Assembly: GCF_001509585.1 (NCBI RefSeq)
Contig: NZ_LNCI01000003.1
Coordinates: 1 to 64,000, forward strand
Direction of reading: 5' to 3'
Length of the DNA stretch: 64,000 nucleotides
From: Tropicimonas marinistellae
GTDB taxonomy: Bacteria > Pseudomonadota > Alphaproteobacteria > Rhodobacterales > Rhodobacteraceae
Positions 1-64,000 of the stretch are shown here, one piece after another. Position 1 is the first letter of the stretch. Every line of letters starts with the position of its first letter. Made by a program: the position numbers and the translations under genes. The notes under the pieces were generated by a model. It was not told the origin of the DNA, ran no database searches, and saw only the letters and a program-made list of their open reading frames with translations.

Positions 1-655
1 TGTTGTCGTCCTCGTGGGATCGCCATTTTCTCTGAATGTCGATGAAAACAAACAGAAGTTTTCTCACGTGATTTGGAGCTATTCCAGAACTTCCCTCATG
101 TGATGTTGGAACTTTCCGGAACCCGCCTTCGAACAGTCACTGGGTAACTGATGGGAGCGTGGTGAAAATGCACCTACGATTGTGCGCGCGACCGGAGGGC
201 GCGAGGAACCCACATCGTAGAGTACCCGGCACGTCCTCGTCGCCAACCACCGCGACACTCCCTCCATCCGGTATCGACCGGCGCCACCACCAAAGGAGAT
301 CGGGCGCGACACCGTAGCGGCGCGTCAGAGTGGATATGCGCTCGTCATCACGAGAGAGACCGTGGTCTTCTGGGGCTGGCGACGGGATGATCTTGGTTTA
401 GAGGCTGGGGAGACGGACGGCGCCAGAAGCGGCGGTTTTTCGCGTTTCGCGGCCAGTTTGTTGACCCAAATCATGGCGAGATAACAGATTTCTGTTAGGA
501 GATGATTATGGCTTGCGGGTATTGGAACAGCCGCAACCTACTGCACTGTCCCTCGTTCCACACTTGGCGCTCGACCGTATCAGGGGGCGCCATTTCTTTT
601 CGGAAATCGCCCCGCCGACTCCCGATTCCGACGAGTGACCGGACCCTGTGCCGTT
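1..655. other. Left-edge stretch without a recognisable gene
   Basis: No open reading frame here looks like a protein; the short ones have arbitrary composition. An imperfect hairpin spans 174-220, where CTACGAT (174-180) pairs with ATCGTAG (214-220) around a GC-rich interior. The segment lies downstream of the leftward ATPase gene and may hold its terminator or decayed sequence. I cannot assign a function. Confidence 0.4.
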
Positions 656-3370
656 TCAGCTCGTGTCGGACTGGCCGTTGCGTGCGAAGATCAGGCGCAA
701 TTGCTTTTCCGTCTCCAGCAGCGCGAAGACCAGCACGCCGATGGCAACGATCAGCAATCCGTCGAAGAGCGAGACCGGGGCGGTGCCGAAGACCGCCTGG
801 AGGGGCGGCAGGTAGGTGAGGGCGAATTGAGCCGCGATCACCGTAGAGAGGCAGATCCAGAGGATCGGAGTGCCCCGCGCCGCGGCCCAGGTTACCGAAG
901 CCCCGTGGATGTTGCGGATGAAGAATAGATAGGCGATTTCGAGCACTACTAACATGTTCATCGCGATGGTTCGCGCCAGTTCGAGGGAATGGCCGGCGTC
1001 CGTTGCGTAGAAGAAGACACCGAACACCGCGCAGAGGAACAGCGTGGAGGCGAAGACGATCTGCCAGACGAGCGCGCCGGTCAGGATTGGCTGGTCGCGC
1101 CGTCGGGGCGGACGGCGCATGGTTCCGGCCTCGGACGGCTCGAAGGCGAGCGACAGCCCGAGTGTTACCGCCGTGATCAGGTTCACCCAGAGGATCTGCA
1201 CTGCGGTGATCGGAAGCGAGAGCCCGGCGAAAAGCGCCAGGGTGATCGTCATCCCTTCCGCCGCATTGGTCGGCAGCGTCCAGCTGATCACCTTGGTGAT
1301 GTTGTCGTTGACGGTCCGCCCTTCCCGGATGGCGGAGGCGATTGAGGCGAAGTTGTCGTCGGCCAACACGAACTCCGCCGCGTCCTTGGCGGCCTCGCTG
1401 CCCTTCTGTCCCATGGCGATCCCGGCATCGGCACGTTTCAGCGCCGGTGCATCGTTCACGCCGTCGCCGGTCATCGCGACGATCAGGTCACGCGACTGCA
1501 GCGCGGTCACCAGGCGCAGCTTGTGCTCGGGAGAGGTGCGGGCGAAGATATCGGTCGTGATCGCGGCGTCGGCCAGCGCGGCATCGTCCATCGCGTTGAT
1601 ATCGTTGCCCGTAAGCGCCTGCTGTACGTTCTTCAGCCCGATCCGTTCGGAGATGGCCCGCGCTGTGGCAGCGTGGTCGCCGGTGATCATCTTCACGCGG
1701 ATGCCTGCCGCGTGGCATTCGGCCACGGCCTCAATGACCTCCACACGCGGCGGATCGATCAGACCAACCAGCCCGATCAGAGTGAGATGCCCGTGAAGAT
1801 CGGCGGTGTTCAGTACGAGATGTTCCGGCTCGACGGCGCGCGTCGCCACGGCGATCACCCGCTGACCGTCGGCCGCCAAATCCTCGACCACCGCATGCCA
1901 ATGCGCCGGATCCAGGTCTTCGGCTCCGCCGTCGGGCGCGCGCTGGTCGGCGCACATCGCCAGGATCGTTTCCGGCGCGCCCTTGACGTGGATATGTGCG
2001 TGGCCCTCGTGGTCGTGATGGAGCGTCGCCATGTAGCGATGGGCCGCGTCGAAGGCGATTGCATCGGTTCTTGTCCAGAGGCGGAAGGGCTCGGCGCCTT
2101 CCTTGGTGATCTTCCCGGCCAGCGCCAGCAGCGCCCCTTCCATCGGGTCCCCCTCGACACGCCAGCCATCCGGGGCTCCGTTCAGCATTGCATCGTTGCA
2201 AAGCCCGGCGGCACGGGCGAATTCCATCAGCACCGTGTGCTCGTCCGGGCGCGCGTCGGCTTCTCGCCACTTCACGGCCCCCTCGGGCGCGTAGCCGCGG
2301 CCATCGACCGAATAGAGATGCTCGGCGGCCGCGAGTGTGGTCGCCATCATTTCGTTGCGTGTGAGTGTGCCGGTCTTGTCCGAGCAGATTACCGACACCG
2401 AGCCGAGCGTCTCGATCGCGGGCAATCGGCGCACGATGGCGTTCCGTCGCGCCATTGCCTGCACGCCAACGGCGAGCGTGATCGTGAGAACGGCCGGCAG
2501 GCCCTCGGGAATTGCCGCGACGGAGAGACCAACGACCGCAAGGAACAGGTCAGCGAAGGCCAGGTGCCGGACAAAGTAACCGAAGAGCAGCAAGCTCGAC
2601 GCCACAAGCAGGATGAACACGGTCAGCCATTTCGCGAAGATGTCCATCTGGCGGACGAGCGGCGTGGTCAGGGTCTCGACCTCGGACAGCAATCCGCTGA
2701 TCCGGCCGATCTCGGTGCCCATGCCCGTCGCGACGACGACGCCGCGCCCGGCGCCGGTTGCGACCAGCGTACCGGAGAACATCATCGAACTGCGGTCCCC
2801 CAGGGCCGCCTCGGCCGCGACAGGGCCGGTGCCCTTGTCCACCGGGACGGATTCCCCGGTCAGGATCGCTTCCTGCACCCTCAGGCCGCGCGCCTCGATC
2901 AGGCGAAGGTCGGCGGGCACCCGGTCGCCCGCCGCGAGCAGAACGATGTCGCCCGGAACCAGCCCGTCCGCGTCGATGCTGACCCGCCGCCCGTCGCGCA
3001 GAACCGCGGAGCGCAGCGCGAGCATCTCGCGAATGGCGACCATCGCGTTCTCAGCCCGCCCCTCCTGCAGGTAGCCGATCGCCGCGTTGACCAGCACGAC
3101 CGCCAGGATCACGCTGGTATCCACCCAATGCTGCAACCCTGCGGTGACGACGGCAGCGCCGATCAGGACATAGATCAGGACGCTGTGGAACTGTACGAGG
3201 AACCGCCGGAAAGCACTTCGTTTCGGTGGCTCCGGGAGGCGGTTCGGGCCATAGGTCTCGAAACGGCGTGCCGCCTCGGCGGCGGTGAGGCCATCAGCCG
3301 TCGTCCGTAGGACTTCAAAAACATCGTCCATGGATATGGAGTGGAATTGCGAACTTGCCTGTTCCGGCAT
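656..3370 (-). CDS. P2-type cation-transporting ATPase
   Basis: A 904-residue inner-membrane ion pump of the SERCA/PMCA-like P2 group, which drives cation transport by ATP hydrolysis through an aspartyl-phosphate intermediate. Visible landmarks in order are an N-terminal cation-ATPase domain (about 15-60), paired helices, the actuator motif TGES at 171-174, the membrane motif PEGLP at about 288-292, the phosphorylation motif DKTGTLT with Asp331, and the hinge motif GDGVNDAP before the C-terminal helices. The length of about 900 residues is normal. There are no N-terminal heavy-metal domains and no CPC motif, so a Cu/Zn/Cd pump is unlikely. The ion (Ca2+, Na+ or Mg2+) cannot be decided from sequence. 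The ATG at 3370 follows an AGGTGA ribosome binding site. The gene stands alone. Confidence 0.93.
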   Translation of the reverse strand: MPEQASSQFHSISMDDVFEVLRTTADGLTAAEAARRFETYGPNRLPEPPKRSAFRRFLVQFHSVLIYVLIGAAVVTAGLQHWVDTSVILAVVLVNAAIGYLQEGRAENAMVAIREMLALRSAVLRDGRRVSIDADGLVPGDIVLLAAGDRVPADLRLIEARGLRVQEAILTGESVPVDKGTGPVAAEAALGDRSSMMFSGTLVATGAGRGVVVATGMGTEIGRISGLLSEVETLTTPLVRQMDIFAKWLTVFILLVASSLLLFGYFVRHLAFADLFLAVVGLSVAAIPEGLPAVLTITLAVGVQAMARRNAIVRRLPAIETLGSVSVICSDKTGTLTRNEMMATTLAAAEHLYSVDGRGYAPEGAVKWREADARPDEHTVLMEFARAAGLCNDAMLNGAPDGWRVEGDPMEGALLALAGKITKEGAEPFRLWTRTDAIAFDAAHRYMATLHHDHEGHAHIHVKGAPETILAMCADQRAPDGGAEDLDPAHWHAVVEDLAADGQRVIAVATRAVEPEHLVLNTADLHGHLTLIGLVGLIDPPRVEVIEAVAECHAAGIRVKMITGDHAATARAISERIGLKNVQQALTGNDINAMDDAALADAAITTDIFARTSPEHKLRLVTALQSRDLIVAMTGDGVNDAPALKRADAGIAMGQKGSEAAKDAAEFVLADDNFASIASAIREGRTVNDNITKVISWTLPTNAAEGMTITLALFAGLSLPITAVQILWVNLITAVTLGLSLAFEPSEAGTMRRPPRRRDQPILTGALVWQIVFASTLFLCAVFGVFFYATDAGHSLELARTIAMNMLVVLEIAYLFFIRNIHGASVTWAAARGTPILWICLSTVIAAQFALTYLPPLQAVFGTAPVSLFDGLLIVAIGVLVFALLETEKQLRLIFARNGQSDTS

Positions 3371-3632
3371 CGATCTTCACCTGGATCGCTTGGCGTCACC
3401 GGGAGCGTCTCAAGACACAGAAATATCTAGAGGCAAACGCCTTCGATTCGACGGCTATCTTAGGACATCTGCCGCGCATCCGCCTTGATGCGGCGCAGTA
3501 TCGTGGCCAAGCCGACGCAGATTTCCGCCATGCTGAGAACCGGCGTGGAGGAGTGACGCGGTGGTGGAATATTCGCGCCGGGGACCTGGTGCCTCGGTAG
3601 CGTCACGGGGCCGAAATGCGAAACGGAACGAG

Positions 3633-3659
3633 ACCGGGTTTGACAGGACGGAACCCGGT
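3633..3659. terminator. Hairpin in the 3371-3775 intergenic gap
   Basis: ACCGGGTT (3633-3640) pairs perfectly with AACCCGGT (3652-3659) across an 11-base loop. It lies about 115 bases past the stop of the leftward TIM-barrel gene, so it may end that transcript before the ATPase gene. There is no clear T-tract, so intrinsic termination is only possible. Nothing else in the 405-base gap is recognisable. Confidence 0.45.
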
Positions 3660-3775
3660 GTCCTTGGAACTCATACGCTGTTCTGGGCCAAGGTCTTGGA
3701 GCCATCGCAACACCCACATGCGACGGCTGCCGTCTGGGGGCATTCTGCGCGGTGCGATGCGAGCGTCTGGAGGTT

Positions 3776-4600
3776 TCAGTTGGCGCCGCTTGCCGGGATT
3801 GCGCGGAGGAGCCGGCGTGTCGCGTTGATCAGGCTCGATAGCCTGCTGTCAACGTTCGCCACGGGTGCGGACCGTGCCATTGGAACTTCAATCCCGAGTG
3901 GCAGGTCCTGCGGCAGAACGCGCAGGAGCCCCGGAAGATCGATCTGACCCGCACCCGGCGGAAGGCGCGCCTCGCGTGCGGTGTGAAGGAGGTCATCGGT
4001 CGAATAGCTGGATAGAACAGGGGCATCGCAGAGATGCGCCACGCGCAACCTGTCTGCGGGGATGTCATGCAATTGGTCCAATGTGCTTGCAGATCTGTCG
4101 AAATGCAGCGCATCCACCAGAATGGCAATGTCCGGACCCGCGCGGCGCACGACGCGATACGCCGAACCGAGATCCGGAACCGGTGTCCAGGGGAAAAATT
4201 CGAGGGATACCCCGAGCCCGCGTGCAGCCGCCCTTTCCGAGAGCGCGGCAAGTGTATCGGCCAGGCGTGAAAGGTCCGGATCGTAGGGCGCGCAAATGAC
4301 CTCCCGTGCGCCAAGTTCAGCGCCCGCGTCGAGGAACGCGGACAGCGACTCCACATCCGTTTCCGGTTGGATCTTGACGAATTCGATGTCGTTCACTGTC
4401 AACCCGGTGTGCTGCAGGGCGTCTTTGGTGGCACGCATCATCCGGGTATCCTGCATCAGCGGATAGCCGGGCGACGTTTCGGTCACCCGGATCAGGCGCA
4501 GTCCCACGGCATCGAAACCGGCCCGTGCGGCCGCGTCGATCAGTTCGGGCGGGGGCAGGTCGATGGCTGTCAGATGCGCGAGGGACAGGAACCGTGTCAC
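3776..4600 (-). CDS. Sugar phosphate isomerase/epimerase-like TIM-barrel protein
   Basis: A 274-residue protein of the xylose-isomerase-like TIM-barrel (AP endonuclease 2) superfamily, whose members are metal-dependent isomerases, epimerases or dehydratases. Candidate metal ligands sit on successive strands: Glu in LEFFPW, Asp in ILVDALHF, His in VAHLCD and Glu in GIEVPM. The start is the GTG at 4600; its GTGA overlaps the TGA of the upstream flavoprotein gene, so the two are translationally coupled. It forms a two-gene operon divergent from lysR, within a shikimate/quinate-type catabolic locus that already has a dehydroshikimate dehydratase. It is therefore more likely an isomerase or a second lyase acting on the flavoprotein's product. 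The substrate is unknown. Confidence 0.85.
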   Translation of the reverse strand: MTRFLSLAHLTAIDLPPPELIDAAARAGFDAVGLRLIRVTETSPGYPLMQDTRMMRATKDALQHTGLTVNDIEFVKIQPETDVESLSAFLDAGAELGAREVICAPYDPDLSRLADTLAALSERAAARGLGVSLEFFPWTPVPDLGSAYRVVRRAGPDIAILVDALHFDRSASTLDQLHDIPADRLRVAHLCDAPVLSSYSTDDLLHTAREARLPPGAGQIDLPGLLRVLPQDLPLGIEVPMARSAPVANVDSRLSSLINATRRLLRAIPASGAN

Positions 4601-6291
4601 GGGGCGGCACCGGCAGCATGGCGCCCGGAAATGAAGCCGAATGTCAGCGCAGGCCCAAGGTTGATTCCTCCGGCCGGGTAATGCCCCCCCATGACGCTCG
4701 CCATGTCGGTGCCGGCTGCGTAGAGACCGGGGATCGGCGCGCCGCTGTCGTCCAGGACGCGGGAGTGGCCGTCGGTCTGCAGTCCGGCAAAGGTGCCGAA
4801 ATTGCCGGGGATGACACGGACGGCATAGAATGGGGCGCGTTCGATTGGCGCGAGGCAGGGGTTCGGTTGAACCTCTGCATCGCCCTGCAGGCGCATATAG
4901 GGTGTCGTTCCGCGTCCGAAGGCGTGGTCCACACCTTGCGCCACGCCGGAATTGAACTCCGAGACGGTGTCCTGCAGCCCCTTGGCGTCGATCCCGCAAA
5001 CCTGCGCGAGTTCTGACAGGGTTTTTCCGGAACTCAGGTAACCTGTTTTCAGCCAGGGCCGGATCGGCATCGGTGCGGGACGGACAATGCCGATTCCATA
5101 GCGTCGGATGAACCGGTGGTCGCAGATGAGCCAGGATTCAGGCGTCTCGTCGCCGTCCGTCGCGTCGTACAGCGCCTTGACGTAGTCGTGATAGCCCAGC
5201 CCCTCGTTGCAGAACCTCCGGCCCGATTTCAGGACCCCGATCAGGCCGGGCTTGCCGCGGTCGATAATGTGCGGGAAGACGCCCGTCTTCCCGTTCGGCC
5301 AGGTGACTTCCGACACCGGGCACCACGCACCGGGCGAGTCCAGCGTCCTCCCCTGATGCCCGCCGACGCTTTCGCCGAGGCGCAGACCGTCGCCCGACGC
5401 TGCGGGAACGGCGAGCGTGCGATGCGTTTCGGGAAAGGGAAAGGAGGCGTTCTTCCGGGCCGGGTCGTTCGGAAAGCCTCCGCAGGCCAGAATGACACCG
5501 CGGCTTGTCCTGACCGTCAGGCCTCCATCGGGGCCGGAGATGGTCGCCCCTTCGACGCCGTTCTCGCCGGTTACAAGACCGGAGATCGCGTGACCTGTCC
5601 GGATCTCCACGCCTGCATCCTTGGCGGATCGTATGAGGCGCGCGACCAGGGCGCTGCCGTTGCGAAGCTGCATGGCGCGACCGTGACGTGCGAGGTCCCG
5701 GAGATGTCGCCCCATCCTTTTCGCCACGTAGGCGGCCGACCGCACCGATCTGGTGACCGACATGAAGGCCTTGAGATCCGGCCCCGCCTGAATGGTCAGA
5801 CCCATGAAACTGGTCTCCGGTAGCGGGAGGCGCATTCGCACGATATCTGGCCCGAGTTCCCTTCCGTCGAACGGCTTGGCGATGACCGATCGCCCGCCGG
5901 TCCCGGCGCCCGGCTGATGGCCGTAGGTGTCGGGAATGTGCAGACCGGGGTCGAATTGCAGCGCTGTCTCATTCTCGAAGAAATCCACCATTTCCGGTGT
6001 TGCCGCGAGGAAGGCATCCACAAGCTCGGCGTTGAAATTGTTACCCTGGACGGCTTCGAGGTAACGCCGAGGTTCGGAGATGTCCTCGACGACGCCATGT
6101 GCCTTGGCAATCGGGTTGCAGGGCGCCCAGATCCATCCGCCGGACCAAGCGGTCGTGCCCCCGAGCACGTCGTCCTTCTCAATCAAAAGCACCTTCAACC
6201 CGTGATGCGCTGCCGTCACCGCCGCAGCGAGCCCGGCCGCGCCGGAGCCCGCGACGAGGAGATCACAGTTTTCGAACCCTTCGCTTCTCAT
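4597..6291 (-). CDS. FAD-dependent dehydrogenase, 3-ketosteroid dehydrogenase/fumarate reductase flavoprotein family
   Basis: A 564-residue flavoprotein of the FAD_binding_2 family. The N-terminus carries the dinucleotide-binding motif (VAGSGAAGLAAA, about residues 12-23), then GGTTAWSGGWIW, typical of KstD-like enzymes. The C-terminus has the second FAD contact region (YAAGTDMASVMGGHYPAGG). Relatives insert or remove a C=C bond next to a carbonyl or carboxyl group. It has no signal peptide, so it is cytoplasmic. It is first in a two-gene operon divergent from a LysR regulator, with a conserved 42-bp element about 60 bases upstream. I infer a desaturase of a saturated cyclic carboxylic acid feeding the shikimate-type pathway. 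A TcuA-like tricarballylate dehydrogenase role is less likely because a shikimate dehydrogenase and a dehydroshikimate dehydratase are neighbours. Confidence 0.88.
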   Translation of the reverse strand: MRSEGFENCDLLVAGSGAAGLAAAVTAAHHGLKVLLIEKDDVLGGTTAWSGGWIWAPCNPIAKAHGVVEDISEPRRYLEAVQGNNFNAELVDAFLAATPEMVDFFENETALQFDPGLHIPDTYGHQPGAGTGGRSVIAKPFDGRELGPDIVRMRLPLPETSFMGLTIQAGPDLKAFMSVTRSVRSAAYVAKRMGRHLRDLARHGRAMQLRNGSALVARLIRSAKDAGVEIRTGHAISGLVTGENGVEGATISGPDGGLTVRTSRGVILACGGFPNDPARKNASFPFPETHRTLAVPAASGDGLRLGESVGGHQGRTLDSPGAWCPVSEVTWPNGKTGVFPHIIDRGKPGLIGVLKSGRRFCNEGLGYHDYVKALYDATDGDETPESWLICDHRFIRRYGIGIVRPAPMPIRPWLKTGYLSSGKTLSELAQVCGIDAKGLQDTVSEFNSGVAQGVDHAFGRGTTPYMRLQGDAEVQPNPCLAPIERAPFYAVRVIPGNFGTFAGLQTDGHSRVLDDSGAPIPGLYAAGTDMASVMGGHYPAGGINLGPALTFGFISGRHAAGAAP

Positions 6292-6350
6292 CGGTGCATG
6301 AGACCTCCCCTTGCAAGCGCGTTGTCGGAAGGATCGGCACCAAAAGGCGT

Positions 6351-6392
6351 AACGTCAAATGCTTGTTTTTGACTGTTCGTAACGTGATGTTA
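6351..6392 (-). promoter_or_regulatory. LysR-type operator element, copy A (flavoprotein promoter)
   Basis: Read on the + strand: AACGTCAAAT, 4 bases, GTTTTT, 9 bases, TAAC, then GTGATGTTA. The end, TAACGTGATGTTA (6380-6392), is a near-perfect palindrome of the T-N11-A form used by LysR-type regulators. The same 42-bp layout occurs inverted at 7337-7378. Toward the flavoprotein gene, the palindrome is distal and the ATTTGACGTT segment, which holds a TTGACG -35-like box, is proximal. Confidence 0.75.
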
Positions 6393-6412
6393 ATGTGGCG
6401 AAGGAGGATCCC

Positions 6413-7339
6413 ATGCCCGACATGACGCTCAGACAAATCGAGGTGATCCGTGCCGTCATGATGACCGGCACGATCAGCGGGGCCGCGAAGATGCTCAACG
6501 TCTCGGCGCCCGGTATCAGTCGCCTCGTCAAGCACACCGAGGAATCGCTTGGCATACGGCTCTTCGAACGCAAGGCCGGTCTCTTCACGCCGTCGGTCGA
6601 GGCAAGCCGGGTCTTTGACCAGGTGCGGGAGGTCTACAAGCGGGTCGAAAACCTCCAGGTCGCGGTGGGATCGCTGCAAAAAGGGGAGGACGTTCAACTC
6701 GCCTTTGCCACGGCGCCGTCCATTGCGCAGTTCATTGCGGCGCGCGTCCTGCGACAGGTCCGCAGCCGGTATGCAGACCTGTTCGTCGATATGAACGTGT
6801 TGAAGATCGAGGAGACCGCCGACTACCTTCTTCTGGAAAGGGGGGAGTTCGTCATCATGAGTTCCGCTGTCCAGAACGATGCGGTCGAGAACGAGAAGAT
6901 CGCCGAAGGGCGGCTGGTTGTTGTCCTGCCGGAGGGACATGCGCTTGCAAGCCAGGACAAGATATCGGTGGCGGACCTTGCCGGCGAAGCGTTGATCGGA
7001 GTCGATCCGGCGGACCCCTATGGTGCCTTGCTGGCGCAACCCTTCCTCCGCGCGGGCGTTCCGCTCAACCACTCCATGCGGGGGCGGTTTGCCCAAACGG
7101 TCGTGAGCCTTGTCCGCCATGGGCTCGGGGTCGCTTTGATCGACGAGTTCTCCGTGGCGGAAGTCTACATGCCGGGGCTTGAGCGTCGCCCGTTGGCGGA
7201 TGACGTCCACGTGGGAAGCTATGTCGCGCGGAAGAAGGGACGGGTTCTGTCGGGATTCGCCGAATACACCATCAGTCAGTTTCGGCGCGAACTCGGCAAG
7301 GCGGTCGAGGACGGGCCTTGGTACCGCGCAAGAAAATAA
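6413..7339 (+). CDS. LysR-family transcriptional regulator
   Basis: A 308-residue LysR-type regulator with an N-terminal winged helix (about 4-62; recognition helix region SGAAKMLNVSAPGISRLVK) and a C-terminal substrate-binding domain that should sense a pathway intermediate. The ATG at 6413 follows a textbook AAGGAGG (6401-6407). The earlier in-frame GTG at 6395 would place that ribosome site inside the coding region, so it is rejected. The gene sits between the divergent flavoprotein operon and the co-directional tct operon. Near-identical candidate operators flank it on both sides, one before each operon, so it very probably controls both and itself. Confidence 0.93.
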   Translation: MPDMTLRQIEVIRAVMMTGTISGAAKMLNVSAPGISRLVKHTEESLGIRLFERKAGLFTPSVEASRVFDQVREVYKRVENLQVAVGSLQKGEDVQLAFATAPSIAQFIAARVLRQVRSRYADLFVDMNVLKIEETADYLLLERGEFVIMSSAVQNDAVENEKIAEGRLVVVLPEGHALASQDKISVADLAGEALIGVDPADPYGALLAQPFLRAGVPLNHSMRGRFAQTVVSLVRHGLGVALIDEFSVAEVYMPGLERRPLADDVHVGSYVARKKGRVLSGFAEYTISQFRRELGKAVEDGPWYRARK

Positions 7340-7378
7340 CATTATGTTAATGAGAATGAAAAACGGGTATTTGACGTT
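7337..7378 (+). promoter_or_regulatory. LysR-type operator element, copy B (tct operon promoter)
   Basis: The inverted copy of the element at 6351-6392 with identical internal spacing. Its palindrome on the complementary strand, TAACATAATGTTA (7337-7349), is perfect around one central base. ATTTGACGTT (7369-7378) lies nearer the target gene and includes TTGACG as a possible -35 box. The element starts at the lysR stop codon and lies about 80 bases before tctC. Confidence 0.75.
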
Positions 7379-7458
7379 AAGTTGACCAAGGGGCACAAAG
7401 AGTGACACCGCTCGCCGAGGTACTCGGCATCCATATTCGCTCTGCAGGGGAGGACACC

Positions 7459-8460
7459 ATGAAGCGAATTCTCGTAGGCGCGCTTGGCGCGTTGGCACTG
7501 ACGGCCACCGCGGCCATTGCGGAATATCCCGAGAAAGAAATCCAAGGCATCATCCAGTGGGGGGCCGGCGGGTCCACCGACACGGTGATGCGGTCCGTCA
7601 CGCCGCATGCCGAAGAGGCGCTTGGCGGCACCGTGGTCATGCAGAACATGACTGGCGCCGTGGGCGCGATTGCGCTCAACCACGTGGCGGGCTCGGCCGC
7701 CGATGGCTACACGCTGCTCATGGGCGCGGAAAACCCGATGCTCTACAAGATCATGGGGCTGGGCGACAAAGACTACGGCGAGTTCATCCCGATCTCGATC
7801 CTCGCCCGCGGCACGCCGATCCTGGTTGCCAACCCGGATGCGCCCTTCAACGACTATGCCGAGATGATCGCCCATATCAAAGAGAACCCGGGCGAGGTGA
7901 AGTTCGGCTCGACCGGGCCGGGCGGCCTGCCGTCGGTGATCAACGCGATGATCGGTGCCGTGGAAGGCGAGTTGGACGTCACCAGCGTGCCCTATGACGG
8001 CGACGGTCCGGCCCTCACCGGCTTGCAGGGCGGTGCAATCGACGTGATGCCCGCGGTGCTTGGTGCCGCCATCGAGGGCATTCGTGCCGGCAACATGAAG
8101 CCGCTGGCCGTGATGGACGTTGCGGCGAACGAGCAACTGCCGGACGCGCCTTACGTGACCCAGTTCAACGAGGCCTACAGCACCTATCTGCCGTGGGGCC
8201 CGTTCTTCGGCGTCTTCGTTCCCAAGGGCACCCCGGACGACGTGGTTGCCAAGCTGGCCGACGCCTATGCGGCTGGCGCGCAGCACCCCGATTTCGTGCA
8301 GCTGATGAACGACCGCGGCTTCACCCTGATGGGCATCTCGGGCGAGGAAGCTGACGCCTTCCTTACGAAGTGGCAGCAGGGCACGGCGTGGCTGCTGCAG
8401 GATGCGGGCCTGACGAAGGCATCGCCGGAAGAATTCGGGATCGCGCGTCCCGGAGAGTAA
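7459..8460 (+). CDS. Tripartite tricarboxylate transporter substrate-binding protein (TctC family)
   Basis: A 333-residue periplasmic solute-binding protein of the Bug/TctC family, with a Sec signal peptide (MKRILVGALGAL..., cleavage likely near TAAIA-EYPEK). The segment GGSTDTVMR matches the family's carboxylate-binding loop, and the length is typical. The ATG at 7459 follows GGGGAGGA; an earlier in-frame start at 7402 would bury the signal peptide. It is the first gene of tctC-tctB-tctA-shikimate dehydrogenase-dehydroshikimate dehydratase. The enzymes downstream indicate that the ligand is shikimate, quinate, dehydroshikimate or a similar acid rather than citrate; this is inference. A strong stem-loop follows the gene. 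Confidence 0.93.
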   Translation: MKRILVGALGALALTATAAIAEYPEKEIQGIIQWGAGGSTDTVMRSVTPHAEEALGGTVVMQNMTGAVGAIALNHVAGSAADGYTLLMGAENPMLYKIMGLGDKDYGEFIPISILARGTPILVANPDAPFNDYAEMIAHIKENPGEVKFGSTGPGGLPSVINAMIGAVEGELDVTSVPYDGDGPALTGLQGGAIDVMPAVLGAAIEGIRAGNMKPLAVMDVAANEQLPDAPYVTQFNEAYSTYLPWGPFFGVFVPKGTPDDVVAKLADAYAAGAQHPDFVQLMNDRGFTLMGISGEEADAFLTKWQQGTAWLLQDAGLTKASPEEFGIARPGE

Positions 8461-8495
8461 TCTCCCTGGCAGGCCCTCGGGCGACTGCCGAAAGC

Positions 8496-8528
8496 GGGCG
8501 CCGCATTCCTGAGCGAAGTGCGGCGCCC
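8496..8528 (+). promoter_or_regulatory. Intercistronic stem-loop between tctC and tctB
   Basis: GGGCGCCGCA (8496-8505) pairs perfectly with TGCGGCGCCC (8519-8528) over a 13-base loop, 36 bases past the tctC stop. No T-tract follows and the operon continues. It probably stabilises the tctC mRNA end or partly terminates, giving more binding protein than membrane subunits. Confidence 0.65.
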
Positions 8529-8586
8529 ATTTCATTCAGACCCAGAGCACGGCGATTCCTGGGTAATCGGTTTCGGGGAGGAAACC

Positions 8587-9165
8587 ATGCAGCACATCGA
8601 TCCTGAACATCACGACGGCACATCCGACGCCACACCAGGTGGCGAACTGGACAAGCGCCGCCCGGGCGAACTGGCCTTCGCGGCGTTCCTTCTGCTCGCA
8701 AGCCTCGGGCTTCTCTGGAGCGCCTTCGGGATCGAGAATCCCTTCGGGCCCAATGGATTGTCGTCACCCCGCTCGATACCCGTGGCGACGACGCTTGCGA
8801 TGGCCGTAGCGGCCGCGATTGTCTTCCTCACGACCGTCAGGCTGCCGCTCGACAATGCGGAGAGCTTTGCGAAGGATATTCTGCCGGGGGTCGTTCTGCT
8901 CTTCGTGGTTTTCCTTGTCGCCTATGGTCTGCTCCTGCGGCCGCTGGGCTTCCTGCCCACGTCGGCGCTGTTTCTTGTCGCCTCGATCAAGATCCTCGCC
9001 AAGCGCGGTTGGCTGTGGACGCTGGGCGTTTCGCTTGGAAGCCTCCTCGTCATCTGGCTGATCTTCCGCATCGTCTTCACGGTGCTCATGCCGGCAGGGA
9101 TCGTGCCGGAGGCCGAGTTCATCCAGTTCTTTCGTGGTCTTTCCAGCGGAGGTGCGGAGCAATGA
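8587..9165 (+). CDS. Tripartite tricarboxylate transporter small membrane subunit (TctB family)
   Basis: A 192-residue inner-membrane protein with about four hydrophobic helices (starting near FAAFLLLASLGLLW), matching the small TctB subunit that pairs with TctA. The ATG at 8587 has GGGGAGGA immediately upstream; the in-frame GTG at 8518 lies inside the preceding stem-loop and is rejected. The stop overlaps the tctA start (ATGA). The N-terminal 35 residues are hydrophilic and His/Asp-rich, slightly longer than usual. Confidence 0.88.
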   Translation: MQHIDPEHHDGTSDATPGGELDKRRPGELAFAAFLLLASLGLLWSAFGIENPFGPNGLSSPRSIPVATTLAMAVAAAIVFLTTVRLPLDNAESFAKDILPGVVLLFVVFLVAYGLLLRPLGFLPTSALFLVASIKILAKRGWLWTLGVSLGSLLVIWLIFRIVFTVLMPAGIVPEAEFIQFFRGLSSGGAEQ

Positions 9166-10676
9166 CGGCTCTCATGGACTTTCTCACTGTCGTAACCCAG
9201 CCTGATCTTCTTCTGCTCGTCGGGCTTGGCACGTTCGCCGGCGTCTACGTGGGGGCGATACCCGGTCTCTCGGTCACGATGGCGGTCTCGATCCTGATCT
9301 CCTTCACCTTCGCGTGGGACGTCTATCCGGCGATCTCGCTGATGATCGGGATCTATATGGGAGGGGTCTACGGCGGGTCGCGCACCGCGATCCTTCTGAA
9401 CATCCCCGGCGCGCCCTCGGCCATTGCCACCGCGCTCGACGGTTTTCCCATGGCTAAGCGGGGAGAGGCTGGCACCGCCATCGGCGTGACCACGGTGATG
9501 TCGTTCATCGGCGGTTTCCTGGGGATCGGCGTCCTCGCGCTGGCTGCGCCGCTCGTCTCCGATTTCGCGCTGAAATTCCAGCCAAGGGACTACATGCTGC
9601 TTGCGATCCTCGGCATCCTCCTTGTGGGGTCGCTGAGCCAGGGCAGCCTCGTGAAGGGCATCTTTGCCGGCGCGCTCGGCATCGCAATCGGCGCCGTGGG
9701 ACGTGACCCGCTGACCTTTGCCGAGCGGTTCACGTTCAACTTCCAGATCCTCGAAGGCGGGATATCCTTCATCGCCGTCATGATCGGCATGTTCGGTGTC
9801 TCGGAAGCGCTCTTGCAGCTTCACCATGTCGACAAGGACGCCGTACGGCAGAAGATCAGCCGCATCGTGCCGTCGCTGTCGACGGTAAAGAAGCACCTGC
9901 CGCTGTCGCTGCAGACCTCGGCCATCGGCGTAACCATCGGCGCACTGCCGGGCACCGGCGGCGACATTGCGGCCCTCATGGCCTATGACCACGCCAAGCG
10001 CGTGACCAAGAACCCGGAGCGCCCATTCGGCGATGGCGCAATGGAGGGGCTCGTGGCGCCCGAGACGGCCAACAACGCCGCCGTTGGCGGAGCCTTCATC
10101 CCGATGATGACCCTTGGCATCCCGGGCGATGCGGTTACGGCGATCATGATCGGCGCGCTGTTCATCCACGGCCTCAACCCCGGTCCGATGCTGATGATCG
10201 ATCAGCCCGACATGTTCTGGTTCATCGTCGGCTGCCTGGTGATGGCCAATTGCTTCATGCTGCTTTTCGGCCTGACCGGCATCAAGCTCTTCACCAAGAT
10301 TGTCGAGATGCCCCGCAGCGTGCTCATCCCGCTCATCATGCTGCTGTCCATCGTCGGCGCCTATGCGGTGAACAATGCGATTGCCGATGTTTACTGGATG
10401 CTTGGCTTTGGTATTTTCGGGTACTTCATGCGCCACTATGGCTATCCGCTCGGCCCGGTGATCCTTGGTGTGATCCTGTCGCGCCTGCTCGACGACAACT
10501 GGCGGCGGGCAATCATTTCGGAGCGCGAAGACCTCGGCGCCTTCTTCGCAGGCATTCTCACGAGCCCGCTGTCGCTGGTGCTGTTTGTCGCGGTGATCTT
10601 GATCTTCGTCTCGCAGACCCCGATTTGGGGCCGGGCCAAATCGCAGCTCTTCAAGAGGAGGGACGCCCAGTCATGA
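9162..10676 (+). CDS. Tripartite tricarboxylate transporter large permease (TctA family)
   Basis: A 504-residue permease, the main transmembrane subunit of a proton- or sodium-driven secondary uptake system fed by TctC. Family hallmarks include GAIPGLSVTMAVSIL near the N-terminus, GGVYGGSRTAILLNIPGAPSA, and a second repeat with GALPGTGGDIAALMAYDHAKR followed by TANNAAVGGAFIP. The two Gly/Pro-rich repeats suggest inverted halves. The ATG at 9162 overlaps the tctB stop, and its own stop overlaps the shikimate dehydrogenase start, so four consecutive genes are coupled or nearly so. Confidence 0.95.
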   Translation: MTALMDFLTVVTQPDLLLLVGLGTFAGVYVGAIPGLSVTMAVSILISFTFAWDVYPAISLMIGIYMGGVYGGSRTAILLNIPGAPSAIATALDGFPMAKRGEAGTAIGVTTVMSFIGGFLGIGVLALAAPLVSDFALKFQPRDYMLLAILGILLVGSLSQGSLVKGIFAGALGIAIGAVGRDPLTFAERFTFNFQILEGGISFIAVMIGMFGVSEALLQLHHVDKDAVRQKISRIVPSLSTVKKHLPLSLQTSAIGVTIGALPGTGGDIAALMAYDHAKRVTKNPERPFGDGAMEGLVAPETANNAAVGGAFIPMMTLGIPGDAVTAIMIGALFIHGLNPGPMLMIDQPDMFWFIVGCLVMANCFMLLFGLTGIKLFTKIVEMPRSVLIPLIMLLSIVGAYAVNNAIADVYWMLGFGIFGYFMRHYGYPLGPVILGVILSRLLDDNWRRAIISEREDLGAFFAGILTSPLSLVLFVAVILIFVSQTPIWGRAKSQLFKRRDAQS

Positions 10677-11524
10677 GCCAGACACCGGATCTCAAGCTTG
10701 GCCTGATCGGCGACAACATCGCGCGGTCGCGATCGCCGTTGTTGCATCGGCTCGCCGGGGCGCAGAATGACGTCAACGTCCGGTACGACAGGCTGATCCC
10801 GAGGGAAATGGGGGAGGACTTCGACACCGTTTTTGATCGCTGTGTCGGGAGCGGCTATCGCGGCATTAACGTGACCTATCCCTATAAGGAGCATGTGGCG
10901 CGCAAGGTCGTCATCGATGACCCAACCGTCCGGGCAATCGGCGCCGTGAATACGGTGTTGTTCGACGCGGATGGCGCCAGGGGCAAGAACACCGACTACA
11001 CGGGGTTCATCGCGGCCTATCGTGGCGCCATGGGCGCGGAAACGCCCGGTGTCGTTTGCCTCATTGGCACAGGGGGCGTCGGGCGCGCCCTCGCGTTCGG
11101 CCTCGCGGCGCTCGAGGCGGACGAAATCAGGCTTGTCGACCGGGACGACGCGAAGGCGCGTGCGACGGCGGAGGACCTGAGAAATCTCCCCAATGCACCC
11201 AGTATCAGCGTCTTCGCCGATGCGAGTGAGGCTGCGCGGGGGGCGACCGGCCTCCTGAACGGAACACCTGTCGGCATGGTTGGCCACGATGGCACGCCAT
11301 TGCCGCGCGGGGCAATGGAGGGAGCCAGGTGGGCGTTCGACGCTGTCTATACGCCGGTCGACACGGAGTTCCTTCGGGACGCCGAGGCGTCCGGACTGAC
11401 CGTCATCTCCGGGGAAGAGCTGTTCATCTATCAGGGGATCCATGCGTGGACCCATTTCTCCGGACTGCCGCTGGACGAGACGCGTTTGCGGGCCGCATTG
11501 TTGGAACATGGAGAAGCAGCGTGA
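10673..11524 (+). CDS. Shikimate/quinate dehydrogenase, AroE/YdiB family
   Basis: A 283-residue NAD(P)-dependent dehydrogenase interconverting shikimate and 3-dehydroshikimate (or quinate and 3-dehydroquinate). Visible motifs are the substrate loop SRSPLLH near residue 18, the catalytic lysine in NVTYPYKEH, the Asp in NTDYTGF, the nucleotide-binding GTGGVGRA and the closing NGTPVGM. Its place inside a transporter and dehydroshikimate dehydratase operon indicates a catabolic paralogue (QuiB/YdiB role) rather than the biosynthetic AroE. The ATG at 10673 overlaps the tctA stop (ATGA) after a strong AAGAGGAGGGA. Its stop overlaps the next gene's GTG. Confidence 0.92.
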   Translation: MSQTPDLKLGLIGDNIARSRSPLLHRLAGAQNDVNVRYDRLIPREMGEDFDTVFDRCVGSGYRGINVTYPYKEHVARKVVIDDPTVRAIGAVNTVLFDADGARGKNTDYTGFIAAYRGAMGAETPGVVCLIGTGGVGRALAFGLAALEADEIRLVDRDDAKARATAEDLRNLPNAPSISVFADASEAARGATGLLNGTPVGMVGHDGTPLPRGAMEGARWAFDAVYTPVDTEFLRDAEASGLTVISGEELFIYQGIHAWTHFSGLPLDETRLRAALLEHGEAA

Positions 11525-13410
11525 AGACCTCCATCGCAACCGTCTCGATTTCCGGCAACCTGCGAGAGAAGCTCGAGGCGATCGCCAAGGCCGGGTTCAC
11601 GGGGATCGAGATATTCGAGCAGGATTTCATCGCCGATACCGGCACACCGCGGGAAATCGGACAATTGATCCGCGATCAGGGGTTGGACATCACCCTGTTC
11701 CAGCCGTTCCGGGATTTCGAAGGCCTGACCGGTGCGTTGCGCCAGAAAGCGTTCGACCGGGCGAAGTACAAGTTCGACACGATGAACGAGCTTGGAACCG
11801 ATCTGATCCTCGTCTGTTCCACGGTGCATCCGCAGGCGCTTGGCGGCATCGACCGTTCGGCGGATGATTTCGCCGAGCTTGGCGACATTGCGCGGCAGCA
11901 GGGTATCCGGGTCGGCTTCGAGGCGCTGGCCTGGGGGCGGCACGTGAACGACCACCGGGACGCCTGGGAAATCGTGCGCCGGGCCGATCACCCGAATGTC
12001 GGCCTGATCCTCGACAGCTTTCACACGCTTGCGCGCAAGATCGACCCGAATACGATCCGGCGCATTCCGGGTGACAAGATCTTCTTTGTCCAGCTGGCCG
12101 ATGCGCCCCTGATCGACATGGACCTTCTCTACTGGTCGCGGCATTTCCGGAACATGCCCGGCGAGGGCGATCTGCCGGTGACGGATTTCATGCGGGCTGT
12201 CGCCGCGACCGGATATGACGGACCGGTCAGCCTGGAGATCTTCAACGACCAGTTCCGGGGCGGGCACCCGGAGGGGCTGGCGCGGGACGGCTACCGGTCC
12301 CTCGTGGCGCTGATGGATGACGTGCGCCGGGCGGAGCCGGACATCCGGATCGACGTGCCCGAGATCCCGGCGCGTGTCGGCGTCGAGGGCGTCGCCTTCG
12401 TCGAATTTGCCACCCGGGGTGCCGAGGCCGACGCGCTCGCGTCCCTGCTCCGGTCGATGGGGTTCACCCATGTTGGCGATCATGTCTCGAAGAAAGTGGC
12501 GCTCTGGCAGCAGGGCGATATCCGCATTGTCCTGAACACCGAAACCAGCGGCTTCGCCAATTCCGCCTACATCATGCACGGAACGACGATCTGCGATGTG
12601 GGGCTCTCGGTCGCCAACGCCGCCGACACGACATCCCGCGCCCTGGCTCTGGCCGCCGCCCCGTTCCGTCAACCCGTGGACCCCGGCGAACTGGATATCC
12701 CGGCGATCCGCAGCGTTGGCGGCAGTGTCATGCATTTCATCGACAAGGACAGCGGGTTGGCGAATGTCTGGTCGGTGGAGTTCACGCCGACAGGCGCCGA
12801 GGTGCGCGGGGACGCTGGCCTGACCACGATCGACCACGTGGCCGAGACGATGAAATACGACGAGATGCTCAGCTGGTCGCTCTTCTATACCTCAATCTTC
12901 GACATGACCCGCGCGCCGATGGTCGACGTGATCGACCCCGATGGGCTGGTTCGCAGCCAGGCGATCAGCGCGCGCAATGCGGAGTTGCGGATCACGCTGA
13001 ACGGCGCGGAAACCCATCGGACGCTCGCCGGGAGTTTCCTTGCCGAGAGCTTCGGGGGCGCCGTTCAGCACGTGGCCTTCTCGACCCGTGACATCTTCGA
13101 GACGGCGCGGAAGATGCGGGACTTCGGTTTCGCGGCGCTTGAAATGCCGGTGAATTACTACAGCGACCTGCGCGCCCGGTTCTCGCTGACGCCGGAAAGG
13201 CTGACCGAACTCGAGGATCTGAATATCCTCTATGACGAAGACGCCGACGGGGCGTTCTTTCAGCTCTACAGTCGGCCTTTCGCGGGCGGGCTCTTCTTCG
13301 AGATCGTACAGCGCGTGGAGGGCTACGACGGATATGGCGCGCCGAACGCACCGTTCCGCATTGCCGCGCAGAAGCGGCTGGGGCGCCCGAAAGGCATGCC
13401 GAAGCGCTAG
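11521..13410 (+). CDS. quiC1: 3-Dehydroshikimate dehydratase, QuiC1-type fusion with HPPD-like domain
   Basis: A 629-residue two-domain protein that converts 3-dehydroshikimate to protocatechuate. Residues about 1-285 are a xylose-isomerase-like TIM barrel. With the GTG start at 11521, the metal ligands fall at Glu134, Asp165, Gln191 and Glu239, the positions I recall for Pseudomonas putida QuiC1, which supports this start. Residues about 290-625 resemble 4-hydroxyphenylpyruvate dioxygenase (VOC fold), with candidate ligands His in TIDHVAE, His in QHVAFST and Glu in LFFEIVQR. The GTGA overlap couples it to the shikimate dehydrogenase gene. No protocatechuate ring-cleavage genes are in this window, so the product must be used by enzymes encoded elsewhere. 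Confidence 0.93.
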   Translation: MKTSIATVSISGNLREKLEAIAKAGFTGIEIFEQDFIADTGTPREIGQLIRDQGLDITLFQPFRDFEGLTGALRQKAFDRAKYKFDTMNELGTDLILVCSTVHPQALGGIDRSADDFAELGDIARQQGIRVGFEALAWGRHVNDHRDAWEIVRRADHPNVGLILDSFHTLARKIDPNTIRRIPGDKIFFVQLADAPLIDMDLLYWSRHFRNMPGEGDLPVTDFMRAVAATGYDGPVSLEIFNDQFRGGHPEGLARDGYRSLVALMDDVRRAEPDIRIDVPEIPARVGVEGVAFVEFATRGAEADALASLLRSMGFTHVGDHVSKKVALWQQGDIRIVLNTETSGFANSAYIMHGTTICDVGLSVANAADTTSRALALAAAPFRQPVDPGELDIPAIRSVGGSVMHFIDKDSGLANVWSVEFTPTGAEVRGDAGLTTIDHVAETMKYDEMLSWSLFYTSIFDMTRAPMVDVIDPDGLVRSQAISARNAELRITLNGAETHRTLAGSFLAESFGGAVQHVAFSTRDIFETARKMRDFGFAALEMPVNYYSDLRARFSLTPERLTELEDLNILYDEDADGAFFQLYSRPFAGGLFFEIVQRVEGYDGYGAPNAPFRIAAQKRLGRPKGMPKR

Positions 13411-13420
13411 CCGGGATGGA

Positions 13421-13603
13421 ACGCCGATCACACGGTGGCGCGGGGCGGCCGGCCCCGGGACGCACCCGAGCCTCCCGTTATGCCGGAGGCGGGCTTTCGT
13501 CACGACGAGGGCGTACTGCGACGGTGCAAGGAGTGCGGCCGTTGGAATAGGGGCGGCACGCCGATCACAGGATGGCGCGGGGCGACCAGCCCCGGGCCGC
13601 GCC
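13421..13603 (+). repeat. Direct repeat pair of about 47 bp
   Basis: Two copies of a GC-rich unit (13421-13467 and 13558-13603) share ACGCCGATCACA, GGCGCGGGGCG and the GCCCCGGG core with a few differences. Each holds a small inverted repeat around GCCCCGGGC. They follow the dehydratase stop by 11 bases and lead into the repeat unit at 13654. A related GACCAGCCCGGGCCGCGCCC occurs at 28444-28463. No coding potential is seen. Confidence 0.65.
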
Positions 13604-13653
13604 CGCTTCGTCAGGCTTTCGCGGCCCCACCGGGGCCACGGTCCCTCCTCAGT

Positions 13654-13769
13654 CCCCCCGGGAGGGCGCATTGGCGATGTCGAGAAGCGTTCAGACGTCG
13701 GTCGGGGCTTTGGGATAAAGCGCGTTGAATTGGCGGTGCGAAGCGCCCACCCAGGGTCGGGCGCGGTCC
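13654..13769 (+). repeat. Dispersed intergenic repeat, copy 1
   Basis: About 116 bp matching the copies at 28471-28586 and 28641-28761. Shared blocks in order are CCCCGGGAGGGCGC, TTGGCGATG, GGCTTTGGGATAAAGCGC, and GCCCACCCAGGGTCGGGCGCGG. It lies directly upstream of a low-GC orphan gene. The function is unknown; it looks like a non-autonomous GC-rich chromosomal repeat. Confidence 0.7.
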
Positions 13770-13861
13770 TACGCAAAACGTCGAATGCGTACTTTCCGAA
13801 GTGACACTTCTTCTCAAAATGTCCATGACTTGAGTGCGTAAGATGTAAAGGGGTGAAGTGT

Positions 13862-14328
13862 ATGCAAGTTGCGAAACTAATTCTGTCTGATTGTAGGGCA
13901 GGATTGCATTTGTTGGAAGATACGGACACGCCACAATTGCGTCGTGTAATCTGGGTTGGAGTAATCACAATGCTCCGAACTATAGGTGATGCACTAGATC
14001 GGAGTTCGAATCGTTTCGTTAGACAGGAGTATCAGCGACGGATTTTGGACTGGAAAGCGGAGCCGAAAGGCACTTCCATATGGAGAGACTTCATCAATCA
14101 AGAGCGAACAAATATTGTCCATGAATACGTACACGGCACGTTCCAAGGGGAAGCACTACGGTTGTTGATTGAAGACGGCCAAGGGAGTACCTTCACAGAT
14201 ATTGATGCAGATGTTTACTGGCCGTTGCTCGGCGGCCCATTTGCCGGAATGGATGCTAGAGACGCTGCTGGTGAAGCCATCAAATGGTGGGAACTCCAAA
14301 TCGAAGAAATCGACGATTTGTCCCGTGA

Positions 14329-14332
<4 letters not shown>
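13862..14332 (+). CDS. Low-GC hypothetical protein with HEPN-like motif
   Basis: A 156-residue protein I do not recognise by name. Its base composition is far lower in GC than its neighbours, which suggests horizontal acquisition. It is mostly helical by composition. The segment DFINQERTNIVHEYVHG holds an R-x4-H pair (Arg82, His87) like the catalytic motif of HEPN RNases and related nucleotide-binding helical bundles. The ATG at 13862 is preferred over the in-frame GTG at 13853 because AAAGGGG (13847-13853) spaces correctly only for the ATG. No adjacent nucleotidyltransferase antitoxin is seen. Its stop overlaps the convergent parE stop by 4 bases. The HEPN assignment is inference from one motif. 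Confidence 0.7.
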
Positions 14333-16290
<1,958 letters not shown>

Positions 16291-16411
16291 GGCACTGCTC
16301 TTGGCGTCGTGTTCTATTGTGATTTCGTCTATTCTGTCAGGAATGCGCGGAAGGGGGAAGGGGGTTGCCCGGCGTACAGCCATGCGGCCCCGTGCGAAGG
16401 GGAGAACCGCC

Positions 16412-17011
16412 ATGTGGAACGAACGTTACGACCGTCCTGATTACTTGTTCGGCAAGAAGCCGGCGGGGTTCCTGGAGGCGCATGCCCATGTGATCCCGCC
16501 GCGCTCCACGGTGCTGTGCGTGGCCGACGGGGAAGGGCGCAACTCAGTCTACCTTGCGGGGCTCGGTCATCGGGTGACGGCCTTCGACATGTCCGGGAAC
16601 GCGGTAGACAAGGCGCGCCGACTGGCTGCCGAGGCGGGCGTCGAGGTGGCCTTCCACGAGGCCGACGTCGAAAGCTGGGATTGGGGAGAGAAAACCTGGG
16701 ACGCGGTGGTCGCGGTTTTCATCCAGTTCGCCGGACCGCCGCTGCGGACGCGGATCTTCGAGGACATCGCACGCAGCCTGCGGCCCGGTGGGCATCTGCT
16801 CCTGCATGGCTACGCGCCGCGGCAGGTATCCTTCGGTACCGGAGGGCCGCCGAATGAGGCGAACATGTACACGCTGCCGATGCTGGAAACGGCATTCCCC
16901 GGTTGGCATGTGTTCGACGCCGCCGATTACGACGCGGAGATCGAAGAAGGCGAGGGCCATTCGGGACTGTCGGCCCTGATCGATTTCGTCGCCGTGAAAC
17001 CGGCCGGCTGA
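16412..17011 (+). CDS. Class I SAM-dependent methyltransferase, TehB-like
   Basis: A 199-residue cytoplasmic Rossmann-fold methyltransferase. It starts MWNERYDRPDYLFGKKP, followed by motif I VLCVADGEGRNSVYLAGLGH, the acidic end of strand 2 (FDMS) and motif IV (WDAVVAVF). This architecture is common in small proteins annotated as tellurite/thiopurine methyltransferase-like. The substrate is unknown. The ATG at 16412 follows AAGGGGAG; the longer in-frame frame from 16289 overlaps parE and is rejected. A separate MATE pump gene follows by 73 bases. Confidence 0.88.
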   Translation: MWNERYDRPDYLFGKKPAGFLEAHAHVIPPRSTVLCVADGEGRNSVYLAGLGHRVTAFDMSGNAVDKARRLAAEAGVEVAFHEADVESWDWGEKTWDAVVAVFIQFAGPPLRTRIFEDIARSLRPGGHLLLHGYAPRQVSFGTGGPPNEANMYTLPMLETAFPGWHVFDAADYDAEIEEGEGHSGLSALIDFVAVKPAG

Positions 17012-17084
17012 CATCCGCCGTCCGATCTGACGCCGATGCAGGACCGGGCTTGCCCCGCAGGGATTGCCCGATTAATGGGCGGTC

Positions 17085-18461
17085 ATGTCCTCCGTCATGT
17101 CCTATCCCGCGCACACCCGCGCATTGCTCACACTCGGCCTGCCCCTGATCGGCGGGCATCTGGCGCAGTTTGCCATCCAGGTGACCGACACGATCATGAT
17201 GGGTTGGTACGACGTGGAGGCGCTGGCCGCGATGGTGCTCGGGGGGTCGGTCTTCTTCGTCGTGTTCATCATGGGCTCGGGATTTGGCCTCGCCGTCATG
17301 CCGCTGGTCGCAGCCGCCAGCGAAAACGCGGAGGGCGCGGCGCAGGTGCGCCGGGTAACCCGCATGGGGCTGTGGCTGTCGGCGCTCTTTTCCACCGTGG
17401 CGCTGGTGCCCCTGCTAAGGGCCGAACCGATCCTTCTGGCCATGGGGCAGGAGCCGGAACTGGCGCGACAAGCCGCGCAATACCTCGCCATTGCCGGTTG
17501 GGGGATCGTGCCCGGCCTCGGCGTCATGGTGCTCAAATCCTACCTCTCGGCGCTGGAGCGTACGCAACTGGTCCTATGGGTCACGCTGGCGGCCGCAGCG
17601 GCGAACGCAATGATCAATTACCTGCTGATCTTCGGGAACTTCGGTTTTCCCGAGCTTGGCATCCGCGGCGCTGCCATCGCGTCGGTTTCGGTCCAGATCA
17701 TCTCGGTGGCGGGGCTGGCGGTCTACGTCGTTCATGCCTTTCCGGAACACCAGCTGTTCGTGCGGCTGTGGCGGCCGGACTGGTCAGCCTTCAGGCAGGT
17801 GTTCCGGCTAGGGTGGCCGATCGGGCTTACCAATCTTCTGGAGGTCGGATTGTTCGCCGCATCGGCGATCATGGTGGGCTGGCTGGGGGCGATCCCGCTT
17901 GCGGCCCATGGAATCGCCATTCAAGTCACCTCGGCGACCTTCCTCGTGCACCTTGGCCTGTCCAACGCGGCAACGATCCGAACCGGAAAGGCGCTCGGCC
18001 GCGGAGACATGGCAAACCTTCGCCGGACGGGGCAGGTGACGGTATTCACCTCGCTCGTGTTCGCTGGCCTCGCGGTCGCGGCATTCCTGATCTGGCCAGA
18101 CGTGCTCATGTCGCTGTTTCTCGACCCCGACGACCCGCGCAAGCCGGAAATCGTTGCCATTGGCGTCGGTCTCATGGCCATGGCGGCCCTGTTTCAGTTT
18201 GCAGATGGCGGTCAGGTCGTTGCGCACGGCCTGTTGCGCGGGGTGCAGGACACGCGTGTACCGCTCGCGATTTCTGCCGTGGCCTATTGGCCGGTCGGCA
18301 TCCTGTCGGGCTACGTCCTCGGCTTCCCGATGGGCTTTGGCGCCATTGGCGTCTGGGTAGGGCTCGTGCTGGGGCTGGTCGTTGCCGTCGTCGCGCTCAT
18401 GTGGCGTTTCTGGCGCAGCGCGCTTCCGGTTGCCGCACGACGGCATGGCGCCATTCCGTGA
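17085..18461 (+). CDS. MATE-family multidrug efflux transporter (NorM-like)
   Basis: A 458-residue inner-membrane protein with about twelve hydrophobic helices in two homologous halves. LPLIGGHLAQFAIQVTDTIM at the N-terminus and GWPIGLTNLLEVGLFAAS at the start of the second half are characteristic of MATE transporters, which export cationic compounds using Na+ or H+ gradients. A second in-frame ATG lies at residue 5 and could equally be used. It ends 19 bases before the convergent sulfotransferase gene. Confidence 0.93.
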   Translation: MSSVMSYPAHTRALLTLGLPLIGGHLAQFAIQVTDTIMMGWYDVEALAAMVLGGSVFFVVFIMGSGFGLAVMPLVAAASENAEGAAQVRRVTRMGLWLSALFSTVALVPLLRAEPILLAMGQEPELARQAAQYLAIAGWGIVPGLGVMVLKSYLSALERTQLVLWVTLAAAAANAMINYLLIFGNFGFPELGIRGAAIASVSVQIISVAGLAVYVVHAFPEHQLFVRLWRPDWSAFRQVFRLGWPIGLTNLLEVGLFAASAIMVGWLGAIPLAAHGIAIQVTSATFLVHLGLSNAATIRTGKALGRGDMANLRRTGQVTVFTSLVFAGLAVAAFLIWPDVLMSLFLDPDDPRKPEIVAIGVGLMAMAALFQFADGGQVVAHGLLRGVQDTRVPLAISAVAYWPVGILSGYVLGFPMGFGAIGVWVGLVLGLVVAVVALMWRFWRSALPVAARRHGAIP

Positions 18462-18480
18462 CACCGGCGCGGCACTGAGA

Positions 18481-19425
18481 TCACTGCGGATGGCGCTTGC
18501 GATACAGGTCGAGTACCTCGGCAATCGCCTCCGAGAGCGGATCGAGGCTTCGGCTGACCGGAAGCGTCTCCGGATCCTGCAAGACAAGCTCGAGCTTCTC
18601 CTGTACCTCCTCGCGTCGATCCGCATATTCGGCAATTTGCCGGCGGCCGAACCCTGCCACCTGGTACTTCGGGCCCGGGAGTTTTTTCAACGACTCCATC
18701 AGCTCCAACGGCCTGTCCGGGGTGCCGGGTGGGAACATCCGGTTGAAGACGAAGAGCGCGCGCACGGCGTTTTCCGACATACCCTCGTTTGCCCGGACTT
18801 CCTTCAGACCGAGCGCGGCGAGCGTGGTCGCCCCGAGGTGTTCGAGTAGGCTATTGCAGATGCCGCGCCCGATTGCGTCTTCGAAGCGAATGAACGTGGT
18901 CGCGTCCCTGCCGAACGCCCCGGCAACCCTGAGCGGGATATCGACCACGCGGGCCAACGCCATGCGAAAGGTCGTCGGCCTGATGTTTCGGCCGGCCCTC
19001 GCCATTTCCTGCGAGTCCGAGCCGATCCAGGATTGAAGGTCGCGATAGAAGTAGACGGCCACGACCTCTCCGTGGCGCGAGAAATGCGCGCGCATCGCGG
19101 CCATTTCGTTCTGTTGCAACTTGCACAGGAACTCGCTCGAAAGAACGATTGTCGGGGATGGCGACGCCTCGATTTTCCTGTCGATCTCTTTCAGAACGTC
19201 CTGGTCCCGCTGGCGGATCTCCGCGTCAGACAAGCCGCACTCGCGGTTGCGCACGAAATCCGACTTGTTCTCGAGAAATGCGGAATAGAGATGCGGGTAG
19301 GGCCCCGCGGGGCCGATGAACCGGACACCTTCGGCCGCCAGAGCGTCCCGGTGTTTCGCGAAGCTCTTCTGAAGCGTGGTGGACCCGGTCTTGTGCGCCC
19401 CCATGTGAAGAACGATCTTCCGCAT
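18481..19425 (-). CDS. Sulfotransferase-family P-loop protein
   Basis: A 314-residue protein beginning with MRKIVLHMGAHKTGSTTLQ, whose GAHKTGSTTLQ loop is the 5'-phosphosulfate-binding motif of PAPS-dependent sulfotransferases common in Rhodobacterales. SEFLCKL and the VAVYFYRD strand fit the 3'-phosphate-binding region. It probably sulfates a cell-surface glycan or lipid, but no polysaccharide genes are nearby, so the acceptor is unknown. It follows the upstream hypothetical gene by 15 bases, and the two likely form one transcript. Confidence 0.82.
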   Translation of the reverse strand: MRKIVLHMGAHKTGSTTLQKSFAKHRDALAAEGVRFIGPAGPYPHLYSAFLENKSDFVRNRECGLSDAEIRQRDQDVLKEIDRKIEASPSPTIVLSSEFLCKLQQNEMAAMRAHFSRHGEVVAVYFYRDLQSWIGSDSQEMARAGRNIRPTTFRMALARVVDIPLRVAGAFGRDATTFIRFEDAIGRGICNSLLEHLGATTLAALGLKEVRANEGMSENAVRALFVFNRMFPPGTPDRPLELMESLKKLPGPKYQVAGFGRRQIAEYADRREEVQEKLELVLQDPETLPVSRSLDPLSEAIAEVLDLYRKRHPQ

Positions 19426-19440
19426 CGTGCGCCGCCGCCC

Positions 19441-19857
19441 TTAGGCCTCTTCGGCGCCGCGGGCCTGAAGAACCCGGTTGGCCTTCTTGCGGACGAGCAT
19501 CGAGCGCAGGTCGTGCATGGCCAGCAACAATGCGTCGGTGACCGCTTCGAGCTCTTCGTCGGTCGCCTTGGACTGCGCCCATTGGGTTGTCAGGTTCAGA
19601 TGGTCGACGGTGCGCAGGATGTCGTCGATCTCGCGCTGCTTCAGGTGCCGCTGGCGCTCCTCCATCCAGGCACGGATCGCCGTGGTGTCGCGCTCGTCCA
19701 GCTCTCGGTTGCCCTGCGGTTTGATCTCGCCGTTGCGGATGTTGGCAACCGCGATCTGATCCATCTCGATCCGCCGCTGGCGGTTTTCGGTTTCGATCCG
19801 AAACACGGTCGCGCCGTTGTCGCGCACGCGAAAATAATACTCAGGAAGATCGCTCAT
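19441..19857 (-). CDS. Conserved hypothetical protein, charged and helical
   Basis: A 138-residue cytoplasmic protein without signal peptide or membrane helix. The N-terminal 50 residues look like a small beta-rich module (PEYYFRVRDNGATVFRIE). The rest is charged helix with TTQWAQSKATDEELEAVTD and a basic C-terminus. I do not recognise a named family. It heads a likely two-gene unit with the sulfotransferase, and a perfect 10-bp inverted repeat lies 26 bases upstream of its start. Confidence 0.75.
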   Translation of the reverse strand: MSDLPEYYFRVRDNGATVFRIETENRQRRIEMDQIAVANIRNGEIKPQGNRELDERDTTAIRAWMEERQRHLKQREIDDILRTVDHLNLTTQWAQSKATDEELEAVTDALLLAMHDLRSMLVRKKANRVLQARGAEEA

Positions 19858-19882
19858 CGGCTCTGCGTCCGGGCTTCGTTGC

Positions 19883-19911
19883 GTCGCGCCACACTAGGTG
19901 CGTGGCGCGAC
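19883..19911 (-). promoter_or_regulatory. Perfect 10-bp inverted repeat upstream of the 19857 gene
   Basis: GTCGCGCCAC (19883-19892) and GTGGCGCGAC (19902-19911) are separated by 9 bases. The element lies between the start of the hypothetical gene and the terminator of the aminotransferase gene. It could be an operator or a leader hairpin. No T-tract follows. Confidence 0.5.
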
Positions 19912-19940
19912 AGTGTCAAAGGCACGCAAGGCGCAGGACG

Positions 19941-19958
19941 CCGCCCGGGGCCGGGCGG
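19941..19958 (-). terminator. GC-rich terminator hairpin after the aminotransferase gene
   Basis: CCGCCCGG and CCGGGCGG pair around a GG centre, 10 bases past the aminotransferase stop. The stem is strong but there is no marked T-run. Confidence 0.55.
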
Positions 19959-19967
19959 CGCGGCCAT

Positions 19968-21215
<1,248 letters not shown>

Positions 21216-21268
21216 TTAGGCTTGCGCTCGAAGGCGTTCAAGGATTAACCGACGACATGGAGAACAGC

Positions 21269-21670
21269 ATGGACGATACATCGGACTGGTACAGCGCCGA
21301 ACGGGCGACCTTCGGAGACCGGGTGGCCGGCGCGCGCGAAGCGCTTGGCATGAGTCAGGCAGATATGGCCAAGCGCCTCGGCGTGAAACTCAAGACCGTG
21401 CGGGGGTGGGAAAACGATCTCAGCGAGCCGCGGGCGAACAAGCTGCAGATGCTGTCTGGCATCTTGGGCGTGTCGCTGATGTGGTTGCTGAACGGCGAGG
21501 GCGACGGCCTGGAAGGCCCTTCGGAGGAGCAGACCTTACTGGTACCCGAAGTCCGTTCGCTGTTGCTGGAGATGCGGCAGATCCGCTCGGAGGTCGACGA
21601 TGCGGCGGACCGTCTGGCGAGGGTAGAGAAAATGCTCAGGGTTGCGTTGCTGGAGGCTGGAAAGGAATGA
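21269..21670 (+). CDS. XRE-family helix-turn-helix regulator
   Basis: A 133-residue DNA-binding protein. The HTH_3 domain covers about residues 15-70 (VAGAREALGMSQADMAKRLGVKLKTVRGWEND), followed by a C-terminal amphipathic helix rich in Glu/Arg that may mediate dimerisation. The ATG at 21269 has GGAGAA at the right spacing; in-frame starts at 21200 and 21257 are less well placed. Its stop overlaps the sdhE start (ATGA), so the two genes are co-translated. Targets are unknown. Confidence 0.88.
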   Translation: MDDTSDWYSAERATFGDRVAGAREALGMSQADMAKRLGVKLKTVRGWENDLSEPRANKLQMLSGILGVSLMWLLNGEGDGLEGPSEEQTLLVPEVRSLLLEMRQIRSEVDDAADRLARVEKMLRVALLEAGKE

Positions 21671-21942
21671 CCGAAGAAAACCGTGTAGACCGCCTGAAAC
21701 GCCTGCACATGCGATCCTGGCGACGCGGCATCAAGGAGATGGACCTCGTTTTGGGCAAGTTCAGCGACGACGAGCTGGAACGCCTGTCGGAGGCCGATCT
21801 CGACCTGTATGATTTGCTTCTGCACGAGAACGACCAGGACATGCTTCGCTGGATCACGGGCCAGGACCCGGTTCCGGAACGCTATTCGGCGTTGTTCGCG
21901 CGGATCGCCGAACACGCACGTAACAGCGGGGCCGCCAGCTAG
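21667..21942 (+). CDS. sdhE: FAD assembly factor SdhE
   Basis: A 91-residue small helical protein of the SdhE/Sdh5 (DUF339) family, which helps attach FAD covalently to the succinate dehydrogenase flavoprotein. The diagnostic RGxxE motif is present (RRGIKEMD), followed by the conserved acidic and Leu-rich helices (DLDLYDLLLHENDQDMLRWI). Length is normal. The ATG overlaps the upstream XRE gene stop and has GGA directly before it. No succinate dehydrogenase genes lie in the window. Confidence 0.92.
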   Translation: MTEENRVDRLKRLHMRSWRRGIKEMDLVLGKFSDDELERLSEADLDLYDLLLHENDQDMLRWITGQDPVPERYSALFARIAEHARNSGAAS

Positions 21943-22031
21943 CGCAATCGAGCCATTTTTCGATCTGGTTTAACGGCTTATTTGGAGATTGTCGCGTAGG
22001 ACCATGGGCAGAAGCCAAGGCGGAGGCCCAT

Positions 22032-22529
22032 ATGAGTATTCACAGTAGCATGCGTGCGGGCCACGAACAGGGGTTCATGTCCGGATACCTGGAAACGCTC
22101 GCATTGGTGGAGCGGCTGCACCGGTTGTTGCTGGACGTGATCAAGGACGAGTTCGAGCGGGTCGGTATCCTGGACATCAATGCGGTTCAGGCGCTGCTGC
22201 TATTCAATATCGGCGACAACGAGGTAACGGCCGGCGAATTGAAAACGCGCGGCTACTACCAGGGGTCCAACGTATCCTACAATCTCAAGAAGCTGGTGGA
22301 GACGGGCTACATGCACCATCAGCGTTGCGAGATCGACCGCCGGGCCGTTCGTGTGCGGCTGACGGAAAAGGGCAGGGGCATTCGGGGCATCGTGAACGAA
22401 TTGTTCGAACGTCACGCGCGGGGCTTGATCGAACGCGAGGTCATCGGCTTCGAAGGGCTGGAAGATATCACCATGTCGCTTCGCCGGGTCGAGCGCTACT
22501 GGACGGACCAGATCCGCTACATTTACTGA
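22032..22529 (+). CDS. ldtR: MarR-family winged-helix regulator, LdtR-like
   Basis: A 165-residue MarR-type dimeric regulator. The segments YLETLALVERLHRLLLDVIKD, DINAVQALLLFNIGDNEVTAGEL and GYYQGSNVSYNLKKLVETGY closely follow the alphaproteobacterial LdtR group, which in Liberibacter and rhizobia controls an L,D-transpeptidase gene and osmotic stress tolerance (known for the family, from memory). The ATG at 22032 follows CGGAGG. It is monocistronic and ends in a strong terminator-like hairpin. The regulated gene is not in the window. Confidence 0.85.
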   Translation: MSIHSSMRAGHEQGFMSGYLETLALVERLHRLLLDVIKDEFERVGILDINAVQALLLFNIGDNEVTAGELKTRGYYQGSNVSYNLKKLVETGYMHHQRCEIDRRAVRVRLTEKGRGIRGIVNELFERHARGLIEREVIGFEGLEDITMSLRRVERYWTDQIRYIY

Positions 22530-22596
22530 AGTTTTTTCCGGGCGCCGACATGGCGTTCGGCAGGTCGACGGGCTTGAGTGGGCGCCCGCTTGACCC

Positions 22597-22646
22597 TCGG
22601 CAATTGTCGTGCCCTTGGGCAGGCGCGACAATTGCCGTGCTTTTTG
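22597..22646 (+). terminator. Intrinsic terminator after ldtR
   Basis: CGGCAATTGTCG (22598-22609) pairs perfectly with CGACAATTGCCG (22626-22637), and the inner GCCC-TT-GGGC forms a second small hairpin. A TGCTTTTTG run follows. Each arm is itself nearly palindromic around CAATTG, so a protein-binding role is an alternative reading. Confidence 0.7.
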
Positions 22647-22820
22647 TTCGTCGGCAGCCACGTGGGTACTTGCAACGAGGATAGTCAAAGCACCGCCTCG
22701 GATGCGGAGCCCGCCGGCGTTTGGCGACCGCGGCATGACTCAGGAGTGATCGGACGGGTTTGCGTTGAAAACGGAGTCGCGAAGCGGGTGGCAACCAAAA
22801 ATGGGGCCAAGTGCCCTGCA

Positions 22821-23708
22821 TCATGGTCGATGCGCGGTGGCACTTCGAACCTCTGACGACACTGCGGTCATGCCCGGAACGGGTTTTGTGACGTCTGGCA
22901 CGGATATTGTGACCTCTGGACCGGGCGCGGCATTCCTTGATCCGGGGGCCGTTGTCCCCTCAGGGGGGCGCGAGGTGGTCGTGTTTCGGTTTCGCGCACC
23001 GATGTTGCCCAGAACGATAACATCGAGTTCCCGGATGAGTTTGCGGCGCATCGCCTCCGCAAATGCAGTGTAACCGTCGGCCAGTTCCACGAAAGCGCCC
23101 CTGCCGTAGATCACGTGATGCCGGAAGTAGCGGAGCAAACCCTGCGTTTCGCCCGCCATTGCGCCGAAGGCCGTGCTGTACCCGGGGCCGATGACCAGAG
23201 CGTTGACTTGCATGTCCGATAGATGCGGCCGGGCATCCTGCGGACGCGGACCATCGTTGTTGCGCCCGTCTCCCGAGATGTCGATGACGCGTCTTGCACA
23301 ATCGGGCCCCTCATCGGCGCGGTCCTGGCCGAACCGTAATGCCGCCCCGATCGCAGTGCTGACGGGGGCTTCTCGCCGCGCGGTTTCGCGCAGCAGATCT
23401 GCGACAGCTGCGACGTCGCGCTCGGCCTGCATGGTCCACCAATCGACCAGAACACGCTGGTAGCCGTGTCCGCTCCACTCGTAGACAGAGAGCACGACAG
23501 GCACCGCGGGCATGGAGAGCAGCGCTGCCTGTACCTCGGGCTCTTCCAGCGCCCACGCCAACCCGTCCATCTGTAGTCGGTACTCGCTCGCATCGACGGA
23601 CCCGGACACGTCGAGCGCCAGTTGCAACGACAGCCTGCACGACGCCTGCGCCGTGCCGGCCAGGGCCGACAGGGCGGCGATGGCCAGCCCGCCGGCCAGC
23701 CGGGTCAG
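22821..23708 (-). CDS. DUF1194 secreted von Willebrand factor A-like protein
   Basis: A DUF1194 protein with a VWA-like fold and the metal-ion site DVSGSVD near the N-terminus. It is predicted to be periplasmic. In frame, a signal peptide precedes the domain (LAGGLAIAALSALAGTAQA) with a Cys soon after. No ATG, GTG or TTG exists upstream of that signal. The first canonical start, the TTG at 23627, would remove it. I therefore extend to a CTG at 23708-23706, 4 bases after the stop of the upstream glyoxalase gene, where reinitiation is plausible. The C-terminus (about 45 residues, Thr/Pro/Val-rich) is longer than the family core. The start is unsettled; the gene itself is secure. Confidence 0.8.
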   Translation of the reverse strand: MTRLAGGLAIAALSALAGTAQASCRLSLQLALDVSGSVDASEYRLQMDGLAWALEEPEVQAALLSMPAVPVVLSVYEWSGHGYQRVLVDWWTMQAERDVAAVADLLRETARREAPVSTAIGAALRFGQDRADEGPDCARRVIDISGDGRNNDGPRPQDARPHLSDMQVNALVIGPGYSTAFGAMAGETQGLLRYFRHHVIYGRGAFVELADGYTAFAEAMRRKLIRELDVIVLGNIGARNRNTTTSRPPEGTTAPGSRNAAPGPEVTISVPDVTKPVPGMTAVSSEVRSATAHRP

Positions 23709-23712
23709 AGCC

Positions 23713-24141
23713 TTACCAGTGACCGGTGTTCTCCATGCTTGTCCATGGTTCGGCCGGCGCCAGCGCGTCGCCCATCTGCAGCAGTTCGACTGAGATGTTG
23801 TCGGGCGACCGCACGAAAGCCATGCGCCCGTCGCGCGGTGGCCGGTTGATGGTTACGCCATTGTCCATCAGATGCTGGCACATCTCGTAGATGTTCCCCA
23901 CCGCATAGGCGAGATGCCCGAAATGCCGGCTGTCCGAGGGCAGGCCCTCGTCGCCGTCCCAATTGTACGTCAGTTCCACAGGGCACTCCGGTTGGCCCGG
24001 TGGCGACATGAACACGAGCGTGAAACGGCCGCCCTCGCTCTCGGTGCGGCGGGTTTCCTCCAATCCGAGCAACTCGAAGAAAGCTATGGATTTTTCCAGG
24101 TCTTTGACGCGCACCATCGTGTGCAGATATTTCACGTCCAC
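23713..24141 (-). CDS. gloA: Lactoylglutathione lyase (glyoxalase I)
   Basis: A 142-residue VOC-fold metalloenzyme that isomerises the methylglyoxal-glutathione hemithioacetal to S-lactoylglutathione. Four metal ligands are visible in the expected order: His in KYLHTMVRV, Glu in VELTYNWD, His in FGHLAYAV and Glu in SVELLQ. The GTG at 24141 is preferred because GAGGGAG precedes it at correct spacing and the product then starts at the usual family position; the in-frame ATG at 24195 adds 18 residues without similarity. The DUF1194 gene follows closely. Confidence 0.88.
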   Translation of the reverse strand: MDVKYLHTMVRVKDLEKSIAFFELLGLEETRRTESEGGRFTLVFMSPPGQPECPVELTYNWDGDEGLPSDSRHFGHLAYAVGNIYEMCQHLMDNGVTINRPPRDGRMAFVRSPDNISVELLQMGDALAPAEPWTSMENTGHW

Positions 24142-24228
24142 CGCGTGTCTCCCTCGCGTTTCCGGTGAAGATACACTAGCGCGCGGCACGCGCATGGCAA
24201 CCGGGATCGACCCGGAGGAGGGCGATGG

Positions 24229-25689
24229 TCAAAACGCGGAGCGGAAGCCGAAGTTCACACCTGTCTCGACGATGTCGAAACGGTCCAGGTTGGAGCGTGT
24301 CTCGGCATGGCTGATCGTGACGGTCGGTGAAAACCCGTAGTAGTCGATTTCTTCGAACCAGAGCCGCATGGCGAGGCGCCCGCGAAGATCCTCTCGGTTC
24401 GTTTCGTATTCGAAAATCGGAAGAACGGTCGTGTCGTCGCCAATCGTCACCGGATCACCCAGCCTGTATTGCGGGTACTCGGGGTAACGTGTCTTCTGCA
24501 CATCCGCTTCAAACGTGATCCGGACGCCATGGATTGGCTCGGCAAGCGTGTATCCGACGCCGCCATGAATGCGGTCTCGCTTCAGAGACCTTTCTCGGGA
24601 ACTGGTGTCGAGGATCCCCATCGAGAGCCGCAGGCTGGCGCCGCTTTGTAGCTCGTGGAAAAGCGTGGCGTTGGCGCTGAGTGTCTGAGACGTGGCATCG
24701 TCGGTCACGCGGCGGAAACCTTCTGCGCCGGCGTCGAGACGAAGAATGGTCGACTTGTTCAGGACGAAGGGCTTCGCGATGCCTGCACGGGTATAGCGCG
24801 AGTAATCCTCCAGGCCGTACCAACTGCGCCCGGACAGAAGATTGAACTCCAGCGGCGTTTTCCAGTCGTCGGCGCGCCACTTGTGAACGAGGCCCAGGGC
24901 GACGGACGAATAGGCGTAGTCGCTTCCCGATGCATCCGGTGCTTGTGCCTGCGCGTCGTCCGAGAGCGCGTAGGTCTGGCCGAAGAGATGCAGGCCTGCG
25001 GAGGTCTCGTGCCGCTCGCCTTCCGAGAAGCGATAGCGCGTGGTCAGACCGCTGGTGAGCTGAAGCCCGGAAAGCGCGCGGGCATCTCCGGATATCGCGC
25101 CCTGGTTGCCGCCCGAACTGATCGTGTCATTGGCCGATCCGTTGTTCACATTCGACGTCGGGGAGACGGAGAAACTGAGATTCGTGGACCAGGGGTTCCG
25201 GTCACGCACGTAGCGGTAGTCTCGGGCCGCGATGGCCTTTGCCTCTTCGTCGGGTGCGTACTGCGCCGCCATGCGCAGCCAGAGTTGCGAGCGCGTGCGT
25301 GCTCCCTTGGACGCATAGGCCTGGGCCCGGACCATCGCGGCCGCGAAGATCTCCTCGTCGGTATCGGCGAGACCATACGCCTCGCGCGCGGCGTCGAGCG
25401 CGGCGTCGTAGCGGCCGAGGTCGCGCAACGCCTGCGACTTCAGGATCAGCGCGTCGATATCCTGAGGATCGCGACTGAGCAGCGCTTCGGCCAGTTGCAG
25501 AGCCTGGTTCGGCTGTCCGGTCTGCAGGGAGAGCTTGGCGGCGGCCCGCATTTGCGGCGGGGTCAGCGTTACCGGCTCCGCCGAAGCGGCAATGGCGCCC
25601 CCCAAAACTAGGGAGGCGCCAAGAAGAAGGGAAAGCAAGCGGCGGGTGCCGGGCCCGCGCTGCCCGTTATCGGCTGAGGATAAAGCCAC
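24229..25689 (-). CDS. Slam-type surface lipoprotein assembly modifier (type XI secretion)
   Basis: A 486-residue outer-membrane protein with a Sec signal peptide (LLSLLLGASLVLGGAIAASA). A periplasmic TPR region follows (about 45-165; AAKLSLQTGQPNQALQLAEALLS and the next helices), then a C-terminal beta-barrel of about 310 residues with alternating aromatic strands ending GVNFGFRSAF. This is the DUF560/Slam architecture, which flips specific lipoproteins to the cell surface. The GTG at 25689 lies 23 bases inside the upstream lipoprotein gene, so the two genes overlap and are coupled. Context makes that lipoprotein its client. Confidence 0.82.
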   Translation of the reverse strand: MALSSADNGQRGPGTRRLLSLLLGASLVLGGAIAASAEPVTLTPPQMRAAAKLSLQTGQPNQALQLAEALLSRDPQDIDALILKSQALRDLGRYDAALDAAREAYGLADTDEEIFAAAMVRAQAYASKGARTRSQLWLRMAAQYAPDEEAKAIAARDYRYVRDRNPWSTNLSFSVSPTSNVNNGSANDTISSGGNQGAISGDARALSGLQLTSGLTTRYRFSEGERHETSAGLHLFGQTYALSDDAQAQAPDASGSDYAYSSVALGLVHKWRADDWKTPLEFNLLSGRSWYGLEDYSRYTRAGIAKPFVLNKSTILRLDAGAEGFRRVTDDATSQTLSANATLFHELQSGASLRLSMGILDTSSRERSLKRDRIHGGVGYTLAEPIHGVRITFEADVQKTRYPEYPQYRLGDPVTIGDDTTVLPIFEYETNREDLRGRLAMRLWFEEIDYYGFSPTVTISHAETRSNLDRFDIVETGVNFGFRSAF

Positions 25690-26770
25690 CGGTTTCTCGC
25701 ACGGTCACGCTTTCGTAGCGGGGGTCTTCGCTTTCGACGACGATCACGCCGACGATTTCCTCTGCGTCGTCCCCGGAGATCACAGCGTAGTAGTTGCCCG
25801 ACTCGAACTCTTCCAGCGAGTCGCCTGTGCCCGGCTTCCAGGAGTTGATCTCGCCCGCAATCTCGCCGTTCTTGTCCAGATGGCCCGGGCCAACCTTGAA
25901 GATCAGGGTCGGAAGGGCTGTCACCGTGGAGCCGGTATCGGCTGCAAGTGCATCGAGGATGTCTTGCGTAACTTCGTTGCCGTCGATGTCGAAGATCGCG
26001 CGGTCGGTGACGTAGCCTTTCACCGCGCCGCCGTTGTCGAAATCCTCGAAGTCGATGTCGACATTCATCGTACCGGTGGAGTATTCCACGCCGTCGCGGC
26101 CGTTGAAGTCGCGCAGGCCGGCATAGTCGCCCTCGTAGGTGGCCTGGCCTTCGGTCGGCAGCACGACGCTCCCGTCACGCTCGTAGATGAAGCCGCCATA
26201 CCCGTAATCCACGTAGGCACCAGTCCGCACGATCGCAAACCGCGTCGCGCCGGACCGGCTCACGCCGTAGATCGCCTTGTGCGGGAACTGCTCGATCTCT
26301 TCGCCGGAGAGAGGGTCGACGACCGTGTCCACCGCCTCGTAGACCGCGAAGGGCCCGAGGCTGCCAACGGCCACGCCGCGGGTGTAGGGGGTCGCTTCCG
26401 TGCCGTCGAAACCGAGGTTGTTCACCAGGAAGGTGTCGGTGTCGGAATCGTAGCTGACCTGCCGCGCAAATCCGGTGCCGGCATCCTCGTCATAGGCCTC
26501 GTAGCGGATGATGCCCTTCTTGGCCGAGGGGCTCGTGGTGCCCGGCGGCAGATCGCTGTCGCCGTCGATGCTTCCGTCGTCGCCGTCATCGGTGTCGTCG
26601 CCGTCGTCACCGTCATCGGTATCGTCGCCGTCGTCACCGTCACCGGTGTCGCCGTCGTCCCCATCTTCGGCGGTATCCTCGCCGTTGAAGACAGGGTTAC
26701 TGCCGCTGCCGTCGCTGCATGCCGCAAGCACACCAAGCAGCGCTAGGATTAGCGCCAGGTTCTTTGTCAT
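25667..26770 (-). CDS. Slam-dependent surface lipoprotein with TbpB-like barrel domain
   Basis: A 367-residue lipoprotein. The signal peptide ends in the lipobox LAAC, followed by an acidic Asp/Gly/Thr repeat linker (about residues 28-75) acting as a flexible stalk, then a soluble beta-rich domain. The late segment ATYEGDYAGLRDFNG...STGTMNVDIDF and IAGEINSW resembles the eight-stranded C-terminal barrel found in transferrin-binding protein B and other Slam clients. The ligand is unknown; no TonB receptor gene is adjacent. The ATG at 26770 begins the signal peptide; the earlier in-frame start at 26812 is rejected for that reason. It is first in the operon with the Slam gene. Confidence 0.82.
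   Translation of the reverse strand: MTKNLALILALLGVLAACSDGSGSNPVFNGEDTAEDGDDGDTGDGDDGDDTDDGDDGDDTDDGDDGSIDGDSDLPPGTTSPSAKKGIIRYEAYDEDAGTGFARQVSYDSDTDTFLVNNLGFDGTEATPYTRGVAVGSLGPFAVYEAVDTVVDPLSGEEIEQFPHKAIYGVSRSGATRFAIVRTGAYVDYGYGGFIYERDGSVVLPTEGQATYEGDYAGLRDFNGRDGVEYSTGTMNVDIDFEDFDNGGAVKGYVTDRAIFDIDGNEVTQDILDALAADTGSTVTALPTLIFKVGPGHLDKNGEIAGEINSWKPGTGDSLEEFESGNYYAVISGDDAEEIVGVIVVESEDPRYESVTVRETGGFILSR
26569..26687 (-). repeat. Tandem repeat encoding the Asp/Gly/Thr stalk
   Basis: A short tandem array encoding DGDDGDDTD-type units inside the lipoprotein gene. On the + strand it reads as recurring GTCGCCGTCGTCACCGTCAT. Such arrays vary in copy number, so stalk length may differ between strains. 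Confidence 0.7.
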
Positions 26771-26969
26771 TGGACTGCTCTGCCTCGGTTCGTTTTGCCC
26801 AATGGTGCGCAAGCCCGGGCCGGCAAGTCAACTGTCAAGCCATTGACGATACGCGATTCGCCCCACCTGTGACTCTTCTGCGTCCACCACCGCATATGGA
26901 GGTTTTCTGCGCCGCGATCCATAGATATGGTGTGCGCAACACCCCACCGAGACAGAAGGGAATCGCCCC

Positions 26970-27875
26970 ATGCCGCTGACCGAAGACCAGATCGCCGAAA
27001 TCGCCGCCCAACGGTCGGTAAGCCAGCCCACGATGCGCGCAACCGCGCCGGGCATGGAGAAGCATCTCTACACGGCATACGAGGTGCTCGACCACGGTTT
27101 CGTACGGGTCATCGACTACATGGGCGACGATGCCGCCATCGTCCAGGCGGCCCGCGTCTCCTACGGGGCGGGGACGAAAAAGTCCCGCGACGACAGCGGC
27201 TTGATCCGCTACCTGATGCGGCACTGGCACTCCACGCCCTTCGAGATGTGCGAGGTCAAGTTGCATGTGAAGCTGCCGGTTTTCGTGGCGCGCCAGTGGA
27301 TCCGCCACCGCACCGCCAACGTCAACGAATACTCGGCGCGTTACTCCATCCTCGACCGGGAATTTTACATCCCCGCGCCGGAACAGCTCGCCGCGCAATC
27401 GACCGTGAACAACCAGGGCCGCGGTGCGGTACTGGAAGGGGCCGAGGCCGCGAAGGTGCTGGAGATCCTGAAGGGCGATGCCGGCCGCGCCTACGATCAC
27501 TACGAGGAAATGCTGAGCCAGGAGGGCCAGGCCGGGCTGGCGCGGGAACTGGCGCGGATGAACCTGCCGGCGAATGTCTACACCCAATGGTACTGGAAGG
27601 TGGACCTGCACAACCTCTTCCACTTCCTGCGCCTGCGGGCGGACGAACACGCGCAATACGAAATCCGCGTCTACGCCGAGACCATCTGCAAGATCGTCGC
27701 CGACTGGGTGCCCGCCGCCTACGGCGCCTTCGAGGATTACCGGCTGGGCGGGGTGAACCTCTCGGCGAAAGCCTTGGACTGCGTGAAACGGATGCTGAAG
27801 GGGGAAGCGGTGACGCAGGAGAACTCCGGGATGTCCAAGGGGGAATGGCGGGAGTTTGAGGGGTTGCTGGGGTGA
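26970..27875 (+). CDS. thyX: Flavin-dependent thymidylate synthase
   Basis: A 301-residue FAD-dependent enzyme making dTMP from dUMP using methylene-tetrahydrofolate and NADPH. The signature [14 protein letters not shown] is present at about residues 110-123, with the nucleotide-contacting HWHSTPFE just before and the C-terminal [12 protein letters not shown] helix. Length is normal for the alphaproteobacterial form. The ATG at 26970 lies 7 bases after a GGGAATCGCC leader. The stop codon overlaps a GTG that could start the following frameshifted gene. Confidence 0.95.
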
Positions 27876-28429
27876 ATTCCGAGGCGAGTGTACCTCGTAT
27901 TGTCGCATCAGCCGCAAGTTCTACTGCGTTCCTAAGCGCTTTTTTTGGCTGTTTCTTGGCGTCGTGGCTGGTGCGCTCATTCAGCACTACCTGAATTGGC
28001 TTTCTGGCCGTCGGCAAGCGAAGCTGGCTTTCGAAGCGCTAAAGACAGAAATTGCTCACAACATAAAGGAGGCCAATGCCGTAAAAAAAGTTGGCGGAGC
28101 TGCGAGAGGACATTGGTAGTGGTCAGTTAGAAGAATCTAATTTGTTCGTTCCCATGCATAGGTTTGACTATTTGGCGATCTCTCCGCTCGTCAAGTCCGG
28201 CCATTTTTATGTCCTCCTGGGGCCTGAACGATTTTCTCAATACCTTGAATTCATGTATTTATTTTTAGTGTGCAATGCCGAGATATCCACCCAACAGATG
28301 AGGCGTTACCACAGTGAAAATAGATCAATTTCCTATATTAAATGGCTGGATGAAAAGGCTGAAAGGCTAATATCAGAGCTTACAGAGATAGGAAGTGGAA
28401 AGATTCGACGTGGGCGTTTAATCACCTAG
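27872..28429 (+). pseudogene. Low-GC membrane-anchored hypothetical protein, two frameshifts
   Basis: Three overlapping frames together read as one protein of about 185 residues. From a GTG at 27872 (overlapping the thyX stop) the frame gives an Ala/Ser-rich N-terminus. At the T7 run 27940-27946 continuity passes to the frame encoding FFWLFLGVVAGALIQHYLNWL, a membrane helix, then a charged helix. At the A7 run 28083-28089 it passes to the frame beginning KLAELREDIGSG and runs to the stop at 28429. Each junction is one base off in a homopolymer, consistent with decay, sequencing error or slippage. The low GC and lack of recognisable homology suggest a transferred accessory gene. The function is unknown. 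Confidence 0.6.
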
Positions 28430-28470
28430 TGGTCCGCCCGGGCGACCAGCCCGGGCCGCGCCCGACCCTC

Positions 28471-28586
28471 CCCCCGGGAGGGCGCTTTGGCGATGCGGCA
28501 CGCCGCACGCGCGTCATCCGGGCTTTCGAGATAAAGCGCCGACCACGGGCGGGGCGGACGCCCACCCAGGGTCGGGCGCGGCCCTT
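28471..28586 (+). repeat. Dispersed intergenic repeat, copy 2
   Basis: It matches 13654-13769 in block order: CCCCGGGAGGGCGCTTTGGCGATG, a GGCTTTCGAGATAAAGCGC block, and GCCCACCCAGGGTCGGGCGCGG. It is preceded at 28444-28463 by a segment shared with the 13558 repeat. It starts 42 bases after the frameshifted gene's stop. Confidence 0.7.
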
Positions 28587-28640
28587 CCCGCGCTTGGTTG
28601 CGTTTGAGATCGAGCGGGCACGGTTGGTTCGTCCCGAACC

Positions 28641-28761
28641 GCCCCGCGGGAGGGCGCTTTGGCGACGCGGCACACCGCACGCGCGTCCTGCGGGCTTTAG
28701 ATACAAAGCGCGGACCTCGGGCGGGGCGGACGCCCTCCAAAGGGGCGGGTGCGGCCCTTCT
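28641..28761 (+). repeat. Dispersed intergenic repeat, copy 3
   Basis: A tandem neighbour of copy 2 with the same blocks: CGCGGGAGGGCGCTTTGGCGA, GGCACACCGCACGCGCGTC, TTTAGATACAAAGCGCGGAC, and a diverged GGGGCGGGTGCGGCCC end. The rest of the gap to 28960 shows no gene; it should hold the promoter of the zinc-finger gene. Confidence 0.68.
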
Positions 28762-28960
28762 CGCTCCGGGGCGGACGGCCTCTCGTGTGGGGGATTTGCA
28801 GCCGGGGCGCGTGACGGTCAGGAGCCAGCTGATTACCCGCGCCCCGCTGCCTGCCCGGTGTAGCGCCCAATCCGTTAGCGTTGCGTAAACGCGCCGCGCG
28901 ATGCTCCGGTGCTCGGGGCGGCGGCTTGCGCAACGCTGCGGGGCCTGCCACCCTCCGGAC

Positions 28961-29290
28961 ATGACCGATGCCGAGATCCGCCAGCGCCTGATGGACCGCC
29001 TTGCCGCCCTCGATGCCGAGGATGCGGCCTCCGCCCATGCGCGGGCCGTGGTGGATCTGGACCAGACGTCCACCGGCCGGCTCTCCCGCATGGATGCGTT
29101 GCAGCATCAGGCGATGGCGCAGGCGCAGGCCCGGCGGCGGGCGGGGGAACGGCTGCGCATCCGGGCGGCGCTGGAGCGGCTGGACGATGGCGAATACGGC
29201 TATTGCACAGATTGCGGCGAGGCGATTGCGCCGGACCGGCTGGCGCTCGACCCGGCACTGGCGCGCTGCGCAGATTGCATGCGCGGCTAG
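28961..29290 (+). CDS. TraR/DksA-type C4 zinc-finger protein
   Basis: A 109-residue protein with an N-terminal helical coiled-coil (about 1-70) and a C-terminal C4 zinc finger formed by Cys82, Cys85, Cys103 and Cys106 (CTDC...CADC). The family inserts a coiled coil into the RNA polymerase secondary channel and modulates transcription. It is shorter than DksA (about 150 residues), like the secondary DksA/TraR paralogues. The ATG at 28961 begins the conserved EIRQRLMDRLAAL helix; the earlier frame from 28901 has no similarity. Confidence 0.88.
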   Translation: MTDAEIRQRLMDRLAALDAEDAASAHARAVVDLDQTSTGRLSRMDALQHQAMAQAQARRRAGERLRIRAALERLDDGEYGYCTDCGEAIAPDRLALDPALARCADCMRG

Positions 29291-29358
29291 CGGCCCCCTC
29301 CTTCGAGACTGCCTTGCCACGCCAGATCCCGGCGCTAGGTCGCCGAAAGGAGGTAGCG

Positions 29359-29757
29359 ATGACCATTCTCACCCTGTTCCTGGCGACCGGCCTGATCTTT
29401 CTCGCGCTCGACGCGGTGATGCTGAGCACTGTCTTGCGCCCGCTCTTTGAGCGCCACCTGGGCGAGGGGCTGCTCGACGATCTGCGGCTCGGGCCGGCGG
29501 TGGCCTTCTATCTGCTCTACATGGGCGGGCTCATGTACTTCGTCTCCCTGCCGGCGCTGCGGGCGAATGCGCCGACGGCTGCGTTGTTGAATGGCGCGCT
29601 GCTTGGGTTGGTGGCCTACGGGACGTATGAATTGACGAGCTATGCGGTGATGCGGGATTGGCACCTGTCGATGACACTCGTCGACATGGCCTGGGGGGCG
29701 GTTTTGACCGGCGTGTCGGCGTGGGGCGGCGTGCTGGCGGCGCGGGCCATCGGCTGA
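29359..29757 (+). CDS. DUF2177 inner-membrane protein
   Basis: A 132-residue protein with four predicted membrane helices, starting MTILTLFLATGLIFLALDAVM and including AFYLLYMGGLMYFV and the conserved YGTYELTSYAVMRDW near residue 95. These match the DUF2177 family, whose function is unknown. The ATG at 29359 follows a perfect AAAGGAGGT; the much longer open frame starting at 28909 is antisense-like sequence across the zinc-finger gene and is rejected. Confidence 0.88.
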   Translation: MTILTLFLATGLIFLALDAVMLSTVLRPLFERHLGEGLLDDLRLGPAVAFYLLYMGGLMYFVSLPALRANAPTAALLNGALLGLVAYGTYELTSYAVMRDWHLSMTLVDMAWGAVLTGVSAWGGVLAARAIG

Positions 29758-29818
29758 GCTTGCCTCGACGGGCGGGTCGTGGCACGCAGCGAACGACGAA
29801 TAGACACCGGAGACCGCA

Positions 29819-30145
29819 ATGATCCTCTACGGCCTGCCAACCTGTGACACCTGTCGAAAGGCGAAGAAAGCATTGGAGGCCGGCGGCTACACGGTGACGT
29901 TCCGCGATGTCCGCAAGGAGCCGCTGACCACGGAGGAATGGGCGCCGCTACTGGCGGAGTTCGGCGAGGCCCTGGTCAACCGCCGCTCCACCACCTGGCG
30001 CGGGCTGACGGAGGCCGAGCGCGCCGCGTCGGCGGCGGCATTGCTTGCGGAACATCCGGCGCTGATGAAACGCCCGGTTTGCCAGGAGGGAGAGACCGTG
30101 AGCCTTGGGTGGGACGCGAAGGCGCGCGCAATGTGGAAATTGTGA
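29819..30145 (+). CDS. ArsC/Spx-family thioredoxin-fold protein
   Basis: A 108-residue thioredoxin-like protein of the ArsC/YffB/Spx group. The N-terminal motif is GLPTCDTCRKAKK (Cys9 and Cys12), followed by FRDVRKEPLT and the cis-Pro segment LMKRPV. YffB-like proteins are glutathione-dependent reductases, while Spx-type proteins bind RNA polymerase. No ars operon surrounds it, so an arsenate reductase role is unsupported. Confidence 0.88.
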   Translation: MILYGLPTCDTCRKAKKALEAGGYTVTFRDVRKEPLTTEEWAPLLAEFGEALVNRRSTTWRGLTEAERAASAAALLAEHPALMKRPVCQEGETVSLGWDAKARAMWKL

Positions 30146-30238
30146 AGGGATTGGTACCCAGGGTATAGAATTCGCGCCTTGATCGTCGTCATAAGACTGT
30201 TACAGTTCTAGCCTTGCAACAGTTGAGGACCGATTCCA

Positions 30239-30532
30239 GTGCGCCTCGTTACCCTGATCTGCGCCTTCCTGCTTCCCACGGCACCAGCCATCGCCCGGTC
30301 GCCGATTGCCGATGTTATTTGCGCCCCCACGGACGAGATGCGTGAAAAACTGTTACGGCAATTCGGGGAGGTTCAGCAGGGGACGGGGCTCCGGGGCCCC
30401 GATCAGGTTATGGAACTCTGGTCGGGTGCCTCCGGGGACTGGACATTGGTGATGACCTATGCGTCGGGACAGTCCTGTATCGTCGCGATGGGCGAGCATT
30501 GGGACGGCCCAGTTTACCCGCGTGAGGGGTAA
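30239..30532 (+). CDS. Small secreted hypothetical protein
   Basis: A 97-residue protein with a signal peptide (MRLVTLICAFLLPTAPAIA) and a short mature domain containing VICAPTDEMREKLLRQFGE and GDWTLVMTYASGQSCIVAMG, with two cysteines that could form a disulfide. I do not recognise a named family. The start is the GTG at 30239, about 12 bases after a GAGGAC site. It is monocistronic and probably periplasmic. Confidence 0.75.
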   Translation: MRLVTLICAFLLPTAPAIARSPIADVICAPTDEMREKLLRQFGEVQQGTGLRGPDQVMELWSGASGDWTLVMTYASGQSCIVAMGEHWDGPVYPREG

Positions 30533-30569
30533 CGGCGCGGCCTCGCGCCCGCCTCAGTCCGCCAGCAGG

Positions 30570-30884
30570 TCAGGCCGTTTCGGTCTCGCGAACACTCACC
30601 GGTCCGAAGATCTTGTCTTCTGCCCGTTTGCGGAGAACGGCTGAGATATCCGGATTCTCGTGTTCCCAGGCGCGGAACCGTTGATCACCCTTTTTCTGAA
30701 GTGCGGCGTGCAACGATCTGGAACCGTTGTCGTACTCCGATCGCTCCGCGGGGTTCAGGAAGTGCCGAATCACGACGTCGCGCTCCGCCCAGGCGGCCGT
30801 GGCGGCTTCGTCTGGCAATGCACCTGTAAGCGCAAAAAACGTATGCGCCTCGTACAACGCCAGTATGGCCTTCAGGTTCGGCAT
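30570..30884 (-). CDS. Hypothetical cytoplasmic protein
   Basis: A 104-residue charged, helical protein (MPNLKAILALYEAHTFFALTGALP at the N-terminus), without signal peptide, membrane helix or recognised motif. Composition and codon use fit the neighbourhood, and the start follows a GAGACAGGA-type site. It stands alone and converges with the 30239 gene. The function is unknown. Confidence 0.65.
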   Translation of the reverse strand: MPNLKAILALYEAHTFFALTGALPDEAATAAWAERDVVIRHFLNPAERSEYDNGSRSLHAALQKKGDQRFRAWEHENPDISAVLRKRAEDKIFGPVSVRETETA

Positions 30885-31049
30885 TTTCCTGTCTCCTGCT
30901 CATCGGGCTCGGAGACGCGGACCCTTTGGGGGGCATCAGCCACACGGCCGCGCCTCCTCCCAGTAACGTTATGCGGGAGAAGATAGCACGGTTCCGCTCA
31001 TGGGAAACCCGCAATTGCTGCAATGCAGCAATGCAAGCGGGCGAACGAC

Positions 31050-31073
31050 AGCCGCGCCGGGTTTCGCGCGGCT
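31050..31073 (-). terminator. Hairpin after the cold-shock gene
   Basis: AGCCGCGC (31050-31057) pairs perfectly with GCGCGGCT (31066-31073) over an 8-base loop, 23 bases past the cold-shock protein stop. It lacks a T-run in the leftward direction. Confidence 0.5.
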
Positions 31074-31096
31074 GCTAATCTTGAAAAGTTACTTGT

Positions 31097-31303
31097 TTAC
31101 AATGCTTTTAGGTCTGTCGCTGAAGAGCGGCCGTCGCGGCCTTCACGTAGTTCGTAAGCGATCTTCATGTTGTCGGCGAGGCCGGTCATGCCGGCGCGTT
31201 CCACGGCGCTGATGTGCACGAACACATCCTTGCCGCCTTCGTCGGGGGCAATGAAACCATAGCCCTTGGTGGTATTGAACCATTTCACGGTGCCCGTCGG
31301 CAT
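31097..31303 (-). CDS. Cold-shock protein
   Basis: A 68-residue single cold-shock domain that binds single-stranded RNA and DNA. The RNP1 motif KGYGFIAP and RNP2 motif VFVHISAVE are both present. Length is standard for CspA-type proteins. The ATG at 31303 follows GAAGGAGA. The 160-base leader region upstream may form the structured 5' UTR typical of cold-shock genes, though I did not resolve a fold. Confidence 0.93.
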   Translation of the reverse strand: MPTGTVKWFNTTKGYGFIAPDEGGKDVFVHISAVERAGMTGLADNMKIAYELREGRDGRSSATDLKAL

Positions 31304-31466
31304 ATCCCGCGTCTCCTTCGTCTCATCTTAGTCCGCCCGCGAAATTGCGGCGGCGTGGTCACGGAGCCGATCAGTCTCGCAGTGGCATGGCCAGTGAGTC
31401 GTAGGTGGCATCGTCACAGGTCAGAGGGTGCCGGAGTTGTGAAATAAAACAACCCTCTTTGGCGAA

Positions 31467-32087
31467 TCATTTCGTCAACGGTCGATCGATGCCTATCAGG
31501 CGGTCAATGGAGATCGGTCCTGCACCCCGCAAAACAAGGACGATGAGAACGAAGATCCAGAAACTGCGCTGATCCATGATGAGCGAATCCGAGGCACGGT
31601 CGAACCAGCTTCCGATGGTGGTGGCATCGGCATTGTGCCCGTAGATGTCCGTCAGGCTCTGCACGGTGACGAATCCGATCATGCCAAGGGCGGCCAGGCG
31701 GGTGAACAGGCCGAGGACGATGAGGAGGGGAAGCAGGAACTCCGCCCAGGTGCCTGCAAGAATGACGAGTTTTTCGAGGAACGAGAACTGGCTGGCGTCG
31801 TAGAGCACGGCCTCGGCCTTCTTTGGGAAGATCTGAGCGTATGCCCCTGTCGAAGGCGAAAACAGTCCGAAAATCCCATCGCCGAGTTTCGTTTTCGCAG
31901 ACGCCCAGAAGTACATCAGCAACACGGCTGCAAAGGCGAACCGCGCCATTGTGGGGATCGCCCAGGACGAAACGGCTCGGTCAAGCGCACCGAACACGCC
32001 GTTGTGGAGGCGAATGAGCGCGGCTGCGACCTGCGCCTTTCTCGACTGCGCGTCTTTGCCTGCAGTCTCGGTTGCGGAGACGGTCAT
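31467..32087 (-). CDS. DoxX-family membrane protein of the bufferin operon
   Basis: A 206-residue inner-membrane protein with about four helices (for example FAFAAVLLMYFWASAKTKL, LVILAGTWAEFLLPLLIVLGLF and FWIFVLIVLVLRG), matching DoxX. DoxX proteins are frequent partners of DUF692/DUF2063 genes and correspond to BufD in bufferin operons. Its start lies 4 bases after the upstream bufC stop, with GAGGAG inside the end of that gene. It is last in the operon bufA-bufB-bufC-doxX. It may handle electrons or quinones for the pathway; that is inference. Confidence 0.88.
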   Translation of the reverse strand: MTVSATETAGKDAQSRKAQVAAALIRLHNGVFGALDRAVSSWAIPTMARFAFAAVLLMYFWASAKTKLGDGIFGLFSPSTGAYAQIFPKKAEAVLYDASQFSFLEKLVILAGTWAEFLLPLLIVLGLFTRLAALGMIGFVTVQSLTDIYGHNADATTIGSWFDRASDSLIMDQRSFWIFVLIVLVLRGAGPISIDRLIGIDRPLTK

Positions 32088-32091
32088 CGTT

Positions 32092-32841
32092 TCACTCCTC
32101 TTCGATTGCGGTGATGGCGCCCCCGGCGATCAGGGCGCCGAGTGTGGGCATCAAATCGAACGCGGGATCCCTGCCACTTGCCGTCGCGAGGGCATCGCCA
32201 AGCGTTTGCCTCGCCGCCAGTGCCGACACGAATGCGCCGCCGGCCGGGGTGAGCGCCTCGACGCCCGGGTCGAATTCCGGGCGCGTGACGAGCGCGGTTT
32301 CGGGCCGCATTGCGGGTTTCGGCCCATTGGCCATGTTGAATTTCCAGATGGCGGCGATCGGCCAGTCGGAAGCAACCAGGCGCATTGCGGGGGCAAGGAT
32401 CAGGCGGGCTGCGGGCAACCGATCCGGCGGAATCTGCTGGAGCAGCGCCGGGTCTACCGGTTGGCTGTCGGCTGCGTGATAGGATTGCCGCAACGCCAGT
32501 TCCAGCCGTGCCACATCGGGTAAGTAGCCCAATTTCTGCACGGGCTCGAAGGTTTCCAGAAAGGCCGGCATCGCGTCGCCATAGAGGGCGATGAGGGGCG
32601 AGCGCGGCGGATGGGCGCGCACGAAATGGCCAGCAAGGATGCTGAAATTGTTCGGGCCCAACAGCTTTTGGATCGCCGGGAACGCTTCTGCGAGCGCGTT
32701 CGACAGACTCACGATTACGTTGTTGCGGTAAACATCAAAGCGTTTTCCTGCCGCCCGGCCCTTGGGGTCCACCAGACCGTCCGGTACATGTGCGGTCGGG
32801 TCGAGGATGGCGGATCGGAAAGCGTGCTGATCCACGTTCAT
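32092..32841 (-). CDS. bufC: DUF2063 protein, MNIO partner (BufC/HvfC)
   Basis: A 249-residue cytoplasmic protein with the DUF2063 N-terminal domain (about 5-95; [24 protein letters not shown] is the family signature) and a C-terminal domain. Family members bind the precursor peptide and present it to the adjacent DUF692 iron enzyme. The ATG overlaps the bufB stop by 4 bases (ATGA), as expected for partners made in fixed ratio. Assignment rests on sequence signature and gene order. Confidence 0.9.
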
Positions 32842-33704
32842 TGCAGGGCCGCCTTCCGTGCGGGTGCGAGGATCGTGGCCGCCCGGTCAGCCTCGGCGGC
32901 AAGGACGCTCCAGTCGGGCACATCGGTATCCCACTCGATCAGTGTCGGACGCGGACCCATGAGGGATATCGTTTCAGCATAGAGCTTCCACACGGGGTCC
33001 ACGACTTCGGTGCCATGGCTGTCGATGAGCAGAGGGTCGCCGTATTCGTCGACCTGTTCGTCATGGCCGCCAAGATGGATCTCGCCGACCAGGTCCAGCG
33101 GGAATTCCGCGATATACGCGTTCGGGTCCGTCTGCTGGTTGGTGGTGGCAACGAAGACGTTGTTGACGTCGAGCAGTAGGCCACAACCGGTCCTGCGGGC
33201 AATCTCGCGAAGGAAATCCGTCTCAGACATCGCGGATTCGGCAAAGGCGAGGTAGGTCGAGGGATTTTCCAGCAGCATCTGGCGTCCGAGGGCTTCCTGC
33301 ACCTGGTCGATGTGCGAGCAGACGCGGGCGAGGGTTTCCTCGGTGTAGGGCAGGGGAAGCAGGTCGTTCAGGAATTCGGTGTCATGCGTCGACCATGCGA
33401 GGTGTTCCGAGAAGCTCGCCGGATTCAACCAACCGACGAGCCGCGCGAGCCGCGCAAGGTGGTCCGGGTCGAGCGGCGCTTCGCCGCCGATCGAGAGGCC
33501 GACACCGTGGACCGAGATCGGAAACCGCTCTGCGAGATGACGAATTTGCGCGATCGGGCGGCCGCCATCGCCCATGTAGTTCTCCGCATGGATCTCCAGC
33601 CAGCGAACCGGCCCGGGGGATTCCAGAATGTCGGTGAAATGTTGCGGCTTGTAGCCGACGCCGGGGGCAAGTGGCAGGGTGTTGCGGGCGGTCGTGTCGA
33701 GCAT
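32838..33704 (-). CDS. bufB: DUF692 multinuclear non-heme iron oxidative enzyme (BufB/HvfB)
   Basis: A 288-residue MNIO TIM-barrel enzyme. The family modifies Cys residues of ribosomal peptides using two or three irons; MbnB of methanobactin synthesis is a member. The expected metal-ligand motifs occur in order: [42 protein letters not shown] and IEWDTD. The ATG at 33704 begins the true N-terminus ([14 protein letters not shown]); the longer frame upstream runs antisense-like through the precursor gene. The substrate is very probably the DUF2282 peptide encoded just upstream. Confidence 0.93.
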
Positions 33705-33777
33705 CTGTCGTCTCCGGGGCTTCGGAATGGGCGTGCCCGGCGAATGTCTCGCCGGGCACATCGGGGTCGGTGACGCC

Positions 33778-34071
33778 TTACGCCGGCAGATCGCGGTCCA
33801 GAGCTTCGAGCGAACCCATGCGGCCGTCCGGCAATTCCATGCTCTCGCAGGTGCCGGCGTCGACCAGCTTCCAGGCGTTGCCCTGATAGTCGACGGTGGA
33901 CGTGCCGGCGCAGGTGGTGCCGGGACCGGCGGCGCAATCGTTCTGTCCGGCCATGGAGACGCCGAAGCACTTTTCCTTGCCGTCCTGGGCCGAGGCCATT
34001 CCGGTGGCGCCGACGCTGACGAGGGCGGCTGCAACGGCGGTGGCGAGAATGGTCTTGTTGGTCGGTTTCAT
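33778..34071 (-). CDS. bufA1: DUF2282 bufferin precursor peptide (BufA1-type)
   Basis: A 97-residue secreted RiPP precursor. A Sec signal peptide runs to about Ala28 (ASA-QD), followed by a core with four cysteines at 35, 46, 54 and 75 in the spacing typical of DUF2282 ([28 protein letters not shown]). In characterised bufferins, central cysteines are oxidised by the MNIO enzyme to thiooxazole-type rings and the peptide binds copper in the periplasm. The C-terminal tail ([20 protein letters not shown]) is longer than the minimal family core. The ATG at 34071 follows GGAG. It is first gene of the operon, with a matching ECF-type promoter upstream. Confidence 0.92.
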
Positions 34072-34119
34072 GAATATACTCCAATTGATCGGCGCCGTCG
34101 TGGCGTCCGTGCTTTCCTG

Positions 34120-34145
34120 TTCGGTGGTCTGGCGGAAGATGTTAC
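34120..34145 (-). promoter_or_regulatory. Candidate ECF sigma (SigF-type) promoter of the bufferin operon
   Basis: On the minus strand GTAACA (34145-34140) is followed after exactly 16 bases by CGAA (34123-34120), close to the GTAAC-N16-CGAA pattern I recall for Caulobacter SigF. Transcription would start about 45 bases before the precursor ATG. A weaker GTAACG...CGAA with 15-base spacing (34193-34217) faces the sigma gene but lies too near its start to be convincing. Confidence 0.6.
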
Positions 34146-34227
34146 GCACCTCACGAATTGGTTATGGAAATGGTCAAACCCGTGAGGCGGCTGTAACGTT
34201 TTGCCGTTCCGCGCGAATGGAGGGGAA

Positions 34228-34782
34228 ATGACGGATCGCAACGACCGGTGGGGGGAGCTCCTGCGGAGGGCGAACGGCGGTGACGCTGTGGCCTATGCGG
34301 AGTTCCTGACCGAGGTGGCGCCTGCAATTCGGACTATCGTGCGAGGGCGTTCGGGCGACGACAGTGGCAACGAGGACATCGTTCAGGAAGTCCTGCTTGC
34401 GATCCATGCGAAGCGCCATACGTGGCGTGAAACGGATCCGGTGACGCCCTGGCTCTATGCCATAGCGCGTTACAAGACGGCCGACGCCTTTCGCCGCCTG
34501 CGGCGCGGGCCGGTGCAAGTGCCGATCGGGGAACATGCCGACCGGCTGGTGGACGAAGGGCAGGGAGACCCGACGGCAGCGCGCGATCTGACGCGCCTGC
34601 TGGGCAAGATCGATGACCGTTCCGCCAGCATCGTGCGGGCGGTCGGGCTGGAAGGGGAAAGCGCGGGTGAGGTCGGCACTCGCATGGGAATGAGCGAGGG
34701 GGCGGTACGCGTGGCCTATCACCGCGCAATGACCCGGCTGCGCCATCTGGCGGCGGCCGACCACGAGAAGGACGAGATGTAG
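34228..34782 (+). CDS. sigF: ECF RNA polymerase sigma factor, SigF-like
   Basis: A 184-residue ECF sigma factor with region 2 (about 10-85; DIVQEVLLAIHAKRHTWRETDPVTPWLYAIARYK, which binds the -10) and region 4 (about 125-175; GLEGESAGEVGTRMGMSEGAVRVAYHRAM, which binds the -35). The motif around DIVQEVLLAIH and the DUF1109 anti-sigma gene two bases downstream fit the group represented by Caulobacter SigF. It is divergent from the bufferin operon, which it should activate under copper or heavy-metal stress. The ATG at 34228 follows GGAGGGGAA. Confidence 0.92.
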   Translation: MTDRNDRWGELLRRANGGDAVAYAEFLTEVAPAIRTIVRGRSGDDSGNEDIVQEVLLAIHAKRHTWRETDPVTPWLYAIARYKTADAFRRLRRGPVQVPIGEHADRLVDEGQGDPTAARDLTRLLGKIDDRSASIVRAVGLEGESAGEVGTRMGMSEGAVRVAYHRAMTRLRHLAAADHEKDEM

Positions 34783-34784
34783 AG

Positions 34785-35426
34785 ATGAAGACCGAAGACC
34801 TGATTGCCACCCTTGCCGCGGACCCCGCTCCCGCGAACGGCCCCTCGCTGGAACAGCGTGCGGTGACCGGCGTGGCGATGGGCGCAGCGGTGTCCATCGC
34901 CGTTTTCGCAGCGTTCTACGGCCCGCGGCCGGAGCTTGGCGACGCGCTTTCCGACCTCGTGTCCTTAGCCAAAACCCTGCTGCCGCTTTTCCTGGGTGCA
35001 ATGGCCGGTTTGCTTGCGCTCCGCGCCGCACGACCGGGTGCATCGTTTGGCATGGCGCAGCGACTGGTCTGGATCGTTCCGGCGGCGGTGGCCGCGCTCC
35101 TCGTCTGGGCCTTTGCAACGACCCCCGCCGCGCAGCGCCTGCCGCTGTTCGTGGGCCATTCCATTCACGTCTGCCTGCCGTCGATCCTGTTGCTTTCGTT
35201 GCCGATCCTCGGCGGGCTTATCCGGGCCTTGCGACAGGGCGCTCCGGTGCAGCCGGCGCGTTGTGGTGCGCTTGCCGGTCTGGGCGCGGCGGGACTGGCG
35301 ACGGCACTCTATTCGCTCTTCTGCGTGGAGGATTCACCACTCTTCTACGGTGTCTGGTACAGCCTCGGAATCCTGCTGGTCACCGCCTTGGGCGCGTATC
35401 TCGGGCAGCGCAAACTGCGCTGGTAA
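34785..35426 (+). CDS. nrsF: DUF1109 anti-sigma factor, NrsF-like
   Basis: A 213-residue inner-membrane protein with six predicted helices and a short cytoplasmic N-terminus (MKTEDLIATLAADPAPANG) that should hold the sigma factor. The DUF1109 signature is seen, including conserved cysteines in HSIHVCLPSI and LFCVEDSPLFYGVWY, which are candidates for sensing metal or redox stress. It starts 2 bases after the sigma gene stop, so both are co-translated. Confidence 0.9.
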   Translation: MKTEDLIATLAADPAPANGPSLEQRAVTGVAMGAAVSIAVFAAFYGPRPELGDALSDLVSLAKTLLPLFLGAMAGLLALRAARPGASFGMAQRLVWIVPAAVAALLVWAFATTPAAQRLPLFVGHSIHVCLPSILLLSLPILGGLIRALRQGAPVQPARCGALAGLGAAGLATALYSLFCVEDSPLFYGVWYSLGILLVTALGAYLGQRKLRW

Positions 35427-35461
35427 CACCTCTCCTATAAGCCTCTACGCTACTTGAAACG

Positions 35462-35487
35462 AAACGGGCGGCACGCGCCGCCCGTTT
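35462..35487. terminator. Bidirectional terminator between nrsF and thrS
   Basis: AAACGGGCGGC (35462-35472) pairs perfectly with GCCGCCCGTTT (35477-35487) over a 4-base loop, with A/T-rich flanks on both sides. It serves the two convergent genes. Confidence 0.85.
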
Positions 35488-35511
35488 GGTTTATGTTGAA
35501 AGAACAGAGGG

Positions 35512-37470
35512 TTATTGCAGGTCTGGCGGCAACGCTTCCTTGGCCAGTTCCGCGACGATCTGATCGAGGGGTATCGTCTGCGTACGCTTTTCGCCCAAGC
35601 GCCGTACGGTGACGGTTCGGTCGTCGACCTCTCGCTGCCCAATGGCCAGGATCACCGGCACCTTGCCAACGGAATGCTCGCGTACCTTGTAGTTGATTTT
35701 CTCGTTTCGGATGTCGGCCTCCGCGCGCAGGCCCGCGTCCTGCAGGGTCTTCACCGCTTCCATCACGAAATCGTCGGCATCCGAGACGATGGAGGCAACC
35801 ACGACCTGCCGGGGCGCCAGCCAGAGCGGCATCCGCCCCGCGTAGTTTTCGATCAGGATACCGATGAACCGCTCGAAAGAGCCGAGAATGGCGCGGTGCA
35901 GCATTACCGGGCGGTGCTTCTCGCCATCCGCACCAATGTAGGTCGCGTCCAGCCGCTCGGGCAGGTTGAAGTCGGCCTGGAAGGTGCCGCATTGCCATTC
36001 GCGGCCAATCGCGTCGGTCAGCTTGAAATCGAGCTTCGGCCCGTAGAAGGCGCCTTCGCCCGGATCGAGTTCAAAATCGTTCCGCACGTTGAGGATCGCC
36101 TTTTCCAGTGCCGCTTCGGCCTTGTCCCAGACCTCGTCGGACCCGACGCGCACCTCGGGCCGCGTCGAGAGCTTGATGTCGAATTTCGAGAATCCGGTGT
36201 CGCGGTATATGTCAGACAGCAGGTCGATGAAGGCGGCGCACTCGCTCTCGATCTGGTCCTCGGTGCAGAAGATATGCGCATCGTCCTGGGTGAAGCCGCG
36301 CACCCGCATGAGACCGTGCAAGGCGCCATGCGCCTCGTAGCGGTGGCAGGAGCCGAACTCGGCCAGCCTGAGGGGCAGGTCGCGATAGCTCTTGATGCCC
36401 TGGTTGAACACCTGCACGTGGCAGGGGCAGTTCATGGGCTTGAGCGCGTTCGTCCGCTTTTCGTTGGCATGTTCCTCGTCGATCTCGGTGATGAACATGT
36501 TCTCGCGATACTTGTCCCAGTGGCCCGAGGCTTCCCAGAGCTTGCGGTCGACCACCTGCGGCGTCTTGATCTCGCGATAGCCGGCGCGGTCCAGCTTGCG
36601 CCGCATGTAATCTTCCATCTCGCGATAGATCGTCCAGCCGTTCGGGTGCCAGAACACCATGCCCGGCGCTTCTTCCTGGAAGTGGAAGAGCTCCATCTCG
36701 CGGCCGAGCCGCCGGTGATCGCGCTTCTCGGCTTCCTCGAGAAAGGTCAGGTAGTCCTTGAGTTGCTGCCGGTTCTGGAACGCGACGCCATAGATCCGCT
36801 GCAACATCGGCCGGTTACTGTCGCCGCGCCAATAGGCACCCGCCACCTTCATCAGCTTGAAGGCATCCGCCGGAACCTGGCCCGTGTGCTGCAGATGCGG
36901 GCCACGGCAGAGATCCTGCCAATGGCCGTGCCAATACATCCGGATCGGCTCGTCGCCCGGAATGGCCTCGATCAGCTCCACCTTGTAGGGCTCGTTATTG
37001 GCCTCGTAGAACCTCACCGCCCGGTCGCGCTCCCATACCTCGGTGGTCACCGGATCGCGGCGATTGATGATCTCCTTCATCCGCGTCTCGATCTGGCCGA
37101 GATCCTCCGGCGTGAAAGGCTCTTCGCGGTCGAAATCGTAATACCAGCCGTCCTTGATGACCGGCCCGATGGTGACCTTGATATCCGGCCAGATCTCCTG
37201 GACGGCCCGCGCCATGATATGCGCGAGGTCATGACGGATCAGTTCCAGCGCCGGGGCCTCATCCTTCATCGTGTTGATGGCGATGGCGGCATCGGCCTCG
37301 ATGGGCCATTGCAGATCCCAATGCGCGCCGTCGACGGTGGCGGAAATGGCCTTCTTGCCCAGCGAAGTGGAAATAGCGGCGGCGACCTCGGCGGGCGTCG
37401 TGCCCTGCGGGAAGTCTCGGCTCGCGCCATCGGGGAATGTGAGGGAAATCAGGGACTGGTCTTTGGCCAT
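35512..37470 (-). CDS. thrS: Threonyl-tRNA synthetase
   Basis: A 652-residue class II aminoacyl-tRNA synthetase. Domains in order are TGS (about 1-65), editing domain (to about 225; the HxxxH-type [11 protein letters not shown] and the SAD region), catalytic core with the zinc-site segment MNCPCHV and motif 2 region [22 protein letters not shown], motif 3 ([13 protein letters not shown]), and the anticodon-binding domain to the end. The ATG at 37470 begins the TGS domain after GAGGAGAG; the longer open frame to 37881 is not protein-like. Confidence 0.97.
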
Positions 37471-37662
37471 GCCGCTCTCCTCGTCGGTTTGGCGCCCACG
37501 GAACGCCCGGTTGCAGGAAATATGTGTGCGGGCCTCATGCGCCCGCCGGCTGGCGATGTCAATGGCGGAGGCCAGATGCTGCGCGCGGGATGCTGTCGGA
37601 TGTGGTAGTCTGTTGGCCTGCCCGGGCAGGCGGGTCCGGATGACGCCGATGGAGGAAAGGCA

Positions 37663-38142
37663 ATGACAATCGCCAAGAACACGATCTGCGTCTGGTACGA
37701 CACGGAGGCCGAAGCGGCGGCCCGCTTTTATTCGGAGATCTTTCCAGACAGCTACGTTCACGCCGTCCACCGGGCACCTGCCGATTATCCGTCGGGCAAG
37801 GCGGGGGACGTTCTGACGGTCGATTTCACCGTTGCGGGCATTCCCTGTCTCGGCCTCAACGGCGGGCCGACCTTCTCGCACAGCGAAGCCTTTTCGTTCC
37901 AGATCGCGACCGACAGCCAGGAGGAGACGGACCGGTACTGGAACGCCATTGTCGACAATGGCGGCCAGGAAAGCGCTTGCGGCTGGTGCAAGGATCGGTG
38001 GGGCATCTCGTGGCAGATCACACCGCGCGTCCTGACAGAGGCGCTCGCAGCCGGCGGCGAGGAAGCACGGCGCGTTTTCGAGGCAATGATGGAGATGCGA
38101 AAGATCGACGTCGCCGCGATCGAGGCCGCGCGGCGTAGCTGA
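37663..38142 (+). CDS. PhnB-like VOC-family protein
   Basis: A 159-residue VOC-fold protein of the PhnB/3-demethylubiquinone-methyltransferase-like group. It begins [26 protein letters not shown] and has the conserved end [17 protein letters not shown]. Such proteins lack the full set of glyoxalase ligands and have no firm biochemical role. The ATG at 37663 follows GGAGGAAAGG. It converges with the DUF1992 gene, 3 bases apart. Confidence 0.85.
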
Positions 38143-38145
38143 CGG

Positions 38146-38475
38146 CTACCGGAAAAACGCCCGGCGCGCCTCCTGTTCCATGCCAAGCCTCATCTGGACT
38201 TGCGCCATCTCTGCCATGAGAGCTTTTCGCGCCGCGGGGTTCGTTTCGGCGGCGTAGCGTTTCTGCAAGTCTTGAATTTCTTTCTTCAGAACGATCTCGC
38301 GTGGCAAGGCGCCAGCCTCCGCCATGATCCTGTGACCCACTGCCGTACCGGTGTCGACCATTGCCGCCTCTGGGCGTTCGGGCAACGGCTTTCCTTCGCC
38401 CGGCAGTCCCGACAGCGTGCCATCGGCGCCCGCCCGTCGCATCCGGCGTTCGGCGATACGATCCCATCGGTTCAT
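38146..38475 (-). CDS. DUF1992 (DnaJC28-like) protein
   Basis: A 109-residue protein of the DUF1992 family, whose eukaryotic homologues are DnaJC28. The signature is at the N-terminus: RWDRIAERRMRRA, then LSGLPGEGKPL, followed by ALPREIVLKKEIQDLQKRY. No J-domain is present. The ATG at 38475 follows AAGGGGAATG; the longer frame from 38595 overlaps the DUF2950 gene and is rejected. The function is unknown. It is probably co-transcribed behind the DUF2950 gene, 4 bases upstream. Confidence 0.85.
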   Translation of the reverse strand: MNRWDRIAERRMRRAGADGTLSGLPGEGKPLPERPEAAMVDTGTAVGHRIMAEAGALPREIVLKKEIQDLQKRYAAETNPAARKALMAEMAQVQMRLGMEQEARRAFFR

Positions 38476-38479
38476 AGGC

Positions 38480-39385
38480 TCATTCCCCTTCGGTTTCCGT
38501 CCAGCGCTCATCGGGGTCGAAGGTCGTGATATCGGCCGCCACGGCGAGGGTGTCATCTCCCAAATCCGCTTCGAAGACCCGGCCGTTTTCGCCAACCATG
38601 AAGGTCATGACCCCGGTCACCCCGTAGTCCGCGGGAACCGCAAGAAGTGCGTGCCCGGCCACCTGGTTGCCGTTGATCATGTAGCTCATTTCGCCGCCTT
38701 GCGCCGCAGGCCCCTGCGCGTTGAGCAGGCGGAAGACGTAGCCGAGGTAAGGTTCGGGATCGAGGTCGCCCTCGCCGTCAGCATATCCGTCGAAGCTCGC
38801 GCGCGCCGCCAGATCGCCGATAGGGCTGTCGCCGCCGGGCCAATAGAGGCCATCGCGCGTTCCCTCGGTCGAAATCACATGCGAAGCGAATTCCATCACG
38901 CCGTCGCCGTCGTGATCCACCTGCCGGTAGGCGCTCTGGATCTCCACGTAAGCGTGCAGGGCGTCGATGACGTCGAGCTCGTTCAGCCCGATTTCCCGTG
39001 CCGCGATTTCGTCGAGCCCGGATTCAATGTCGAAACTCCAGCCGCTATCGCCGCGTACCAGTTCAATCGGAAATGGCCAGTCATCTGCGCCGAGCACGAT
39101 CTCGGCGCGGCCGTCCGCGAGTGGCACGAAGAGATAGCCTTCGCGATAGGCGATCAGCATTTCCGCCCAGTCCTGTGCGCGTTCAGGATCGCCATCGGGG
39201 CGAAGCAGGCCAGAGACACCCGGGCCGAGTGCGGCAACCACGCCGCCGGCAGATCCGTCGGAAAGAGCGCCGACGAGCGCATCGAGCGCCTCCTGCGGGC
39301 CGGGGTAGGTGGGCGCGTCTTCGGCACCGGCAGGGGAGTTCATGCAGACCAGGGACGCGGCGAAGACCGAGAGTGCGTGTTTCAT
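38480..39385 (-). CDS. DUF2950 secreted protein
   Basis: A 301-residue periplasmic protein with a signal peptide (MKHALSVFAASLVCMNSPAGA). The family core contains WPFPIELVRGDSGWSFDIESG, LDVIDALHAYVEIQSAYRQ and GLYWPGG. The family commonly sits next to a DUF3300 gene, as here, 4 bases downstream of it. The molecular function is unknown; an envelope role is inferred from secretion. Confidence 0.88.
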   Translation of the reverse strand: MKHALSVFAASLVCMNSPAGAEDAPTYPGPQEALDALVGALSDGSAGGVVAALGPGVSGLLRPDGDPERAQDWAEMLIAYREGYLFVPLADGRAEIVLGADDWPFPIELVRGDSGWSFDIESGLDEIAAREIGLNELDVIDALHAYVEIQSAYRQVDHDGDGVMEFASHVISTEGTRDGLYWPGGDSPIGDLAARASFDGYADGEGDLDPEPYLGYVFRLLNAQGPAAQGGEMSYMINGNQVAGHALLAVPADYGVTGVMTFMVGENGRVFEADLGDDTLAVAADITTFDPDERWTETEGE

Positions 39386-39389
39386 CGTC

Positions 39390-40913
39390 TTACCTGCGCT
39401 TCTTCATCTTGCCGCCGCCGCGCGCCGAGGCCTTTCTGGCCTTGTGTCCGGATGAGCTCTTCTTGATCGCTCCGCCCGATGGCCGTTTGGCGGTTGGCTT
39501 CGGTGAACGGTTCTGAACCGCGGCCTTGGTTTTGGGCTTCGAAACCTGGGGGCGGTTCGCCGTTTTCTTTGCGCCCGCGCTGCTGGCGGCCTTCTTCGCC
39601 GCAGGCTTGTTCGCCGCCGGTTTGGCATTGCCTTTCGGTCGGGAAATCTGCTTTTGATTGTTGCCGGATTTCTTCAGCAATTCCTTGCCCGCGACGGCAC
39701 CGGCGGCGCCTGCCGCGCCCACCGTTGCGGCCGCGCCGAGCCCGCCACCGGCGTCGCGCAATGCCCCTTCGTTGCCGGGGCGAGTGATATCCGCCGCCCC
39801 CGTGCTTTGCGAAAGCTTGTCCCGGAGCGCGTCGCCCTGGCTCTGCTTGCGCTCCAGCGGCAGCGTGGTTGCCCCCTCCTCGTCGCGCCGTGCGGCGATC
39901 TTGTCTTTCGCCTGGTTCTGCCGATCCGGGTCTGGTTTCCAGCCTTCCACCTTCTCGCGATCAATGTTCTTGATCTTGTCCCGGTCGATGTTCACCTCGT
40001 CCCGGTCGATATTCTGAATCTTGTCGCGGTCGATCTTGATATCGCCGGTGTCGATCTTGTCGCGGTCGATATTCAGCTTGTCCCTGTCGAAGTCGATCTC
40101 GTTGCCGATATTGACGTTGCCGTCCACGTCGATGTCGATATCGGGCTCACGATAGATCGGGCCGCCGCCCCAGCCGGCACAATTCCGGCAGCCCCAGTAG
40201 TCATCCCAGTCGTCGTCATCGTCGAAAATCTCGTCGATCAGCGCAACTGTCCCGAAAGCCAGCGCGCCGGTCAGCACCGCATCCGCCACCGAATAGCTGT
40301 TGGTATCGTAGACCACGTTCGGATCGTATTGCGGCACGTAAACGACCTCGGGATCCGCCGGCTGGATGACAACCGACTCGGTCGGTGCGTCTTTGGTGGA
40401 CACGGTCGTCTCGACCTCTTCCACCGATACCGTCTGCTCGTCTGTGTCCACCAACGCGCCGGTTTCAATGGCCTGCTGGCGCAACACTTGCACAGCAGCC
40501 ATCACGTCGTCGCTCTGGGCGAGCATGGCGTTGCCCATCGTGTCAGTCCAATCCACGTGGTCCGCCATTTCGCCGATAACGGTGGGAAAGGCGGTGGCCA
40601 GCACCTCAACGCTGGGGTCGAAGCCTTCCACGGCGATCGCCGCCTCCAGCTCTTCCGGTGGCAGATCTGTGTTCTTGTCCAGCAGATTGTCGGCCTTCAC
40701 CACATCCAGCGGATAGGTGGACGCCACCAGCACCTGGATCAGCAACGTGTCGGGATAGAGCGCGACCGGTGCGGCCAGCGTCTGTAACTCGGCGTCCGTC
40801 AGCAGATCGGCCTGCGCCGCCGTTCCCTCGGCCGAAGAAGCATCCTGAGCCGAAGACGGGCCCGCCAGCAGTGCCAGAGACGCCAGACAAGCTAAAAAGG
40901 TTCGGTGCGCCAT
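39390..40913 (-). CDS. DUF3300 secreted protein with Asp/Arg repeats and basic tail
   Basis: A 507-residue secreted protein with a signal peptide, then the DUF3300 domain (about 35-205; LAAPVALYPDTLLIQVLVASTYPLDV and VVYVPQYDPNVVYDT are typical). A linker follows with repeated NIDRDKI-type units (about 265-325), a Gly/Ala-rich stretch (AAATVGAAGAAGAVAG), and a strongly basic Lys/Ala/Pro tail ending KMKKRR. The repeats and tail suggest binding to acidic envelope polymers or nucleic acid. The function is unknown. It is first gene of the DUF3300-DUF2950 unit; the ATG follows GAGGAG. Confidence 0.85.
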   Translation of the reverse strand: MAHRTFLACLASLALLAGPSSAQDASSAEGTAAQADLLTDAELQTLAAPVALYPDTLLIQVLVASTYPLDVVKADNLLDKNTDLPPEELEAAIAVEGFDPSVEVLATAFPTVIGEMADHVDWTDTMGNAMLAQSDDVMAAVQVLRQQAIETGALVDTDEQTVSVEEVETTVSTKDAPTESVVIQPADPEVVYVPQYDPNVVYDTNSYSVADAVLTGALAFGTVALIDEIFDDDDDWDDYWGCRNCAGWGGGPIYREPDIDIDVDGNVNIGNEIDFDRDKLNIDRDKIDTGDIKIDRDKIQNIDRDEVNIDRDKIKNIDREKVEGWKPDPDRQNQAKDKIAARRDEEGATTLPLERKQSQGDALRDKLSQSTGAADITRPGNEGALRDAGGGLGAAATVGAAGAAGAVAGKELLKKSGNNQKQISRPKGNAKPAANKPAAKKAASSAGAKKTANRPQVSKPKTKAAVQNRSPKPTAKRPSGGAIKKSSSGHKARKASARGGGKMKKRR

Positions 40914-41019
40914 TCCAAGCTCCTCGCGACCCGACTATGCGGGCGACGGTAGGCGAGGGGAGGCAGCCGGTCAACGGTTCCCCGCGCTGCGCCGGTTTCG
41001 GAGCCGCGCGGGGACGGGA

Positions 41020-44000
41020 TCAGGCGATTTCCGCCAGGCGTTCCAGCGCTTCGCCGAGCCGCTCGGCCTCTGACCGGCGCGCGGCGAGGTTTTTGCGCAC
41101 CTCGTCGACCACCTCTTCGGGCGCGGAGGCCACGAACTTCGGATTGTCCAGCCGCTTGGCGAGCCCGCCGATTTCCTTGTCGAGCTTGGCGATGGATTTC
41201 TCCAGCCGCGCCTTCTCCTCGCCAACATCGATGATATCGGCGACCGGAAGGCCGAAGGTCGCGCCGGGAACAGGCACGGTGATGCAGCCCTTGGGCATCG
41301 CGTCAAAGGCCTGGAGCGAGGCGACGCGGGCAATCCGCTTGATCAGCGCCTCGTTGTTTTCCCAGGCGGCTTGCGCGGCGGCATCGAGCCCGGTGTGGAC
41401 CATGGGCACCTGCAGCCCGGCCGGCACCCGCACCTGCGCGCGGGCGGATCGGATACCGTCGATGAGCGTGATGACCCAGTTCATCTCCTTGTCCGCCGCC
41501 TCGTCCACCAGATCGGCCGCGGTGTAGCTGGGCCAGTCCGTATGCACGAGCATCTTGGAGCCGCAGGAGAGTGTCTGCCAGAGTTCCTCGGTGACGAAGG
41601 GCATGATCGGATGGAGGAGCGTGAAACATTGCTCCAGCACCCACCGCATGGTGGCACGGGTCTCGGTGGCAAGGGATTCGTCCTCGCCCTGCAGGAGGGG
41701 CTTGGCGAATTCCACGTACCAGTCGCAGACCTTGCCCCAGACGAATGCATAGAGCCCTTGGGCCGCATCGTTGAAGAGATAGGCCTCAAGGGCCGCATCG
41801 ACCTCCTCGCGAACCTTCGCCGTCTCGCCGATGATCCAGCGGTTGACCGTGGCTTGCGGCTTTTCGGCGGGGTCGATGGGGGCGACGGAGGGCTCGAAGA
41901 CGCCGTTCATCTCTGCGAAGCGCGCGGCGTTCCAGAGTTTCGTGCCGAAGTTGCGGTAGCCTGCGATACGTTGCAGATCGAGCTTCAGCACCCCGCCGAG
42001 GGAGGCCATGGCGGCATTGGTGAAGCGCAGGGCATCGGCGCCGTATTCGTCGATGATCTCCAAGGGGTCGACCACGTTGCCGGTCGATTTCGACATCTTC
42101 TTGCCCTTGGCGTCGCGGACAAGGCCATGCAGGTAGACGGTGTGGAACGGCACCTCGTTTTCCACCGCGAGTTGCATCATCATCATCCGGGCGACCCAGA
42201 AGAACAGGATATCCTGCCCTGTGATGAGCACGTCGGTCGGGAAGTACTTCTTCAATTCCTCGGTTTTCTCGGGCCAGCCCAGCGTGCCAATGGGCCAGAG
42301 GCCCGAGGAGAACCAGGTGTCGAGCACGTCGGGGTCGCGGTAGTAGGGGATCGCTGACGGCTCCTGCGGCGAGCGAATGCGGCCCTCGGTGCGAGTCCGT
42401 CCAACCGCCGCGCGCAGCAGTTGTTCCGCTTCCCCACGCTCGGTAACCAGCTTGAGATCGCTGTGACCGTAATAGTCCGTCATCATCGCGATGGCATCTT
42501 CCTGCGTCGCTGCACAGAAGGGGCGCCATTCGGCTTCCGGCTCGCCTTCGTGGTCGAAGAGGGCGGGCGCGTACCAGACCGGAACCTGGTGTCCCCACCA
42601 GAGCTGCCGGGAAATACACCAGGGCTCGATGTTTTCAAGCCAGTGGTAATAGGTCTTCTCGCCGCTCTCGGGCAGGATCCTGACCGTGCCGTCGCGAACC
42701 ACATCGAGCGCCGGGCCGACGATCTTTTCGGCATCGACGAACCACTGGTCGGTCAGCATCGGCTCGATGACGACCTTTGAGCGGTCGCCGAAGGGCTGCA
42801 TGATCGGCTTGTTTTCGACCAGCGGGACCGTTTCGGTGATTTCCTCGCCGCTTTCCTTGTCTTTGCGCGTGACCTCGTGCGTGACGGCCAGCCCTTCCTC
42901 GGTGATCTGGGCGACGACCAACTTGCGCGCCTCGAACCGGTCGAGCCCGCGCAACTCGTCGGGGACGAGATTTAGTGTATCGACATCCGTTTCGTTGAAC
43001 GCCGCACCTTCGGCGATTGCCTGGGCGTGGGCGGCTGCGTCGGCATAGGGCGCGCCATCGTTCCGCATATGGCCGGTCGTATCCATCAGGCGGTACATCG
43101 GGATGCTGTTGCGGGAGGCAACGCCGTAGTCGTTGAAATCGTGCGCGCCGGTGATCTTCACCGCGCCGGAGCCGAAGTCCGGGTCCGGGTACTCGTCTGT
43201 TATGATCGGGATCAGGCGGCGATGCTCTTTCGGCCCAACCGGGATTTCACAGAGCTTTCCCACGATGGGCGCATAGCGTTCGTCCGACGGGTGAACCGCC
43301 ACCGCGCCGTCGCCGAGCATGGTTTCGGGCCGGGTGGTGGCGATGGAGATGTAATCCCGCGTCTCCCGCAGGGTGACGTTGCCGTTCTCGTCCTTCTCGA
43401 CATATTCATAGGTCGCCCCGCCAGCGAGCGGATACTTGAAGTGCCACATGTGACCGGCAACTTCGATGTTCTCCACTTCGAGGTCGGAAATCGCGGTCTC
43501 GAAATGCGGATCCCAGTTCACCAACCGCTTGCCACGGTAGATCAGACCCTTTTCGTACATGTCGACGAAGACCTTGATGACGGCCTCGTGGAAATCAGGA
43601 CTGTTCTCGTGACCGGTGCGCGGGTCGTTCGGAGCGCCGGCCATGGTGAAGGCATTGCGGGACCAGTCGCAGGAGGCACCGAGGCGTTTGAGCTGTTCGA
43701 TGATGATCCCGCCCGAGGTGCCTTTCCAGTCCCAGACCTTCTCCAGGAACGCCTCGCGGCCCATCTCCCGGCGGGTGGCGTTTGCCTTGTCCTTGGCCAA
43801 CTCGCGTTCGACGACCATCTGCGTGGCGATGCCGGCGTGGTCCTGACCGGGTTGCCAAAGCGTATCGAAGCCGCGCATCCGGTGCCAGCGGATCAGGATA
43901 TCCTGCAACGTGTTGTTGAAGGCATGACCCATGTGGAGGACGCCCGTGACGTTGGGCGGCGGGATCATCACGCAAAAGGTTTCGTCGCGGCTGGCATTGG

Positions 44001-44088
44001 CGCCGGCGCGGAAGGCTCCCGCCTTTTCCCAGGCGGCGTAGATGCGCGGTTCGGCCGCTTGGGCATCGAAAGTCTTTTCCATCGGCAT
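41020..44088 (-). CDS. valS: Valyl-tRNA synthetase
   Basis: A 1022-residue class I aminoacyl-tRNA synthetase. The HIGH-type motif is [16 protein letters not shown] (about 43-58). A CP1 editing domain covers about 190-420 with [10 protein letters not shown], and the KMSKS motif is KKMSKSTGN. The C-terminal coiled-coil arm is visible as [19 protein letters not shown]. The ATG at 44088 follows GAGGACC; another Met is 2 codons later. The 97-residue upstream open extension is not protein-like. Confidence 0.97.
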
Positions 44089-44444
44089 GTATCTGGTCCT
44101 CGGATGGGTCGGAGGTTCCTGTAGCGAATGCTTCGCGAGAGGAAAAGGCCGGTTGCCAAATTGCGCGCCCCAAGGGGCGCATTCCACTTGGCCGTGCGGG
44201 TGGCGCGGCGACGCGGTGGGCCAGCGCAGGGCCTGTGGAGGGGGAGGGGGGCTCGGAGCCCACCAAAGCGGATGCCGCTTGCGGTTTCGTCCTCCCCTGA
44301 GCCTTGCCTGCCGGGTCGCCGCCCGCTGCTCAATGGAAATGGCGGTTTCCACGGGGCAAGCCCCGCGGAGCCTCCGCAATTTCCCTTGACCGCCGGTCGC
44401 CGATCCGCCCGACGGGCCTCAGGCGAGGACGGCTCCGAAGCGGA
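44089..44444. other. GC-rich intergenic stretch upstream of valS
   Basis: No credible gene. It contains small inverted repeats, such as GCGCCCC (44165-44171) with GGGGCGC (44174-44180), and low-complexity G/C runs. It should hold the valS promoter and the end of the leftward AttH-like transcript. I see no resemblance to the 13654/28471 repeat family. Confidence 0.4.
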
Positions 44445-45548
44445 TCATTCCCCGTAGCCGGTCATTTCCAGGTAGCCGCGGCCGGTATGGCTGCCAGTGA
44501 TGCTTACCGGGCCTTCCCAATAGGGGAAGGAGGTGTCCATCCAGGCATCCGGGTTGAGGGCGCCGATTTCGACCGAGAGGCCGTGTGCGGGCAGGTCGAC
44601 CTGCCATCGGACGGGGATTTCTTCGGCGCTCTCGGCGAGGGGGGTGAGGATGAGCGCGCCGTTGCCGTAGGGGGCGGGGGTGCCGTCGGTGGCGATCCAT
44701 GTGGCGGAGGTGAATGGCGGCCCCGTGCGGTCGCGCAGGCGAAAGCCCATGAGTTTTTCGCCGCTGTCGAAATGCAGCGAGATCCAGTCCCAGCCGTCTT
44801 GTGTTTCGGCAAGGGGCTGGGAGGACCATTCGCGGTCGAGCCAGCCGTGCCCGGTGACCGGGATGTCGGTGTCGTCGAGGGTGAGGGTCCCGGCGACGCG
44901 ATAGAAGGGCTGGGAGTAATAGTGGCTCGCCTGCCCACCGGGAGACTTCACAGAATAGCCGCCCTCGCCTTGGAGGACCAGCGGGCCATCGGCGTCGAGC
45001 GTGAGCGCGTAGGAGAAATCCGCGCCGTGAGCGGTCAGGTTCAGACTGTCCAAAGCGTCCGCACCTGTGCCGGTGCCCGACATATGCCAGTCATCGATCC
45101 AGGCGGCAAAGGGGTCCGCCGTGACGCCTGCCTGCCCGATACCGCCCCGTGCGAGCTTTTCGGCGCTGCGGTGCGTGTCGCGGCTCGTGAGCGCGGCGTG
45201 GGCCATCCAGATCTGCGGGCTGGCCCATCCCTCCACCGGCGCGTCGGGCTCCGGAGCGAGGGCGGAGCGGAAGAGCGTCCATTGAACACCATACTCTTCC
45301 CCGTCCGCACCAGCGAGGTTGGCGGTGAGATACCACCACTCGATGCGGAAATCCGGATGGGCGCCGTGGTCGGCCGGGAACGTGAGCGGGATTTCGCGGC
45401 TGGGCAGGGCAAAGCCCTCGGCTTCGGTGCCGAGCCCTGCGAAGCCCTGGGGCGACGCCGGCGCGGAGACCATGAAGCTCAGACCGACGAGAAGCGCGCA
45501 AAGCGCAAGGGGCGGTCGTCCGAATTGGCGGGCAAGGCTATCTCTCAT
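44445..45548 (-). CDS. AttH/carotenoid 1,2-hydratase-like lipocalin-fold lipid-export component
   Basis: A 367-residue secreted protein with an N-terminal signal/anchor (PPLALCALLVGLSFMVSAPA) and a tandem lipocalin-like fold of the AttH/CrtC family. Characteristic segments are FRIEWWYLTANL, WMAHAALTSRD, GHGWLDREWSS and WDWISLHFDSGEKLMGFRLR. It could be read as a carotenoid 1,2-hydratase, but no carotenoid genes surround it, and it overlaps by 11 bases a permease gene of an ABC system. It is therefore the accessory AttH-like subunit. The ligand is probably lipophilic and remains unknown. Confidence 0.85.
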   Translation of the reverse strand: MRDSLARQFGRPPLALCALLVGLSFMVSAPASPQGFAGLGTEAEGFALPSREIPLTFPADHGAHPDFRIEWWYLTANLAGADGEEYGVQWTLFRSALAPEPDAPVEGWASPQIWMAHAALTSRDTHRSAEKLARGGIGQAGVTADPFAAWIDDWHMSGTGTGADALDSLNLTAHGADFSYALTLDADGPLVLQGEGGYSVKSPGGQASHYYSQPFYRVAGTLTLDDTDIPVTGHGWLDREWSSQPLAETQDGWDWISLHFDSGEKLMGFRLRDRTGPPFTSATWIATDGTPAPYGNGALILTPLAESAEEIPVRWQVDLPAHGLSVEIGALNPDAWMDTSFPYWEGPVSITGSHTGRGYLEMTGYGE

Positions 45549-47946
45549 CGGCGAAGACCTTGAGGAATTGTGCAGGCGCGGTGCGCGCGAGGCGACGCGT
45601 CGGTAAGGCGCCGGCAGCCGCGGCCGCGAGGAGAGTGAGCGCGAAGAGTGCGACCCATTGGAGCGGAAAGAGGAACATCGGCAGGCGCCAGCCAAATGCC
45701 TCGACATTGACCACCGCCAGCAGACACCAAGCAAGCGCGAGGCCCACTGGGAGCGCTGCGAGGAAGGTTAGGGCCGCGAGCGCGAGGGTGCGCAGGATCT
45801 CCAGCCGGGCAAGGCGGCGGCGGGTCAGGCCGAGTGCCCAAACCGGCGCCAGTTGCGGCAGGCGCATGGTTGAGAGTGTCAGCAGCGCCGTCAGGATGGC
45901 GAAGCCAGCCACCGAGAGGGTCAGCACGTTGAGCGCGCCTGTCACGGTGAATGTACGTTCGAAGACCTGCAGCGAGGTCGCCTTAAGGCGCGCCTGGTCA
46001 ATCAGGTTCGCCTCCGGCAGGCCGTAGTCGTCACGGAGGGCGCGGGCGAGCGCGGGCGGATCGGATGCCACGATACCGTGGCGGAGCCGGGGCACATCCG
46101 GATGGTGTGCCAGCAGGCTGTCGAGCCCGACCACGGCCTGCCCGACCGGATTGCCGTAGTCGGAATAGACGCCGACCACCGACATCGTCCATCCTTCGCC
46201 GATGTGCAGCGTGTCGCCGGGTGAGAGCCCCGCCCGGTAGGAGAGCTGTTCGTTGATCAGCACGCCACGATTGGCGAAGGCCGCGTCCCACGTGTCGGGC
46301 GTGGAACGCAGCAAGGGCCAATGTTGCCGGTAGACCGCATGATCGACGATTCCGTAGACCTCCCCCGGCGCCTCCGCGAGCGGCAGGTCGACCTTCCAGA
46401 TCGGCAGGACGGCGTCGGCGCGACCGGAAAGCCAGGACCGGAGTGCGCGACCGTCCGCTTCGTTGCGGGCAGTTACGTAAATGTCGGAGACCAGGCGCTG
46501 GTCGAGCCAGCCGGTGAAGGTGAGCCTGAAGGAGGCGACCATCGTGGACACGCCGATATTGGTTGCCAGTGCCAGCATCAGCGCCATCATCGCAAGCGAC
46601 AGGCCGGGGAGCTGTTGCCGGGTGTCCGCCCAGAACCATTGCGCGAGCGGACGGCGGGCATGGCGAGCGCCGAGGCCGAGGACGGCCGCGAGCAGGCGGG
46701 GCAACAGAAGGGCCGCCCCCAGCAGCACCCCGCCGAGCAGGGCGAAACCGGCGGCAAGCCCGTCGGCGAGCAGAGAGGCACTGATCCCGGCGGCAATCAT
46801 CGCGAGCCCTGCAACGGCTTGGCGCCGCAGCGCGCGCGCGGAGACGGTGGCCCAGGCGCGCGGCTGGGCGGACGCCAGCAACGGCATGCGGTGGACCTGA
46901 TGCAGCCCGTGGGCGGCGGCCGCCAGCGCGCCGACCTGGGCAATGGCCAGCCCTGCCAGTGCCCATCCGGGATGAAAACCCAGCACGCCGCGCACCTCCG
47001 CCCCGTAGAGCCCGCGCAGCGTGGCGGCGACGTCCGGAAGGAGTGCCCCGGCAATGAGATAGCCGAGCGCGATGCCGAGGCTGCCTGCGACGAAGGCCAG
47101 CAGCATGACCTCCGCCAGAAGCAGCGCAAGCAAGCTGCGCGCCGGCAGACCGAGCGCGCGAAGCGTTCGGAACATGGGTCGGCGTTGTTCGAAGGCAAGC
47201 CCGATGGCGCCGTGCACGATGAAGAGGCCGACCGCGAAGCTCAACAGCCCGAAGGCGGTGAGGTTCAGGTGGAAACTGTCGGTTAGCCGCGCCATGTCGC
47301 CTTGATCCTGCGCGGGTGTCAGGGCAAGGGCCGGGGCGATCTCCTCCAACGCCCGTCGGTGGTCTGGTTGGCCGGGGCGCACCAGGAGGCGGTCGATCAT
47401 TCCGCCCTTCTGCAACAGGATTTCTGCCGTGCCGATATCGGTGAGCATCTGTCCCGGCGGAACCGCCGTATCCGCGACGAGCCGCGGCAGGCCGGGCGCG
47501 CCCTGAAGCGCATCGACAGTCTCTGGCGCGGCAAAACCGACACCGGGCGGGCGCAGCATGTCGAGCGGGTCGATACCGGCATCCCCGGCAAATGACGCCG
47601 GCAACAGGCCTGTCGGGGCGGTCAGAGGCTCCAGCCCCGTGACCCGCAGGCGCGTTTCGCCGCGAAGGATCCGCCCTTCGATCACTGGCGAGACGTCCCA
47701 GCCGTCGCGGCGCAGGGCGACATAGGTGGCGACGGGCATCGGGCCGTCCGGGTGCGCGAGGCTGGCGTAGCCACCGATGCCCAGCGTGGCTGCGGCCGCA
47801 TCGTAGCTGCGCCGGGCCTCGCCGTTGATCGCCTGCACTGCGGACCAGAGGGCCGTGGCCAATGCAAGCCCGGCGAGCAGGGTGAAGAGCTGGAGCGGCT
47901 GGCGCCGCCAGTGCGAGAGCAAGGCGGCCAAAGCGGCGCGCCTCAT
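45538..47946 (-). CDS. FtsX-family ABC transporter permease (AttFG-like)
   Basis: An 802-residue permease with the MacB/FtsX layout: one N-terminal helix, a large periplasmic domain (about 40-240), three helices, a middle block of paired helices, a second periplasmic domain (about 500-660) and three final helices. Duplicated FtsX cores are seen at LTAFGLLSFAVGLFIVHGAIGL and LTLSVAGFAILTALLTLSTMR. Such permeases act as mechanotransmitters in lipoprotein or lipid transport. ATGA overlap with the ATPase gene and 11-base overlap with the AttH-like gene make this a tightly coupled three-gene operon. Confidence 0.88.
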   Translation of the reverse strand: MRRAALAALLSHWRRQPLQLFTLLAGLALATALWSAVQAINGEARRSYDAAAATLGIGGYASLAHPDGPMPVATYVALRRDGWDVSPVIEGRILRGETRLRVTGLEPLTAPTGLLPASFAGDAGIDPLDMLRPPGVGFAAPETVDALQGAPGLPRLVADTAVPPGQMLTDIGTAEILLQKGGMIDRLLVRPGQPDHRRALEEIAPALALTPAQDQGDMARLTDSFHLNLTAFGLLSFAVGLFIVHGAIGLAFEQRRPMFRTLRALGLPARSLLALLLAEVMLLAFVAGSLGIALGYLIAGALLPDVAATLRGLYGAEVRGVLGFHPGWALAGLAIAQVGALAAAAHGLHQVHRMPLLASAQPRAWATVSARALRRQAVAGLAMIAAGISASLLADGLAAGFALLGGVLLGAALLLPRLLAAVLGLGARHARRPLAQWFWADTRQQLPGLSLAMMALMLALATNIGVSTMVASFRLTFTGWLDQRLVSDIYVTARNEADGRALRSWLSGRADAVLPIWKVDLPLAEAPGEVYGIVDHAVYRQHWPLLRSTPDTWDAAFANRGVLINEQLSYRAGLSPGDTLHIGEGWTMSVVGVYSDYGNPVGQAVVGLDSLLAHHPDVPRLRHGIVASDPPALARALRDDYGLPEANLIDQARLKATSLQVFERTFTVTGALNVLTLSVAGFAILTALLTLSTMRLPQLAPVWALGLTRRRLARLEILRTLALAALTFLAALPVGLALAWCLLAVVNVEAFGWRLPMFLFPLQWVALFALTLLAAAAAGALPTRRLARTAPAQFLKVFADER

Positions 47947-48599
47947 GCGACGCTCCCTTGGGAGAGGTGCAGGCGGCGGGAGAGGCGGGCCGCGAGGCGG
48001 GTGGAGTGGGTGACCATTAGCAGCCCGGCGCCGGTTTCCGTGACAAGTTCGAGGATCATGTCCAGAACCCCGTCGGCGGTCGCCTCGTCGAGGTTGCCGG
48101 TGGGCTCGTCGGCCAGCAGGACCGGCGGCCGGGGCGCCAGCGCCCGCCCGATGGCGACCCGCTGCTGCTGTCCGCCGGAAAGCTGCTCCGGGTAGCGATC
48201 GAGCAAGTCCGCGAGGCCGAGCCGGTCGGCAAGCGTCGCACACCACGCCGCGTCGTGCCGGCCGGCAAGGCGGGCTTGAAAGGCGAGATTGGCGCCGGTG
48301 TCGAGCGAGGGGATCAGGTTGAATTGCTGGAACACGAGCCCGATCCGGTCCCGCCGGATCGCGGCGCGCCCGGTGTCGCCCATGGTGGCGATCTCCTCTC
48401 CACCAAGCAGGATGGACCCGCTGTCGGGCTGGTCCAAAGCGGCCAGCAGGTGCAAAAGCGTGCTCTTGCCGGAGCCGGATTCGCCCGTCAGAGCCAACGT
48501 CTCGCCCGCCGCCAGATCCAGCGAAACGCCATTCAACACGGGCAACGACCCGTCGCCGGTGGGAAAGCTCTTCGTTAGGTTTCGGGCTTCGATCAGCAT
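47943..48599 (-). CDS. ABC transporter ATP-binding protein (LolD/MacB-like)
   Basis: A 218-residue ATPase of the LolD/MacB group, which energises FtsX-type permeases. Walker A is GESGSGKST, the signature is LSGGQQQR, and Walker B is VLLADEPTGNLD. The ATG at 48599 begins the conserved LIEARNLTKSF strand; the 39-residue upstream extension is not family-like. It is first gene of the att-like operon. Confidence 0.92.
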   Translation of the reverse strand: MLIEARNLTKSFPTGDGSLPVLNGVSLDLAAGETLALTGESGSGKSTLLHLLAALDQPDSGSILLGGEEIATMGDTGRAAIRRDRIGLVFQQFNLIPSLDTGANLAFQARLAGRHDAAWCATLADRLGLADLLDRYPEQLSGGQQQRVAIGRALAPRPPVLLADEPTGNLDEATADGVLDMILELVTETGAGLLMVTHSTRLAARLSRRLHLSQGSVA

Positions 48600-48763
48600 G
48601 AGGGTGACGTAGCGCGTAATCCGCGCAGGGAAAAGCGCGTGTGGCAAAGATGCGCGTCTGGCGATGGACGGTGCACGCGAGAGCAGGTAGGAAAAAGCAA
48701 TATTGGATATTTGCAAACTATGGTAAATCTGGCGGTATTTGAACGATAGAATAGGTGCTCAAA

Positions 48764-49177
48764 ATGAAATTGGTGCGAATGATTGCTGCCTTTTGTATTT
48801 TCGCGGCTTTTGCGTCGACGGTCGGCTCTGTCGATGCTCAGGAACGGGTTGGACCAAAGATCGTGGAATTCTCAGTTCATGGCCCGGGCAAAACCGTGAA
48901 GTACAAAATCAAGGTTCGGCAAATGAAACGTGCATTTGGCAAGAAGACCTATGTGGAGAGCGGATTGGCGACATATGAAGCTGTCGGCGCGAAGGGCGAC
49001 GCCGACATGGACTACGGTGGAATTCTTTGGAATTTGGTCGCTATTGAACGTGCGACAGGGTGCGCAGTGATCCGAGAGACAATTGTGAATGACCGAAATC
49101 GATCCTATGCGGCGGTGGATTGCGGGACGTCGCGTGATCGCATCGCCCTGCCGTTAATGATAACGGCCGGATCGTAA
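48764..49177 (+). CDS. Low-GC secreted hypothetical protein
   Basis: A 137-residue protein with a signal peptide (MIAAFCIFAAFASTVGSVDA) and a mature part rich in beta-like segments, with two cysteines (GCAVIRE and VDCGTS). Its GC content is clearly below that of its neighbours, suggesting recent acquisition. I do not recognise a family. The ATG at 48764 is preferred over the GTG at 48755. It lies alone between the att-like operon and metG. Confidence 0.7.
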   Translation: MKLVRMIAAFCIFAAFASTVGSVDAQERVGPKIVEFSVHGPGKTVKYKIKVRQMKRAFGKKTYVESGLATYEAVGAKGDADMDYGGILWNLVAIERATGCAVIRETIVNDRNRSYAAVDCGTSRDRIALPLMITAGS

Positions 49178-49249
49178 GTCGGCGGAAAACTCCCAAATGG
49201 GCGGCGGGGACCGGGTATTTCAATTCGCAGTCCGAAAGCCGTGCCGCCC

Positions 49250-50968
49250 TTACCCCCGCCCTCCCGCAAACCGCACTTCCCAGCCTTCCCGGTCCTCGTC
49301 GCCGATCTTGGCAAAGAGGGTATCTGGCACGGAGAAGCCGTGGCCCGCCTCCAGCACGGCGAGCGCGGCTTCCATGTCGGAGGGCCAGCCAGTGTCGTCG
49401 GTGCACATCGCCTCCAGCAGCGTGGCGGCGGCGCCGGGGATGAAGGGGGCGGAGAGGACGGCGTAGACGCGGATCAGGTTCAGCGCCAGGCGAATGTCGG
49501 CGGCCGCGCGCTCTGGGTCTGTCTTGAAGCTGGTCCAGGGCGCGGCGGTTTGCAGGAATTCGTTGCCCGCCACCCAGATCGCCCGCAGTTCGGCGGCCGC
49601 CTTGCGGACCTCGATGGCGTCCATGTGGCCCACGTAGGTCGCGAGGCGCGTGTTCAGCTCGCCGATGAGGCGCCGCCCGTCTTCGGTGATTTCCCCGCCC
49701 TCCGGCACTTCCTCGCCGAACTTCGAGCGGCAGAACTTGGTCACGCGGCTCACGAAATTGCCCAGCACGTCGGCAAGATCCTTGTTCACGCCGGTCTGGA
49801 ATTTCTCCCAGGTGAATTCGCTGTCGGAGCTTTCCGGCGCGTTGGAGAGCAGCCACCAGCGCCAGTAATCGGCCGGCAGGATCTCCAGCGCGTCGTCCTG
49901 AAAGATGCCGCGGCCCTGGCTGGTGGAGAACTGCCCGCCATCATAGTTCAGGTAGTTGAACGACTTGATGTAATCGACGAGCTTCCACGGGTCGCGGCTG
50001 CCGATCAGCGTCGAGGGAAAGGTCAGGGTGTGGAATGGCACGTTATCCTTGCCCATGAATTGCACATAGCGCACGTCCTCCGCGCCCGCGTCGGTGCGCC
50101 ACCAGCGCCACCAGTCCTCCTCGTCCTTGCCCTGTGCCTCTGCCCATTCGGCGGCGCAGGCGATGTATTCGATGGGCGCGTCGAACCAGACGTAGAAGAC
50201 CTTGCCCTCCATGCCCGGCCAGCTCTCGTCGCCCTTTTTTACCGGGATGCCCCAGTCCAGATCACGGGTGATGCCGCGATCCTGCAACCCGTCGCCATCG
50301 TGCAGCCATTTCTTGGCGATGGAGGTCGTCAGAACGGGCCAGTCGGCCTTGCTGTCGATCCAGCTGTCGATATCGTCTTTTAGCGCAGATTGGCGCAGGA
50401 AAAGGTGCTTGGTTTCGCGCACCTCCAGATCCGTCGCACCGGAAATGGCCGAGCGCGGCTCCAGCAGGTCCGTTGGGTCGAGCTGCTTGGTGCAGTTCTC
50501 GCACTGGTCGCCACGGGCGCGGTCGTAGCCGCAATTGGGGCAGGTGCCCTCGATGTAGCGGTCCGGCAGGAACCGGCCATCGGCGGGCGAGTAGACCATC
50601 TTCTCGGAGACTTCGGAGATGTATCCGTTCTCGGCCAGCCGGCCCGCGAAATACTGCGTCAGCCGGTGGTTCTGTGGCGACGAGGACCGGCCGAAATGGT
50701 CGAAGGAGAGCCCGAAGCCGGCGGCGAGCCGGGCCTGGGTCCTGTGCATCTGGCTGCAATAGGCGTCCACCGGCATGTCGGCCTTGGCCGCGGCCAGCTC
50801 GGCGGGCGTGCCGTGTTCGTCGGTGGCGCACAGGAACAGGACTTCGTGACCGCGGGCGCGGCAGTAGCGGGCGTAGAGGTCCGCCGGCAACTGGCTGCCC
50901 ACCAGATTGCCCAGGTGCTTGATGCCGTTAATGTAGGGAAGGGCTGAGGTGATGAGAATGCGCGACAT
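49250..50968 (-). CDS. metG: Methionyl-tRNA synthetase
   Basis: A 572-residue class I synthetase. The HIGH-type motif is [11 protein letters not shown] near residue 11, a zinc-knuckle pair CPNC...CENC lies at about 143-160, and the KMSKS-equivalent is QFSTSQ, where many relatives have Lys first. The anticodon-binding helical domain follows ([22 protein letters not shown] onward), with no C-terminal dimerisation domain. The GGAGCAG site precedes the ATG. Confidence 0.95.
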
Positions 50969-51141
50969 GCGAGGGCTGCTCCGTTTCCGACGCAGGAGCC
51001 TTTAGCCGATGCATCGCGCGAGCGCCACTCTCCTGTGGCACTTGCGGCGCGGACCGGTGCACGCATGACCGGGGCATGCCCGCAGGCGACTACCTATGAT
51101 TGGCCTGCTTTCGTCCACGGGATGCGATGTGCTCGGTCCCG

Positions 51142-51888
51142 CTAGTCGCAGTCGCAGCCGTCACCGCCCATTTCCGGCAGCATCTCTAGAATCGAGATCA
51201 CGCCGGCCGCGTTCAGATCGATACTGCCCTCTACGACAAACCCAAGGTGCCCTTCGCCGAAGTCCCGGAAGCCGCCGCGGCTCACATGTGCATCGAGCGC
51301 CAGTAGCGGGTCAGGCATATCGAAGCACATATCCTTGTCGACGAGTTCCGCATTGAGTGCCTCGCGCACGCGGGTGGAAATGCGTTCGGTCAGGTTGAGC
51401 AGGTTCATCACGCCGCCGGCCAACCCGCTTGGCTCGATTGTCAGCTCTTCCAGCTGGGCATACAGGCAATTGTCGACAATCTGTCCATCCAGCAATGCGT
51501 CAACGGCGGTGATATTGCTGATCGTGCGCTTGCGGCTGTCGAAGTCGTTGGCGGCATTGCATTTGTACCGGATGAGTTGGACCCGGCCGAGCAGACGGAT
51601 GTGGTCGTTTTCCGAGCGTGCCTTGTCGAGTTGCAAACCGATTCGTTGTTCGCATTCCTCCTGGATGACACCGGACAACAGGCCCGGCAGGTTCACCTGT
51701 ATCGCGCGGAGATTGCCTGCCACCTTGACGTCGATCCGCGTTCGGCTGGCCGGTTCGAGGTAGACCTCCATGAAGATCGGCAGCCGATGCCCATTGATAT
51801 CGACACGCTCCGTGAAGGTCAGCGGCTCGGAGGCGGGCAAAACACACGGCCAGAGTGCCAGCAAAGCGGTGATAACGGCGTGCTTCAT
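51142..51888 (-). CDS. Secreted hypothetical protein
   Basis: A 248-residue protein with a signal peptide (MKHAVITALLALWPCVLPAS). The mature part has several cysteines (EECEQRIG, YKCNAAND, DNCLYAQ, DMCFDMP) that could form disulfides, and it ends GGDGCDCD. I do not recognise a family. The ATG at 51888 follows AAGGGAG. It is 50 bases downstream of the leftward MFS gene and may be co-transcribed with it. Confidence 0.78.
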   Translation of the reverse strand: MKHAVITALLALWPCVLPASEPLTFTERVDINGHRLPIFMEVYLEPASRTRIDVKVAGNLRAIQVNLPGLLSGVIQEECEQRIGLQLDKARSENDHIRLLGRVQLIRYKCNAANDFDSRKRTISNITAVDALLDGQIVDNCLYAQLEELTIEPSGLAGGVMNLLNLTERISTRVREALNAELVDKDMCFDMPDPLLALDAHVSRGGFRDFGEGHLGFVVEGSIDLNAAGVISILEMLPEMGGDGCDCD

Positions 51889-51938
51889 GGCGACTCCCTT
51901 GAGAACCCTGTCCAGAATGAAAACACGACGCTACCGCG

Positions 51939-53195
51939 TCAACGGTCGCCGTTCGCGTCGGCAGGTTTTCTGTCGCGCGCGTCGCGGCTGCCGCGCAGCA
52001 ACCGGCCGATGGTAAAGGACGTGCGCGGTGCATAGACATACGGTGTACGCTCCGAGACGGTAGGCCGGGCGGTCATCCGGTAGAGGCCGACGATAGCCAG
52101 GATCGCATGGGCCGTCGCGATCAGGACAAAGAGCGCGGCCGGTCCGAAACGCGCGATGAGCGTTGACGCTAGGAGCGGCGCCCCTATGGCACCGACCGCG
52201 AAGAAGAACATCAACGCGGCAGATAATTCGACACGCTCGCGGCTTTCGGCGAAGTCATGGGCATGTGCAACCGCGACGGAGTATACCGGGAATGTGGTAA
52301 GGCCGAATATCACCGCGTTGGCGAAGACAACCGCACTATTTGCGGCGCCGATGGAGAGTGTTGCCGCGCAACTTGCCACGGAGGCGAGAGAGAGCCCCAG
52401 GAGAACCCAGCGGCGGTCATACTTGTCTGCCAACCATCCAATCGGCACCTGTGCCATGGCGCCTCCAAGCACCCAGGCTGCGAGAAACCAGGCAATCTGG
52501 TTTGTACTCAAGCCGACTTCCTGCCCGTAAATCGGTCCGACCATGCGGAACGCGGCCGACGAGATCGCGGCCACGACGACGGCGGCGGCAGCCAGCGGCG
52601 AGCGGCGAAAGGCGAGTTCGGGCCGCAAGCGGGGCGCGGCTGGCGTTTTCGGCTGGCGCACGGTTGTAAGCGCTATCGGCAGGAGTGCTGCGCAACAGAG
52701 AATTGCCAGAAGGTTGTACGAGACGTAATTCGCCGGCTCCAGTACGCCGATCAGGAGTTGTGCGCCGATGGCCGCAGTCAGGTCCACGCCGCGGTAGTAG
52801 CCCATGACGCGCCCCCGAATCGAGTTGCGTAGTTTCGCCTGTAGCCAAGCCTCGATTACCGTGTAGCACCCGGCGACACAGAGGCCCGTGGCGGTGCGCA
52901 TTGCGGCCCAGGCCCAGGGATCGACGATCATCATGTGGGAGATGAGGCCGATCGCACCGGTCGCAGTGAAAGCGGCGAAAGCGCGGGAATGGCCAACCGA
53001 TCCCATAAGCCGCGGCGCCCACCAGCACCCAACAAAGAAGCCAAGGAAATGGGCCGACCCCAACAGCCCGACCTGCGATTTGGTGAAGCCCAGCTCAAGA
53101 CCTGAAAGGGCGTCAAGCGGACCCACGCCGCCGGAAGATAGTTGTAGCAGCAGGACAGAAAGCAGAAGGGCTGCAAAGGAGATCAGGAGGCGCAT
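51939..53195 (-). CDS. MFS transporter, YcaD-like
   Basis: A 418-residue twelve-helix major facilitator protein. The region GCWWAPRLMGSVGHSRAFA after helix 2 and GWLADKYDRRWVL in the second half match the conserved MFS loop pattern; the overall style (GLCVAGCYTVIEAWLQAKL) fits the YcaD/DUF894-like group annotated as drug or metabolite exporters. The C-terminal cytoplasmic tail of about 35 residues is basic. The substrate is unknown. The 294-base gap upstream (53196-53489) shows no gene. Confidence 0.9.
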   Translation of the reverse strand: MRLLISFAALLLSVLLLQLSSGGVGPLDALSGLELGFTKSQVGLLGSAHFLGFFVGCWWAPRLMGSVGHSRAFAAFTATGAIGLISHMMIVDPWAWAAMRTATGLCVAGCYTVIEAWLQAKLRNSIRGRVMGYYRGVDLTAAIGAQLLIGVLEPANYVSYNLLAILCCAALLPIALTTVRQPKTPAAPRLRPELAFRRSPLAAAAVVVAAISSAAFRMVGPIYGQEVGLSTNQIAWFLAAWVLGGAMAQVPIGWLADKYDRRWVLLGLSLASVASCAATLSIGAANSAVVFANAVIFGLTTFPVYSVAVAHAHDFAESRERVELSAALMFFFAVGAIGAPLLASTLIARFGPAALFVLIATAHAILAIVGLYRMTARPTVSERTPYVYAPRTSFTIGRLLRGSRDARDRKPADANGDR

Positions 53196-53489
53196 GAGAC
53201 GGGTCCGTACGGGTCACCGCCGGGCGTGAAACGGAGACGCTGTTGCGTCTGGCCCGTTCGCGACGCCCGAGGTCGTTCCCGGGCCTGATCGCTCTATGCA
53301 GTCATATCCGCGAGAATCTGTTGAAGGCGGGGGACAATGACCACGTCTCCCGACATCTGACTTGCCAGGCGGCACGAAATACGAACCCGGTTCATTCCAC
53401 TCCCTAGGAACAATGCGCCCAGTCCGCTTCTCCGGGCGCTCGGAATTCGCAGACTGAAGGAAGCGTCGCGCGACGCGGTTTACCCACGT

Positions 53490-54152
53490 TCACCGGTCAG
53501 CGGTCGCAGATGCGAGGCGCCACTCTCCGTCCCGGAACTCAAGATACCTGGTGTTCGCCTGACGCTGCCGTTTCTTCAGCAGGTCGTTGTAAACGAGGCC
53601 GCAGGCTGCACCCACGGCGGCAGCCGGCGGGGCCGCGGCGCCGGCGACAAGCATTAGATTGTAGCATCCACCAAGCATTCCGACGGACTCGACCGAACGG
53701 TTGACCTCGTGTGCCGGCAGTCCGGCATTCGTCAGGAGTTGTTTTCCCGCGCATTTCAGACCGAGCATGGCAACAGGCGCGGCCGGTCCGAAGGAGGCAT
53801 AGGCAGGGTTGAGTTCCGTCAGACCGCTCGCCGCCGCAAGTGCGGAAGCGCCGGCATCGGAAAAATCGCCGATCCCGAGCCGCGCGCCCGCAGCCGGTTT
53901 CGTGCCGTTCTGGCCGGAGGTGCAAGGCGTGCGCGCCTTTTTACCGTCCGCGTCTTCAGGAGCACGTGTCTGCGCCTGCGTGCAGCGTTGGCCGGGCGGA
54001 AGGTACTCCTGATGTGGTGCGGGGGCCGCCGCCTCGATCCGCGATGTAGATCGCGAAACGGACGTATCGGCGTCAGGGGCAGCGCAGGCAACCAGCGACA
54101 GGAGGGGAACGGCGAGAGCGGACAGTTTCGCAAGAGTCTTTCCGGGCAGCAT
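53490..54152 (-). CDS. Lipoprotein of unknown function
   Basis: A 220-residue lipoprotein with lipobox LVAC after a short hydrophobic signal, then a low-complexity Ala/Pro/Thr region with paired cysteines (QRCTQAQ and TPCTSGQ). A second half contains a hydrophobic Ala/Gly stretch (GCYNLMLVAGAAAPPAAAVGAACGLVYN) that may insert in the membrane, and a basic end. I do not recognise a family. The ATG at 54152 has GGAG 8 bases upstream; an in-frame GTG lies 3 codons earlier. Confidence 0.75.
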   Translation of the reverse strand: MLPGKTLAKLSALAVPLLSLVACAAPDADTSVSRSTSRIEAAAPAPHQEYLPPGQRCTQAQTRAPEDADGKKARTPCTSGQNGTKPAAGARLGIGDFSDAGASALAAASGLTELNPAYASFGPAAPVAMLGLKCAGKQLLTNAGLPAHEVNRSVESVGMLGGCYNLMLVAGAAAPPAAAVGAACGLVYNDLLKKRQRQANTRYLEFRDGEWRLASATADR

Positions 54153-54252
54153 CGACGGCACTCCTCTGGCAATGGCGCTGAGGCGCGTTCTAGGCGATGC
54201 GGCCTAACGGCCGATTAAACGCAGGGCGTCCGACATGGCATTCACAAATGGG

Positions 54253-54278
54253 AACGGCGGCCCGGATGGACCGCCGTT
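54253..54278. terminator. Hairpin downstream of the xyl operon
   Basis: AACGGCGG (54253-54260) pairs perfectly with CCGCCGTT (54271-54278) across a 10-base loop, 25 bases past the xylA stop. It probably ends the leftward xyl transcript. Confidence 0.6.
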
Positions 54279-54302
54279 TTACCCGCGAATGGAGATTTGG
54301 CG

Positions 54303-55610
54303 TCAGACGAAGCGATTGACGTAGTTTTCCAGGATTTCCTGGCGCCCGGAACGCGGCTCCGGGTTGAGGCCTTCGTCCAGAACACGTTGCGCGATCCCGT
54401 CGAGCGTACCGCTCTCGAGCATCGCCTTGTTCTCGGGCTTGTCCCACCCCGCGTAGCGTGCGGCACGCGCGGTCTCCAATCCGCCATCTTCCAGCATCGC
54501 CGCGGCTGCCTTGAGTCCACGGGCGCAAACATCCATTGCGCCCACATGCCCGGCGATCAGATCAGCAGCGTCGAGCGATTGCCGCCTTAGTTTGGAGTCG
54601 AAGTTGGTGCCTCCAGTTGTGAAACCGCCCGTCTTCAGGATCTCGTAATAGGCCAGCGCCACTTCCGGCACGTTGTTGGGGAACTGGTCGGTATCCCAGC
54701 CGGATTGGTAGTCGTTACGGTTCATGTCGATGGAGCCGAGAATGCCGAATGCCGCCGCCATGGCCAGCTCGTGCTCGAAGCTGTGGCCGGCGAGAATTGC
54801 GTGGCCTTGCTCGATATTCATCGCCACTTCGCCCTCAAGGTCGAACTCCTTGATGAAGGAATAGACCGTGTTGACGTCGTAGTCATACTGGTGCTTCGAT
54901 GGCTCCTGCGGTTTCGGTTCGATCAGGATCGTGCCCTCGAAGCCGATCTTCTTCTTGTAGTCGACAACCATCTGCAAGAAGCGGCCGGCCTGCTGGCGCT
55001 CCTTCACAAGATCGGTGTTGAGCAGCGTCTCGTAGCCTTCGCGCCCGCCCCAGAGCACATAGTTCTGACCGCCAAGCTTCATGGTGGCGTCCATGCATTC
55101 CTTCACTGTCGCTGCGCACCAGGCAAAGACGTCCGGATCCGGGTTGGTGGCTGCTCCGGACATGAAGCGTCGGTGGGTGAACATGTTGGCCGTGCCCCAG
55201 AGGAGCTTCGTCTTGCGGCTCTCCATCTTCCCGGCGATATAGTCGACGATCTCTTCGAGATTGCGCTTGTACTCGGCAAAGCTGTCGCCGCCCGGGCAGA
55301 CATCCGCATCGTGGAAGCAGAAGAATGGCTGGCCGAGAATGTCGAACATCTCGAAGGCCGCATCTGCCTTTATCTTTGCCGTATCCATCCTGTCCTGCGG
55401 ATACCAGGGGCGTTCGAAGGTGCGCCCGCCAAATGGGTCGCCGCCTTCCCATGCGAAACTGTGCCAATAGGCGACGGCAAAACGAAGCTGCTCCTCCATC
55501 CGCTTGCCCATGACGATTTCGTCGGGGTCGTAGTGGCGGTAGGCGAGTTGATCGGCCCCGGCATCCGGATCGAATTTGACCGGCGCGATGCCGTCGAAGA
55601 AGTTTGTCAT
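54303..55610 (-). CDS. xylA: Xylose isomerase
   Basis: A 435-residue TIM-barrel isomerase converting D-xylose to D-xylulose, using two divalent metals. Class II-type motifs are seen: [13 protein letters not shown] with the catalytic His, [34 protein letters not shown], and [16 protein letters not shown] near the second metal site. Length is standard. The ATG at 55610 overlaps the xylB stop (ATGA); the long frame running on to 56195 is antisense-like sequence over xylB. It is the last gene of xylF-xylH-xylG-xylB-xylA. Confidence 0.96.
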
Positions 55611-57046
55611 GAGAGACCTCTGAGGGCTTGATAGGTTTGCCGATAGCGCTGTTGCGCCTCGGCGAAGGCGGCCGTCAGGTCTTTGACTGGCTCGACGACC
55701 TTTGAAATCTCCGGGATGCCCGCAATCTCGGCGCCGGAACCGGTGGCCGCCATCAGTGCCAGCCGCGCCGCGCCGAAGGCACCGCCGAAATCGCCGGCGA
55801 CCGGCACCTGAACCGGCATGTCGAGGGCCGTCGCGATAGCTTGCAGCCAATAGTCCGAGCGGGACCCGCCGCCCACGGCGATCAGCCGGTCGAACCTGGT
55901 GCCGGTGGAAGCCAACGCGTCGTAGCTGTCGCGCACGGCGAAGGTCACGCCTTCCAGCACGGCGGCCGTGCCCGCAGCGCGGTCCGTGGCGTGCTCCAGC
56001 CCTGTAAGGCTGCCGCGTATCTGCGCATCGTTGTGCGGCGTTCGCTCGCCGCCGAGATAGGGCAGGAACATCGTGCGGCCGGGCGCACGCAGCGCCTCGA
56101 GTTCGCCGGTGAGCGTCGCAGCGTCCGAACCGACGAGTGCGGCGTACCAATTCAGCGAGTCGGTCGCGGCCAGGAATACGCCCATCTGGTGCCACGTTCC
56201 CGGGAGAGCATGGCAGAAGGTGTGAACCGCAGTCGCGGCATCGGGCTGATAGGCGTCCGACGCCGCAAAGAGCACGCCGGACGTGCCGAGCGAGATGAAG
56301 GCATCGCCGGCATTGACCACACCCACGCCCACGGCCGAGGCGGCATTGTCGCCGCCGCCACCAGCGACCACCACGCCTTGCGGCAGGCCCCAGCGATCGG
56401 CCAGTTCCTTGCGCAGAGTGCCCGAAACCTCGGAACCTTCGACGAGCCGCGGCATATGTTCCCGGCTGAGATCGGACCCCGCAAGAAGCGCATCCGACCA
56501 GTCCCGCGCGCCGGTGTCGAGCCAGCTTGTGCCCGCCGCATCCGACATCTCCGAAACGGCCTCACCCGTCAGCCACAGTCGCAGGTAGTCCTTGGGCAGC
56601 AAGACTTTTGCAACTTTTTCAAAGATTTCCGGCTCGTTGTTCTGAACCCACATCACCTTGGGCGCGGTGAAGCCCGGAAAGACGATATTGCCGGTGATCT
56701 CGCGCCAGGACGGGGCCAAATCGAGCGCGGCTGCCTCCTCGAAGGAGCGCGTATCGTTCCACAGCATGCAGGGACGCAGGACGTTCTCTGCGGCATCAAG
56801 GAGCGTTGCGCCATGCATCTGCCCACTCAGGCCGATCCCGCGAACGCCGGACAGCGGGGCCGCGGCGGCCAGCCCGTCCATCGCGGCGGAGGCCGCCGCC
56901 AGCCAGTCGGCCGGCGATTGCTCCGACCATCCCGGATGTGGGCGCGAGACGGTGAGCGGGGCAGTGGCTTCGGCAACGACGCCCTGCGTCTCGTCGATCA
57001 GGAGCGCCTTGAGACCCGAGGTCCCCAGATCGAGACCGATGAACAT
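55607..57046 (-). CDS. xylB: Xylulokinase
   Basis: A 479-residue FGGY-family kinase phosphorylating D-xylulose to xylulose-5-phosphate. The N-terminal ATP-binding motif [17 protein letters not shown], the substrate region [11 protein letters not shown], the second-domain [10 protein letters not shown] and [13 protein letters not shown] are visible. The ATG at 57046 shares one base with the upstream stop (TGATG); an in-frame GTG one codon earlier is possible. Confidence 0.95.
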
Positions 57047-57819
57047 CACGCCAGTCCTTTCTCCGGTTTCTTGCCGAGGATGATCATCCCGAGGATGTCG
57101 TCCTCGGAGACCTCATCGACCTTGACGGTGCCCACTAGCCGGCCGTTCTTCATCACCGAGGCCCGATCGCAGAGCGCTTTCACCTGGTGGATGTCGTGGT
57201 CGATCAGGAAGATGCCCAGGCCCTGCGCCTTCAACTCGTCGATCAGCTTTGCGACCATGGCCGTTTCCTCGACGCCGAGTGCGGCGGTAGGTTCGTCCAT
57301 GATCAGGATCTTGGCGTTGAAATAGACGGCGCGAGAGATGGCAACCGATTGGCGTTGTCCGCCCGAAAGCCCAGCGACCGGTGTGTGGAAGCGTTGGAAG
57401 TTGGGGTTGAGACGCGCCATGATTCTGCGCGTCTCAGCTTCCATTTTGGCATCGTCGACGAGCCCCGTGGACGTCACAAGCTCGCGGCCGAGGAACAGGT
57501 TCGACGCGGCGTCCAGGTTATCGGCCAGTGCGAGGTACTGATAGATCGTCTCGATCCGGTAGTTCCGCGCATCCCGAGGGTTGTGGATATGGGCTTCCTC
57601 GCCATTGACGAATATCTGCCCGCCGTCGCGCGGAAGCGCGCCGGAGAGCATTTTCATCAGCACCGACTTGCCGGCGCCGTTGTGGCCGAGAACGCCGACA
57701 ACCTCGCCGGGGTAGAGGTTTAGCGTGACCCCATCCACGGCGTGAATGCCGCCGAAGGACTTGCGCATGTCGCGCATCTCGACAAGAGGGGTGCCGCGGT
57801 CCGTTGCATCAAGTGGCAT
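57046..57819 (-). CDS. xylG: Xylose ABC transporter ATP-binding protein (single domain)
   Basis: A 257-residue ATPase of the sugar ABC importer family with Walker A GHNGAGKS, signature LSGGQRQS and Walker [13 protein letters not shown]. Enteric XylG has two ATPase domains in about 500 residues; this one has a single domain and probably works as a homodimer, as in FrcA-type systems. It starts 3 bases after the xylH stop, with GGGAGACTGACCC as ribosome site. Confidence 0.92.
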
Positions 57820-57822
57820 GGG

Positions 57823-59121
57823 TCAGTCTCCCGTCCGCTTGCGGTAAAGAATGTCGACGTAGACGGCGAGCACGAGCACGATGCCGACGACGATGTTCTG
57901 ATAGGGTGCTTCGACACCGACCATCGCCATGCCCGATTGCAGGGACTGCATGATCAACGCGCCGAGGATGGCGCCGTAGATCGTCCCGATGCCGCCGGAG
58001 AGCGCCGTGCCCCCGATGACGGCTGCGGCGATGACGCGCAATTCGTCCAACGTGCCGATATCGTTGGAGTGGAAGTTGAGACGCGCCGAGGCGACGACGG
58101 CCGAAAGCGCGCAGAGGAATCCGACGATGGCGAAGACCTTCACCGTGAGGAGCCGGATGTTGATGCCGGCCAGCTCGGTTGCCTCCGGGTTGCCGCCGGT
58201 CGCAAATATGTACCGACCGAGGCGCGTACGTTGCGCGACGACTGTCATGATCACGGCCACGGCGATCAACAGCAGCACGGAGTAGGGCACGCCGTAACCT
58301 GCGGTGTAGCCTTCGGGCATGGTTTCCCCGCGGGCCTCGAAGATGCGCTGTAGGCGTCGGGTGGGTATCTCGTAGGAATTCAAAATCCAGACGAATCCCA
58401 GGATTGCCACGACCGCGATACCGCCGATCACCAGTTCTGCCCAGATGGGTTTCACGGGGAAGTCATGACGGAGCTTGTTCCGGCGCGCGTTGACCAGCAG
58501 CAGAATGGTCACGGCGACTGCGATCAGGCCGAGAATCCAGCTTGCGGACTCGCCCAGGGTGCCGTCGATGCCACCAAGCGCGACGAAGTTCCCGTCGAGC
58601 GGCCCGATGGTTTGCCCTCGCGACAGGTGCCAGGCCACGTTTCGCCAGACAAAGAGGCCGCCGAGGGTGACGATAAAGGCGGGAATTGTCAGGTACCCGA
58701 TCAGCCATCCGTGGAAGGCGCCGATTGCGATGCCGACGACCATGCCCACCAGAATTGCAATCGGTGCGATGAGTGGCGACCCGAGTTCGAGGCCGAGCCA
58801 TTGTGGCAGAGCGACTGTCTGTGTCATCGCCATGAAGGCGGAACAAGTCGCCAGCAATGCGCCGACGCTCAGATCGATGTGTCGGGTTACGATAACGAAC
58901 ACCATGCCCGTGGCCATGATGGCGACCGAGACGGTCTGAATCGTCAGGTTGAATAGGTTGCGGGGGGTCAGGAACCGGCCGCCCGTCCAGATATCGAAGA
59001 CGATGCAAATCACCACGAATGCCCCGATCATGCCGAGCAGTCGGGTGTCGATTTCCATTGTGTCCAGGATGTTCCGGCGGGTTTTTGTCGGCAGGTCGCG
59101 GGATTCCGTGCTGTCAGCCAT
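57823..59121 (-). CDS. xylH: Xylose ABC transporter permease
   Basis: A 432-residue inner-membrane permease with about ten or more helices, the channel of the xylose importer. Family features are GMVFVIVTRHIDLSVGALLA near the first third and ATGGNPEATELAGINIRLLTV in the last third, plus GGTALSGGIGTIYGA near the end. The ATG at 59121 follows CGGAGAG. It is separated from xylF by a stem-loop. Confidence 0.93.
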   Translation of the reverse strand: MADSTESRDLPTKTRRNILDTMEIDTRLLGMIGAFVVICIVFDIWTGGRFLTPRNLFNLTIQTVSVAIMATGMVFVIVTRHIDLSVGALLATCSAFMAMTQTVALPQWLGLELGSPLIAPIAILVGMVVGIAIGAFHGWLIGYLTIPAFIVTLGGLFVWRNVAWHLSRGQTIGPLDGNFVALGGIDGTLGESASWILGLIAVAVTILLLVNARRNKLRHDFPVKPIWAELVIGGIAVVAILGFVWILNSYEIPTRRLQRIFEARGETMPEGYTAGYGVPYSVLLLIAVAVIMTVVAQRTRLGRYIFATGGNPEATELAGINIRLLTVKVFAIVGFLCALSAVVASARLNFHSNDIGTLDELRVIAAAVIGGTALSGGIGTIYGAILGALIMQSLQSGMAMVGVEAPYQNIVVGIVLVLAVYVDILYRKRTGD

Positions 59122-59150
59122 TTGGCGCTCTCCGGGATGCGCGTTCTGTG

Positions 59151-59179
59151 TGCTCCCGCCGGTGTGACCGGCAGGAGCA
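59151..59179 (-). promoter_or_regulatory. Intercistronic stem-loop between xylF and xylH
   Basis: TGCTCCCGCCGG (59151-59162) pairs with CCGGCAGGAGCA (59168-59179) over a 5-base loop with one mismatch. It lies just past the xylF stop and is likely to raise xylF mRNA relative to the rest of the operon, by 3'-end protection or partial termination. Confidence 0.65.
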
Positions 59180-59207
59180 TTTGTTGTTGTTCGGGGTGAG
59201 AACGACC

Positions 59208-60233
59208 TCAGTTACAGGGGGCCGGTCCGCCTTCCACGCCCTGGCAGAGGGCTTCCACGGAGATCCAGCCAGCGTCGGTAACGGCGGTCAGGTTCGCAGC
59301 GGTCACAGGAACCGGCTCGAGGAACTTCGCCGTCATCGTCGTTCCGGAGGGGGACGTCCATTCGATCGCGCCATCGACGTCAGCCATGGAGGATCCGCCG
59401 GCCAGCGCCACGGCAATCTCGCCGGCTGCCTTGCCAAGGTCGCGTGCGTCTTTCCACACCGATACGGTCTGCGTTCCCTTGGCCACCCGGTTCAGAGCGG
59501 CATGGTCACCGTCCTGGCCGGACACCGGAATGCCGTCCATTCCCTGAGCCGTCAGCGCTGCCACGGCGCCGCCTGCGGTGCCGTCATTGGAGGCGACGAC
59601 CGCGTCGACCTTGTTGTCGACGGAGGTGAGGATCTGCTCCATGTTGCGCTGCGCGTTGGCCGGCAGCCAGCCGTCCGTGTAGGCCTCGCCGACGATGGTG
59701 ATATCGCCCGCGTCGATCGCCGCCTGCAGGATTTCCTGCTGGCCGCCACGGAGGAAGTCCGCGTTCGGATCGGTGGGCGAGCCCTTGATCATCACGTAGT
59801 TGCCCGTGGGCTGGGCTTCAAAGACGGCACGGGCCTGCATGCGCCCGACTTCGACGTTGTCGAAGGTCAGGTAGAAGGCGCGCGGGTCTTCGATCAGACG
59901 GTCATAGGCGATAACCGGAATGCCCTCGTCGGCCGCCATCTGCACGGCCGGGATCACGGCTTCGGTGTCCTGTGCGAGTACGATCAGCGCGTCGACGCCT
60001 TGCGCCATCAGTGCTTCCACATCGGAGAGCTGCTTGGACGACGACGATTGCGCGTCGGCCGAAACGTACTTCGCGCCGCCGGCCTCCAGCGCCGCGACCA
60101 TGGCGGCCTCGTCCGTCTTCCAGCGCTCTTCCTGGAAGTTCGACCAGCTCACGCCCACCGTCAGGTCCTGAGCCAGCGCAGTGGTGGTGAAGGCGGTCGT
60201 CAAGGCGGCCGCTGCAATGAAAAGGTTACGCAT
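59208..60233 (-). CDS. xylF: D-xylose-binding periplasmic protein
   Basis: A 341-residue solute-binding protein with a signal peptide (MRNLFIAAAALTTAFTTTALA) and the RbsB/XylF two-lobe fold. Typical segments are VGVSWSNFQEERWKTD, VDALIVLAQDTEAVIPAV, ASNDGTAGGAVAAL and PVSGQDGDHAALNRVAKG. The first and last match the xylose-contacting regions of XylF. The ATG at 60233 follows GGGAGGATTTC. It is first gene of the xyl operon, divergent from xylR. Confidence 0.94.
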   Translation of the reverse strand: MRNLFIAAAALTTAFTTTALAQDLTVGVSWSNFQEERWKTDEAAMVAALEAGGAKYVSADAQSSSSKQLSDVEALMAQGVDALIVLAQDTEAVIPAVQMAADEGIPVIAYDRLIEDPRAFYLTFDNVEVGRMQARAVFEAQPTGNYVMIKGSPTDPNADFLRGGQQEILQAAIDAGDITIVGEAYTDGWLPANAQRNMEQILTSVDNKVDAVVASNDGTAGGAVAALTAQGMDGIPVSGQDGDHAALNRVAKGTQTVSVWKDARDLGKAAGEIAVALAGGSSMADVDGAIEWTSPSGTTMTAKFLEPVPVTAANLTAVTDAGWISVEALCQGVEGGPAPCN

Positions 60234-60290
60234 GAAATCCTCCCGAGTTTTCAGCCCTGCGTTATGGGCGGGGGCAACCGAACGGTGCCC

Positions 60291-60343
60291 TTGTCCCGAC
60301 AATCGCCATATTTATTTCATTTGTCAAAATAAAAATCGACAAA
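60291..60343. promoter_or_regulatory. Candidate XylR operator cluster upstream of xylF
   Basis: An A/T-rich block in otherwise GC-rich DNA holds overlapping inverted repeats: TTTATTT (60311-60317) with AAATAAA (60327-60333) across 9 bases, the pattern seen for ROK repressors. It also holds TTGTC/GACAA pairs at 60291-60302 and 60321-60342. It lies 58-110 bases before xylF. Confidence 0.6.
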
Positions 60344-60405
60344 AGCAGGGGGGTGTGATTGGTTTTGAGGCGAAGACTGTGCTCGATTTGCATGGATGTG
60401 CGAAA

Positions 60406-60422
60406 TTTCTGCGACGCAGAAA
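60406..60422. promoter_or_regulatory. Perfect 17-bp palindrome before xylR
   Basis: TTTCTGCG-A-CGCAGAAA is a perfect 8-1-8 palindrome, 26 bases before the xylR ATG. It looks like a dimeric protein-binding site rather than a hairpin, since there is no loop, and may serve xylR autoregulation or a second regulator. Confidence 0.5.
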
Positions 60423-60447
60423 CAAAATTAATCCGGGCGGTGAAAGA

Positions 60448-61719
60448 ATGATTCCGGAAGAAACCCAGGTTGTTCAGGACCGGACCCTCCCGCCGGAGGG
60501 GTGCGGACCAATCGTCTCGCAACGTGATCTCGTATCGATTCCATTGCGCCAGCAGGTGTTCGAATGCGTGCGGTCACAGGGGCAGATCTCGCGAATCGAC
60601 GTCGCGAAGCGGCTCAATGTCAGTCCCGCCAGCGTATCGACCCTGGTGGCGGATCTCCTGGTCGGAGGATTGCTGAAGGAAGTGGAAGCGCCACGCGATC
60701 CGAGTAGCCGTGGCCGGCCGCCCGTCGCGCTTCAGGTGCGCGCGGAGGCGGGATATGTCGCGGGGATCAAGCTCTCCGACATGGTGCACACGGCGATCAT
60801 TGTCGATTTCGCCGGGCGGCCGGTGGCGGAGACCAGTCTCGGTCGCACAAGCCTGCGCACCGATCTCGATCTGCTTGTCGATGAAGCAGATGCCTTGCTG
60901 ACGCAGATTCTGCGTGACGCCGGAATGGCGCGCGCGGAGATCTCAGCGGTCGGAATGGGATTGCCTGGCATGGTCGATTCGCAGCGCGGCGTTGCCCTTT
61001 GGTCGCCGATCATTCGCGGAAACAACCTGCCGGTCGCGGTGCTGATGTCGGAACGCATGGGTCTTCCGGTGGTCGTCGACAACGACGCGAACCTGCTGAC
61101 ACTGGCTGAATTGTGGTACGGAGCGGGGCGGGCGCTGTCCGATTTCGTGGTGCTGACGCTCGAATATGGTGTCGGGATGGGGCTGGTGATGGATCACCGG
61201 CTTTATCGTGGCGCACACTCCGTTGGCATGGAGATCGGTCACACCAAAGTTCAGCTCGATGGCGCTTTGTGCCGTTGCGGTCAGCGCGGTTGCCTGGAGG
61301 CCTATGTGTCCGACTATGCGCTCGTCCGGGAGGCCTCGATCGCGCTGGACCTGCATCGCAGCGAGACCGGCTCGGCCCAGGTCATGCTGGAGAGCCTCTA
61401 CGATCAGGCGAAGGCGGGCAACGAGGCCGCCCGCACGATCTTCCGGCGCGCCGGGCGTTTCCTCGCCGCAGGGCTGTCCAACGTGATAAACCTGTTCGAT
61501 CCGTCGCTCGTGGTTCTGTCAGGGGCAAGGATGAAGTACGACTATCTTTATGCGGAGGATGTGATGCGGGAAGCGCTCGCCATGTCGCTGACTCAATCGC
61601 GGGAATTGCCGCGGATCGAAATCAATGCCTGGGGCGATCTCGTATGGGCGCGCGGGGCCGCGACGCTGGCGCTTGCGGCTCAAACCGAGGCACGCTGTGC
61701 TGCCGAGGTCGTGGCATGA
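60448..61719 (+). CDS. xylR: ROK-family xylose repressor
   Basis: A 423-residue regulator with an N-terminal winged helix (about 33-85; GQISRIDVAKRLNVSPASVSTLVADLL) and a sugar-kinase-like ROK domain. The zinc motif CRCGQRGCLEAY is intact, as are GMGLPGMVDS and DNDANLLTLAELWYG. It probably represses the divergent xyl operon until xylose binds. The ATG at 60448 is chosen; the open frame to 60181 crosses the promoter. Its stop overlaps an FG-GAP protein gene by ATGA. Confidence 0.92.
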   Translation: MIPEETQVVQDRTLPPEGCGPIVSQRDLVSIPLRQQVFECVRSQGQISRIDVAKRLNVSPASVSTLVADLLVGGLLKEVEAPRDPSSRGRPPVALQVRAEAGYVAGIKLSDMVHTAIIVDFAGRPVAETSLGRTSLRTDLDLLVDEADALLTQILRDAGMARAEISAVGMGLPGMVDSQRGVALWSPIIRGNNLPVAVLMSERMGLPVVVDNDANLLTLAELWYGAGRALSDFVVLTLEYGVGMGLVMDHRLYRGAHSVGMEIGHTKVQLDGALCRCGQRGCLEAYVSDYALVREASIALDLHRSETGSAQVMLESLYDQAKAGNEAARTIFRRAGRFLAAGLSNVINLFDPSLVVLSGARMKYDYLYAEDVMREALAMSLTQSRELPRIEINAWGDLVWARGAATLALAAQTEARCAAEVVA

Positions 61720-63281
61720 GAGTGGCGCGTTGGCTTCTGCCGGTTCTCGCGTGGGTGTCTTCAGGGGCGCATGCCGCCGACGTGAGGTTCGAGGACGCCC
61801 GCGCCGCACTGCCGGTGGCGCACGTGTATTCGGGCGGTTGGGAGCATTTCGTGGGTGGCGGGCTCGCCACGTTCGACTGCAACGGCGACGGTTTTCCGGA
61901 GATGTACGCGGCCGGGGGTGCCGGCCCGGCCCGGCTCTTTGTCAATCGGACGGCGGGTCGGGGGGAGGCGCTCGCGTTCGATCTCGGCACAGATCTACCC
62001 GAACTGACAGGCGTAACCGGCGCCTATCCGCTCGATGTCGACAATGACGGTATTCTCGACCTGGCCGTACTTCGCGTCGGGCCGAACGTACTCCTGCGCG
62101 GAGAGGGCGACTGCCGGTTCTCGGATGCGACGTCGGAGTTTGGGTTCGAAGCCGGGGACAGGTGGTCCACGGCGTTTTCGGCGACCTGGGAGACAGGCAA
62201 CGACCTGCCCACGCTTGCGGTGGGAAATTACGTGGACCGCACCGACCCTGACGGTCCCTTCGAGGCCTGCGATGTCAACGAATTGCACCGTCCGGACGGT
62301 GCCGCGTTCCGTGCGCCCGAATTGCTGGAGCCGGGATTCTGTGCGCTTTCGATGCTGTTTTCGGATTGGACCCGTACCGGCGCGCGGGATCTGCGGGTCT
62401 CCAACGACCGGCATTATTACGTCCGCGGCGGATCAGAGCAGATGTGGCGGATGGGCGACAGGCCGCGACTGCTGGGGGCGGAGGACGGGTGGGAGGATAT
62501 CTCCATCTGGGGCATGGGTATCGCCAGCCGCGACCTGAACGACGACGGTCGGCCGGACCTCGTGCTGACCTCGATGGCGGATCAACTCACGTTGCTCTCG
62601 GATGGAAGGTCTGGTTACAGGCTCGCACCCTACGAAATCGGCACCTTCGCGCAGCGTCCTCATCTGGGCGATGACGGCCGTCCCTCGACCGGCTGGACCG
62701 CGCAGTTTGGCGACGTCGACAACGACGGTCGGGACGATCTCTTCATCGCCAAAGGCAACGTTGACCAGATGCCGACCAATGCGATCAACGATCCCAACAA
62801 CCTTCTCATCCGCCAGGCTGATGGCACGTTTTCGGAAGCCTCTGTTGAGGCCGGTGTTGCGACAACCGATCGATCGCGTGGCGCCGTGCTTGCAGACTTT
62901 GACGGCGATGGTCGTCAGGACCTTGCGGTCGTTAACCGCCGTGCGCCGATGGAGCTCTACCGTAACGTGACCGAAGGCACAGGCGCGTGGTTGACGATTG
63001 CTCCGCGTCAACAGGGTGCGAACGGGTATGGTGTCGGAAGCTGGCTGGAGGTTCGTCTGCCTGACGGGCGCGTTGCGGCGCGGGAAGTGACCGTTGGAGG
63101 CTATCACGTAAGCGGACGGTCGGTGCCGGAACATTTTGGCCTCGGCGATGCCGCTCACGTAGATCTGCGGGTGATCTGGCCCGATGGTGCGACGAGCGGC
63201 TGGGTGACTGTGCCGGTCAATCAGAGCATTCAGGTCTGGCGGCGCGGCGATGCCGAACTGGACATCGACCCTCAGGATTGA
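61716..63281 (+). CDS. CRTAC1-like FG-GAP/ASPIC (UnbV) secreted protein
   Basis: A 521-residue secreted protein with signal peptide (LLPVLAWVSSGAHA) and a seven-bladed FG-GAP beta-propeller. Calcium-type DxDxDG loops recur: DCNGDGFPEMY, DVDNDGILDLAV, DLNDDGRPDLVL, DVDNDGRDDLFI and DFDGDGRQDLAV. The C-terminal about 90 residues (GYGVGSWLEVRLPDGR...VRVIWPDGATS-like) form the ASPIC/UnbV domain. The ATGA overlap with xylR is unusual for a periplasmic propeller. A convergent MauG-type gene suggests the real partner may be that enzyme. The function is unknown. Confidence 0.88.
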   Translation: MRVARWLLPVLAWVSSGAHAADVRFEDARAALPVAHVYSGGWEHFVGGGLATFDCNGDGFPEMYAAGGAGPARLFVNRTAGRGEALAFDLGTDLPELTGVTGAYPLDVDNDGILDLAVLRVGPNVLLRGEGDCRFSDATSEFGFEAGDRWSTAFSATWETGNDLPTLAVGNYVDRTDPDGPFEACDVNELHRPDGAAFRAPELLEPGFCALSMLFSDWTRTGARDLRVSNDRHYYVRGGSEQMWRMGDRPRLLGAEDGWEDISIWGMGIASRDLNDDGRPDLVLTSMADQLTLLSDGRSGYRLAPYEIGTFAQRPHLGDDGRPSTGWTAQFGDVDNDGRDDLFIAKGNVDQMPTNAINDPNNLLIRQADGTFSEASVEAGVATTDRSRGAVLADFDGDGRQDLAVVNRRAPMELYRNVTEGTGAWLTIAPRQQGANGYGVGSWLEVRLPDGRVAAREVTVGGYHVSGRSVPEHFGLGDAAHVDLRVIWPDGATSGWVTVPVNQSIQVWRRGDAELDIDPQD

Positions 63282-63650
63282 GGTATGTGGGCCGGCTCGG
63301 GGGAGTTTCCGTCGTTGGCGCAAAAAGCGAATCCTCCCGTCGGGCGTGGCAATTCAAGCCTCCCTGCATGGGGGCCGATTCTTATGCATCTTTGCGCGAC
63401 TCGCAGTCCAATCGCGCTTTGCCTTTCGCCTTTCGCCGGACGCTGTGGGCGCGGCTCGTCCGAGCGGCGGAGGCGCCTCCGTGATACGCTTGGGATCGGC
63501 CGGCGTGCGACCTGTGGTCGTTCGCTTCGATGCGAAGGTTCGTTTCGCCGCTCGTGACAACGTTTCCACATTGGAGCGGCGCATTTCCCGAACGCAGAAA
63601 CGAACATCGTAGGCGCTGCCGGGTAGGGGGGTCCGGCAGGCGTCGTGATG
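63282..63650. other. Intergenic gap between convergent genes
   Basis: A 369-base gap without a credible gene. A hairpin of CTGCCGG (63616-63622) and CCGGCAG (63633-63639) sits 12 bases past the stop of the leftward MauG-like gene and may be its terminator. The remainder shows nothing I recognise. Confidence 0.45.
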
Positions 63651-64000
63651 TCAGCGCTCCACCGGCAATCCGCTGGGAAGGGCGTCCGGAATGCCGAGGC
63701 GGCCGTCCAGGCTGGCTTGATCCGTCAGGGATTCCAGGAACGCGACGATAGCTGCGATATCCTTGTCCGCAAGGTGCCGGGGCTGTGTTGCGACGGCCGC
63801 TCCGATCCGGTCCTTCTCGGTAGAATCTTCAAGCGTGGTCCAGATCGGCTTGCCGTCGAAGGTGTGCAATATGGGCTCGGCACGGTCGAATTCGGCGAGG
63901 CCGGCCCGCGGGTCGACGTGGTAGGCGACAAATCCGGCGAGATCGCGATGCGAGCCGGTGTGCCCGTAGGGCGCGGTCGCCGCCACGTTTCGAAGGCTCG
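63651..64000 (-). CDS. Di-heme cytochrome c peroxidase/MauG family protein, C-terminal part
   Basis: The last about 116 residues of a periplasmic di-heme protein cut by the window edge. The segment read from the edge, SLRNVAATAPYGHTGSHRDLAGFVAYH, matches the conserved SLRNVAxTAPYxHxG region of bacterial cytochrome c peroxidases and MauG, and DKDIAAIVAFLESLTD is the usual final helix. Both heme-binding CxxCH motifs lie outside the window. Gly replaces the Met often found after APY, consistent with MauG/MbnH-type enzymes rather than classical peroxidases, but this is tentative. Confidence 0.8.
   Translation of the reverse strand, partial: SLRNVAATAPYGHTGSHRDLAGFVAYHVDPRAGLAEFDRAEPILHTFDGKPIWTTLEDSTEKDRIGAAVATQPRHLADKDIAAIVAFLESLTDQASLDGRLGIPDALPSGLPVER

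Follow-up and report, generated by a model that had tools for sequence, protein, structure and literature searches.

Two inverted copies of a 43-bp element bracket a lysR-type gene in the 64,000-nucleotide stretch of Tropicimonas marinistellae DNA that was analyzed here (positions 1 to 64,000 of contig NZ_LNCI01000003.1; hereafter, the window). Taken together, the sequence comparisons leave us with little doubt that these elements would be the operator-promoters of the LysR regulator encoded between them, and that they would control both neighboring operons, namely a leftward flavoprotein–TIM-barrel operon and a rightward tctCBA–aroE-like–quiC-like operon. An earlier sequence-only reading of this DNA had proposed that the elements look like a recognition site plus an activation site for a single LysR protein; their conservation, their co-occurrence with the regulator and their geometry relative to a −35/−10 signal all support that proposal, with DNA binding and activation being the predicted part of it.

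The element pair and the genes around it

The longest inverted repeat between positions 6001 and 7700 is 43 nt long, with arms at 6350–6392 and 7337–7379 that are 74% complementary. Copy 1 (6350..6392, plus strand) lies between the flavoprotein gene and lysR and faces the flavoprotein operon on the minus strand, copy 2 (7337..7379, minus strand) faces the tct operon on the plus strand, and both are conserved in orthologues. The two can be written as TAACGTCAAAT-N19-TAAC-N5-GTTA, i.e., they share a common framework of fixed bases at fixed spacing rather than letter-for-letter identity. Thus, where the sequence-only reading spoke of an identical 42-bp element in inverted copies, the positions and opposite orientation stand, the identity gives way to a 74% likeness, and the length grows by one base at the TAAC end. 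The other particulars of that description are borne out: the internal spacing is common to both copies, each has a distal T-N11-A palindrome and a proximal TTGACG-containing block, and one copy faces each operon. A strict pattern built from the description, one base longer, matches both window copies without mismatch and, with up to three mismatches allowed, is found twice in the window versus never in 100 shuffles. In relatives, its central GTTTTT is generally not kept, and the middle of the element shows just a weak A-rich trend on the target-sense strand; hence, the pattern containing it was dropped as the definition of the element in favor of a reduced 19-base pattern. With up to three mismatches, the latter finds exactly the two window sites in the entire genome of 5,418,455 bases (41 contigs), and its reversed control finds none in the same genome at the same threshold.

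An inverted pair that brackets a gene, with one copy overlapping the stop codon of that gene, might also be a mobile or structural repeat devoid of regulatory meaning, such as a MITE-like pair, a terminator or an RNA element. Against this, the genome holds just two copies at up to three mismatches, the region 3000–14000 has no Rfam match above the gathering score, and terminator-like sites are absent at both elements. On copy number and on the Rfam and terminator searches, we reject a mobile repeat, an RNA element and a terminator alike, and give this explanation practically no credence.

The gene between the copies (6413..7339, plus strand) encodes a 308-aa regulator with both hallmark domains of LysR-type proteins at scores above their cut-offs, namely HTH_1 (PF00126, E 3.1e-13) and LysR_substrate (PF03466, E 7.4e-27), and its closest solved sequence is CysB (E 3e-13). 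The helix-turn-helix region (residues 1–64) is better conserved than the effector domain, with a mean major-residue frequency of 0.86 vs 0.77. To the left, on the minus strand, lie the genes for a FAD-dependent oxidoreductase resembling KstD and 4-oxocyclohexene-carboxylate dehydrogenases (4597..6291) and for a xylose-isomerase-like TIM-barrel protein (PF01261; 3776..4603) that is weakly QuiC-like. The flavoprotein has PRK06134 as its best NCBIfam model (799 bits vs a cut-off of 747), a weaker relation to 4-oxocyclohex-2-ene-1-carboxylate 5-dehydrogenase that falls under the cut-off of that model, and 3-oxosteroid 1-dehydrogenase as its nearest solved sequence (E 3.6e-84). To the right, on the plus strand, are tctC, coding for the solute-binding protein of a tripartite tricarboxylate transporter (7459..8460), tctB (8587..9165), tctA (9162..10676), an aroE-like gene of the shikimate dehydrogenase family (10655..11524) and a gene for a quiC-like 3-dehydroshikimate dehydratase combining a TIM barrel with an HPPD-like domain (11506..13410). 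The QuiC-like protein matches NF042435 over its full length at 647.6 bits, under the NCBI cut-off of 1200, and its best solved relative is PDB 5hmq (E 2.3e-173). A second QuiC-like gene (612.9 bits) is encoded elsewhere in the genome (L117, G000:C12:323985-325850), with no element within three mismatches there.

Site anatomy, probable promoter geometry and conservation at orthologous loci

In both window copies, the palindrome is TAAC-N5-GTTA, which has the T-N11-A form of LysR-type operators. That of copy 1 (6380..6392) ends 20 bp before the lysR ATG, and its proximal, activation-type block ATTTGACGTTA (6350..6360, minus strand) contains TTGACG (6358-6353), the likely −35 of the flavoprotein operon, followed at 17 bases by a candidate −10, GATCCT (6330..6335, minus strand), which is the position favored in the aligned sites. 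The recognition-type palindrome of copy 2 (7337..7349) has the lysR stop codon as its first three bases, and its proximal block (7369..7379, plus strand) likewise contains TTGACG (7371-7376), the likely −35 of the tct operon; here the hexamer 17 bases on, CACAAA (7394-7399), is a poor −10 without a T at its last position. The opening of the copy 2 palindrome with the stop TAA (7337-7339) recurs, by position, in 9 of the 80 orthologous loci described below.

For comparison across genomes, we used the best 80 of 109 confirmed orthologous loci, found with the LysR protein in named genomes and 61–86% identical. From these, we derived a profile of 58 upstream and 68 downstream sites with at most three mismatches and complete flanks, identical stretches being counted once and the window included. 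Read with the target to the right, it consists of TAAC-N5-GTTA, 19 bases and ATTTGACGTTA, the bases between and outside these being mostly weakly conserved. The 19-base spacer is found in 124 of the 160 flanks and in none of the shuffled flanks; other spacers (12, 13, 14, 22, 24 and 30) account for 28 region matches in the 80-locus set. The exact palindrome occurs 119 times in the 982,352 bases of these loci, all but one inside called elements (118/119).

The aligned sites also point to a promoter. Among the 58 upstream sites, NAnnnT lies 17 bases past the end of TTGACG in 28 and 18 bases past it in 11; among the 68 downstream sites, the corresponding counts are 31 and 18. The remaining tested distances (9–32) give counts between 0 and 8. 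As the 17-base distance is the most frequent, TTGACG is probably the −35 hexamer of the target promoters. A general sigma-70 promoter scan returned no promoter in 6200–7600, so the case for the −35/−10 pair comes entirely from the aligned sites. If transcription starts about 7 bases beyond the favored −10-like hexamer, the palindrome would be centered near −63, with the proximal block spanning about −37 to −27. Further, the right half of the palindrome, GTTA, is found again in ATTTGACGTTA at a distance of exactly 30 bp, or about three helical turns; one possible reading of the second site is as a half-degenerate palindrome copied from the first. A T-N11-A site near −65 with further contacts downstream to the −35 region is the LysR arrangement as given in the available portion of PMC4834489; the position of our element relative to the −35/−10 pair, as judged from the alignment, fits a LysR recognition site together with an activation site lying on the −35 box.

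The element follows its targets. The picking of ORFs by length and GC3 mislabels some neighbors; hence, the counts of loci use protein matches of more than 50 aa within 600 bp as targets, and matches with at most three mismatches of 19 as sites. A downstream target is a TCTC-, AROE- or QUIC-type match that starts on the same strand no more than 600 bp away, and an upstream target is a divergent FLAV, ISO, QUIC, shikimate-dehydrogenase-family or MFS gene, the label ISO denoting a QuiC-type gene in L014, L049, L065 and L079 and a real TIM-barrel gene in L050. By these definitions, the downstream site is present in 67/67 loci in which a target follows and in 0/13 in which it does not, one of the latter (L058) having a locus sequence that ends 5 bp after lysR. 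Where a divergent target-type gene is present, 53 of 54 loci have the upstream site, as against 4 of the 26 loci that lack such a gene; five of these upstream targets were added by hand (L062, L068, L075, L078 and L055), and leaving them out gives 48/49 and 9/31. The single miss (L065) has a degenerate copy with five mismatches before its divergent quiC-type gene. The associations of site and target have Fisher p-values of ~1e-14 over the 80 loci, values that overstate independence because the loci are related to one another and are not independent tests. One of the two observations that the sequence-only reading had named as its own undoing, a lack of conservation at orthologous loci, came out the other way: the element is conserved there and follows the target operons.

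At up to three mismatches there are 128 matches (67 downstream, 57 upstream and 4 elsewhere). The counts do not include a further 25 matches at four or five mismatches, of which 21 overlap called elements, 18 of them being the same 43 bp read in the opposite direction, and shuffled sequence gave four matches at five mismatches.

The site is also kept where the identity of the target changes. It is retained downstream of lysR when an aroE-like or quiC-like gene takes the place of tctC (L014, L019, L051 and L079), and in L051 a three-mismatch site precedes the tctC that sits behind quiC. Upstream, it is present with a divergent quiC-like gene (L049 and L052), with a divergent gene of the shikimate dehydrogenase family (L062, L068, L075 and L078), and in L055, where the divergent gene was read as an MFS transporter with a shikimate-dehydrogenase-like ORF behind it; all seven of these loci are without a downstream site. 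In L022, the flavoprotein–TIM-barrel pair lies upstream in the direction of lysR, and an exact element (3163-3205) stands before the flavoprotein gene, with no upstream site at lysR itself. Extra sites with one mismatch each in L052 (3395-3437) and L075 (8453-8495) mark possible further members of the regulon.

Several loci depart from this pattern. Four upstream sites face no recognized target (L006, L021, L026 and L034); in two of them (L034 and L006), the palindrome is exact and the proximal block has three mismatches, and both look like stranded remnants. In L006 (1-754), the flavoprotein is absent upstream of lysR and the partly decayed element is kept beside the apparent start of an IS3-type transposase. 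Six of the 80 loci have no site within three mismatches on either side of lysR (L054, L056, L058, L065, L071 and L081). In three of these (L054, L056 and L071), FLAV and ISO relatives with 40–50% identity lie upstream in the direction of lysR and no exact palindrome occurs anywhere in the locus, so their LysR may use another, changed operator. In L081, a single palindrome at 4032 stands a short way in front of a quiC-type gene, and its proximal block is imperfect. In L069 and L080, the FLAV match ends ~0.9–1.0 kb upstream of lysR and no element within three mismatches precedes FLAV.

The location of copy 1 raises the question of whether it might primarily serve autoregulation of lysR, with copy 2 being a by-product or decayed duplicate. 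Its palindrome ends close to the lysR start, at the distance given above, and many LysR regulators repress themselves from sites at such positions, according to the available portion of PMC4834489. However, of the 23 loci whose upstream site is not complete, none has an exact palindrome in the 200 bp before lysR, and two have one with a single mismatch. Moreover, it is the downstream copy that is better conserved, with mismatch-free sites in 49/67 downstream vs 17/57 upstream instances. The first of these counts speaks against copy 1 serving mainly for autoregulation, which we regard as highly improbable; self-repression of lysR in addition to control of the targets is possible.

Co-occurrence of element and regulator across the family and class

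A different explanation accepts the elements as real operators and assigns them to another regulator encoded elsewhere, with the adjacent lysR being incidental. What speaks for it is that the sites go with the operons and not with lysR itself, so that being adjacent does not in itself prove that LysR and element belong together. With at most one mismatch, the element is found in 23 of 295 genomes of the family, that of T. marinistellae included, at 39 places, two of which are those of the window; the reversed control is found in none of the 295. A search for the LysR in these 295 genomes gives matches of E 1e-75 or better in 26, 24 of them at ≥59% identity and two at 43–47%. All 23 element-bearing genomes are among these 24, and the single genome of the 24 without an element within one mismatch (G175) has a LysR of 68% identity. 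The two genomes with the distant LysR have no element within one mismatch, and G007, the sole further member of the genus in the family draw, has neither LysR nor element. In a class-wide draw of 385 genomes, the element is found in the own genome only. This co-occurrence, along with a predicted geometry (a T-N11-A palindrome near −63 and contacts at the −35 box) that matches the LysR pattern in the available portion of PMC4834489, leaves control by another regulator as an improbable alternative, if a less remote one than a repeat or autoregulation.

The family-wide sites provide further evidence for control of the flanking operons by this LysR. We fetched the loci around 29 of the other 37 places (L083–L111), and in 28 of the 29, the center site lies directly before FLAV, TCTC, AROE or QUIC, a constancy of position that also argues against a mere repeat. 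The exception (L096) has a center site that is letter for letter that of L021. In one genome (G222; L094 and L111), FLAV and TCTC genes diverge from two elements that lie between them, an interval in which there is no LysR match; the LysR of this genome is encoded on a different contig (C83) and is followed 48 bp on by a third site. Another genome (G005) has an extra element before an aroE-like gene on a separate contig.

A predicted catabolic regulon and its known relatives

The targets include shikimate dehydrogenase-like and 3-dehydroshikimate dehydratase-like genes, as would be expected of a shikimate/quinate regulon, and on the basis of their encoded domains, the two operons probably serve the uptake and degradation of compounds resembling shikimate or quinate. 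A protocatechuate dioxygenase beta-family match above its cut-off is also present in the genome, and the PQQ dehydrogenase family TIGR03074 has no match in it, a combination that fits import followed by cytoplasmic oxidation to protocatechuate as the predicted pathway. Briefly, we advance the following mechanism. The regulator, which is expected to be a tetramer, would place one pair of DNA-binding domains on TAAC-N5-GTTA, the recognition site near −63, and the other on the half-palindrome GTTA of ATTTGACGTTA, the activation site carrying the −35 TTGACG, 30 bp away. Binding of a shikimate/quinate-type effector would then change this grip and help RNA polymerase to start transcription, leftward of the flavoprotein–TIM-barrel operon and rightward of the tct operon. 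The Tct transporter would import a shikimate/quinate-type compound, the AroE-like protein would oxidize it, and the QuiC-like protein would dehydrate 3-dehydroshikimate to protocatechuate.

More tentatively, and with slightly less than even confidence, we suggest that the regulon is a hitherto undescribed one of the shikimate/quinate type in Rhodobacteraceae, with the flavoprotein–TIM-barrel pair constituting an unrecognized branch of alicyclic acid catabolism tied to it by the shared operators. For example, the flavoprotein might carry out FAD-dependent desaturation or aromatization of a cyclohex(en)one carboxylate and thereby supply the QuiC/protocatechuate route. The sequence-only reading held that the element pair defines a two-operon regulon without experiments; the two sites and two operons are supported for this genome, and "predicts" is the more apt verb. 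What emerges is a highly specific predicted operator for one LysR, with regulator, sites and targets co-varying across a bacterial family. It brings an uncharacterized flavoprotein and a Tct transporter, and in relatives, shikimate-dehydrogenase-family and MFS genes, into a predicted regulon whose substrate and effector become directly testable.

We did not find this regulon described in the open-licence literature that we covered, including the available portions of PMC4834489, PMC5343134, PMC11739112 and PMC13253662. The QuiC-type dehydratases (NF042435; 5hmq) have a full-length relative here, with a score under the 1200-bit cut-off and a dehydratase activity that is predicted from sequence.

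The LysR type also includes known regulators of shikimate/quinate catabolism, namely QuiR of Listeria and QsuR/ShiR of Corynebacterium, which are encoded beside shikimate-dehydrogenase-like and 3-dehydroshikimate dehydratase genes. Unlike these, which come from other phyla, the present system has a Tct transporter, and the likeness to them is one of gene context.

In its mechanism, the system would be of the standard LysR type, an ordinary kind of bacterial gene switch that differs slightly from the standard in the strong conservation of its second site and in the placement of the operator of its second target at the lysR stop codon. As in the general LysR model and the ThnR promoters, so far as the available portion of PMC4834489 describes them, there is a T-N11-A palindrome, with a predicted position near −63 and a predicted second contact region at the −35 box, a divergently read target lies beside the regulator gene, and one regulator would have more than one target. 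The second site is non-conserved in that description, whereas ATTTGACGTTA is nearly invariant here, presumably because it combines a half-site and the −35 hexamer in one. Likewise, in distinction to ThnR and the general model as presented in the same portion of PMC4834489, the predicted second target of the present regulator lies downstream of lysR, with its operator at the stop codon of the regulator gene itself.
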